DNA from: Actinomycetota bacterium
GTDB taxonomy: Bacteria; Actinomycetota; Actinomycetes; Nanopelagicales; Nanopelagicaceae
DNA length: 35,661 bases
Direction of reading: 5' to 3'
Assembly (NCBI GenBank): GCA_009698445.1
Contig: WLQG01000010.1
Coordinates: 1 to 35,661 of the forward strand
Shown: piece after piece, positions 1 through 35,661 of the stretch
Layout of the letters: every line of letters starts with the position of its first letter
Numbering within the stretch: position 1 is the stretch's first letter
The notes under the pieces: model-generated
What the model saw: the letters and a program-made list of their open reading frames with translations, nothing else
Database searches by the model: none
Told to the model about the DNA's origin: nothing
Made by a program: the position numbers and the translations under genes

Positions 1-72
1 GAGGCCTATGGTCAAGTGGTGGTTTTCAAAGACAAATATGGAAATAAGTGGGATTTAATTGAACAGAAATAG
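1..72 (+). CDS. VOC/glyoxalase family protein, C-terminal end only
   Basis: Only the last 23 residues are in the window; the gene begins upstream. The visible tail contains F-K-D-K-Y-G-N-K-W-D-L-I-E, which closely resembles the last beta-strand of VOC-superfamily (glyoxalase/bleomycin-resistance/dioxygenase fold) proteins, where the pattern F-x-D-x-x-G-N-x-W-x-L-I is common and the strand often carries a metal-binding Glu. The reading frame ends in TAG at 70-72. Its last 14 bases overlap the TTG start of the next gene, so the two are probably translationally coupled. Substrate cannot be judged from this fragment. Confidence 0.6.
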   Translation, partial: EAYGQVVVFKDKYGNKWDLIEQK

Positions 73-301
73 CGATGCCTCTAAGGCAAGAATCTTTGAG
101 TGGCTAGGTGTTGCAACTGCAATTGTTTATTCACTTCTAGTTGCTGCAAATATTGGTGCTGAGTTCATTGGTTTTACATTACTTCTCACATCCTCTGCCC
201 TGATTGGTATCTGGGCATACCTAGGAAAGCACAAAGGAATTCTCTTCCTGCAGTTCTTCTATGCTGCAGCTGGCATTATTGGAATGATCCGCTGGTTCTA
301 A
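59..301 (+). CDS. small integral membrane protein, unknown function
   Basis: This 80-residue protein has about three hydrophobic segments (roughly residues 15-33, 36-53 and 59-78), a short polar N-terminus and a K-H-K loop before the last helix. I do not recognise the family with certainty; size and spacing resemble a half-PnuC or CBU_0592-like three-helix membrane protein. The start is TTG at 59, the only plausible start in frame before the first hydrophobic segment, and it overlaps the previous gene by 14 bases. The stop (299-301) abuts the ATG of the CrtA-like gene at 302, so it lies in the same transcription unit. A link to carotenoids is suggested by position only. Confidence 0.6.
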   Translation: MNRNSDASKARIFEWLGVATAIVYSLLVAANIGAEFIGFTLLLTSSALIGIWAYLGKHKGILFLQFFYAAAGIIGMIRWF

Positions 302-958
302 ATGATCGTTGCCTACTTTTGGACAATTACTCCTAGCCGTATTCCTTTTGCTCTCGTCGCTATGGGAATGGATCGTTTTGTTTTGCGTCGCTCTAGAAAT
401 GTTGGCTTCTTCAAATCACTTGGCACAGGCAAGGGCGAGACTTTCACGCCTTCTGATGCCAATACTTTGCGGTGGGGTTTGATTGCACAAGTTCACGACA
501 TTGACGCCTTTGATCAATCTTTCGTTGTGAAGCAATGGCGCAAAAACAGTGTGAGTGAATTTCGTGCTGTCCTTGAACCAATTTCATCTCACGGCCAATG
601 GGCAAAGCAGGAACCATTTGTTGCAAGCGCAAAAGACTGGACTGGACCTGTTGCTGCAATTACACGTGCGCGCATTAAGTGGCACCAGAACTTTCGCTTT
701 TGGAGCTCCGTGCCACCCGTGACAATGTCATTGAAATCAGCACCCGGCTTGATATCTGCAATTGGAATTGGTGAAGCACCTATTGGCTTACAAGGCACTT
801 TTTCCCTTTGGGAGTCTGGCGAGGCAATTAAGAATTTTGCATATAAGGGTTCAGCGCATCAGAAGGCAATTGCCGACACAGGCACCTATAAATGGTATTC
901 AGAAGAGCTCTTCGCACGCTTTGCAGTAAAAGATATTCGCGGTTCGATTAATAGTTAA
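302..958 (+). CDS. crtA: CrtA-type carotenoid oxygenase (spheroidene monooxygenase family; possible carotenoid 2-hydroxylase)
   Basis: This 218-residue protein resembles spheroidene monooxygenase CrtA along most of its length. It shows G-F-F-K-S-L-G-T-G-K-G-E-T-F-T near residue 35, W-x-L-I-A-Q near 60, the L-E-P-I-S-S-H-G-x-W block near 95, G-P-V-A-A-I-T-R-A near 118, I-G-I-G-E-A-P near 153, F-S-L-W near 167 and a W-Y-S-E-E-L-F-A-R-F end near 200. In purple bacteria CrtA oxidises C-2 of acyclic carotenoids in an O2-dependent reaction; a CrtA relative in Flavobacterium P99-3 is a carotenoid 2-hydroxylase of myxol synthesis. Here it precedes cruF, cruG and a crtD-like gene, so 2(2')-hydroxylation of an end already hydrated at C-1 is the favoured role (inference). 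No transmembrane helix is obvious. Its ATG directly follows the previous stop. Confidence 0.8.
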   Translation: MIVAYFWTITPSRIPFALVAMGMDRFVLRRSRNVGFFKSLGTGKGETFTPSDANTLRWGLIAQVHDIDAFDQSFVVKQWRKNSVSEFRAVLEPISSHGQWAKQEPFVASAKDWTGPVAAITRARIKWHQNFRFWSSVPPVTMSLKSAPGLISAIGIGEAPIGLQGTFSLWESGEAIKNFAYKGSAHQKAIADTGTYKWYSEELFARFAVKDIRGSINS

Positions 959-972
959 GTAGTCATATAGGG

Positions 973-984
973 CAGACTTACACC
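973..984 (+). promoter_or_regulatory. possible leaderless promoter -10 of cruF (CAGACT-N6-ATG)
   Basis: CAGACT at 973-978 is followed by exactly six bases and the ATG at 985. It differs from the TANNNT pattern seen at other starts in its first base only. No Shine-Dalgarno sequence precedes the ATG. This would give cruF its own promoter 26 bases after the crtA-like stop. Confidence 0.35.
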
Positions 985-1788
985 ATGTCACTACGCCACT
1001 ACACACCAAGACGGCGTCGCTATGGGCAACTTTCCCCTCAAGCTAATGGCTTGTTGATTTCTGTTTTAGGTATAGCAATTTTGCTTCAAGTTATTTATCC
1101 ATTAGTTAATGGCGAAGTTTTGCGATTACTGACTCTCAATGTTATTTACTGGGGCGCTGGTGCGATGTTGCTCCATGCATTACTGGCTTATGGTGCACGC
1201 TATGCAGCTACTTATTTTTTCTTTACTTTCTTCTTTGCGCTGATCATCGAACATATTGGACTCGCAACCCAATGGCCTTTTGGCAACTATTCATACTCTG
1301 GCAATTTAGGGTTAAAAGTTTTTGAAGTTCCACTGGTTGTGCCATTTGCATGGATCATGATGGCCCACCCTGTTTTAACCGCAGCTCGTCGCATTGCAGG
1401 TAATTGGGTATTTCTTTATGGCGGAGTTGTTCTTGCGGCTTGGGATCTATTTTTGGATCCCTTGATGGTGAGTCAAGGTAACTGGACATGGATAGTCACT
1501 GGCGCGCATGTTCCATTTCAACCGCAGATTCCTTTATCTAATACCTTCGGTTGGTTACTGAGCGGAATGTTTCTCATCGGCGTTCTCCATCTGATTACTC
1601 CACGCGAAAAGCGAAAGGGTGGGGCCACATTTCTCACTACAGATGTTCTACTTTTGTGGGTTTTATTCTCAGGAATTATCGGGAACTTATTTTTCTTTAG
1701 CCGCCCAGGGATTGCCTTCTTTGCTGGAGCAATCTTTGCAATCGTGCTTGCCCCTTATTTCTTTAACCGCTGGTTGGGACGCCCTTAG
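985..1788 (+). CDS. cruF: carotenoid 1,2-hydratase, CruF family (DUF422)
   Basis: This 267-residue, very hydrophobic protein has about seven or eight membrane helices. The central block G-N-Y-S-Y-S-G-N-L-G (near residue 104), the following P-L-V-V-P-F-A-W-I-M-M, and A-A-W-D-L-F-L-D-P near 150 are characteristic of the CruF/bisanhydrobacterioruberin-hydratase family. CruF adds water across the C-1,2 double bond of a psi end, giving a tertiary 1-OH (known from cyanobacteria, Deinococcus and haloarchaea). It therefore needs an open end of lycopene or gamma-carotene, made by crtE/I/B some 4 kb downstream. It sits between the CrtA-like gene and cruG, the glycosyltransferase that usually accompanies it. 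The start is ATG 985 after a 26-base gap; cruG begins six bases after its stop. Confidence 0.87.
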   Translation: MSLRHYTPRRRRYGQLSPQANGLLISVLGIAILLQVIYPLVNGEVLRLLTLNVIYWGAGAMLLHALLAYGARYAATYFFFTFFFALIIEHIGLATQWPFGNYSYSGNLGLKVFEVPLVVPFAWIMMAHPVLTAARRIAGNWVFLYGGVVLAAWDLFLDPLMVSQGNWTWIVTGAHVPFQPQIPLSNTFGWLLSGMFLIGVLHLITPREKRKGGATFLTTDVLLLWVLFSGIIGNLFFFSRPGIAFFAGAIFAIVLAPYFFNRWLGRP

Positions 1789-1793
1789 TTTCC

Positions 1794-2867
1794 ATGGATT
1801 CTGTACTGGCAATTCTCGCAGGGCTCATTCTTTTTATATCCCTGATTAATTTCGTTTCGATTCGCACGCCCCGAGGTTCATCTGTTATTACAGAAAAAAT
1901 ATCAGTCATCGTTCCGCTACGAAATGAGTCCGAAAACATCGTCGAACTAATCCAAACGTTGCGTAACCAAAAGCACTTATCTGATGTTGAATTCCTACTT
2001 CTAGATGATAGTTCTGAAGATGACACGCTCACTTTACTCAAGCAGAGCTGTGAAGGTTTAGAAAACTTCAGGGTTTTATCTGGTTCCCCATTACCTCAAG
2101 GTTGGATAGGTAAAACATGGGCATTGCAACAATTACTTCAAGCATCTCGTGGTCAGATCGTCGTAAGCATTGATGCCGATGTTCGACTTGAACCAGATGC
2201 AATCAGTTGCGCAGTTACTTTATTAAAGAGTTCGCAGTTGGATTTTATTTCACCGTATCCTGCTCAACAGGCTTACACATGGTCTGAAAAACTCATTCAA
2301 CCGCTCTTGCAATGGTCGTGGATGTCGACAGTCATTTTGAGAATTGCCGAGAGAAGTTCTAGTTCTTCCATGGTTGTGGCAAATGGCCAGTTCTTTGTAG
2401 TCAGAAAAGAAGCTCTTGAGCAAGTGCGCGGATATGAGTCAGCAAGTAATAAGGTTTTAGATGATGTCTTTTTGGCCAGAGCACTCGTTAAGAACGGTTC
2501 ACATGGCTGTGTTGCAAATGGTGCGGCAATTGCATCCACTCGAATGTATTCATCGTGGAGAGAGATTCAAGCTGGATATGGCAAGTCCTTACACGCTGCT
2601 TTTGGTTCAGCGTTTGGTTGCGCCGTAGCCATAATATTTATATTTCTCACTGGTATTGCTCCCTTGATTGCCGGTATCACAGGTTCAAATATCGGCTGGT
2701 ATGCCTTTGGCGCAGTTACGCTTACTCGCACGATGAGTGCAATTAAAGTAGGCAAAAATGGTTTAGATGCCTTCCTGCACCCGCTTTCATCTGCGCTTCT
2801 TATCCACTTAATCATTTATTCATGGGTGATGCGTGGTCGGGTCCAATGGAAAGGCCGCACCATATGA
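1794..2867 (+). CDS. cruG: carotenoid glycosyltransferase, GT2 family (CruG-like)
   Basis: This 357-residue protein has one N-terminal membrane helix (about 3-21), a GT-A catalytic domain and two or three C-terminal helices (about 270-345). The GT2 domain shows V-I-V-P-L-R-N-E-S-E-N near residue 39, L-L-D-D-S-S-E-D-D near 68, the metal-binding D-A-D of V-S-I-D-A-D-V-R near 128, and a late V-L-D-D-V-F-L-A-R block (about 221) fitting the catalytic base and acceptor region. A membrane GT2 next to cruF is the usual context of CruG, which adds a sugar to the 2'-OH of myxol-type carotenoids. The sugar donor cannot be read from sequence; CrtQ-type glycosyltransferases are the main alternative. The downstream desaturase starts within its stop (ATGA at 2864-2867), so the two are translationally coupled. 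Confidence 0.8.
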   Translation: MDSVLAILAGLILFISLINFVSIRTPRGSSVITEKISVIVPLRNESENIVELIQTLRNQKHLSDVEFLLLDDSSEDDTLTLLKQSCEGLENFRVLSGSPLPQGWIGKTWALQQLLQASRGQIVVSIDADVRLEPDAISCAVTLLKSSQLDFISPYPAQQAYTWSEKLIQPLLQWSWMSTVILRIAERSSSSSMVVANGQFFVVRKEALEQVRGYESASNKVLDDVFLARALVKNGSHGCVANGAAIASTRMYSSWREIQAGYGKSLHAAFGSAFGCAVAIIFIFLTGIAPLIAGITGSNIGWYAFGAVTLTRTMSAIKVGKNGLDAFLHPLSSALLIHLIIYSWVMRGRVQWKGRTI

Positions 2868-4393
2868 CATCACGCTCTCTAAAAATTGTTGTGATTGGCG
2901 CTGGCATGGGCGGCATGATGTCGGCTGCACGTTTAGCTAAGGCTGGTCACCACGTTTCATTATATGAAGCATCAGATCGTGTGGGTGGAAAACTGCACAC
3001 AGAATGGATTGGGAAAGTTGCCTTTGATACAGGGCCATCACTTTTAACTTTGCCAGCCGTTTACAAAGATTTCTTTCAACGAACTGGTAAACATCTAGGA
3101 CTGCTCTGTGAAATACAGGCAGTTGATCCATCTTTTGATTATCGATTTGCAGACGGAACCAGCGTTACGTTTGCCAATCTTTCGCGCTATAACACGCTCA
3201 ATAATCTGCGTGCTTCATATGGTGAACCAGTTGCACGCCAATGGGATCAGTTAATGCGAAGAGCAGAAAAGATGTGGGATGTTTCGCGAGAACCATTCAT
3301 TGAAAATGAACTGCGCTCACCACTTTCCTTGCTCAAACGCTTCTCCCTCATTAGAGATTTAAAGATTATTGCACCTTGGAAAACTCTGAGGGATTTTGCG
3401 ACCGAAGAACTATCAGATCAACACCTTCGCTACATCCTAGATCGCTATGCAACGTACAGTGGTTCAGATCCACGAAAAGCACCTGCAGTCCTATCAACCA
3501 TTGCATTTGTAGAAGAATCATTTGGTGCTTGGCATATCAAGGGCGGACTAGGAACCTTGGCAACACTGGTACACGAGCGTGCCGAGAAAGTGGGAGTTAC
3601 ATTTCACCTAAACTCCCCTGTTGCATCCATCAACGTAATAAGGGGTAAAGCAACGGGAATTACTTTAGAAAATGGGCACGTTATTGAATCTGATGCAGTG
3701 ATTGCTAACGCCGATGCTTCACTGATCTATAACAAGTTAATCACAGGCAAAATTCGAAAGATCAAGAAAATACGAAAGAATTTGAAGAAAGCTGACGCCT
3801 CACTTGCTGGCTTCTCTTTGCTTCTTGGAATGCGTAAAGATGAATCTGCCCCGCTCAATCACCACACAGTACTTTTTCCTAAAAATTACGATGCAGAGTT
3901 CGATGCGATTTTCACACATAAAAAGCCCGTTGCAGAACCCACTATCTATATCTGCGCTCCTAATGATGATGCCATGACAAGAGATCAATCGCTAGAGAGT
4001 TGGTTTGTACTTGTAAACGCACCTGCGCACGGTGAACATTCTTTTGACTGGAGCGATCAAGAGTTCGCGCGTACCTATGCCAATTCGATCATCGATCAGA
4101 TTGAAGCGCGAGGGATTTCAGTTCGTTCGCGCCTTGAATCGTTAACAATTCGGACACCTGCTGATCTGGAAACTGCTGTGCGCGCACCTGGCGGTTCAAT
4201 TTATGGAACATCCAGTAATGGTGCACGAGCAGCCTTTATGCGTGCCAAGAATCGCTCCCCTATCAAAGGTTTGTATTGTGTTGGTGGTTCGGCTCATCCT
4301 GGTGGCGGATTACCTTTGGTTGGTTTAAGCGCTGAAATGGTTGCTAATGCAATTGGGAACGCGCAAAACGGACAACCATTAAAAAGCCACTAA
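2864..4393 (+). CDS. crtD: carotenoid 3,4-desaturase, CrtD-like (CrtI/CrtD phytoene desaturase family)
   Basis: This FAD-dependent amine-oxidase-fold protein has 509 residues from the chosen start. The dinucleotide motif I-G-A-G-M-G-G-M-M-S-A-A-R-L begins near residue 11, with the acidic strand end at Y-E-A-S-D-R-V-G-G-K. The C-terminal FAD segment is L-Y-C-V-G-G-S-A-H-P-G-G-G-L-P-L-V, which looks more like CrtD/CrtN relatives than the P-G-V-G-V-P-M-V of the true CrtI at 6153. I chose ATG 2864 because it overlaps the cruG stop and sits right before the Rossmann strand; ATG 2822 would add 14 residues lying inside cruG. Known CrtD enzymes desaturate C-3,4 of 1-hydroxycarotenoids, fitting cruF next door; a second CrtI-like step cannot be excluded. 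Its 3' end overlaps the opposite-strand gene by 50 bases. Confidence 0.78.
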   Translation: MTSRSLKIVVIGAGMGGMMSAARLAKAGHHVSLYEASDRVGGKLHTEWIGKVAFDTGPSLLTLPAVYKDFFQRTGKHLGLLCEIQAVDPSFDYRFADGTSVTFANLSRYNTLNNLRASYGEPVARQWDQLMRRAEKMWDVSREPFIENELRSPLSLLKRFSLIRDLKIIAPWKTLRDFATEELSDQHLRYILDRYATYSGSDPRKAPAVLSTIAFVEESFGAWHIKGGLGTLATLVHERAEKVGVTFHLNSPVASINVIRGKATGITLENGHVIESDAVIANADASLIYNKLITGKIRKIKKIRKNLKKADASLAGFSLLLGMRKDESAPLNHHTVLFPKNYDAEFDAIFTHKKPVAEPTIYICAPNDDAMTRDQSLESWFVLVNAPAHGEHSFDWSDQEFARTYANSIIDQIEARGISVRSRLESLTIRTPADLETAVRAPGGSIYGTSSNGARAAFMRAKNRSPIKGLYCVGGSAHPGGGLPLVGLSAEMVANAIGNAQNGQPLKSH

Positions 4394-4964
4394 TTTGAAG
4401 CGCTAGGAAAGCAACAGAGACTGCAAAAATACCTGGCAGATTGAGTTGCCACATAATCAAAACTATAAATAAAAATGAAGCACGTATAGGTCGTTCGGCA
4501 GGTGTTACTACACCGATATCTGTAATTCCTAGTGAAACTAATTTAGCTCGTGCATATTCTTGGAAAGATGCAACGCACCACAATGTGATCGCTAACCAAG
4601 CAGGAACACCGATTACATAGAGGGCATAGAGCCATAGAGCTTCACTTATGCGATCGACGACTGAATCAAGGGTTGCGCCCCACGAACTTTGTCGCTTTTG
4701 AAATATTGCGACACTTCCATCAATACCATCACAGAAAAGTGAAAAAACTAGAAAACCAACTGCCCACCATGATGTTGCGCTCAAAGCCGTCGCAGCTGCG
4801 GCAACTAAACCTAGAAGTGTTAAAACATTTGGTGAGATACGAAGTAACGTGGCAAGAAGACCAAAGCGATAGGAAATATTGAGCCACCAAGCAACGGCGC
4901 CGGTAACGGGGGCATCGTTGTGCAACCCACTCCATGTATCAGTGAATTCTTGCTTGCTGAGCAT
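4344..4964 (-). CDS. CDP-alcohol phosphatidyltransferase family membrane protein
   Basis: This 206-residue protein has about five or six membrane helices. The family signature D-x2-D-G-x2-A-R-x8-G-x3-D-x3-D is present around residues 79-104 with all four Asp and both Gly in register, but the Arg after Ala is Ile (S-V-A-I-F-Q). These enzymes transfer a phospho-alcohol group from a CDP-linked donor (for example CDP-DAG) to an alcohol such as glycerol phosphate or inositol phosphate. The changed Arg means activity and substrate are uncertain. It is the only minus-strand gene between the two halves of the carotenoid cluster; a role there is not implied by sequence. The ATG at 4964 is preceded by a purine-rich A-G-G-G-A-A-G stretch as ribosome-binding site. 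The 3' end overlaps crtD by 50 bases. Confidence 0.72.
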   Translation of the reverse strand: MLSKQEFTDTWSGLHNDAPVTGAVAWWLNISYRFGLLATLLRISPNVLTLLGLVAAAATALSATSWWAVGFLVFSLFCDGIDGSVAIFQKRQSSWGATLDSVVDRISEALWLYALYVIGVPAWLAITLWCVASFQEYARAKLVSLGITDIGVVTPAERPIRASFLFIVLIMWQLNLPGIFAVSVAFLALQISGFLMVVRFARSQLH

Positions 4965-5075
4965 TTTCTCACTTCCCTATTATTTTCCAGCCTTTAAGTA
5001 TTTATAGTATAGAAGTGTAGGCTCGGTAGACCAACAAGAATGGCAAAGGGAACTAGGTGAGGGTACCTTTACGCT
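4965..5075. promoter_or_regulatory. divergent promoter region, CDP-alcohol transferase / crtE
   Basis: This 111-base gap separates two divergently read genes. On the plus strand TACCTT (5064-5069) lies six bases before the crtE GTG, a leaderless-type -10. On the minus strand an AT-rich TATACT-like hexamer near 5004-5009 could serve the phosphatidyltransferase, which would then have a short leader ending in A-G-G-G-A-A-G. No clear operator repeat was seen. Confidence 0.45.
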
Positions 5076-6152
5076 GTGAGTTCAACGACTAGGTCAGAGT
5101 TACAAGAAGTACGCGATGGCGTAGAGATTGAGCTAACTCAATTTATGCGTGATCAAAGTTCATATTTACACTCAATCTCACCTGAGCTGAAGCCCGTTTC
5201 TTCGGCGCTTTCCTCATTTTTATTAGATAGCGGAAAACGCCTACGTCCTCTCTTTGCTTATGCGGGAATCAAAAGTGCAGGTGGATCTTTAACACCAGCT
5301 TTGACTAAAGCAATCTCTTGCCTAGAACTTCTTCAAGCGTGCGCACTTATTCATGATGACTTAATGGATGGTTCTGACACACGTCGGGGTAAGCCATCAA
5401 TTCACCGCCACTTTGAATCAATCCATGTGCAAGATGAGTTAGAAGGTTTTGCCCCTGCATATGGTTTAGCTTCAGCAGTTTTACTGGGTGATTTAGCTCT
5501 TGTCTGGTCAAACCAACTGCTTAATACTTCTGGTATTTCTGTCGATGAAATTCGCCGCGTGATGCCTATCTTTGACGAAATGCGCGTTGAGTTAATGGCT
5601 GGACAGTTTTTAGATATTCATGAACAGACACAAAAGAACACTGATCTTGATCGGTCAATTGAGATTGCGCGTTACAAGTCAGGTAAATACACGATTGAAC
5701 GTCCACTGCATATGGGCGCAGTCTTGGTCGGGGGCGCATCACCGACTTTGCTCGCAGCTCTCTCTGACTACGGATTACCCTTAGGCGAGGCGTTCCAATT
5801 CCGCGATGACTTGTTAGGCGTATTTGGCGATCCCTCTGTTACGGGAAAACCTGCCGGAGATGACTTGCGCGAAGGTAAGCGCACAGCTCTTATCGCAATG
5901 GCCGATGCAAAATGCACCGATGCCATGAAGGCTGAGAGTCGCAAGTATTTTGGTAAAAACGATATTGATGAAAAGGGTGTAGCAATACTGCAAGAGATGA
6001 TTGTTTCAACAGGCGCTAAAGCACAACTTGAAACTATGATTGATGAGTTAACCTCTAGAGCACTTACAGCGATTGAAAATTCAGCAATTGATGATGCAGG
6101 ACGTAATGTGCTCAATGAACTAGCCCTGATTGCAACGAAGCGGAGTATGTAA
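5076..6152 (+). CDS. crtE: geranylgeranyl diphosphate synthase (trans-polyprenyl synthase)
   Basis: This 358-residue all-helical prenyl synthase builds GGPP from IPP and allylic diphosphates, the C20 precursor for phytoene. The first Asp-rich motif is D-D-L-M-D at residues 94-98, followed by the usual G-x-x-T-R-R-G; the second is F-R-D-D-L-L-G near 242-248. The G-K-R-L-R-P block near residue 55 binds diphosphate. The start is GTG 5076, with a TACCTT hexamer six bases upstream and no ribosome-binding site. crtI follows immediately (TAA then ATG), so crtE-crtI-crtB form one operon. The long-chain quinone synthase is a related family, but tight linkage with crtI and crtB makes the carotenoid role most likely. 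Confidence 0.92.
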   Translation: MSSTTRSELQEVRDGVEIELTQFMRDQSSYLHSISPELKPVSSALSSFLLDSGKRLRPLFAYAGIKSAGGSLTPALTKAISCLELLQACALIHDDLMDGSDTRRGKPSIHRHFESIHVQDELEGFAPAYGLASAVLLGDLALVWSNQLLNTSGISVDEIRRVMPIFDEMRVELMAGQFLDIHEQTQKNTDLDRSIEIARYKSGKYTIERPLHMGAVLVGGASPTLLAALSDYGLPLGEAFQFRDDLLGVFGDPSVTGKPAGDDLREGKRTALIAMADAKCTDAMKAESRKYFGKNDIDEKGVAILQEMIVSTGAKAQLETMIDELTSRALTAIENSAIDDAGRNVLNELALIATKRSM

Positions 6153-7637
6153 ATGGTTGCCAGAGTAAAAGGCCCCACCGATCACGTCGTAATCGTTGGT
6201 GCAGGCCTTGCTGGATTAAGTGCTGCATTGCGTCTTGCAGGAGCTGGCCGAAAAGTAACTGTCTTAGAGCGTGAAAGCGTTCCGGGCGGGCGCAATGGTC
6301 TACTCAACAAAGATGGCTACGCCTTTGATACTGGGCCTTCAGTTTTAACAATGCCCTCACTGATCAATGACGCATTTAACTGTGTGGGCGAAGATATGAA
6401 AGATTGGCTGGAATTAACACCACTCACACCGCTCTATCGCGCTTTCTATGCCGATGGCTCACAAATAGACGTTCATGCAAATACCGATGAGATGGAAGCA
6501 GAGATTGCTAAGCACATCAGTAGCTCTGAGGCTGCTGGTTATCGCAGATACGTAGATTTTGTAACTAAGTTATATAAGTATGAAATGAATGACTTTATCG
6601 ATAGAAATATCGATAGTCCCCTGAACTTACTCACACCTAACCTTGCCCGCTTAATCGCCCTCGGTGGTTTCCGCAGACTTTCACCAAAAGTAAATCAGTT
6701 CATGAAAGATCCCCGCCTACAAAAGGTTTATTCATTCCAAGCGATGTATGCAGGTGTAAGTCCACAGCAAGCTCTGGCCATCTATGCAGTCATTGCATAT
6801 ATGGACTCGGTCAATGGTGTTTTCTTCCCTAAAGGTGGAATGCACGCGGTACCTCGCGCATTAGCTGCGGCAGCAGAAAAGCATGGCGTTGTCTTTAAGT
6901 ACAACACAACTGTCACAAATGTTGAAGTAAACAATGGTCGCGCAAAAGCAGTCATTACCGAATCTGGTGAGCGCTATGAGTGTGACGCGGTTATTTTAAA
7001 TCCTGACCTACCGGTTGCTTACCGTGAATTACTTGGAAAAACGCCAGCAACAATTAAGCGTCTGAAGTATTCACCATCGTGCGTAACTTTACTAATTGGT
7101 TCTAGTAAGAAATATGACTTTGCAGCCCATCACAACATTCACTTTGGTCACTCTTGGGATGGCGTCTTCGATGAGCTCATTAAGAAGAAGCAGTTAATGA
7201 GTGATCCCAGCATCTTGGTAACAATTCCAACACATGATGACCCAGATTTGGCTCCACCAGGAAAACACTCGTATTACGTACTTTTCCCAACACCTAACTT
7301 AGACAGTGATATCGATTGGAAAAAACAAGCTGGTCCTTATCGCGATCAGATGATTAAAACTATTGAAGAACGTGGATACACAGGCTTTGGTGATTCCATC
7401 GAAACCGAAGTGATGACTACTCCCCTCGATTGGAAAAATCAGGGAATGGAGATGGGCGCACCTTTTGCCAGCGCACATACGTTCTTCCAAACCGGCCCAT
7501 TTAGACCACGCAACATGGCTCAAAGAATCGAGAACGTAGTCTTTGCTGGTTCTGGCACCCAACCTGGAGTTGGTGTTCCAATGGTTTTAATTTCAGGTCG
7601 TTTAGCTGCTGAGCGAATTGTGGGACCAGTTAAGTAA
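6153..7637 (+). CDS. crtI: phytoene desaturase
   Basis: This 494-residue FAD enzyme converts phytoene to lycopene by successive desaturations at the membrane. The N-terminal motif V-G-A-G-L-A-G-L-S-A-A-L-R-L starts near residue 15, with E-R-E-S-V-P-G-G-R-N after the second strand. The C-terminal segment F-A-G-S-G-T-Q-P-G-V-G-V-P-M-V-L-I-S-G is the classic CrtI signature, and D-T-G-P-S-V-L-T-M-P near residue 57 is also typical. It is the true CrtI of the window, in contrast to the CrtD-like paralogue at 2864. Its ATG immediately follows the crtE stop and its stop immediately precedes the crtB ATG, so translation is probably coupled. Number of desaturation steps is not readable, but CrtYc/CrtYd imply lycopene. 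Confidence 0.94.
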   Translation: MVARVKGPTDHVVIVGAGLAGLSAALRLAGAGRKVTVLERESVPGGRNGLLNKDGYAFDTGPSVLTMPSLINDAFNCVGEDMKDWLELTPLTPLYRAFYADGSQIDVHANTDEMEAEIAKHISSSEAAGYRRYVDFVTKLYKYEMNDFIDRNIDSPLNLLTPNLARLIALGGFRRLSPKVNQFMKDPRLQKVYSFQAMYAGVSPQQALAIYAVIAYMDSVNGVFFPKGGMHAVPRALAAAAEKHGVVFKYNTTVTNVEVNNGRAKAVITESGERYECDAVILNPDLPVAYRELLGKTPATIKRLKYSPSCVTLLIGSSKKYDFAAHHNIHFGHSWDGVFDELIKKKQLMSDPSILVTIPTHDDPDLAPPGKHSYYVLFPTPNLDSDIDWKKQAGPYRDQMIKTIEERGYTGFGDSIETEVMTTPLDWKNQGMEMGAPFASAHTFFQTGPFRPRNMAQRIENVVFAGSGTQPGVGVPMVLISGRLAAERIVGPVK

Positions 7638-8510
7638 ATGAGTGATTTAGATGCATCGTATGCAGAGTGCAAAAGATTAAATTCTCTGCATGGTAAAACT
7701 TATTACTTAGCAACGCTTCTTCTTCCAAAAGCGAAACGTAAGTATGTTCATGCACTTTATGGTTTTGCCCGTTACGCCGATGAAATCGTTGATGATCTTG
7801 AATCCACTTTAACAGTGCAAGAAAAGTCAGATGCTTTAGGTATCTGGGGCAAGAAGATTCTCCACGACCTAAGTACCGGTAAAAGTGATGATGCAATAGG
7901 TCGGGCGCTTATTGACACAGTCAAAACATTCTCAATACCTCACGAACACTTTGAAGCTTTTTTGCATTCAATGACAATGGATTTAACGGTGCAGGAATAC
8001 CAAACCTATGAGGATTTATTGGAATATGTCTATGGATCAGCTGCAGTTATTGGCCTCGAGATGGTGCCAGTGTTGGGTGTCCTTGAAGAAGGTGCATACG
8101 AATGTGCCAAGAAACTAGGCATCGCCTTTCAATTAGCTAACTTCATTCGCGATGTCGGTGAAGATTTAGATCGAGGCCGTATTTATCTGCCTATTACTGA
8201 GTTAGCTGAACATGGTGTTACACGCGAAATGCTTGAAGAGCGCGTCCTAACTCCTGAAATCATTAGCGCACTAAAGTTTCAAATTGCCCGCGTGCGCCGA
8301 CTCCAAGCTGAAGCAACGCCTGGAATCCACATGCTTGCCACCTCTAGTCGACCATGTATTGAAGCTGCCAGTGAACTGTATTGCGGAATTGTTGATGAAG
8401 TTGAAAAGATTGGTTACGACATTTTCAATAAGCGAGCTAAAACTTCCACCAGCCGCAGATTGCGTGTATTTATTACTGCTTACGTGAAGCTTCTAGTCGT
8501 ATCCAATTAA
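7638..8510 (+). CDS. crtB: phytoene synthase
   Basis: This 290-residue squalene/phytoene-synthase-fold protein condenses two GGPP to phytoene, the first committed carotenoid step. The two Mg2+-binding motifs are D-E-I-V-D-D at residues 48-53 and D-V-G-E-D at 172-176, the latter inside N-F-I-R-D-V-G-E-D-L-D-R-G-R-I-Y-L-P. Y-A-x-x-R-Y-A-D-E-I-V and the A-F-Q-L-A-N-F-I-R-D block are typical of CrtB rather than squalene synthase. It is the last gene of crtE-crtI-crtB, starting right after the crtI TAA. Its last 38 bases overlap the 3' end of crtYd on the other strand, leaving no room for an intrinsic terminator. Confidence 0.94.
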   Translation: MSDLDASYAECKRLNSLHGKTYYLATLLLPKAKRKYVHALYGFARYADEIVDDLESTLTVQEKSDALGIWGKKILHDLSTGKSDDAIGRALIDTVKTFSIPHEHFEAFLHSMTMDLTVQEYQTYEDLLEYVYGSAAVIGLEMVPVLGVLEEGAYECAKKLGIAFQLANFIRDVGEDLDRGRIYLPITELAEHGVTREMLEERVLTPEIISALKFQIARVRRLQAEATPGIHMLATSSRPCIEAASELYCGIVDEVEKIGYDIFNKRAKTSTSRRLRVFITAYVKLLVVSN

Positions 8511-8772
8511 TTAATACCCCAAGCACCAAAGCAAATCCAAAGAATAAATCTTCGATTGGCGCAGATGCTATTCGAAGCCCAATGATACTTTCTGGGCGAT
8601 ACATAACAATGTTGCGAGAAGTCAGCCACCAGTTAGTCAGCAGCTGAAAGCCAAGAATAATTGCATAAGAAGTCCAAAACACTTTACGCTTAAGAAGTTG
8701 GGTATTGAATAAATATAAATCAAAAGAAATCGCAAACAACACGGCAAAGATTGCTATCTGGGTATAAGTCAT
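8473..8772 (-). CDS. crtYd: lycopene cyclase subunit, CrtYd type
   Basis: This 99-residue protein has three membrane helices and the conserved P-I-E-D-L-F-F-G-F element near residue 72, equivalent to the P-x-E-E/D site of heterodimeric and fungal/haloarchaeal lycopene cyclase domains. With CrtYc it forms the cyclase that closes psi ends of lycopene. I chose ATG 8772, two bases after the crtYc stop; an upstream in-frame TTG at 8787 would overlap crtYc without support. Beta ring formation (CrtYc/d) is favoured over epsilon (CrtYe/f of corynebacteria) because no C50 elongase CrtEb is nearby, but sequence alone does not settle it. The 3' end overlaps crtB by 38 bases. Confidence 0.85.
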   Translation of the reverse strand: MTYTQIAIFAVLFAISFDLYLFNTQLLKRKVFWTSYAIILGFQLLTNWWLTSRNIVMYRPESIIGLRIASAPIEDLFFGFALVLGVLINWIRLEASRKQ

Positions 8773-8774
8773 CT

Positions 8775-9095
8775 CTATACCTGCCAATCTTTCTTAACCT
8801 TACGAACTGCTTCAATTGTCATAAATGCAGCTATGGGTACAACTAGGAAAAACAAATACTCTTCTAGGGGAATACACCAAGGTCCATAAATCCCAATGAT
8901 TTGATCTTTATTAAAGAACCAATGTCCATGGGATATTGCATACTTATCCCAAGCGATAAAGAGAAAAGCCACCGGCACAATGGATTTCACCATTCGTTTG
9001 AATTGTTTGAGCACTCCGACCTTGAGGAAAACCTCAAGCCAAAAAGATCCGATAACCGTGAAAATGATCATGGCCATGTATCCATACTTTTGCAC
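8775..9095 (-). CDS. crtYc: lycopene cyclase subunit, CrtYc type
   Basis: This 106-residue, three-helix membrane protein carries W-D-x-x-A-x-x-x-G-H-W-x-F near residue 49 and P-L-E-E-Y-L-F-F near 76, both hallmarks of the first half of heterodimeric lycopene cyclases. It partners the next gene, crtYd, which starts two bases after its TAG. The two are separate proteins, not fused as in fungi and some Bacteroidetes. The start is GTG 9095, six bases after a TAGCGT hexamer; the internal ATG (residue 7) is less likely because it would cut into the first helix. Partial cyclisation would give gamma-carotene, the substrate CruF needs; full cyclisation gives beta-carotene, a possible retinal precursor. 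Confidence 0.87.
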   Translation of the reverse strand: MQKYGYMAMIIFTVIGSFWLEVFLKVGVLKQFKRMVKSIVPVAFLFIAWDKYAISHGHWFFNKDQIIGIYGPWCIPLEEYLFFLVVPIAAFMTIEAVRKVKKDWQV

Positions 9096-9111
9096 GAGAT
9101 AACGCTACTCT
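9096..9111. promoter_or_regulatory. overlapping divergent -10 elements, crtYc and pnuT
   Basis: On the minus strand TAGCGT occupies 9102-9107, exactly six bases before the crtYc GTG. On the plus strand TACTCT occupies 9106-9111 and would start transcription near 9118, at the first base of the TPP riboswitch. The two hexamers share two base pairs, so RNA polymerase probably cannot use both at once. Confidence 0.55.
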
Positions 9112-9117
9112 AATAAC

Positions 9118-9197
9118 CACGGGAGCCACCAAGGCTGAGAGGGTTTGAAATTCAAACCGACCGATTGACCCGTCCGATAATGCGGACGCGGAAAGGA
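9118..9197 (+). promoter_or_regulatory. TPP riboswitch (THI element) ahead of pnuT
   Basis: The conserved aptamer parts are in order. The P2 arms are AGCC (9124-9127) and GGCT (9133-9136), and the C-T-G-A-G-A core is at 9135-9140. The P3 hairpin has arms GGTTTGAA (9142-9149) and TTCAAACC (9151-9158). The P4/P5 arm runs G-T-C-C-G (9172-9176), A-T-A-A-T-G, C-G-G-A-C (9183-9187), then the G-C-G-G-A-A-A-G-G-A tail. The tail itself is the ribosome-binding site (AAAGGA, 9192-9197), seven bases before the GTG at 9205. That points to translational control: TPP binding would bury the site and stop transporter synthesis. No terminator hairpin with a T-run is present. Confidence 0.88.
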
Positions 9198-9204
9198 ATA
9201 TCTG

Positions 9205-9780
9205 GTGTCATCTATTGCTTTTACTGCCTGGGGCTATGAAGTTTCATTCTTGGAACTCATCGCAGCTATTACTTCTTTTATTGGTGTCTGGCTTGGAACA
9301 ACAGGTAAGCGAATTACCTGGCCATGGTGGGCTCTCAGTAGTGCGTTGTACATGGTCTTTTTCTATCAAGTAGATCTCTTCGCAAGTGCGGCATTGCAAA
9401 TAGTTTTCATCATTGCAGCTATCTGGGGTTGGCGTGATTGGGCGCCTACGGGAGCATCTCCTGGATATCTAAACAACCGAAATCGCATGTACTGGGTAGT
9501 TATAACTCTTGTTTCAGTTTCCCTCTTAACCCCAGTCTTATCGCACATTGGGGCAGCTGCAACGTGGTCTGATGCATTTCTTTTGATTGGTTCACTGGTC
9601 GCACAAATTCTTATGGTGTACGAGAAAGTTGAGTCATGGACTTTATGGCTCATTGTGGATGCAGCCGGCACGATTGAATATGCATATCTGGGATATTGGT
9701 TCACTGCCATCCTCTATGCATTATTTACAGCAGTAGCAGTTGTTGGTTGGAAGCGCTGGTATGTCATTAATAGCAATTGA
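9205..9780 (+). CDS. pnuT: thiamine transporter of the PnuC family (PnuT-like)
   Basis: This 191-residue membrane protein has about seven helices and Trp-rich stretches (W-P-W-W near residue 34, W-G-W-R-D-W near 75, and W-K-R-W at the end) in the PnuC style. PnuC proteins are facilitators of nicotinamide riboside and related vitamins, and intracellular phosphorylation drives net uptake. The TPP riboswitch directly in front assigns it to thiamine or a thiamine precursor, as in known PnuT genes. GTG 9205 is set by the aptamer tail A-A-A-G-G-A seven bases upstream. The last 20 bases overlap the kinase gene that follows, so the two are likely made together. A nicotinamide substrate is the alternative, but the riboswitch argues against it. 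Confidence 0.85.
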   Translation: MSSIAFTAWGYEVSFLELIAAITSFIGVWLGTTGKRITWPWWALSSALYMVFFYQVDLFASAALQIVFIIAAIWGWRDWAPTGASPGYLNNRNRMYWVVITLVSVSLLTPVLSHIGAAATWSDAFLLIGSLVAQILMVYEKVESWTLWLIVDAAGTIEYAYLGYWFTAILYALFTAVAVVGWKRWYVINSN

Positions 9781-10252
9781 CGGTAGAGCTGGTGCTGGAA
9801 AAACAACGTTAGCGGCTGCGCTTTCTACCGAGCTTTCACTAAAACATTCGGTAGGTGTGATTCATATGGATGACCTGTATGAAGGATGGAATAACGCTTT
9901 GGGTATTCACCTGTCACAAACCTTAGAAACAATTGTGAAAGCCCATCAACTGAATAAAACCATTGAGATAAAGATTTTTAATTGGGAATCAATGACATTT
10001 GATTCCACACAAAGGATTGAGCCGGTTGAGATCTTAATCCTAGAAGGGGTTGGGGCAGGGCAAAAAGTAGTCCGCGAAGCCGGTGCGATAGTGCATTGGC
10101 TCGACATTGATCCTGAAATTGGCATTGCTCGGGTTTTAAAACGCGATGGGAATCAGATTGCAAAACAGATGAAGCAATGGCAAATTGACCAGGAACTGCA
10201 TTTCATGTCAGATAAGACACGCGAAAACGCGCAACACTTTCAAAGTTCGTGA
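9761..10252 (+). CDS. P-loop kinase, uridine-kinase-like; candidate vitamin (thiamine)-trapping kinase
   Basis: This 163-residue protein is a small P-loop phosphotransferase. Walker A is G-R-A-G-A-G-K-T-T (residues 8-16), H-M-D-D-L-Y-E-G-W (35-43) resembles the acceptor/Mg site of uridine-kinase-like proteins, and I-L-E-G-V-G-A-G forms the later strand. R-V-L-K-R-D-G near residue 120 may be the lid Arg region. Similar stand-alone proteins occur in actinobacteria, usually annotated only as AAA or uridine kinase family. ATG 9761 is chosen because it sits right before the P-loop strand with G-G-A-A-G about eight bases upstream; the in-frame TTG at 9740 adds seven residues. It overlaps pnuT by 20 bases and so lies under the same TPP riboswitch. 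Phosphorylation of imported thiamine is an inference from this context. Confidence 0.7.
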   Translation: MSLIAIDGRAGAGKTTLAAALSTELSLKHSVGVIHMDDLYEGWNNALGIHLSQTLETIVKAHQLNKTIEIKIFNWESMTFDSTQRIEPVEILILEGVGAGQKVVREAGAIVHWLDIDPEIGIARVLKRDGNQIAKQMKQWQIDQELHFMSDKTRENAQHFQSS

Positions 10253-10264
10253 ACCGTAAAGGCC

Positions 10265-10277
10265 TAAAATCTCCCAC
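10265..10277 (+). promoter_or_regulatory. leaderless promoter -10 of the PASTA kinase gene (TAAAAT-N7-ATG)
   Basis: TAAAAT at 10265-10270 is followed by seven bases and the ATG at 10278, in the short gap after the kinase-like gene. There is no Shine-Dalgarno sequence, so a transcript starting at or next to the A of the ATG is expected. Confidence 0.55.
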
Positions 10278-12206
10278 ATGTCCGATCTTATTGGTGAGCT
10301 TATTGATGGTCGCTATCAATTAACCCGCCAAATAGGTAATGGTGGAATGGCCTCGATATACGAAGCCATTGATACCCGTTTAGATCGCAAAGTTGCAGTA
10401 AAGATTATGCACCCGCACTTGGCCCAAGATGAAGCATTTGTTAATCGCTTTATTCGTGAAGCCAAAGCCTCTGCCGCTCTTTCTCATCCAAATATTGTTT
10501 CCGTGCAAGATCAAGGATGGAATCAAAATGGAATTCCTGCCGTCTTTATAGTCATGGAATTAATAGAGGGACACACTCTCCGTGATTATCTGAATGAACG
10601 TGGCAAATTCGAGATCAAAGATGCAATTAATTATTTGACGCCAATTCTAAGCGCACTTGCTGCAGCCCATGATCTTGGAATAGTCCACCGTGATATTAAG
10701 CCAGAAAATATCTTAATCTCCAAAGAAGGTCGCGTAAAAATTGCAGACTTTGGATTAGCGCGCGGTGAACTTATAGGTTCAACGATGACTGCTGAGTCCA
10801 GTGTTATTTTGGGTTCAGTTTCCTACCTCTCCCCTGAGCAAGTCCAGCGAGGTGTGGCGGATTCTCGCAGCGATGTTTACGCAGTTGGAATTGTTGCATT
10901 TGAAATGTTGACTGGCGAGAAACCGTTTCTGGGTGAATCACCCATTCAGATCGCTTATATGCACGTTAACCAAGAAATCCCATCCCTTCGAACAAAGCGT
11001 AAAGAGATTCCAGCAGACCTCGACGATTTAATTTTGCTAGCAACTAATCGAGATCCCGATAAGCGTCCTCGTACTGCTGGTGAATTTCTAAAATCTCTGG
11101 AAGCTATCCAGAATGAAATTGATCCTAAAACTAATCAGATGAAGTTGGCACTTGATTTACCTGTTGAACCTATCCGAGAAAAGCAACGGGGTAAAGTCAA
11201 GAAAGAAAACATTGGGGTAGTTGAGAAAGTAAAAGCTCTGGAAGCTGCAGAGGCTACAGAAGAAGGAAAAGAAACTACTCAACAAGTTAGAGTTGCAAAA
11301 GAGAAAAAGAGGAAAACTAGTAAGCGAGTTCGTCGTAACCGTAAAGTTGCGCTATTTCTTGCAATCGCACTTGGTGTTGGCGGTTGGTACACATTAGTTG
11401 GTCCTGGTTCACGCGTAGTTGTTCCATCAGTGGTTGGTGGGACCTATGACCAGGCAGTTTCAACTTTGACTCCCCTTGGTTTAACAACGGTTGTACTTGA
11501 AAAGCGTTTCGATGAAGAAATCACAGCAGGTGCAATTATCGAATCTGACCCACCAGGTGGGGGAAGAGTTGCATCGGGCGGTGAAGTTAAGTTAATTATC
11601 TCTAAGGGACCAGAGCGGTACACAATTCCAGTACTTATAGGCTTAACACCTGAAGCAGCCCAGGCTGCGATTGAAAAGTATCCGCTGCTTATTGGCACGA
11701 ACACTGAAGTATTTAATATGGATATTCCAAAAGGTTTTGTGATCTCGAGTGAGCCAGCAGCAGGCACAAAAGTAAAGCGGGATACCTCCGTTTCACTTGT
11801 TATAAGTAAAGGTGTTGAAACGCTAGCTCTGTCTTCATACGTGGGTAAGAGCGGTGAACAAGCACTTAATGAGTTGACTGATCTCGGATTTAATATCAAA
11901 TCGACTTATGCCTTTGATGAGAATATTTTATCTGGTGCCGTGATTTCACAAAAGCCAAGTGGTGTTGATGCTGCTCCCAAAGGTTCGACTGTCACTCTGA
12001 TTATTTCAAAAGGCTCTCAATTTGTATTTATTCCAAATGTGTTTTCATTGAACCAAATAAAGGCAACACAAGTTCTTACAGACTTGCAACTCAAGGTCGT
12101 CGTGAAGAAATTGGGAAGCAAGAAGGTCAAACAAGTAACTAGCATCGTTCCAAAGGTAGGTAGCAAAGTTAAACGTGGCAGTACGGTCACAATTACCGTA
12201 GGGTAA
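10278..12206 (+). CDS. pknB: PASTA-domain serine/threonine protein kinase (PknB/StkP type)
   Basis: This 642-residue membrane kinase has an N-terminal Hanks-type catalytic domain (about 10-275) with the Gly loop G-N-G-G-M-A-S, catalytic Lys in V-A-V-K (K42), H-R-D (137-139) and D-F-G (157-159). A Lys/Arg/Glu-rich juxtamembrane linker (about 280-355) is followed by one membrane helix (about 356-377) and four extracytoplasmic PASTA repeats to the C-terminus, each ending in an L-I-I-S-K-G-like strand. PASTA kinases bind peptidoglycan fragments or lipid II and regulate wall synthesis and division. It is not in the usual rodA-pbpA cluster, so it resembles the extra PASTA kinases of streptomycetes rather than the core PknB locus. 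A TAAAAT hexamer lies seven bases before the ATG. Confidence 0.93.
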   Translation: MSDLIGELIDGRYQLTRQIGNGGMASIYEAIDTRLDRKVAVKIMHPHLAQDEAFVNRFIREAKASAALSHPNIVSVQDQGWNQNGIPAVFIVMELIEGHTLRDYLNERGKFEIKDAINYLTPILSALAAAHDLGIVHRDIKPENILISKEGRVKIADFGLARGELIGSTMTAESSVILGSVSYLSPEQVQRGVADSRSDVYAVGIVAFEMLTGEKPFLGESPIQIAYMHVNQEIPSLRTKRKEIPADLDDLILLATNRDPDKRPRTAGEFLKSLEAIQNEIDPKTNQMKLALDLPVEPIREKQRGKVKKENIGVVEKVKALEAAEATEEGKETTQQVRVAKEKKRKTSKRVRRNRKVALFLAIALGVGGWYTLVGPGSRVVVPSVVGGTYDQAVSTLTPLGLTTVVLEKRFDEEITAGAIIESDPPGGGRVASGGEVKLIISKGPERYTIPVLIGLTPEAAQAAIEKYPLLIGTNTEVFNMDIPKGFVISSEPAAGTKVKRDTSVSLVISKGVETLALSSYVGKSGEQALNELTDLGFNIKSTYAFDENILSGAVISQKPSGVDAAPKGSTVTLIISKGSQFVFIPNVFSLNQIKATQVLTDLQLKVVVKKLGSKKVKQVTSIVPKVGSKVKRGSTVTITVG

Positions 12207-12210
12207 GCCA
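12199..12210 (+). promoter_or_regulatory. leaderless promoter -10 of nfo inside the pknB stop (TAGGGT-N6-ATG)
   Basis: TAGGGT at 12199-12204 overlaps the pknB TAA (12204-12206) and lies six bases before the nfo ATG at 12211. This suggests nfo can be transcribed on its own as a leaderless message although it looks like the second gene of an operon. Confidence 0.5.
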
Positions 12211-13080
12211 ATGCCCAAAGAGAACCATAAACCACGCATCGGTGCCCACGTCCCAACTACTGGTGGAATGGCAAAGCGTTCAATTGAATATGCCCAAGAA
12301 ATTGGTGCAAGCGCGATTCAAGTTTTCGCTTCAAGTCCTCGCATGTGGGCAATGCCAGCAGCTAAACCAGAACTTGATGAGGCATACAAAATCAAAGCTG
12401 CGGAAATGGATCTTGAAACCTACGTCCACGCTCCTTTTCTGATTAATCTTGGCTCGCCTACTGAAGCGACATATATCAACTCATTAGCGTCAACTAAATA
12501 TTCTCTACAACGTGCTGCAGATATTGGTGCACTTGGCGCTGTAATTCATACTGGCTCTGCAGTGGATGTGAACTATGTTGAAAAAGCATGGAAGCAAATC
12601 CACGAAGGCATGATGCCAATCCTTAATGCGTTGCCAGACGATGCACCTTACTTATTGCTAGAACCAACTGCCGGACAAGGCCAATCTCTTGTAAAGAAGT
12701 TAGACGATTTAGAAAACTATTTAAAGGCCCTGGAGTATCACCCAAAAGTCGGTATCTGTCTTGATACCTGTCACGTCTTTGCGGCAGGTCACGATATTTC
12801 TATAAAGGGCGGCATGACTGCCACCATTGATTTGCTTGTTCAGATTGCTGGCATTGAGCGTTTCCAGTTAGTCCATGCCAATGATTCGATGGATGTTTGC
12901 GGGGCTCTTAAAGATCGCCACCAAAATATCGGCGATGGTCATATTGGAGTAGAACCATTTGCCGAACTGCTTGCTCACCCAGCTGTTGCTAACGCTCCGT
13001 TGATTCTTGAAACACCGGGCTTGGAGGAAAAGCACAAGCCTGAAGTTGCACTGCTTAAGAAGCTTCGAGATAAAAAGTGA
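12211..13080 (+). CDS. nfo: endonuclease IV (apurinic/apyrimidinic endonuclease)
   Basis: This 289-residue TIM-barrel Zn enzyme nicks DNA 5' to abasic sites in base-excision repair. It shows I-G-A-H-V at the N-terminus (first metal His), Q-V-F-A-S-S-P-R-M-W near residue 37, H-A-P-F near 75, H-T-G near 113, the L-E-P-T-A-G-Q-G active-site strand near 150, C-L-D-T-C-H-V-F-A-A-G-H-D near 184, H-A-N-D-S near 221, and I-L-E-T-P-G near the end. Most conserved metal ligands (His, Glu, Asp) are visible. The start ATG 12211 is four bases after the pknB stop, with a TAGGGT hexamer in leaderless position. The next gene starts in its stop (GTGA). Confidence 0.94.
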   Translation: MPKENHKPRIGAHVPTTGGMAKRSIEYAQEIGASAIQVFASSPRMWAMPAAKPELDEAYKIKAAEMDLETYVHAPFLINLGSPTEATYINSLASTKYSLQRAADIGALGAVIHTGSAVDVNYVEKAWKQIHEGMMPILNALPDDAPYLLLEPTAGQGQSLVKKLDDLENYLKALEYHPKVGICLDTCHVFAAGHDISIKGGMTATIDLLVQIAGIERFQLVHANDSMDVCGALKDRHQNIGDGHIGVEPFAELLAHPAVANAPLILETPGLEEKHKPEVALLKKLRDKK

Positions 13081-13943
13081 GCGAAGCCAAACATCTTTTT
13101 CGCATGAAGTTTGCCCCTTGGGCACTGCTAACCGTAGCTATGGCATGGGGTTGGTCATTTGTGATTATGAAAGATGCGATTGAGCGTCAGAGTGTTAACA
13201 ATTTTCTATTTACCCGTTTCCTGTTGGGAACCGTTGTCATGGTTCTTATTCGCCCAAAAACTTTAAAGCTTCTTAACAAGGATCTGCTTCTTCGCGCGGG
13301 TACCGCCGGCATATTTTTAGGATTTGGTTACATCTTCCAAACTCTTGGGCTTGCTCGCACTGGGGCGGCAATTACAGGATTTGTGACTGGACTCTATGTG
13401 GTTCTGACACCGTTATTTGCCTGGCTATTTTTAAAAGAGAAAATTAATCGATTCACGTGGACCTGTATTGCTGCTGCAACTGTTGGATTGGGATTGTTAT
13501 CAATTCATGGTTTTTCTGTGGGCTTTGGTGAACTACTTGTTTTTATCAGCGCAATTTTCTACGCCTGCCACATAATTTCTTTGAGTAAGTGGAGTTCTGG
13601 TCGAGATGTATATGCAATGACTGTTGTGCAGTTATTTATGTGCGGCGTGCTCTCTGGCATCGCATCAATTCCAGGAGGTTACTCACCGCCACCCGATGCA
13701 GGCGTCTGGGGTGTTGTCATCTTCACGGCAGTCTTTGCAACTGCTATTGCTTTCATCATTCAAACGTGGGCACAAGCACACATGAGCTCAACCAAGGTAG
13801 CTGTCATTTTGACGATGGAAGTTGTCTTTGCCGCCATCTTTGCAATCATCTTCGGCGGTGAGCGCTTAACTTTGCAGAGCGCACTCGGTGGGATCCTGGT
13901 TATCACTTCTATGTATTTGATAGTTATCAAAGAATCAAAGTAG
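13077..13943 (+). CDS. EamA-domain (DMT superfamily) transporter
   Basis: This 288-residue protein has ten predicted membrane helices arranged as two EamA repeats. The start shows A-M-A-W-G-W-S-F-V-I-M-K, the usual first-helix motif, and the second half ends in the typical V-V-F-A-A-I-F-A and G-G-I-L-V-I-T-S-M-Y-L elements. DMT proteins export or import small metabolites such as amino acids or nucleosides; substrate cannot be told. GTG 13077 overlaps the nfo stop by four bases (GTGA), favouring coupling; ATG 13104, nine residues later, is an alternative. A second EamA gene lies at 21799, with only general similarity. Confidence 0.85.
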   Translation: MSEAKHLFRMKFAPWALLTVAMAWGWSFVIMKDAIERQSVNNFLFTRFLLGTVVMVLIRPKTLKLLNKDLLLRAGTAGIFLGFGYIFQTLGLARTGAAITGFVTGLYVVLTPLFAWLFLKEKINRFTWTCIAAATVGLGLLSIHGFSVGFGELLVFISAIFYACHIISLSKWSSGRDVYAMTVVQLFMCGVLSGIASIPGGYSPPPDAGVWGVVIFTAVFATAIAFIIQTWAQAHMSSTKVAVILTMEVVFAAIFAIIFGGERLTLQSALGGILVITSMYLIVIKESK

Positions 13944-13953
13944 GCTCACGGCT
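13941..13953 (+). promoter_or_regulatory. leaderless promoter -10 of ltaE (TAGGCT-N7-ATG)
   Basis: TAGGCT at 13941-13946 overlaps the stop of the EamA gene and lies seven bases before the ATG at 13954. There is no ribosome-binding site in the ten-base gap. Confidence 0.5.
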
Positions 13954-14988
13954 ATGGCAATTGATCTTCGTTCAGACACAGTCACCCGCCCATCCCAAGG
14001 AATGCGCGATGCAATTGCATCAGCCCCGGTTGGTGATGATGTCTATGGTGATGATCCAACAGTTAACTCACTTGAAGAACGCGTTGCTTCATTATTTGGC
14101 AAAGAAGCAGGAGTTTTCACACCAACTGGATCCCTTGCAAACCAATTAGCAATCCGAATGCTGGTTAATCCAGGTGAGGAACTTATCGCCGAAACTAATT
14201 CTCACATTGTGCGCGCAGAACTTGGCGCAGCTGCAGTATTTAGTGGAATCACCACACGCACATGGCCTGCAGCACATGGTTTATTGAAAGCTTCTGATGC
14301 ACTAGAAATAGCGCGACCAAATTCGGGACCATATTTAGTTTCAACTACTGCAATTGCTGTAGAAAATACCCACAACTTCGGCGGCGGAACAGTGCAACCG
14401 ATTGATGAAATCAAGGCGCTTCGCAAAGGCGCAGATGAAATGGGCTTGGCAATGCACCTAGATGGCGCCCGAATCTGGAACGCCCACATTGCCAGCGGTA
14501 TTTCATTTAGTGAATATGGAAAATACTTTGACACTGTCAGCGTCTGCTTATCTAAAGGTTTAGGTGCACCTATTGGTTCAGTCATGCTTTCTACTAAAGA
14601 GCACGTGGCTAAAGCCCGGGTTTGGCGTAAGCGTTATGGTGCTGGAATGCGTCAAGTGGGTTTACTTGCAGCCGCTGCCCATTTCGCACTCGATAACAAC
14701 ATCAATCGCTTAGCCGAAGATCATCGCCGCGCTAAGGAAATTGCTGTAGCAATTGCTGCGATTGACCCTTCACTTATTGACCCAACAACAGTACAAACTA
14801 ATATCGTTGGATTAGATCTTGCACATGTGCCAATAACTGCTCAAGAGTTTGCAACACGTTGCCGTGAAAAGGGTTTATGGATAAGTGCGCTTGGCCCAAA
14901 GTATGCGCGCCTAGTTACTCACTTAGATTTTGATGATGCACAATGTGCCGAAGCTATTGAAATTTTAAAGGTAGCCCTCGTGGCGTAA
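13954..14988 (+). CDS. ltaE: low-specificity L-threonine aldolase
   Basis: This 344-residue fold-type I PLP enzyme cleaves L-threonine or L-allo-threonine to glycine and acetaldehyde. The N-terminal D-L-R-S-D-T-V-T-R-P-S is the family hallmark, followed by G-D-D-V-Y-G-D-D-P-T near residue 27, P-T-G-S-L-A-N-Q near 55, H-L-D-G-A-R-I-W-N near 167 (PLP ring Asp), and the Schiff-base Lys in C-L-S-K-G-L-G-A-P (K201). Length and motifs are normal. It may supply glycine and one-carbon units; beta-elimination of other beta-hydroxy amino acids is known for the family. The 3' end overlaps ogt on the opposite strand by 24 bases. Confidence 0.92.
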   Translation: MAIDLRSDTVTRPSQGMRDAIASAPVGDDVYGDDPTVNSLEERVASLFGKEAGVFTPTGSLANQLAIRMLVNPGEELIAETNSHIVRAELGAAAVFSGITTRTWPAAHGLLKASDALEIARPNSGPYLVSTTAIAVENTHNFGGGTVQPIDEIKALRKGADEMGLAMHLDGARIWNAHIASGISFSEYGKYFDTVSVCLSKGLGAPIGSVMLSTKEHVAKARVWRKRYGAGMRQVGLLAAAAHFALDNNINRLAEDHRRAKEIAVAIAAIDPSLIDPTTVQTNIVGLDLAHVPITAQEFATRCREKGLWISALGPKYARLVTHLDFDDAQCAEAIEILKVALVA

Positions 14989-15438
14989 TAGCCACTCTTT
15001 CTTAGATACTCCGTAGGCGTAATTTCCTAACGCTCCCCCAGTTTTAACAACTCGGTGGCATGGAACAACCAACATAATGGCGTTATTGGCACATGCACTA
15101 CCTGCAGCTCGCACTGCAGCAGGTGATCCTGCGCGCTCTGCAATATCTGAATACGACATTACTTTCCCACCAGAAATTTTTCGCATCGCTTTCCATGCAG
15201 CCTGTGAAAAAGGGGCACCAGGTTGCGCAACCTTAATTCCATTGATTGCAGAGATATCTCCATCAAAATAATCATCAAGTAAGTCGCTTATTACAGGAAT
15301 GGATTTAACAACTTTAAGATCTTTTCCAGCTTTGAAAGCACTGATAGTTGAAAGGTTGGCACCAATTAATATTTGATCATCGGCGAGTAGATTCAAATTG
15401 CCCACCGGGGTTTTAAGCGTTGTTACAAGTAATGTCAC
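14965..15438 (-). CDS. ogt: methylated-DNA-[protein]-cysteine S-methyltransferase
   Basis: This 157-residue suicide repair protein moves alkyl groups from O6-alkylguanine to its own Cys. The active site P-C-H-R-V-V has Cys at residue 127. The helix-turn-helix region with S-Y-S-D-I-A-E-R-A-G-S-P-A-A-V-R-A-A-G (arginine finger) precedes it, and L-L-x-H-E closes the protein. GTG 15438 is chosen: it gives the usual start T-T-L-x-T-P-V-G-N-L and lies 11 bases after the aroG stop. A TTG at 15474 would add 12 residues overlapping aroG and lacks support. No clear ribosome-binding site is seen; translation may couple to aroG. Confidence 0.9.
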   Translation of the reverse strand: MTLLVTTLKTPVGNLNLLADDQILIGANLSTISAFKAGKDLKVVKSIPVISDLLDDYFDGDISAINGIKVAQPGAPFSQAAWKAMRKISGGKVMSYSDIAERAGSPAAVRAAGSACANNAIMLVVPCHRVVKTGGALGNYAYGVSKKEWLLRHEGYL

Positions 15439-15448
15439 AAGGAGAAAA

Positions 15449-16795
15449 TTAGCGGTCGCGCAACATCTCGGCAACTAAAAAGGCAAGTTCTAGTGACTGA
15501 GAGTGATTCAAGCGCGGATCGCAGGCAGTCTCATAGCGAGTAGCCAAATCTTCATGGGAGATCTGCTCTCCGCCTCCAACGCACTCAGTGACATCATCAC
15601 CGGTAAGTTCGATATGAACTCCACCTGGGTGTGTCCCTAGCGCCTTGTGGACTTCGAAGAATCCCTTTACTTCATCCATAACATCATCAAACTTGCGTGT
15701 TTTATACCCAGTTGGTGCTTCGTATGTATTGCCATGCATTGGATCGCATACCCACAAAACCTTAGCTCCAGACTTTGTAACTCCATCAACTAGAGCCGGA
15801 AGAGCTTCACGAATTTTTCCAGCACCCATACGTGTAATAAAAGTAATGCGCCCAGGTTCACGGTTTGGATCTAACTTATCAATGAGAGCAAGCGCGTCAT
15901 CGACTGTGGACTTTGGTCCAAGCTTGATACCAATTGGATTTCGTACCTTAGAAGCGAAATCAACGTGTGCTCCGTCTAATTGGCGTGTACGTTCGCCAAT
16001 CCAAATGAAGTGACCAGATACGTCATAAGGATTTCCAGTACGTGAATCTATGCGTGTTAACGCCTTTTCATATTCTAAAATCAAAGCTTCATGGCTTGAG
16101 AAGAAATCAACTGACTTAAATGATTCTGGATCTACTCCGGCTGATTTCATAAAGGAGAGCGCACGACCAATTTCACTTGCCATCTTTTCATATCGCTCAC
16201 CTACAGATGAATCGCGAATAAATCCTTTGTTCCATTCATGCACCTGTCGCAAATCAGCGAAACCACCTTGAGTGAAAGCTCGTACTAAGTTCAACGTTGC
16301 CGCTGATGTGTTGTACACCCGAACTAAACGATGTGGATCTGGAGTTCGAGATTTTTCATTGAACTCAAGGTCATTAACTGCATCCCCACGGTAGGCAGGC
16401 AAAGTGACATCGCCACGTGTTTCCATATCGTTCGAGCGCGGCTTAGCAAACTGACCCGCCATACGACCCACTTTTATGACAGGCAATGATGAGTAGTACT
16501 GCAAAACTGCGGCCATCTGCAAAATAGTTTTGATGCGATTTCTGATCGAATCAGCAGTTGCTGCAGCAAAGGTCTCTGCGCAATCTCCGCCTTGTAACCA
16601 AAAAGCTTTTCCTTCCGCAGCAAGTGCGATACGTGCCTTTAAATCATCACATTCACCTGCAAAGACAAGTGGTGGAAAAGATTTAAGTTCGGCAACAGCA
16701 GCTTTTATTGGCGCACCTTCTGGACCGCCCGGCCATTGTGGTTGTTGGGCAGCAACAAGCCCAGGCGTGAAGAGATTATCCAGAGATGAATTCAT
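15449..16795 (-). CDS. aroG: class II (plant-type) DAHP synthase
   Basis: This 448-residue enzyme makes 3-deoxy-D-arabino-heptulosonate 7-phosphate from PEP and erythrose 4-phosphate, the first shikimate step. Class II features are W-P-G-G-P-E near residue 21, F-A-G-E-C-D-D-L near 45, L-Q-G-G-D-C-A-E-T-F near 68 (metal Cys), V-G-R-M-A-G-Q-F-A-K-P-R-S near 106, W-I-G-E-R-T-R-Q near 263, T-R-M-G near 320, C-D-P-M-H-G-N-T near 343 and a late G-G-V-H-I-E-L-T-G. Length fits. The ATG at 16795 has TATTCT six bases upstream. ogt follows 11 bases after its stop. In Streptomyces, class II DAHP synthase also sits near a PASTA kinase gene, so this region reflects conserved actinobacterial order. Confidence 0.95.
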   Translation of the reverse strand: MNSSLDNLFTPGLVAAQQPQWPGGPEGAPIKAAVAELKSFPPLVFAGECDDLKARIALAAEGKAFWLQGGDCAETFAAATADSIRNRIKTILQMAAVLQYYSSLPVIKVGRMAGQFAKPRSNDMETRGDVTLPAYRGDAVNDLEFNEKSRTPDPHRLVRVYNTSAATLNLVRAFTQGGFADLRQVHEWNKGFIRDSSVGERYEKMASEIGRALSFMKSAGVDPESFKSVDFFSSHEALILEYEKALTRIDSRTGNPYDVSGHFIWIGERTRQLDGAHVDFASKVRNPIGIKLGPKSTVDDALALIDKLDPNREPGRITFITRMGAGKIREALPALVDGVTKSGAKVLWVCDPMHGNTYEAPTGYKTRKFDDVMDEVKGFFEVHKALGTHPGGVHIELTGDDVTECVGGGEQISHEDLATRYETACDPRLNHSQSLELAFLVAEMLRDR

Positions 16796-16807
16796 GGCTT
16801 AAGAATA
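16796..16807 (-). promoter_or_regulatory. leaderless promoter -10 of aroG (TATTCT-N6-ATG)
   Basis: On the minus strand TATTCT (16807-16802) is followed by six bases and the ATG at 16795. No Shine-Dalgarno sequence is present in the gap to pfkA, so aroG probably starts a leaderless transcript. Confidence 0.55.
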
Positions 16808-16836
16808 GAGAATGATTTGATAATCGCGTACCGCAA

Positions 16837-17862
16837 TTATCCGAAGAAAATCTCTGACTCCTTATAGCGCTCTAGTGGGACCAGTTTGAGCGCTTCTGTG
16901 GCAGATGCCAGCGGAACTCGCACAATATCTGTGCCATGAAGTGCAACCATCTTGCCCCAGTCACCTTCGTGAGCGGCAGTAATTGCCTGAAGTCCAAATC
17001 GTGTAGCAAGTACACGGTCAAATGCTGTTGGAGAGCCACCGCGTTGGATGTGACCCAAAACAGATGTGCGTGCTTCCTTGCCAGTGCGTGCTTCGATTTC
17101 ACCAGCAAGCCAATCGCCAATACCTGAAAGTTTCACGTGCCCAAATGAATCAAGAGTCTGATCTTTTGTGACCATATCGCCTTCTTGAGGAATAGCGCCT
17201 TCTGCAATCACAATGATTGGCGCGTAATGGGATTTGAATCGAGATTCAACCCACTGGCATACCTTTTCAATTGAGAATTTTTGTTCTGGAATCAAAATAC
17301 ATGCTGCGCCGCCTGCAAGACCTGAGTGCAGTGCAATCCAACCAGCGTGGCGACCCATAACTTCAACAATTAATGCACGGTGATGCGATTCTGCAGTTGT
17401 GTGTAGTCGGTCGATAGCTTCTACTGCGATGTTAACCGCAGTATCAAAACCAAATGTGTAGTCAGTATTGTTCAAGTCGTTATCAATGGTCTTTGGAACA
17501 CCAATAACTTTTACGCCAAGTGAATCAAGTTTTGTTGCAACGCCTAAAGTATCTTCGCCACCGATGGCAATAAGTGCATCGATTCCAGCTTTGGCTAAGT
17601 TGTCCTTAATCTTTTCAACTCCACCCTCGATCTTAAAAGGGTTAGTACGTGAAGAACCTAGGATTGTTCCTCCGCGAGGCAAGATTCCACGAGTTGTTTC
17701 AATATTGAGCGGCATTGTTAGGCCTTCAAGTGGGCCTTTCCAACCATCACGGAAACCTACAAACTCATGTCCGTATTCTTTTACGCCTTTACGAACTACG
17801 GCACGGATTACAGCATTTAAACCTGGGCAATCTCCGCCACCAGTAAGGACACCAATACGCAT
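16837..17862 (-). CDS. pfkA: 6-phosphofructokinase, probably pyrophosphate-dependent
   Basis: This 341-residue PFK phosphorylates fructose 6-phosphate. It starts M-R-I-G-V-L-T-G-G-G-D-C-P-G-L-N-A and carries the catalytic P-K-T-I-D-N-D (123-129), M-G-R-H-A-G-W and R-G-G-S-P-T-A blocks. The donor-discriminating residues are D104 (in G-G-E-D-T) and K124 (in P-K-T-I-D-N-D). In ATP-dependent enzymes these positions are Gly and Gly; Asp plus Lys is the PPi-dependent pattern, as in actinomycete PPi-PFKs such as that of Amycolatopsis methanolica. The enzyme is then reversible and saves ATP. ATG 17862 is preceded by G-G-A-G with normal spacing; an ATG 69 bases upstream adds an unrelated N-terminus. 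It is one of the few leader-bearing starts here. Confidence 0.92.
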   Translation of the reverse strand: MRIGVLTGGGDCPGLNAVIRAVVRKGVKEYGHEFVGFRDGWKGPLEGLTMPLNIETTRGILPRGGTILGSSRTNPFKIEGGVEKIKDNLAKAGIDALIAIGGEDTLGVATKLDSLGVKVIGVPKTIDNDLNNTDYTFGFDTAVNIAVEAIDRLHTTAESHHRALIVEVMGRHAGWIALHSGLAGGAACILIPEQKFSIEKVCQWVESRFKSHYAPIIVIAEGAIPQEGDMVTKDQTLDSFGHVKLSGIGDWLAGEIEARTGKEARTSVLGHIQRGGSPTAFDRVLATRFGLQAITAAHEGDWGKMVALHGTDIVRVPLASATEALKLVPLERYKESEIFFG

Positions 17863-17960
17863 TATTAACTCCATTGAAATGAAAAATGATGAAGGGCTCG
17901 AGCTAATAAAAAGCGCCCGGCCTGTGGTCAACGCTGACTGGAACAGTCTAGCCTTGCTAC
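17863..17960. promoter_or_regulatory. divergent region pfkA / xylB
   Basis: This 98-base gap carries a leaderless-type -10 for xylB on the plus strand: TAGCCT at 17949-17954, six bases before the ATG at 17961. For pfkA on the minus strand the Shine-Dalgarno G-G-A-G lies about eight bases before ATG 17862, so it has an untranslated leader whose promoter I could not place. No operator-like repeat stood out beyond an 8-bp GCTCGAGC palindrome. Confidence 0.45.
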
Positions 17961-19364
17961 ATGGGCAATCAACAAATCATCGCCGGCGTGGATTCATCTA
18001 CTCAGTCAGTAAAAGTCGTCATGCGCGATGCTCACACGGGCCAACTGCTGCGCCAAGGTCGCGCACAACATCCTGATGGAACCGAAGTTGATCCCATACA
18101 TTGGAAAAACGCCCTTGAAGCAGCAATCAAAGATGCTGGTGGGTTAGATGATGTTGCAGCTATTTCTATTGCCGGACAACAACATGGAATGGTCGCACTG
18201 GATAGCGATGGCGAAGTAATTCGCCCAGCCCTGTTATGGAATGACACGCGTTCTGCACAAGCAGCCGACGATTTGAACCGTGAAGAAGGCGGCAATGCAG
18301 AGATCGCTCGCAAAGTTGGTTCAGTATTAGTTGCATCCTTTACTGCATCAAAGCTTCGTTGGATGACAGATAACGAGCCATCAAATTCGGCTCGAGTTGC
18401 ATCCGTTGCTCTTCCTCACGATTGGTTGTCATGGCAACTTCAAGGTGGCAAAGATTTCTCAACTCTTTTTACAGATCGCAGTGATGCTTCCGGTACAGGT
18501 TATTTCGATCCAACAACCTCGCATTACCGTGAGGATATTTTGCGCCTAGCTTTGCGCCACGATTTAGAACTGCGATTACCAAAAGTTATTGCACCTAATG
18601 CATTCGGTGGCACCACAAAAACTGGGATTCCAATTGCTGCAGGAGCTGGAGATAACGCTGGCGCAGCACTTGGTGTGCAAGCACAACCCGGTGATGTGAT
18701 TGTTTCTCTTGGAACATCAGGCACAGCTTTTGCCGTTTCTGACACACCAACCCATGATGCAACTGGCGCAGTTGCAGGTTTTGCCGATGCAACTGGTCGC
18801 TTTTTGCCGCTGGTATGCACTCTCAATGCCGCGCGCATCATGGATGCAGCAACAAGGATTCTCGGTAAGACGCATGATGAAATCGGCGCTCTTGCACTTT
18901 CTGCAACTCCCGGTGCTAATGGCTTAACTCTTTTGCCGTATTTTGAAGGTGAGCGAACTCCCAATCGCCCTGATGCAACCGGTGTTTTTTCTGGAATGAA
19001 TTTAACAAACTCTAATCCAGCAGATATTGCACGTGCCATGATTGAAGGAATGTTGGCAGGCTTAGCCGATGCAGTTGATTTACTTACAGCTCTTGGCGTA
19101 AACGTGAATCGCATCTTGTTGATTGGTGGAGCGGCAAAAAATCCAGCGATACCTGCAATTGCTAGCGCATTATTTGGTCGTGAAGTTCTTGTTCCTCCGG
19201 CAGGAGAATATGTTGCTGATGGTGCTGCAAAGCAAGCCGCCTGGGCTCTACTGGGTGAAATGCCAACATGGGATTTAGGAAATGTTGCACACCATCAATC
19301 TGCACCAACTCCATACGTCATGGAAAAATACCGAACATTGCGCGATAACACCGCCGGTTGGTAA
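17961..19364 (+). CDS. xylB: xylulokinase (FGGY family)
   Basis: This 467-residue sugar kinase phosphorylates D-xylulose to xylulose 5-phosphate. The N-terminal phosphate loop G-V-D-S-S-T-Q-S-V-K (about residue 8), I-A-G-Q-Q-H-G-M-V near 72 (xylulokinase signature), L-W-N-D-T-R near 91, and G-A-G-D-N-A-G-A-A-L-G near 228 are diagnostic; D-N is the catalytic Asp region. The C-terminal L-I-G-G-A-A-K-N-P begins the adenosine site. It starts at ATG 17961 after a TAGCCT hexamer. No xylose isomerase or sugar transporter gene is in the window, so the source of xylulose is unknown. It ends four bases from the convergent glgC stop. Confidence 0.9.
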   Translation: MGNQQIIAGVDSSTQSVKVVMRDAHTGQLLRQGRAQHPDGTEVDPIHWKNALEAAIKDAGGLDDVAAISIAGQQHGMVALDSDGEVIRPALLWNDTRSAQAADDLNREEGGNAEIARKVGSVLVASFTASKLRWMTDNEPSNSARVASVALPHDWLSWQLQGGKDFSTLFTDRSDASGTGYFDPTTSHYREDILRLALRHDLELRLPKVIAPNAFGGTTKTGIPIAAGAGDNAGAALGVQAQPGDVIVSLGTSGTAFAVSDTPTHDATGAVAGFADATGRFLPLVCTLNAARIMDAATRILGKTHDEIGALALSATPGANGLTLLPYFEGERTPNRPDATGVFSGMNLTNSNPADIARAMIEGMLAGLADAVDLLTALGVNVNRILLIGGAAKNPAIPAIASALFGREVLVPPAGEYVADGAAKQAAWALLGEMPTWDLGNVAHHQSAPTPYVMEKYRTLRDNTAGW

Positions 19365-19368
19365 AGAA

Positions 19369-20592
19369 TTAAGCAGTTACGCGCACGCCTTTACCTACAA
19401 CGATTATTCCACCAGGGCTAATTGTGAATCGTTGGCGATCGCGTTCAATATCAACGCCAATCTGAGCCCCTGGTTCAACCACAACGTTCTTATCCAGGAT
19501 TGCATTTCGTACGATTGATTTATCACCGATTCGAACCGATGGCATTAACACTGAACCTTCAACAATTGCTCCGCGACCAACTGTTACATCGTAGGAAACT
19601 ACTGATCCGTGCAAGATTCCACCCGAAATAATGGAACCAGCACCAACGATTGAATCGTGGGCTCCTCCACTTTCGCTGAACTTGGCCGGTGGCAGTGATG
19701 GTGGGTTAGTAAGTAATGGCCACTCACGGTTGTATAAATTAAAAATTGGATGCACTGAAACTAAATCCATGTGCGCGTCATAATAAGAATCAATGGAACC
19801 AACATCGCGCCAGTACCCTTTATCGCGCTCGGTTTCTCCAGGAACAACGTTATTGGCAAAGTCATAAACCTTAGCCTCACCATTTTTGGTCAAGAAAGGA
19901 ATGATGTTGCCACCTAAATCATGACGGGATTCGATATCTTCAGAATCGATAATGAGCGCTTCTTCCATAACGTCACGCTTGAAGATGTAGTTTCCCATTG
20001 ATACCAAGCAAAGATCAGGATGGCCAGGCATTGCCGGTGGATCAGATGGCTTTTCGTGAAAAGCCTTAATTGTGATTCCATCTTCTGCAAGTTCGATCAC
20101 ACCAAATTCGTGAGCCTCTGAACGCGGCATACGAATCGCAGCAACGGTAATTCCAGCACCAGTTTCGACATGCTGAACAAACATCTGACCTGGATCCATG
20201 CGATAAACGTGGTCTGCGCCAAAAACTAAAACATGTTCAGGATTTTCATCATGAATCAAATTAAAATTCTGCAAAATTGCATCAGCGCTACCTGTATACC
20301 AACGTGGACCTAAACGTTGTTGGGCTGGAACTGGAGTTATGTAGTTGCCGAGAAGAGCTGACATGCGCCACGTTGTTGTTATATGGCGATCAAGTGAGTG
20401 AGATTTATATTGGGTCAAAACTGCAATTTTCAACATACTTGCATTTACAAGATTTGATAAAACAAAATCAATGAGGCGATAAGAACCACCGAATGGAACT
20501 GCTGGCTTTGCGCGATCTGCGGTAAGTGGCATTAAACGCTTACCTTCACCTCCAGCAAGGACAATTCCAAGGGGAAGTTTAAGTTTTGCCAT
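19369..20592 (-). CDS. glgC: glucose-1-phosphate adenylyltransferase (ADP-glucose synthase)
   Basis: This 407-residue nucleotidyltransferase makes ADP-glucose for glycogen synthesis. The N-terminal [13 protein letters not shown] near residue 12 binds nucleotide, followed by [15 protein letters not shown]. The A-D-H-V-Y-R-M-D block near 125 and F-x-E-K-P near 187 hold catalytic and sugar-phosphate sites; the C-terminal third is a left-handed beta-helix with hexapeptide repeats. Its normal regulation is allosteric (glycolytic intermediates activate). It is divergent from glgA with a 45-base gap; the ATG at 20592 has TATCGT six bases upstream, suggesting leaderless transcription. Confidence 0.94.
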
Positions 20593-20604
20593 GCGCTAAC
20601 GATA
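20593..20604 (-). promoter_or_regulatory. leaderless promoter -10 of glgC (TATCGT-N6-ATG)
   Basis: On the minus strand TATCGT (20604-20599) lies exactly six bases before the ATG at 20592. The other half of the 45-base gap contains the A-G-G-G-G-G ribosome-binding site of glgA. Confidence 0.5.
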
Positions 20605-20637
20605 GCCTGTACCTCTTGATGCGGATAGGGGGTTGAA

Positions 20638-21798
20638 ATGAGCGAGCTAAAAGTTGGCATCGTTACTAAGGAATGGCCTCCCGCCATCTACGGAGGCGCA
20701 GGCGTTCATGTTCTGCAATTAACACAAGCCCTTCGTGCAGTCAAAGATGTACATGTTGATGTCCATTGTTTCGGTGGAAAACGCGATGACGCCTTTGGTT
20801 ATTCAACACCCGCAGAATTTTCAACCGCTAACCCTGCTGTTCAAGCAATTGCGACAGATCTTGAAATTGCAACGCATTTGTCGAACGTAGATTTAGTTCA
20901 TTCGCATACGTGGTATGCCAATATGGCAGGACATATTGCATCTTTACAATATTCAATCCCTCATATCGTCAGTGCGCATTCACTAGAGCCGCTACGTCCA
21001 TGGAAAGCCGAACAATTGGGCGGCGGATATGCAATTTCTTCTTGGGCAGAACAAACAGCGTACGAAGCCGCTTCTGCAATCATCGCCGTGAGCGATGGAA
21101 TGCGCGCCGATGTATTAGCGGCATACCCTGCAATTGATCCCAAAAAAGTTGTAACTATTCGCAATGGTGTTGACGCAACTAAATTTGCCCCAAACAATGA
21201 TCCCTCGGTCCTTGCAAAGTATGGGGTCAGCGGGCCATACGCCATCTTCGTAGGACGCATCACGCGCCAAAAAGGTTTAGCTCATTTACTGCGTGCTTGG
21301 AAAAGCGTGCCAAGTGACTATGGTTTGGTTCTTGCCGCTGGCAGTCCAGACGAAGAAGGAATTGGTAAGGAAGTCGCTGACCTCATTGCAGATCTACAAA
21401 AAACTCGTAGCAATATTTGGTGGATTAAAGATATGTTGCCTCACGCCGAATTAACCGCGATGTTAACGGGCGCGGATTTATTTGTTTGCCCGTCAGTATA
21501 TGAACCACTTGGAATTGTTAATTTAGAAGCGATGGGCTGTGAAACTGCAGTTCTTGGTTCACGCGTAGGTGGAATTCCAGAAGTCGTTGCAGATAAAGAA
21601 ACCGGTGAGCTTGTTGATTACACCGGTGATGCCACGCGCTTTGAAAATGCGCTCACTGAATCTATTACGCGTTTAATGTCACAGCCAGAACTACTCAAGA
21701 AGTATGGAACTGCTGGCAGAGTACGCATCATGAAAGAATTTGGTTGGGATGCTGTTGCTGCTGCAACGATTGCACTGTACAAGCGCGTGATGGCATAA
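20638..21798 (+). CDS. glgA: actinobacterial glycogen synthase, GT4 (GlgA/GlgM, maltose-1-phosphate synthase type)
   Basis: This 386-residue GT-B glycosyltransferase has the N-terminal K-E-W-P-P-A-I-Y-G-G-A-G-V-H-V motif and a C-terminal E-P-L-G-I-V-N-L-E-A-M-G-C nucleotide-sugar motif of family GT4. At about 386 residues it is shorter than the GT5 E. coli-type GlgA, and it matches the actinobacterial type that uses ADP-glucose to build alpha-glucan or, in Mycobacterium (GlgM), maltose 1-phosphate. The divergent glgC would supply the donor. No GlgE, GlgB or TreS gene is in the window, so which product is made stays open. A strong A-G-G-G-G-G ribosome-binding site (20627-20632) lies five bases before the ATG. 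Confidence 0.9.
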   Translation: MSELKVGIVTKEWPPAIYGGAGVHVLQLTQALRAVKDVHVDVHCFGGKRDDAFGYSTPAEFSTANPAVQAIATDLEIATHLSNVDLVHSHTWYANMAGHIASLQYSIPHIVSAHSLEPLRPWKAEQLGGGYAISSWAEQTAYEAASAIIAVSDGMRADVLAAYPAIDPKKVVTIRNGVDATKFAPNNDPSVLAKYGVSGPYAIFVGRITRQKGLAHLLRAWKSVPSDYGLVLAAGSPDEEGIGKEVADLIADLQKTRSNIWWIKDMLPHAELTAMLTGADLFVCPSVYEPLGIVNLEAMGCETAVLGSRVGGIPEVVADKETGELVDYTGDATRFENALTESITRLMSQPELLKKYGTAGRVRIMKEFGWDAVAAATIALYKRVMA

Positions 21799-22662
21799 AT
21801 GACTCGTAAATCCTGGATTCAGTTTGGCATTGTTGGCTTCTTGTGGGGAATTCCTTACTTATTAATGAAGGTCGCCGTTGCTGATATTCCGCCTCCCCTG
21901 ATCGTTGCGGGGCGCACATTTATTGGTGCCTTAATTTTGATTCCTATCGCAATAAAGAAAAATACTTTCAAAGATGCAATCAAGGGAATCCGTTACGTGA
22001 TTCCCTACGCGGTCCTTGAAATGGTGGGGCCTTGGATTCTGATTACAAATGCTGAAAAAGAGATCTCCTCGGGCCTTGCTGGGTTATTGATTGCCACAGT
22101 TCCAATCTTTTCAACTATTTTCTCTTCCCTGCGCGGGGATCATTCAGTATGGCAACCCAAGCGAATCTTTGGGCTAGTTGTCGGATTTATTGGAATCGTT
22201 GCTCTTGTTGGTATTGAATCAATTACTGGAAGCAGTAATCCAAAAGCCATTGCAATGGTAATTCTTGCCGCAATCATGTATGCCTACGCCGTTCTTATGG
22301 TCACAGCTAACTTGCCAGGCGTTGATGGGATTGCCATTAACGGCACGGCAATGGGGCTCACCTGTCTTTTCTACACTCCCATCGCAATTGCAATGTGGCC
22401 AAGTAACCCTGTTTCAACGAAAGCAATCGCAGCACTAGTTGCGTTGGGTGTGTTTAGTACGGCCATTGCATTCATGCTTTTCTTTATTGTCATTATAGAA
22501 ATTGGGCCGGCGCGAGGGTCGCTGACAACCTATGTAAACACGGCAGTTGCTGTAGTACTGGGAATTATTATCTTGGGCGAGCCAATTACTTTAGGAATTC
22601 AAGTTGGACTACCTATGGTTGTTCTGGGTTCTTACCTAGCAAGTCGTAAAGAAAAAGTTTAA
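21799..22662 (+). CDS. EamA-domain (DMT superfamily) transporter
   Basis: This 287-residue protein has ten predicted helices in two EamA repeats. The first helix carries F-L-W-G-I-P-Y-L-L-M-K-V, and the repeat-end helices contain A-I-M-Y-A-Y-A-V-L and the G-E-P-I-T-L-G signature before the last helix. Substrate is not inferable. It begins right after the glgA TAA, so it is presumably co-transcribed with glgA, but a functional link to glycogen is not supported. Its last four bases overlap the era stop on the opposite strand. Confidence 0.86.
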   Translation: MTRKSWIQFGIVGFLWGIPYLLMKVAVADIPPPLIVAGRTFIGALILIPIAIKKNTFKDAIKGIRYVIPYAVLEMVGPWILITNAEKEISSGLAGLLIATVPIFSTIFSSLRGDHSVWQPKRIFGLVVGFIGIVALVGIESITGSSNPKAIAMVILAAIMYAYAVLMVTANLPGVDGIAINGTAMGLTCLFYTPIAIAMWPSNPVSTKAIAALVALGVFSTAIAFMLFFIVIIEIGPARGSLTTYVNTAVAVVLGIIILGEPITLGIQVGLPMVVLGSYLASRKEKV

Positions 22663-23579
22663 CGACGCTCTTCAAAGCCTAGTTTGTCGAGCATGCGTGA
22701 ATCACGTTGCCATTCTTTTGAAACTTTAATATGAAGTCCCAAGAAAATCTTGGCAACAAGGGCGCGTTCAATATCTGCTCGTGCTCGAATTCCAATTTCC
22801 TTTAATCGCACGCCTTGGTGGCCAAGCAAAATCGCCCGTTGCGTATCGCGCTCTACGTGAATAGTTGCATGAACATCATAAAAGGGCCGTGAACCTTTTT
22901 CTTCTCGCTCACCAAACTCATCAATTGTTACAACGATTGAATGTGGCAGCTCCTCTCGAACATCTTGCAGCGCAGCTTCGCGGATGAATTCACATATCAA
23001 CTGTTCGATTGCTTGATCACTCGTTGTCCCTTCAGGGTAATAAGCCGGTCCTGCTGGCAGAGCTGCCCCAATAAGTTGGTTAAGCAAATCAATCTGGTCA
23101 TGAATTGCTGCAGAAACCGGAATGATTTCATCCCATACAAAGCCTTGGGCTAACTCCATAATTCCAGTTAAACGAAGGGCCAGTTTTTCCTTAGACAGTA
23201 AATCTGTTTTAGTGATGACAGCAAACTTCTTGGCCCGAGGATGCTTAGCTATTTCTTGGGCAATATAGATATCCCCCGCACCAGATGTTTCATCAGCTGG
23301 AATACAGAGAATGACAACATCAACTGAATCCATTGATTGGTCAACAACCGCGTTGAGGCGATGACCTAATAAAGTTTTTGGCTTATGAACACCTGGGGTA
23401 TCAACAAGAACGGCTTGGAAATTGTCTCCGTGAACAATGCCGCGAATAGCGCTGCGTGTGGTGTTGGGATGATGTGAAGTAATTGCAATTTTGCTACCTA
23501 CTAAAGCGTTAATGAGAGTTGATTTTCCAACGTTTGGGCGGCCAACAATGGCAACGAAGCCCGAACGGAAATCACTCAT
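22659..23579 (-). CDS. era: ribosome-assembly GTPase Era
   Basis: This 306-residue GTPase aids 16S rRNA maturation and 30S assembly. The G1 loop G-R-P-N-V-G-K-S-T is at residues 13-21, the G3 motif D-T-P-G near 60, and T-K-T-D (G4) near 125. The C-terminal K-H domain starts about residue 200, with the typical E-R-D-T-Q-R-A-I-L-L-G-H-Q-G. It normally lies after ybeY and a CBS/hemolysin gene; here it is the last gene of the comM-dprA block, 12 bases after the dprA stop. A short A-A-G-G before the ATG may serve as a weak ribosome-binding site. Confidence 0.95.
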   Translation of the reverse strand: MSDFRSGFVAIVGRPNVGKSTLINALVGSKIAITSHHPNTTRSAIRGIVHGDNFQAVLVDTPGVHKPKTLLGHRLNAVVDQSMDSVDVVILCIPADETSGAGDIYIAQEIAKHPRAKKFAVITKTDLLSKEKLALRLTGIMELAQGFVWDEIIPVSAAIHDQIDLLNQLIGAALPAGPAYYPEGTTSDQAIEQLICEFIREAALQDVREELPHSIVVTIDEFGEREEKGSRPFYDVHATIHVERDTQRAILLGHQGVRLKEIGIRARADIERALVAKIFLGLHIKVSKEWQRDSRMLDKLGFEERR

Positions 23580-23591
23580 AGCCTTATTCTC

Positions 23592-24452
23592 TCATTGATT
23601 TATACCGATGAACTCCACTGCATCTGCAACTGATGTGACGATCTCTGCAGCACGTTCACCAATTAATCTGTGGCATCCTTCACTCGTTGGTGAATTAATA
23701 GGCCCAGGAATCGCCATAACTGGTCGCATCATTTCGGCAGCATCTCTGGCTGTTCGTAGTGACCCACTTCTAAATGCAGCTTCAACAACTAATGTTGCTT
23801 GGGATATCGCAGCAATCAAGCGATTGCGCGTAAGGAAGCGATGTGGCAACGCTTTATGGCCAGGCATAACTTCAGTTAATAGCGCACCTGATTCGCATAT
23901 CTCTTCAAATAATCGAGTATTACCTGCCGGATAATTGATATCTATTCCGCAGGCAATAACTGCAATTGTTGAACCTTCGGCAACTAAAGCTCCTTTGTGC
24001 GCAAAAGAATCTATGCCGTAGGCACCGCCACTGACGATGCTCCATTGGCGATCGACAAAACCAGCTGCAAAATCACCAGCAATTCGTGCCCCGTAATTAG
24101 TCGGATTGCGCGTACCGACTATGGCCAATGAATTCGCGCAAAGTGCTTCTAAATTTCCTTTTGCAATTAATGCAATGGGAGGTGTTGCTAGATCTTCAAC
24201 TTTGGATGGCCAGAATGTATCTCCCGGAACTATCAACTGCGCATTGGAAATCGCAATTGAACTTAAAACTTGATCAACAGATTTTGAGGATATTTCCTTA
24301 ATAAGCGGTGCGTATTTAATTGTGTCGTAGTAGCCATTTTTCAGTTTTTCGTAAGTTTCTAGGGCATTTGACCCATAAATTTCGGCCGACCAGAAACTAT
24401 GGCCACCTTCTATCGCACTAAAAAGTATCGCTCTGGCATCTCGCTCATTCAC
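23592..24452 (-). CDS. dprA: DNA-processing protein DprA
   Basis: This 286-residue protein has the DprA Rossmann-like core: A-I-V-G-T-R-N-P-T near residue 109, V-S-G-G-A-Y-G-I-D-S-F-A-H near 138, A-V-I-A-C-G-I-D near 163, and the L-T-R-N-R-L-I-A-A-I-S block near 205, which binds single-stranded DNA. The family loads RecA onto incoming DNA during transformation, though it is near-universal and also found in species not known to be competent. It lacks a C-terminal winged-helix extension, hence the modest length. Its ATG overlaps the comM stop by four bases (ATGA). Confidence 0.92.
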   Translation of the reverse strand: MNERDARAILFSAIEGGHSFWSAEIYGSNALETYEKLKNGYYDTIKYAPLIKEISSKSVDQVLSSIAISNAQLIVPGDTFWPSKVEDLATPPIALIAKGNLEALCANSLAIVGTRNPTNYGARIAGDFAAGFVDRQWSIVSGGAYGIDSFAHKGALVAEGSTIAVIACGIDINYPAGNTRLFEEICESGALLTEVMPGHKALPHRFLTRNRLIAAISQATLVVEAAFRSGSLRTARDAAEMMRPVMAIPGPINSPTSEGCHRLIGERAAEIVTSVADAVEFIGINQ

Positions 24453-25969
24453 AGTTCGATTCCTCCACGCAAGCTATGGGCTTTTTCAACATCTTCTAAG
24501 GTGGGTATTGAGTGTCCGGCAATATCTGCCAAGGTCCATGAAACGCGAATAATTTTGTGAAGACCGCGAGCAGTGATGTGCTCCTTATCTAACTCATCAT
24601 GCAGAAAATTCATAGCTTGCCGCTGCGGTTGAAAAACAGTGCGCAATGCTCGAGATGGAATTTGTGAGTTCAGTTTCCATGAGTAATCACTAAAGCGTGC
24701 CTGTGCAATCGCTCGTGCAGCTATAACTCGAATTCGAATGTCAGCACTTGATTCGCCGAGATCTGTCCGGGCCATATCCACGCGTCCAACTGGGTCAACG
24801 TGTACGCGCATATCAATTCGGTCCATCAATGGACCCGAAAGACGATTGAGATATCTGCGCACCTGAAGCGATGTGCATGTGCAGTTATGACCCCGCCCCG
24901 TGAATTTTCCACAGGGACAAGGGTTTGCAGCAAGCACTAATAAGAACTGTGCGGGAAAGGTTAAATTTCCGACACTTCTGGCGATTGTGATTGTCCCGGC
25001 CTCCAGTGGTTGGCGCAATGAATCTAAAACACCGGAGGGACATTCGGGAGCTTCATCAATAAATAAAACACCATTATGTGCAAGTGAGCATGCACCGGGT
25101 TTAATCACATGCGCACCTCCCCCAACCATTGCAACGCGCGTTGTGGTGTGGTGTGGCGAAATTATTGGCGCAGTTAAAGAAGTTGGTGAGCGATTAGTAA
25201 AGGAGCCTGAGATTGAATGAACTGCAGTGACTTCTAAAGCTTGTGCAATTGTGAGGGCCGGCAAAATCGTTGGGATACGTTCGGCAATCATTGTTTTGCC
25301 AGCACCGGGTGGACCGATTAGTAAAAGGTGATGTCCACCTGATGCAGCAATTTCTGCAGCAAGTCGAGCTTGAGGTTGCCCTGCAACGTCGGCAAAATCT
25401 AAGTTCTCATCTGTAGGTTGCCACGCGAATTCAATTTCATCGGCAATCTCGCGCTCCCCTGTTCGAAGCCATCGCAAAACTTGCTTCACGTGTTCCATTG
25501 CAATGATTTCAATACCCTGCATGAGTTGAGCTTCCTGAAAATTGGCGCGTGGCACCACTACGGTTTTTATCCCAGCTTTTTGCGCAGCGATTAACGCTGG
25601 CAAAACTCCACGAACCGAACGAATTCGACCATCTAGGGACAGTTCGCCAAGAAATACAACGTCTGCAATAGCATCAGGTGAGATTGTTTCGTGCGCCGAT
25701 AAGAGTGCAATACAAATTGCTAAATCAAAACTTGAGCCGCTCTTGGGTAACCATGCAGGAGAGAGGGAGACAACCACTTTACGGTTGGGCCAGATTTCAG
25801 AGCAATTAACGATTGCTGCCCGTACCCGATCGCGAGATTCTGATAACGCGGCATCAGGCAACCCAAGCAGTGAGTACATAGGAAGGCCATCTGCGATATC
25901 GACTTCAACCGTTACAACATGGCCATCTAACCCAAGAAGTGCAACTGATTTTGTATGTGCAAGGCTCAT
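24449..25969 (-). CDS. comM: YifB/ComM-family Mg-chelatase-like AAA+ ATPase
   Basis: This 506-residue protein combines an N-terminal ChlI-like, Lon-protease-fold domain (about 1-170) with an AAA+ ATPase. Walker A is G-P-P-G-A-G-K-T at about 219-226, Walker B L-F-I-D-E-A-P-E near 300, and four Cys in P-C-P-C-G-K and N-C-T-C near 355 are seen in many family members. The C-terminal domain ends in R-V-S-W-T-L-A-D-I-A-G. ComM is a hexameric helicase for branch migration in natural transformation. It is coupled with yraN before it (ATGA overlap) and dprA after it; this trio is a common pair-up in bacteria. Confidence 0.93.
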   Translation of the reverse strand: MSLAHTKSVALLGLDGHVVTVEVDIADGLPMYSLLGLPDAALSESRDRVRAAIVNCSEIWPNRKVVVSLSPAWLPKSGSSFDLAICIALLSAHETISPDAIADVVFLGELSLDGRIRSVRGVLPALIAAQKAGIKTVVVPRANFQEAQLMQGIEIIAMEHVKQVLRWLRTGEREIADEIEFAWQPTDENLDFADVAGQPQARLAAEIAASGGHHLLLIGPPGAGKTMIAERIPTILPALTIAQALEVTAVHSISGSFTNRSPTSLTAPIISPHHTTTRVAMVGGGAHVIKPGACSLAHNGVLFIDEAPECPSGVLDSLRQPLEAGTITIARSVGNLTFPAQFLLVLAANPCPCGKFTGRGHNCTCTSLQVRRYLNRLSGPLMDRIDMRVHVDPVGRVDMARTDLGESSADIRIRVIAARAIAQARFSDYSWKLNSQIPSRALRTVFQPQRQAMNFLHDELDKEHITARGLHKIIRVSWTLADIAGHSIPTLEDVEKAHSLRGGIEL

Positions 25970-26331
25970 AGAACGCTGGCTCGATATTCAATGCTGTGTG
26001 AACCATTAGCTGCAATTAATACTGCGGCAACATCGATTTGATAATCACACCCTAAGCAACCATGCGTTGCTAGCCATCCAAGGGCCAAACGTTGCATCCG
26101 CATCGCTTTCTCACGATTAATCGCTTCGAATGGATGCCCGAAAGCAACTGATGACCTGGTCTTTACTTCTATGAATGCGAAGACCCCAGAGGGATACAGC
26201 GCGATAATGTCTATTTCGCCTTCGCGAATTCGCCAGTTTCGTTCAATGATTTCTGCGTTGTGGTGAACTAAATACTTAGAGACTTCTTCTTCACCAAAAG
26301 CACCTGTGCGTTGATTACTTTTTCTTTGCAT
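25966..26331 (-). CDS. YraN/UPF0102 family nuclease-like protein
   Basis: This 121-residue protein is a small restriction-endonuclease-fold protein. The PD-(D/E)xK-like residues appear in G-E-x-E-V-S-K-Y-L, the core R-E-G-E-I-D-I-I-A and F-I-E-V-K-T-R, all in the usual places. Biochemical role is not well established; linkage with rnhB, comM and dprA is conserved across bacteria and suggests DNA metabolism. Its 3' end overlaps comM by four bases. The ATG at 26331 is preceded by TATCGT with a seven-base gap, so this trio may have its own leaderless promoter. Confidence 0.88.
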   Translation of the reverse strand: MQRKSNQRTGAFGEEEVSKYLVHHNAEIIERNWRIREGEIDIIALYPSGVFAFIEVKTRSSVAFGHPFEAINREKAMRMQRLALGWLATHGCLGCDYQIDVAAVLIAANGSHSIEYRASVL

Positions 26332-26344
26332 ACGCCGGACGATA
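26332..26344 (-). promoter_or_regulatory. leaderless promoter -10 of yraN (TATCGT-N7-ATG)
   Basis: On the minus strand TATCGT (26344-26339) lies seven bases before the yraN ATG. It sits in the 47-base gap after rnhB, the only clear break in the rplS to era series. Confidence 0.5.
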
Positions 26345-26378
26345 AATTCTCTGTCTGACGCTGCTCTACCTGCCTTTT

Positions 26379-26987
26379 TTACTTGTGAATAAGCGCGGCC
26401 ACGTTAGAGAATGATTGGCGGTGTTGTGCACATGGACCATGTTCATTGAGTGCATTTGTGTGTGCCGCAGTGATGTAGCCCTTATGTCCAGCAAAGCCAT
26501 AGACCGGAAAATCCTTATCCATTTCGCGCATAATCCGATCACGAGTAACTTTTGCAACAATTGAAGCAGCGCTAATACTTACAACGACTTGGTCACCTTT
26601 CCACACAGCTAAATTAGGAAGACCCAAGCCTTCGATTGCATAACCATCGGTAAGAACATAAGCAGGAGTTATATCTAAGCCATTAACTGCTCTGCGCATC
26701 CCGTCAAGATTTGCCGCATGAACTCCCCTGGCATCAACTTCTGATGCAGAAACTATTACTACGCTGATACTTGCGGCAATCGCTTGAATAATTTCGAAGA
26801 TTTCTTCACGTATATTTTCACTTAACTCTTTTGAGTCACGTACTGGTTTAAGTTCTATGGCAAATGGATCGTGAAGAACAACTGATGCAATTACTAGTGG
26901 TCCGGCACATGCTCCGCGCCCTGCTTCATCAACTCCAGCAATAGGAGAAATACCTTCTTGAATGAGCAGCTGCTCAATAACCTTCAT
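26379..26987 (-). CDS. rnhB: ribonuclease HII
   Basis: This 202-residue nuclease cleaves the RNA strand of RNA-DNA hybrids and single embedded ribonucleotides. The N-terminal A-G-V-D-E-A-G-R-G-A-C-A-G-P carries catalytic D20 and E21; a further Asp is in Y-V-L-T-D-G, and S-I-V-A-K-V-T-R-D near 150 and G-x-x-G-H-K-G-Y near 172 are also typical. Length is standard. The start is six bases after the lepB stop with no ribosome-binding site, so it is presumably coupled to lepB. Confidence 0.95.
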   Translation of the reverse strand: MKVIEQLLIQEGISPIAGVDEAGRGACAGPLVIASVVLHDPFAIELKPVRDSKELSENIREEIFEIIQAIAASISVVIVSASEVDARGVHAANLDGMRRAVNGLDITPAYVLTDGYAIEGLGLPNLAVWKGDQVVVSISAASIVAKVTRDRIMREMDKDFPVYGFAGHKGYITAAHTNALNEHGPCAQHRQSFSNVAALIHK

Positions 26988-26993
26988 GGAAAA

Positions 26994-27647
26994 CTATTTC
27001 AGAACGTTAATTTTTGGAACATAGGTAATATTTTTATATGGCCAGATAACAGCAAATACTCGCCCAGTTACTCGCGATAACGGTACAAATCCCTTATTGA
27101 TATCTTCTCGGTGATATCGAGAATCCGCACTAGCTCCGCGGTGATCTCCCATAACCCAGATCTTGCCCTTTGGAACCGTTACATCAAATTTCATATCGCT
27201 GGGAACATTGCCGGCAAAGATATACGGCTCTGTGATTGACTTACCGCTAACAGTTAATAGACCTGCTTTATCGCAGCAAACAACGTGGTCTCCACCAACA
27301 CCGATAACACGCTTAACCAAATACTGCTTAGCCGGATTTGGCAATACACCTACTGCGACTAAACCTGTTTTTAACTTTGCAATATATTTATTTGATGATG
27401 AATCAGTGATCTCTGGCAACCAACCCGCTGGATCGCGGAAAACTACAACGTCCCCACGTGAAATATTGCGAGAGATAAAAGGAAGTTTGTTTACTGCAAC
27501 TCGATCTTTAACTTGCAAAGTATTTTCCATTGATCCAGATGGAATATAGAAAAACTGAACGAGAAAGGTCTTTATAAGCAGGGAGACAACAAGTGCAACT
27601 ACAACAAGGATTGGGAGCTCCCGAAGGAGGGAACCCTTACGACGCAT
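26994..27647 (-). CDS. lepB: signal peptidase I
   Basis: This 217-residue membrane peptidase removes signal peptides from secreted proteins. There is one N-terminal membrane helix (about 10-33), the catalytic Ser in P-S-G-S-M-E-N-T (S39), and the catalytic Lys in L-V-K-R-V-I-G-V (K112), followed by the G-D-H-R-G-A-S-A-D-S-R box. The acidic and basic pocket residues are in normal places. It starts eight bases after the rplS stop, with rnhB six bases on. This rplS-lepB-rnhB-yraN order is widespread in actinobacteria. Confidence 0.94.
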   Translation of the reverse strand: MRRKGSLLRELPILVVVALVVSLLIKTFLVQFFYIPSGSMENTLQVKDRVAVNKLPFISRNISRGDVVVFRDPAGWLPEITDSSSNKYIAKLKTGLVAVGVLPNPAKQYLVKRVIGVGGDHVVCCDKAGLLTVSGKSITEPYIFAGNVPSDMKFDVTVPKGKIWVMGDHRGASADSRYHREDINKGFVPLSRVTGRVFAVIWPYKNITYVPKINVLK

Positions 27648-27655
27648 TGAGGTGA

Positions 27656-28180
27656 TTATTCGGCTGTAGGAGTTTCTTCGACTGCAACTTCAGCGACAAC
27701 ATCAGGAGTCGCAACTTCAGCAACTGGAGCTTCGACAACAGCCTCTATTACTGGAGCCTCTACAACTTCCTCAACAACAGGAGCAATTGTTTCAGCTACT
27801 GGTGTTGAAAGAATTCCATCACCGTAACCTTCAACGCCATCGCGCTTTTCACGAATCTTTGCAGCCTTACCGCGAAGATCGCGTAGGTAGTAAAGCTTGG
27901 CGCGACGTACTTCGCCCTTCTTTACTAATTCAATCTTTTCAATAACTGGTGTGTGTACTGGGAACGTACGCTCTACGCCAACACCGTAAGAAACTTTACG
28001 GATAGTAAATGTTTCGCGAACGCCATCGCCTTGACGACGGATAACAATTCCTTGGAAGACCTGAAGACGGCTCTTGCTACCTTCGATAACACGAACATGA
28101 ATCTTGAGCTCATCGCCAGCACGAAACTGTGGGATGTCTTTGCGCAGCGATGCTGCATCTACGGCGTCAAGAATATTCAT
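27656..28180 (-). CDS. rplS: 50S ribosomal protein L19 with a long acidic C-terminal tail
   Basis: The first ~115 residues are a normal L19: [13 protein letters not shown]-x-K-S-R, [21 protein letters not shown], and [13 protein letters not shown]19 sits at the 30S-50S interface. After the core comes a roughly 50-residue tail made almost only of E, V, A, P, T and I, with repeated V-V-E and E-A-P-V units, probably unstructured. The gene is 174 codons instead of the usual about 115. The leader has an A-A-A-A-A-A-G-G-A-C-G site before the ATG. trmD, commonly just upstream, is absent. Confidence 0.95.
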
Positions 28181-28282
28181 GGAATTCGTCCTTTTTTATC
28201 TTCATCTATTAAGCACCGGCTTTGGCAGGTGCAGACTGCGTATCTTGCCACAGAAGGGGCCCTGAGCGTAAATCGGCTTTTC
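28181..28282 (-). promoter_or_regulatory. rplS leader with hairpins (suhB/rplS gap)
   Basis: This roughly 100-base gap between suhB and rplS holds one internal hairpin, 28213-28232 (GCACC / GGTGC arms with inner GC pairs and a C-A-A-A loop), and a longer one at 28259-28288 (GCCTGAG / CTCAGGGC arms) that reaches the suhB stop. Another perfect 6-bp hairpin at 28287-28301 covers the last suhB codons. None has a T-run. They could be a weak suhB end signal or an L19 leader structure; the rplS promoter could not be fixed. Confidence 0.3.
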
Positions 28283-29047
28283 TCAGGCGGGAATCTCCCG
28301 CATAAGCGCAGCATGAAGATGGGCTCCACCTGCCACCGTTAACTGCATTCCCCGCCACATATGCGTGGTCACGGTAGCCCCAGCTTCTGTAGCAATTAAG
28401 GATGCGGCCGCTAAATCCCATTCCTTTAATCCAGTTTCAATATAGCCATCGACCATTCCGGTTGCTACACAACAAATATCTGTTGCCGCTGCCCCCATTC
28501 GTCGAATATCGCGAACTGTGGGAACCAAGGTATTAACAAGATCTAATTGATTAATGCGGTCGGCTACATCGTATGCAAATCCCGTTGAAATCAAGGCACG
28601 GTTTAATTCAATAGGTTCATTACATGCAATTGCAATCGAGTTTAAAAACGCTCCGACACCGCGCGTTGCATGCCATGTTGATCCAATAGTCGGTGCATGT
28701 ACAACACCGACAACAACGCCTTCTGCATCTTTGACCGCGATACTGATATTCCAACCAGGTAAGCCATAGAAATAATTAACCGTTCCATCAACTGGATCTA
28801 TCACCCATGTGTAACCCGACTTAGATTCGCGCGCCGCGCCTTCTTCCCCGATGATTCCATCATCAGGTCGGGCGGCAAGAATGGCTTTAACAATAAGTTT
28901 TTCGCTGGCTACATCCATCTGTGTTGCGATATCGATAGCCGTTGACTTCGAAGTCAGCTCCCATGATGCGGGGCGATCAACAAGTAATTCTCCCGCCTGT
29001 TGCGCAATCTGGCGCGCTAATGCAAGAAGTTCATCTTTGATGCTCAT
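28283..29047 (-). CDS. suhB: inositol monophosphatase family protein (SuhB/ImpA type)
   Basis: This 254-residue Mg2+-dependent phosphatase has the family metal sites: G-E-E-G near residue 67, D-P-V-D-G-T near 87, and W-D-L-A-A-A near 202 (third Asp). Other conserved parts are N-Y-F-Y-G-L-P-G-W and the R-x-M-G-A-A-A-T-D segment near 174. Possible substrates are inositol phosphate, histidinol phosphate or fructose 1,6-bisphosphate; the sequence alone does not choose. It is divergent from the MFS gene; a TAGGAT hexamer lies six bases before the ATG inside a perfect inverted repeat. Confidence 0.9.
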   Translation of the reverse strand: MSIKDELLALARQIAQQAGELLVDRPASWELTSKSTAIDIATQMDVASEKLIVKAILAARPDDGIIGEEGAARESKSGYTWVIDPVDGTVNYFYGLPGWNISIAVKDAEGVVVGVVHAPTIGSTWHATRGVGAFLNSIAIACNEPIELNRALISTGFAYDVADRINQLDLVNTLVPTVRDIRRMGAAATDICCVATGMVDGYIETGLKEWDLAAASLIATEAGATVTTHMWRGMQLTVAGGAHLHAALMREIPA

Positions 29048-29080
29048 CTGCCCATCCTAACCCTGACATAGGATGGGCAG
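29048..29080. promoter_or_regulatory. perfect inverted repeat holding two back-to-back leaderless promoters
   Basis: CTGCCCATCCTA (29048-29059) and TAGGATGGGCAG (29069-29080) are exact reverse complements separated by nine bases. Each arm gives a TAGGAT -10 element followed by GGGCAG; on the minus strand the suhB ATG (29047) comes right after, and on the plus strand the MFS ATG (29082) follows one base later. The whole space between the two start codons is 34 bases. The -35 regions of each promoter must lie within the other gene. Confidence 0.65.
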
Positions 29081-29081
29081 C

Positions 29082-30323
29082 ATGTTCTCGGCCTACGCAA
29101 CCTTATTTCGCACTCCGGGAGCGATGAAATTTTCTATTCCAGCCTTAATCGGGCGCATGCCAATTTCAATGGATTCATTAGCACTTATTTTTATCGTCGT
29201 AGCCGTTAGTGATTCCTACGCCCTAGCTGGCGCCCTTAGCGCCGTTGCATCAATAACAATCTCTATGTCTACTCCATATTGGTCAAGGCTTTCAGATCGA
29301 ATTGGGCAACGCACAATGTTGCTTCGAGTTATTCCGCTCAAAATTGCAGGGCTTTCTACATTCATTGCACTTGTAATGAACCACGCCCCTATTTGGACCT
29401 GGTTTGTCTCGATCATTTTTGCTGAACTCACTTCTGTAAATGTCGGTGGACTAGTACGTCGACGTTGGCTGCATGTATTGAGCCCAGATAAGTCAATAAC
29501 TTCAGAAGATGAGCAAGATAAGCATCTAGTGAACACGGCTTATTCTTACGAAGCTTTGATGGATGAGGTTGTCTTTATCGTGGGGCCAATCACTGCAACT
29601 GCGTGCGCAACCTCTATTGCACCGGCAGCCGGATTAATTGCAGGAATGATTTTGATGTCGATTGGGATGCCATTGTTTGCAATGCAACGCGCATCCGAAC
29701 CTCCTCCTTCACCCGTACGTACTAAAGATCCTCATCCCCCCGTAATCGGAATTCCTATAGTTCAGGCAATTGCACTTTCCACAACTTTTACGGGTGGATT
29801 CTTTGGTGCTATCTCAATCGTGGTCGTTGGTTTTTCTCAAAGCCAAGGACATAAAGCCCAAGCCGGTTTGCTACTTGGCCTTTGGGCATGCGGCAGCGCA
29901 GTAATGGCGCTAGTCAATGGTTTAGTTAAATGGAAAGTTTCTTACACTGCACGATTCTTAGTGTTTCTTACCGCTCTTACTGTGCTTTCAATCCCATTCC
30001 TCTTTGTCCATTCAATTTTCTGGTTAGCTATTGCACTCTTCTTTAACGGCTTTGCCATCGCACCGTTAGTAGTAAATGCCTATGGCGTTGTGCAAGAAGT
30101 TGTGCCGAGTGAACAGATCACTGAATCTTTTACTTGGGTCGTAGCCGGAATGCCACTGGGCGGCGCGTTATCTAGCGCACTGGGCGGATGGGTTATCGAT
30201 ACGTACGGCGCCCAAACTGCTTTTTGGGTGCCCCTGGGTTTTATGTGTGCAGCTTTATTAGCCACACTGCCCTTCTTTCGCGTTTATAAGGGGCTCATCC
30301 ATTACTCTCTGAACCGTGACTGA
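29082..30323 (+). CDS. major facilitator superfamily transporter
   Basis: This 413-residue protein has about 12 membrane helices in two halves, with a soluble loop rich in P, D and K (about 200-222). The loop motif S-R-L-S-D-R-I-G-Q-R near residue 68 corresponds to the MFS A-loop G-x-L-x-D-R-x-G. Drug or metabolite export is possible; substrate is unknown. ATG 29082 is preferred over ATG 29073 because the TAGGAT promoter then sits seven bases upstream; 29073 lies within that promoter arm. It lies next to sepH, as in some other actinobacteria. Confidence 0.87.
   Translation: MFSAYATLFRTPGAMKFSIPALIGRMPISMDSLALIFIVVAVSDSYALAGALSAVASITISMSTPYWSRLSDRIGQRTMLLRVIPLKIAGLSTFIALVMNHAPIWTWFVSIIFAELTSVNVGGLVRRRWLHVLSPDKSITSEDEQDKHLVNTAYSYEALMDEVVFIVGPITATACATSIAPAAGLIAGMILMSIGMPLFAMQRASEPPPSPVRTKDPHPPVIGIPIVQAIALSTTFTGGFFGAISIVVVGFSQSQGHKAQAGLLLGLWACGSAVMALVNGLVKWKVSYTARFLVFLTALTVLSIPFLFVHSIFWLAIALFFNGFAIAPLVVNAYGVVQEVVPSEQITESFTWVVAGMPLGGALSSALGGWVIDTYGAQTAFWVPLGFMCAALLATLPFFRVYKGLIHYSLNRD
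30303..30315 (+). promoter_or_regulatory. leaderless promoter -10 of sepH within the MFS gene (TACTCT-N7-GTG)
   Basis: TACTCT at 30303-30308 lies seven bases before the GTG at 30316 and is entirely within the last codons of the MFS gene. sepH overlaps the MFS stop by eight bases and no ribosome-binding site is seen. Confidence 0.5.
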
Positions 30324-31098
30324 GCTTAGATTAAACGGCAAGAACGAAGACGGTACCCACCTGTCTCTACATGACAATGATGGAACTGAATTCACTCTTC
30401 GCATAAGTGACACATTGCGTGCCACAGTAAATCAGCCTCGTCTTAGTGCAGTCCCTGAACAAGAAGCTGAAACAATTTCGATTAGAGAAATTCAACGCCG
30501 ATTGCGTGCAGGTGAACTTGCTGAAGAGTTAGCTCGAGAAAATAATATTTCAATTGAAAAGATCGAACGTTTTTCTGGCCCAATATTGCAAGAGCGTATC
30601 TACATTATTGATCAAGCCCAGCAGGTTCCAATCCGCAAAGAAGGCGGACGCGATGCAGTTAATTTATTAGGTGTTGTCGTTTCACGTCTTGCTCCTCGCA
30701 ATATTGATCTTTCAGATTTATCGTGGAATACATGGCGACATGAAGATGGAACATGGACTGTTGAACTCCATTATCCAAATACAAGCGGTGTTGGAATTGC
30801 ACAGTGGAACTTTGACACTACTCGTCGCATGCTTGCTTCCATGGATGAAAATGCGCGCTGGATGATGGGCGATGAACCGCCAGCACGTCAGATACCTGCA
30901 CCTGGACTTGTTTATTCAGATTCAAATCACCCTTCTCTGCGCGAAGAAATCACCCCTACTCCAGAAGTTCCGCGCTTGGCAGTCATCCGCGAACTTCCAG
31001 ATGATGAGGCTGCACGCGATGGTGTTGTGGCACGAGCAAAAGTTCCAAGCTGGGATGAAATTATGTTTGGAATCAAGCCAAGCGAAGATCAAGAATAA
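30316..31098 (+). CDS. sepH: cell-division protein SepH (DUF3071)
   Basis: This 260-residue protein begins T-E-L-R-L and has the DUF3071 N-terminal region D-G-T-H-L-S-L-H-D-x-D-G-T-E-F-T-L, followed by a helix-turn-helix-like stretch (S-I-R-E-I-Q-R-R-L-R-A-G to R-F-S-G-P-I-L-Q-E-R, about 55-98). The C-terminal half is low-complexity, ending in the conserved A-K-V-P-S-W-D-E-I-M-F-G. SepH in Streptomyces and Mycobacterium binds FtsZ and supports filament assembly and septation. It is restricted to actinobacteria and is the best lineage marker in the window. GTG 30316 overlaps the MFS stop. Confidence 0.93.
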   Translation: MTELRLNGKNEDGTHLSLHDNDGTEFTLRISDTLRATVNQPRLSAVPEQEAETISIREIQRRLRAGELAEELARENNISIEKIERFSGPILQERIYIIDQAQQVPIRKEGGRDAVNLLGVVVSRLAPRNIDLSDLSWNTWRHEDGTWTVELHYPNTSGVGIAQWNFDTTRRMLASMDENARWMMGDEPPARQIPAPGLVYSDSNHPSLREEITPTPEVPRLAVIRELPDDEAARDGVVARAKVPSWDEIMFGIKPSEDQE

Positions 31099-31109
31099 AA
31101 CTACAAAAC

Positions 31110-32222
31110 TTAACTCAGTGACGTTGTAAGTAAACCAACCTGAGATTCAATCTCACTATTTCCACCATGATGGCCAACCATTGCGCCTTCTTTTTCGGCG
31201 CGTTCTGGATCTAATAAAACTACTCCGGCTTGGGCGATTGCAATGACATCACCCATGCGATCAAGTGAATCAGCAGTTACGTCTGCGCCAAATAAATTAG
31301 CTGTTATGGCGCCTTCACGCGTTAGGACGCTCACACGATTTCCTAAAAACTCTTGCCATCTCGTGGAAACTTCGATGCGGGCGTTAGCACTGTCTTGTTC
31401 AGGTGATAAGTAAAGATGTCGGGCACGCGGTTCTCCACCGATAACAGATACACCTTCTAACAATGGATTTTCTTGGCCAATAACTATCTTCTCTTCTACA
31501 TTGACCATTCCATGATCTGAAGTCAGCCAGATACGGGTTCCCTTTGGCATCTCTTTCATCAGGCTAGAAAACATTTGGTCAATCATAGAAAGCGCAGCTA
31601 GCCATTTATCACTTCCTACTCCATCACTATGACCGGCTGCATCTAAATCGTTGACATAGAGATAGACAAATGAAGGAGTCTTTTGAAGCGCAGCCTTTGT
31701 CTCGGCGATTAAATCTGTAGCAACGTTTGCGCCTTTGTACTGAGCCCCACGAAAAACTGCGCGAGTAAATCCAGAGTTTTCATAGCGCTTAGCGGCAACA
31801 TGAGTAACCATAATATTTTCGGCAACTGCGCGCTCAAACAAAGTTGGTACAGGTTGCCAATTCATAGGGTCAACTCGCTCATCCCACTTGAGAGCATTAA
31901 GAATGCGGCCACCACTACGGGGAACTTGGACGGTATAGCCCAACATTCCGTGCACTCCTGGCAAAGTTCCGGTTGTTAATGTCGCTAGAGAAGTTGCAGT
32001 TGTAGAAGGAAAAGATGTTTGAATAGTTGCAAAATTTGTCAATCTAGAAATCGTTGGCATTGCATCGCCGTACTTTTCAATTATGTCTGCGCCAAAGCCA
32101 TCAATAAGAAATAAAAGCTCACGCCCACTGGGCGATTGACCAACGCTTAAATGGTCCTCGGCTGTTGTTAGTCCCAAGGAAGAAAAGATCGATGGAGTTA
32201 TCTGGGATAAATGCACGTTCAT
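31110..32222 (-). CDS. alkaline-phosphatase-superfamily phosphodiesterase/nucleotide pyrophosphatase
   Basis: This 370-residue protein has the alkaline-phosphatase-superfamily core. L-F-L-I-D-G-F-G-A-D near residue 34 holds the first metal Asp, and the nucleophile Thr is in S-F-P-S-T-T-A-T-S-L-A-T-L near 75. Y-V-N-D-L-D-A-A-G-H-S near 193, T-S-D-H-G-M-V-N-V near 243 and G-H-H-G-G near the C-terminus supply Asp and His for the two-metal site. No signal peptide is visible, so it appears cytoplasmic. Substrate unknown; the family hydrolyses nucleotide sugars, phosphonates or phosphodiesters. A TAATGA hexamer lies six bases before the ATG (non-canonical last base). Confidence 0.83.
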   Translation of the reverse strand: MNVHLSQITPSIFSSLGLTTAEDHLSVGQSPSGRELLFLIDGFGADIIEKYGDAMPTISRLTNFATIQTSFPSTTATSLATLTTGTLPGVHGMLGYTVQVPRSGGRILNALKWDERVDPMNWQPVPTLFERAVAENIMVTHVAAKRYENSGFTRAVFRGAQYKGANVATDLIAETKAALQKTPSFVYLYVNDLDAAGHSDGVGSDKWLAALSMIDQMFSSLMKEMPKGTRIWLTSDHGMVNVEEKIVIGQENPLLEGVSVIGGEPRARHLYLSPEQDSANARIEVSTRWQEFLGNRVSVLTREGAITANLFGADVTADSLDRMGDVIAIAQAGVVLLDPERAEKEGAMVGHHGGNSEIESQVGLLTTSLS

Positions 32223-32241
32223 ATCTTCTCATTACATCGGC

Positions 32242-32253
32242 TAAGGTTGACCC
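32242..32253 (+). promoter_or_regulatory. leaderless promoter -10 of psuG (TAAGGT-N6-ATG)
   Basis: TAAGGT at 32242-32247 lies exactly six bases before the ATG at 32254, in a 31-base gap shared with the divergent phosphodiesterase gene. No ribosome-binding site is present. Confidence 0.55.
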
Positions 32254-33153
32254 ATGAAGAGTGCAATTAAATATTCAGCCGAAGTTTCGGCTGCAATTGC
32301 AGCGGGCCAACCCATCGTTGCACTCGAATCTACGATTATTAGCCACGGATTACCTCGCCCATCAAATCTTGCCGTTGCCCAAGAATGTGAACGCATTATT
32401 CGAGAGCGTGGAGCCGTTCCTGCCACTATTGCCCTACTTGATGGCGTTGTACATATTGGCCTTGAATCAGATGAACTTGATGCAATCGCAAATCGTGATG
32501 ATATTTCTAAAGCATCCTCTCGTGATTTGGCTATCATTATTGCTCAAGGAAAAAGTGCGGCGACCACTGTTGCAGCCACGGCTCACATTGCTGCAATCGC
32601 TGGAATAAAAGTTTTTGCAACAGGTGGCTTAGGCGGAGTCCACCGCGGAGCCAATGAATCCTTTGACGAATCTGCAGACCTGACCGCCTTGTCACAGTTG
32701 GATATGACTGTTGTATGCGCCGGAGTTAAATCAATTCTTGATGTCCATGCCACCTTAGAGCGCCTTGAGACTCTTGCCATTGCAATTGTGGGCTACAAAA
32801 CCAATCGCTTCCCTGGTTTTTATTTAACTGACTCAGGCTTTGAAATTGAGCACCGTGTTGATTCAGCCGATGAAATTGCAGCAATTATCAAGGCACGCAG
32901 TGATGTACATACCGCCAACCACGCTTTGATTGTTACTAATCCAGTTGCTGTACAGATGGATAAATCGCGTCATGACCAAATTCTGGCATCTGGCCTTGCT
33001 AATGCAGTGCGCGATGGAATCGATGGTAAGTATGTGACTCCTTATCTACTAGAACATTTCCATACTGCAAGCCAAGGTGAATCACTTGCAATTAATACTG
33101 AAATCATTAAATCAAACTGCGCCCTTGCCGCAGATATTGCGGTGGCCTTGTAA
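32254..33153 (+). CDS. psuG: pseudouridine-5'-phosphate glycosidase
   Basis: This 299-residue enzyme cleaves pseudouridine 5'-phosphate to uracil and ribose 5-phosphate. Family marks are V-A-L-E-S-T-I-I-S-H-G-L-P-R-P near residue 24, A-T-I-A-L-L-D-G near 55, the K-A-S-S-R-D-L region near 87 with the conserved Lys, T-T-V-A-A-T near 103 and F-A-T-G-G-L-G-G-V-H-R-G near 119; catalysis needs a Lys, an Asp and Mn2+. psuK follows immediately, so the full pseudouridine pathway is present: kinase, then glycosidase. No dedicated pseudouridine transporter is adjacent. Confidence 0.93.
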   Translation: MKSAIKYSAEVSAAIAAGQPIVALESTIISHGLPRPSNLAVAQECERIIRERGAVPATIALLDGVVHIGLESDELDAIANRDDISKASSRDLAIIIAQGKSAATTVAATAHIAAIAGIKVFATGGLGGVHRGANESFDESADLTALSQLDMTVVCAGVKSILDVHATLERLETLAIAIVGYKTNRFPGFYLTDSGFEIEHRVDSADEIAAIIKARSDVHTANHALIVTNPVAVQMDKSRHDQILASGLANAVRDGIDGKYVTPYLLEHFHTASQGESLAINTEIIKSNCALAADIAVAL

Positions 33154-34035
33154 ATGAAAAAGATCCTATGTATTGGCGATTTAGCCCTCGATGTTATTTC
33201 ACAGCTCAAAGAGCCAATTAATTATGGAAATGACACGGCTAGTCGCATCAGTAGTCACCCAGGTGGTCAAGCGGCAAATGTTGCTACATGGATTACCCGT
33301 ACGCACTCAAAGTCACAGTTAGTAGCGAGAGTTGGCAATGATCCTGTGGGATTTGCGCTTATTTCAGATTTAGATAAATACGGCGTAGAACATATGAATT
33401 TAATGCACTCTGGGCGCCCTACTGGCGTTGTTGTTATTTTGGTTGATTCCAATGGCGAACGAACAATGTTTCCAGATAACGGAGCTAACGCCGACCTTGA
33501 ATTAAGCGATCTACCTCCACTCGATGATGTAGATGGCGTTTATTTGAGTGGTTATGCATTACTTGATTTCCGTAGCCGTGATGCCGTTCTATCGATGATT
33601 AAGAAAATAAAGGCTGCTGGAAAGCCAATTTATTTTGATCCCACAACAACGGGTGCAATGAAGATTGTTTCTCGCGAAGAAGTTCTGTCCTGGGTCGCAT
33701 TAATGGATGGAATTTTGCTCAACTCTGAAGAAGCGCTCTATCTTGGCGATGCCACAGATGTTGAAAGCGCAGAAAAGAATTTAACTGCTTTTACTCCACT
33801 TGTTGTCATCAAATTAGGTTCTCGTGGAGCAATGGCCGTTCACAACGGCGTTATTGCAAAAGTGTCTGCCGTCACTACAAGTGTGGTTGATACAACTGGA
33901 GCTGGAGATTCATTTGCTGCTGGATTTATTCCAAAGTGGCTGGAAACAAATGATTTAGAAGCCGCTCTTTCTGCCGGAACTGCATTAGCGGCAAAGTGTG
34001 TAGCAGCTGTTGGGGCGCGCCCTCCCCTAGATTAA
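33154..34035 (+). CDS. psuK: PfkB-family sugar kinase, probable pseudouridine kinase
   Basis: This 293-residue ribokinase-fold protein has the N-terminal G-D-L-A-L-D-V, H-P-G-G-Q-A-A-N-V-A near residue 31 (substrate-binding G-G motif), and D-T-T-G-A-G-D-S-F-A-A-G near 246 (catalytic Asp and anion hole). Its ATG directly follows the psuG TAA, so they form one operon. In that setting it most likely phosphorylates pseudouridine to pseudouridine 5'-phosphate, the PsuG substrate. Alone, the sequence would also allow ribokinase or adenosine kinase-like function. Confidence 0.85.
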   Translation: MKKILCIGDLALDVISQLKEPINYGNDTASRISSHPGGQAANVATWITRTHSKSQLVARVGNDPVGFALISDLDKYGVEHMNLMHSGRPTGVVVILVDSNGERTMFPDNGANADLELSDLPPLDDVDGVYLSGYALLDFRSRDAVLSMIKKIKAAGKPIYFDPTTTGAMKIVSREEVLSWVALMDGILLNSEEALYLGDATDVESAEKNLTAFTPLVVIKLGSRGAMAVHNGVIAKVSAVTTSVVDTTGAGDSFAAGFIPKWLETNDLEAALSAGTALAAKCVAAVGARPPLD

Positions 34036-34048
34036 GCAACTCTCTTGG

Positions 34049-34060
34049 CAGAATGCTCCA
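34049..34060 (+). promoter_or_regulatory. possible leaderless promoter -10 of parC (CAGAAT-N6-ATG)
   Basis: CAGAAT at 34049-34054 lies six bases before the ATG at 34061. It has C in place of the first T of TANNNT, the same deviation as at cruF. No ribosome-binding site is seen in the 25-base gap after psuK. Confidence 0.3.
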
Positions 34061-35593
34061 ATGGCAACTGCGAAGACTCCCGCGAAAACTGCGGCAAAAG
34101 GTAAAAAACCGGTCGGTCCAAAACCTGGTGAATACCCAGGCAAGATCGTAGACATCGATGTATCTAAAGAAGTTTCTGAATCATTTCTTGAATATGCATA
34201 CTCTGTAATTTATTCACGTGCGCTACCTGATGCGCGTGATGGTCTCAAGCCAGTTCACCGTCGCATCTTGCATCAGATGGCAGATATGGGTCTTCGCCCA
34301 GAACGTGGACATGTAAAGAGCGCGCGAGTTGTTGGTGAAGTAATGGGTAAATTGCACCCTCACGGCGATGGTGCAATTTATGACGCACTTGTTCGTATGG
34401 CTCAATCATTTTCAATGCGCTTGCCACTTATCGATGGCCACGGAAACTTTGGTTCACTCGATGCCGGTCCTGCAGCGATGCGTTATACCGAAGCACGTCT
34501 TGCTAGCGCTGCAATGGCGATGGTGGCAGAAGCCGATGAAGACACAGTTGATTTTGGTCCTAACTACGACGGACAACTCTCAGAACCTTTAGTTCTTCCT
34601 GCGGCATATCCCAACCTCTTGGTAAATGGTGGATCAGGTATCGCAGTAGGTATGGCCACCAACATGGCTCCTCACAACTTGGGCGAAGTAATCGCTGCGA
34701 CAAAGTTTTTAATTGAAAACCCCAGCGCAACTATTAAGCAGCTCATGAAATTTGTTCCAGGTCCAGATTTTCCAACCGGTGGTGAAATCGTTGGCCTCGA
34801 AGGTGTGCGCGAGGCATATGCAACGGGCAAGGGTTCTTTTAAAGTTCGCGCCAGTGTTGAAATTGAAAAAGTTACCTCTCGCAAAATGGGAATTGTTATC
34901 AAGGAACTTCCCTTCACGATCGGACCTGAAAAGGTGGTTGAGCGTATTGCTGCCCTTGTTAAATCCAAGAAAATTACCGGCATCAGCGACATTATCGACC
35001 TCACGGATGGACAGACCGGCACCAACGTTGTGATCGAAATTAAAAACGGTTTCGAGCCTGAAGCGGTTCTAGAACAGCTGTATTCATTGACCCCGATGGA
35101 AGATGCTTTCTCAATTAACGCTGTGGCCCTGGTTAAAGGCAAGCCACAGACGTTGGGATTAAAAGAACTTCTTAAAGTGTTTATTGAGCACCGCATTGAA
35201 GTTGTGCGCCGTCGCAGTGAATACCGTAAGGCTAAAGCTGAAGGACGTTTAACTCTGGTTGATGGTTTGCTCAAAGCAATTATCGATATCGATAAGGTCA
35301 TCAAAATTATTCGTGCCAGTGATGATGCAGCAACTGCCAAGGAAAAGTTGATGAAGGACTTTAAATTAAACGATGAGCAAACAACATACATCTTGGATAT
35401 GCCACTTCGTCGTTTAACTAAGATGAGCAAACTTGAACTTGAAACTGAGCAAAAGGAACTTAAAGCCACCATTGCTGAGTTAACTAAACTGCTCAAGAGC
35501 GAAGATGCGATCAAAGCACAGGTTTCAGATGAATTAACTGCCGTTGGTAAGTCATTTGCTACCCCACGAAAAACTCGAATTGGCGCTGCCTAA
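34061..35593 (+). CDS. parC: topoisomerase IV / gyrase A subunit lacking the C-terminal domain
   Basis: This 510-residue type IIA topoisomerase A subunit has an N-terminal Lys/Ala/Pro tail (about 1-25), the winged-helix breakage-reunion domain with S-R-A-L-P-D-A-R-D-G-L-K-P-V-H-R-R near 51, H-P-H-G-D-G-A-I-Y-D near 105 and catalytic Tyr142 in R-Y-T-E, then the tower and coiled-coil region to about residue 490. Where ParC or GyrA normally continue into a beta-pinwheel DNA-wrapping domain (total about 750-850 residues), this protein stops with a TAA, and stops follow in the other frames before the next gene. No GyrA-box (Q-R-R-G-G-x-G) is present. The quinolone-region Ser is Gly here. ParE is not in the window. 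Confidence 0.85.
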   Translation: MATAKTPAKTAAKGKKPVGPKPGEYPGKIVDIDVSKEVSESFLEYAYSVIYSRALPDARDGLKPVHRRILHQMADMGLRPERGHVKSARVVGEVMGKLHPHGDGAIYDALVRMAQSFSMRLPLIDGHGNFGSLDAGPAAMRYTEARLASAAMAMVAEADEDTVDFGPNYDGQLSEPLVLPAAYPNLLVNGGSGIAVGMATNMAPHNLGEVIAATKFLIENPSATIKQLMKFVPGPDFPTGGEIVGLEGVREAYATGKGSFKVRASVEIEKVTSRKMGIVIKELPFTIGPEKVVERIAALVKSKKITGISDIIDLTDGQTGTNVVIEIKNGFEPEAVLEQLYSLTPMEDAFSINAVALVKGKPQTLGLKELLKVFIEHRIEVVRRRSEYRKAKAEGRLTLVDGLLKAIIDIDKVIKIIRASDDAATAKEKLMKDFKLNDEQTTYILDMPLRRLTKMSKLELETEQKELKATIAELTKLLKSEDAIKAQVSDELTAVGKSFATPRKTRIGAA

Positions 35594-35599
35594 CCTCTA

Positions 35600-35615
35600 G
35601 CCGTTAAACTACGGC
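35600..35615 (+). promoter_or_regulatory. promoter-like hexamer inside a short inverted repeat
   Basis: GCCGT (35600-35604) and ACGGC (35611-35615) are exact inverted repeats flanking TAAACT (35605-35610). The GTG of the next gene is at 35616, five bases after TAAACT. It could be a leaderless -10 or a weak hairpin at the parC end. Confidence 0.35.
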
Positions 35616-35661
35616 GTGATTTCAACCCAAGCGCTAGAACTTCGAGCAGGTGCTCGCCTAC
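35616..35661 (+). CDS. start of an ABC-F-like ATP-binding protein (partial)
   Basis: From GTG 35616 only 15 residues are visible: V/M-I-S-T-Q-A-L-E-L-R-A-G-A-R-L. This matches the usual N-terminus of actinobacterial ABC-F proteins, where L-E-L-R-x-G-A-R-L precedes the first Walker A. The rest runs out of the window, so ATPase motifs cannot be checked. ABC-F proteins act on the ribosome rather than as transporters. Confidence 0.55.
   Translation, partial: MISTQALELRAGARL

Follow-up and report, generated by a model that had tools for sequence, protein, structure and literature searches.

A conserved gene cluster predicted to direct synthesis of a monocyclic deoxymyxol-type carotenoid glycoside in an actinobacterium

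The cyanobacterial myxoxanthophyll pathway uses the enzymes CruF and CruG. A complex-carotenoid branch in acI actinobacteria was reportedly described by Dwulit-Smith et al. in 2018; very likely, that branch and the pathway analysed here are identical and occur in organisms of one kind. The flavobacterial route to myxol has been reconstructed stepwise in E. coli with Nonlabens enzymes, where CrtY and CruF gave 1'-hydroxy-gamma-carotene, the addition of CrtD gave 1'-hydroxytorulene, CrtA-OH then gave deoxymyxol and CrtZ gave myxol (PMC11855829). A passage in PMC11577799 describes the carotenoid pathways of freshwater actinobacteria as biochemically uncharacterised, except for two beta-carotene cleavage dioxygenases.

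The DNA analysed here (the window, 35,661 nucleotides in all) comes from a small-genome, probably freshwater, actinobacterium. A preliminary description had placed a carotenoid gene set at 302-9095, with four end-tailoring genes on one strand. Both points were borne out, since all the named genes are intact ORFs with families matched by profile search (Table 1), and the crtA-like, cruF-like, GT2 and crtD-like genes share the plus strand. The cyclase pair is convergent with crtB, and the CDP-alcohol phosphatidyltransferase gene lies between the tailoring half and the crtE-crtI-crtB half of the cluster. As this position is conserved in relatives, the gene is a conserved neighbour, not obviously a member of the pathway. 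Gene order was the same in all 17 further whole clusters read within the genus, and pS exceeded pN in all nine genes in comparison with each of four relatives, a rough measure with synonymous sites near or at saturation. The CruF, CruG, CrtA and CrtD families named in the preliminary description were all matched; however, the matches of crtA, cruF, GT2, crtD, crtE and crtB fall below the NCBIfam equivalog cut-offs, so that the family of each is firm and its exact function is a prediction from sequence.

Table 1. Features of the carotenoid cluster in the window
Feature	Position	Strand	Supporting match
crtA-like carotenoid C-2 monooxygenase, putative 2'-hydroxylase (CrtA-OH type)	302..958	+	NF045923 E 2.3e-46
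cruF-like carotenoid 1,2-hydratase	985..1788	+	PF04240 E 2.5e-30
GT2 (family-2 glycosyltransferase), CruG-like	1794..2867	+	PF00535; CruG model NF045692 E 8.7e-40
crtD-like 1-hydroxycarotenoid 3,4-desaturase	ORF 2822..4393, start probably 2864	+	CrtD model NF045637 E 3.1e-102
CDP-alcohol phosphatidyltransferase	4344..4964	-	PF01066 E 3.2e-12
crtE, polyprenyl (GGPP) synthase	5076..6152	+	PF00348 E 2.5e-52
crtI, phytoene desaturase	6153..7637	+	TIGR02734 536 bits, cut-off 238
crtB, phytoene synthase	7638..8510	+	PF00494 E 2.1e-65
CrtYc/CrtYd-type lycopene cyclase subunit, cluster-linked paralogue	8473..8787	-	TIGR03462 E 5.6e-15; PF18916; both above cut-off
CrtYc/CrtYd-type lycopene cyclase subunit, cluster-linked paralogue	8775..9095	-	TIGR03462 E 3.8e-16, above cut-off; PF18916 27.3 bits, cut-off 27

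On the basis of the genes observed, their order, conservation, phylogenetic placement and co-occurrence, we consider it reasonably probable that the genes of the cluster form a single, complete route from GGPP to a polar C40 carotenoid with one ring, a glycoside of the deoxymyxol (plectaniaxanthin) type, and that the genus has this compound as a core pigment. CrtE, CrtB and CrtI would generate lycopene, one end of which the cyclase pair would close to a ring, probably of the beta type. The open end would be hydrated at C-1' by CruF, desaturated at C-3',4' by CrtD and hydroxylated at C-2' by the CrtA-like monooxygenase, and the GT2 would attach a sugar. For such a product, the calculated mass is 568.428 for the aglycone (C40H56O2) and, for the glycoside, for instance 730.481 with a hexose, 714.486 with a deoxyhexose or 700.470 with a pentose, and the predicted spectrum is torulene-like. 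Each of these reactions in this organism, together with the ring type, the sugar and its position, and the function of the pigment, is a prediction. A myxol-glycoside-type product had been proposed earlier, and the gene set does fit the modification of one open end. However, the FA_hydroxylase family, which holds CrtZ (PF04116; P450, CrtR and CrtW types lie outside it), was matched in none of ten genomes, including the window's own 84.7%-complete one, while the control matched in 2/14. As no CrtZ-family match was found, a deoxymyxol-type product is the better prediction, although another family may provide a ring hydroxylase or ketolase.

The CrtD-like protein scored higher against NF045637 (342.6 bits, below the cut-off of 580) than against TIGR02734 (300 bits), and its best PDB match was the gamma-carotene desaturase 4REP (E 2.5e-64), with CrtI 4DGK at E 1.1e-41. 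In a CrtD/CrtI tree that took in 8 of 80 named loci, it fell with CrtD and the cluster crtI product with CrtI. The PDB matches and the tree thus place it with CrtD, as first proposed, and rule out a second CrtI. The cruF-like protein matched PF04240 with 106 bits (cut-off 25) and scored below cut-off against equivalog models, with 83 bits against TIGR03460 (cut-off 154.7). For the GT2, the best model was CruG (NF045692), a distant match of 136.8 bits (cut-off 600) from which the 2' position suggested earlier for the sugar would follow; HpnB scored 111.7 bits.

The CrtA-like protein could either hydroxylate or ketolate. As a C-2 ketolase, it would lead to a 2'-keto-1'-hydroxy torulene-type pigment that the GT2 would then glycosylate at C-1', an outcome we regard as improbable. 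It would agree with the only curated model matched, that of spheroidene monooxygenase (NF045923, 158 bits, below the cut-off of 300), and with a passage in PMC10604819 in which two successive hydroxylations by one enzyme type amount to ketolation. No family was matched in a Pfam profile search and no solved structure by sequence at E up to 1; the predicted structure (pLDDT 92.9) loosely resembled the folds of ABM-type monooxygenases and of heme proteins. Against ketolation, a tree of 27 of 80 named loci placed the window protein in a clade of actinobacterial sequences and away from two purple ketolases, which nested beside Flavobacteriales CrtA. Moreover, at nine columns separating these two ketolases from 13 Bacteroidota rows, none of them a tested hydroxylase, the window protein differs from the ketolase state at eight, carries the non-ketolase state at seven and departs from the Bacteroidota state at two. 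Judged from sequence, hydroxylation appears the better reading.

The genome-wide rhodopsin search suggested in the preliminary description found an actinorhodopsin (ActR). Blh was not found by profile search in the window's own genome, where it could sit in the missing 15%; this search alone had no positive control, and the same profile matched 17/60 and 62/121 relatives. Across 37 near-complete genomes, CrtA and a cyclase were present in all, rhodopsin in 33 and Blh in 21 (three partial), with no significant association between Blh and rhodopsin (Fisher p 0.30). The 16 genomes without a Blh match retain the cyclase pair, adjoining crtB in 13 and at the blh site in three, and between the window and one of the genomes lacking Blh (G106, a single contig) pN was well below pS for the cyclase pairs. 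Since G008, G070 and G085, which are closely related to the window's genome, do have Blh, part of this constraint may be inherited from an ancestor with blh. In the four genomes with no rhodopsin match (G060, G079, G123 and G133), crtA-cruF-GT2-crtD, crtI, crtB and a cyclase are retained; crtE was seen in three of them, that of G060 falling outside the stretches read. Some relatives carry the full set, including the ring-making genes, without detectable retinal or rhodopsin genes. That a cyclase is kept without Blh, and the pathway without rhodopsin, points to a ring-bearing product and to a function that goes beyond providing retinal or an antenna. As the pigment is kept with or without retinal or rhodopsin, its main job would probably be in the membrane or in photoprotection, probably as a general membrane pigment, and it may also bind ActR.

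These counts bear on an acyclic product, the alternative named in the preliminary description. In its fuller form, this reading has hydration, desaturation and oxidation taking place at both ends of the complex carotenoid, with a cyclase that would serve retinal synthesis only. The substrate of bisanhydrobacterioruberin hydratase, the best-scoring CruF model, is acyclic, and CrtYc/Yd was not seen within 10 kb or less on each side of related Streptosporangiales clusters with crtA, crtD, GT2 and crtI, where gene counts are lower bounds because ORFs overlap in these GC-rich loci. Within one set of 11 cluster loci read, the cyclase adjoins crtB in only five. Thus, the tailoring module can occur with no cyclase next to it. 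However, the cyclase retained in genomes without a Blh match makes an acyclic main product less likely, as does its retention in the four genomes without a rhodopsin match, and an RPE65-type oxygenase as another source of retinal was rejected (0/10 genomes; control matched 2/14). The comparative data therefore favour one cyclised end, and we find the acyclic product distinctly unlikely. That the pigment is mainly a light-harvesting antenna for ActR seems rather unlikely too. ActR does keep the glycine aligned with the fenestration glycine Gly156 of xanthorhodopsin, as do 14/14 rhodopsins examined, in Candidatus Aquiluna IMCC13023 the native carotenoid is bound by ActR (PMC8113403), and energy transfer from hydroxylated xanthophylls is possible in Kin4B8 (PMC13093654). 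An antenna role is nevertheless not the whole story, as 4/37 near-complete genomes keep the pathway without a rhodopsin match, and the predicted pigment has neither a 4-keto group nor a CrtZ-type ring hydroxyl.

Two-subunit cyclases of the CrtYc/Yd kind are also found in C50 pathways, and this shared type is one reason to weigh a C50 end product, which is highly improbable here. A passage in PMC12422013 places crtEb in Luna-1 actinobacteria, and the window's genome has three UbiA proteins, a heme O synthase, MenA and a third without assigned function. This third protein is encoded on a different contig and falls far short of the cut-off of every model it matched, so none of the three was accepted as a C50 elongase; the UbiA family is absent from the ten cluster ORFs scanned, and C-2 oxidation and 3,4-desaturation would presumably need an unextended end.

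In a cyclase tree of 78 loci entered, one of them skipped for a missing subunit, the cyclases of the genus separate into cluster-linked and blh-linked ones; same-place repeat loci, the single-subunit loci L012 and L134 and later-fetched loci stood outside it. Over 77 aligned pairs, P-x-E-D is invariant in the 8473..8787 subunit and P-x-E-E in the 8775..9095 subunit, and only three columns distinguish the two clades at 90% in both, from which we draw no functional reading. We tentatively suggest, while holding it doubtful, that the genus has two separate lycopene cyclases, one linked to blh that would supply beta-carotene and retinal, and one linked to crtB, a diverged paralogue that would be a monocyclase dedicated to an undescribed deoxymyxol-type glycoside. 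If so, the pigment would outlive the loss of retinal synthesis and of rhodopsin and, provided that the genus is acI, would count as a core pigment of a bacterial group that is among the most abundant in fresh water.

The cyclase split and the retention of the pathway without Blh or rhodopsin are new here, and may already be noted in Dwulit-Smith et al. 2018. Together with the fate of blh and rhodopsin, the split tells apart three easily lumped roles, namely the supply of retinal, the antenna and the membrane pigment. It also suggests why a cyclase persists in the genomes, noted in a passage of PMC5301498, that carry rhodopsin and crtEBIY and lack blh. A concrete predicted structure and mass make the pigment question testable.

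Compared with known systems, the cluster shares CrtA and CrtD homologues with the purple-bacterial spheroidenone pathway (CrtA ketolase, CrtC and CrtD), but it has CruF in place of CrtC and also encodes a cyclase and a glycosyltransferase, and its CrtA-like protein does not reach the ketolase cut-off. As in the cyanobacterial myxoxanthophyll pathway, a hydratase and a GT2 glycosyltransferase would act on the open end, whereas the window GT2 is only distantly similar to CruG (136.8 bits, cut-off 600), and its CrtD, with 342.6 bits to NF045637, reaches only 68 bits against TIGR02733 desat_CrtD, which we take to be the cyanobacterial type. In contrast to the flavobacterial myxol pathway, the window has a two-subunit CrtYc/Yd-type cyclase in place of the Nonlabens CrtY, has crtE inside the cluster and an added GT2, and CrtZ was not found. 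What it has in common with that pathway are CruF, CrtD and CrtA-type enzymes that modify the open end of a C40 carotenoid with one ring, functions proven there in E. coli (PMC11855829) and predicted here from the genes.

The cluster in the window is a real, conserved pathway of known kind, and its predicted product is now better defined. All of the ORFs named in the preliminary description were found intact on ORF reading, and Pfam and NCBIfam models assigned them as crtA-like, cruF-like, GT2 (CruG best), CrtD-like, polyprenyl synthase, CrtI, phytoene synthase and two lycopene cyclase domain proteins, the CrtA-like protein matching no Pfam model. Spacing is operon-like in both halves, with 5-26 bases or an overlap between neighbours among crtA, cruF, GT2 and crtD, and zero gaps in crtE, crtI and crtB; the end of crtB is overlapped by the minus-strand cyclase pair. 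The order crtA-cruF-GT2-crtD then crtE-crtI-crtB recurred in 17/17 further genomes in which the whole cluster was read, each with the CDP-alcohol phosphatidyltransferase gene in the same place, and two other genomes, when checked, had an MTHFR gene between the halves as well.

Coordinates of features in the window and in other contigs
Feature	Location	Remarks
CDP-alcohol phosphatidyltransferase gene	window, 4344-4964	convergent; overlaps crtD; parts the two cluster halves
ORF resembling type II topoisomerase A subunit	window, 34061-35593	510 aa, seemingly short for this family
Third UbiA-family prenyltransferase, own genome	G000:C5:21950-22531 (L255)	poor fit to every curated model
Truncated blh of G133	G133:C5 (L140), 1888-2325	145-codon remnant ORF beside intact cyclase pair

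The proposed CrtD assignment held: both a 36-protein tree and structure matches placed the CrtD-like protein with CrtD and apart from CrtI. Its match to 4REP, a structure named gamma-carotene desaturase, had an E-value of 2.5e-64, against 1.1e-41 for the phytoene dehydrogenase 4DGK; in the tree the protein clustered with Roseobacter and Sulfitobacter sequences annotated as CrtD, in a group that also holds a Flavobacteriales protein encoded beside crtA and cruF. Support in the CrtD/CrtI tree, where rows without names were labelled by similarity, was 98 for the 15 actinobacterial CrtD rows, with the 18-row CrtD side (94) and the split by label (78) below the starring threshold of 95. A long-branched Flavobacteriales protein that its profile match names crtD, but whose gene adjoins crtB, groups with CrtI instead; it is probably the CrtI of its host.

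The CrtA-like protein has 7107 relatives, and among the 120 listed all with a source name were entered as 'hypothetical protein'. In the CrtA tree it falls in an actinobacterial clade of 12 rows (100/100), alongside Geodermatophilus, Blastococcus and Frankia; two purple-bacterial ketolases adjoin Flavobacteriales CrtA (93/79) within an 8-row group (100/99). At the nine columns separating these ketolases from 13 Bacteroidota rows, which are sequences only and not the tested hydroxylases, the window protein agrees with the Bacteroidota rows at seven, with the ketolases at one and with neither group at the last. The tested CrtA hydroxylases are the Flavobacterium P99-3 and Nonlabens enzymes (PMC11855829), and PMC10604819 derives the CrtA ketolase from the hydroxylase CrtA-OH and describes a five-coordinated heme. 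Histidine 186, invariant in 49 aligned sequences, is by inference a candidate heme ligand. Foldseek searches with the confidently predicted structure (pLDDT 92.9) gave significant matches that superpose loosely along the full protein: ranked by E-value, the leading hits were putative monooxygenases and similar proteins (TM 0.34-0.45, rmsd near 15-16), aldoxime dehydratase OxdRE reached TM 0.60-0.63 on the query (rmsd 6-9), and HmoB with heme was among the matches. These, together with the fit of one half of the model to the small protein 1Y0H (rmsd 2.0 over 100 columns), suggest a tandem ferredoxin-like fold, common to monooxygenases and heme proteins.

One set of 121 genomes from the genus was searched for all four markers, with matches for cyclase in 99, Blh in 62, CrtA in 106 and rhodopsin in 98. 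In the 37 near-complete genomes (≥90% complete, ≤5% contaminated), cyclase and CrtA were present throughout (37/37 each), rhodopsin in 33 and Blh in 21, with three of the 21 Blh matches partial (G033, G133, G143). Cyclase is retained in all 16 near-complete genomes lacking a Blh match; a draft genome can never prove a gene absent, but three of the 16 (G014, G015, G106) are single contigs. The cyclase adjoins crtB in 13 of them (G005, G015, G036, G060, G064, G073, G090, G095, G106, G111, G123, G127, G136), and in G014, G069 and G079 it occupies the blh site, from which blh itself is missing. On the blh side of these three, an M23 peptidase gene and the two genes beyond it correspond to the neighbours seen in blh-bearing G063 and G075; in G014 the opposite flank differs. 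Among near relatives of the window's genome, Blh is absent from G106, G015 and G136 and present in G008, G070 and G085. Rhodopsin matches were absent from G060, G079, G123 and G133, each of which retains crtA-cruF-GT2-crtD, crtI, crtB and cyclase, with crtE read in three; G133, 99% complete, has blh only in truncated form. Such co-occurrence provides a useful comparative argument on the pathway's role.

Cyclase pairs occupy two places, by crtB (as in the window) or by blh, and in a 77-locus tree, which carries a long-branch warning (L055 foremost), the two types form separate groups, with 4 label changes against 29.2 in shuffles for three labels (cluster, blh, solo). Mean identity is 0.73 and 0.76 within types and 0.59 between them, leaving out six strongly diverged blh-linked pairs, and 13 genomes of the tree set hold both types, 41-64% identical. 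The pairs of G014, G069 and G079, like one from G139 (an incomplete genome), are placed next to the cluster type in the tree but are about equally like both types (0.63-0.65 and 0.68). The diverged blh-linked lineage (L055, L057, L060, L066, L077, L136), one subunit of which is only 28-32% identical to the window's, was possibly acquired from outside the genus; at L136 blh is diverged too (42%). Locus L126 (G021:C83) has a pair that falls with the cluster type, yet at the usual blh site, with an M23 peptidase gene on one flank and, on the other, a homologue of the neighbour gene of 702 aa; no blh is there, and the blh of G021 lies with a diverged pair on another contig (L055). No published description of the two-cyclase split was found, judged on titles and abstract openings, and its novelty is thus not proven. 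A 2018 acI paper reportedly describes a complex-carotenoid branch. Already published are acI genomes with crtEBIY and rhodopsin but without blh (PMC5301498) and predicted carotenoid pathways with no chemistry (PMC11577799).

A CrtA search of named genomes confirmed at least 593 loci, and the best 80 of these, ranked by likeness to Deinococcus CrtA, comprised 47 from Bacteroidota, 30 from Actinomycetota, 2 from Chloroflexota and 1 from Gemmatimonadota. Among the 30 actinobacterial loci in this best 80, crtD lay nearby in at least 21, GT2 in at least 18 and a cyclase subunit in at least two, one of which (L220) has the whole set. Six Streptosporangiales loci (L106, L154, L158, L170, L184, L190) have cruF-crtD-(GT2)-crtA with crtI on the opposite strand; the stretches read there hold no CrtYc/Yd, and these organisms may make an acyclic counterpart.

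The window forms contig C2 of its genome, which totals 1.34 Mb in 67 contigs at an estimated 84.7% completeness; there the rhodopsin sought since the preliminary description was found on another contig and Blh was not detected. We infer from its size, its GC near 45% and its xanthorhodopsin-like rhodopsin that the organism may belong to the freshwater acI lineage. A glycine aligned with Gly156 of xanthorhodopsin is present in its actinorhodopsin (ActR), as in 14/14 rhodopsins looked at from the many more found. Hydroxylated non-keto xanthophylls can be antennae in some rhodopsins (PMC13093654), and in Candidatus Aquiluna IMCC13023, whose genus is placed in Luna-1 (PMC12422013), the native carotenoid bound by ActR has a mass of 591.49 (PMC8113403), which differs from the masses predicted for the window's product. 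From these observations the suggested antenna role is possible, but it cannot be the sole role, as four genomes without a rhodopsin match retain the pathway.

For the product itself, CruG was the closest model to the GT2, with a score far under its cut-off, so that glycosylation is likely on sequence grounds, at whichever position. The predicted myxol type stands in its pathway counterparts and gives way in its ring hydroxylation, the Pfam family holding CrtZ being found in 0/10 genomes (own and nine single-contig relatives). In E. coli, Nonlabens spongiae enzymes are described as yielding 1'-hydroxy-gamma-carotene, 1'-hydroxytorulene and deoxymyxol, and myxol when CrtZ is added (PMC11855829). 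The window has a counterpart for each step of that pathway except CrtZ, and its aglycone is therefore best read as deoxymyxol (plectaniaxanthin) rather than myxol.
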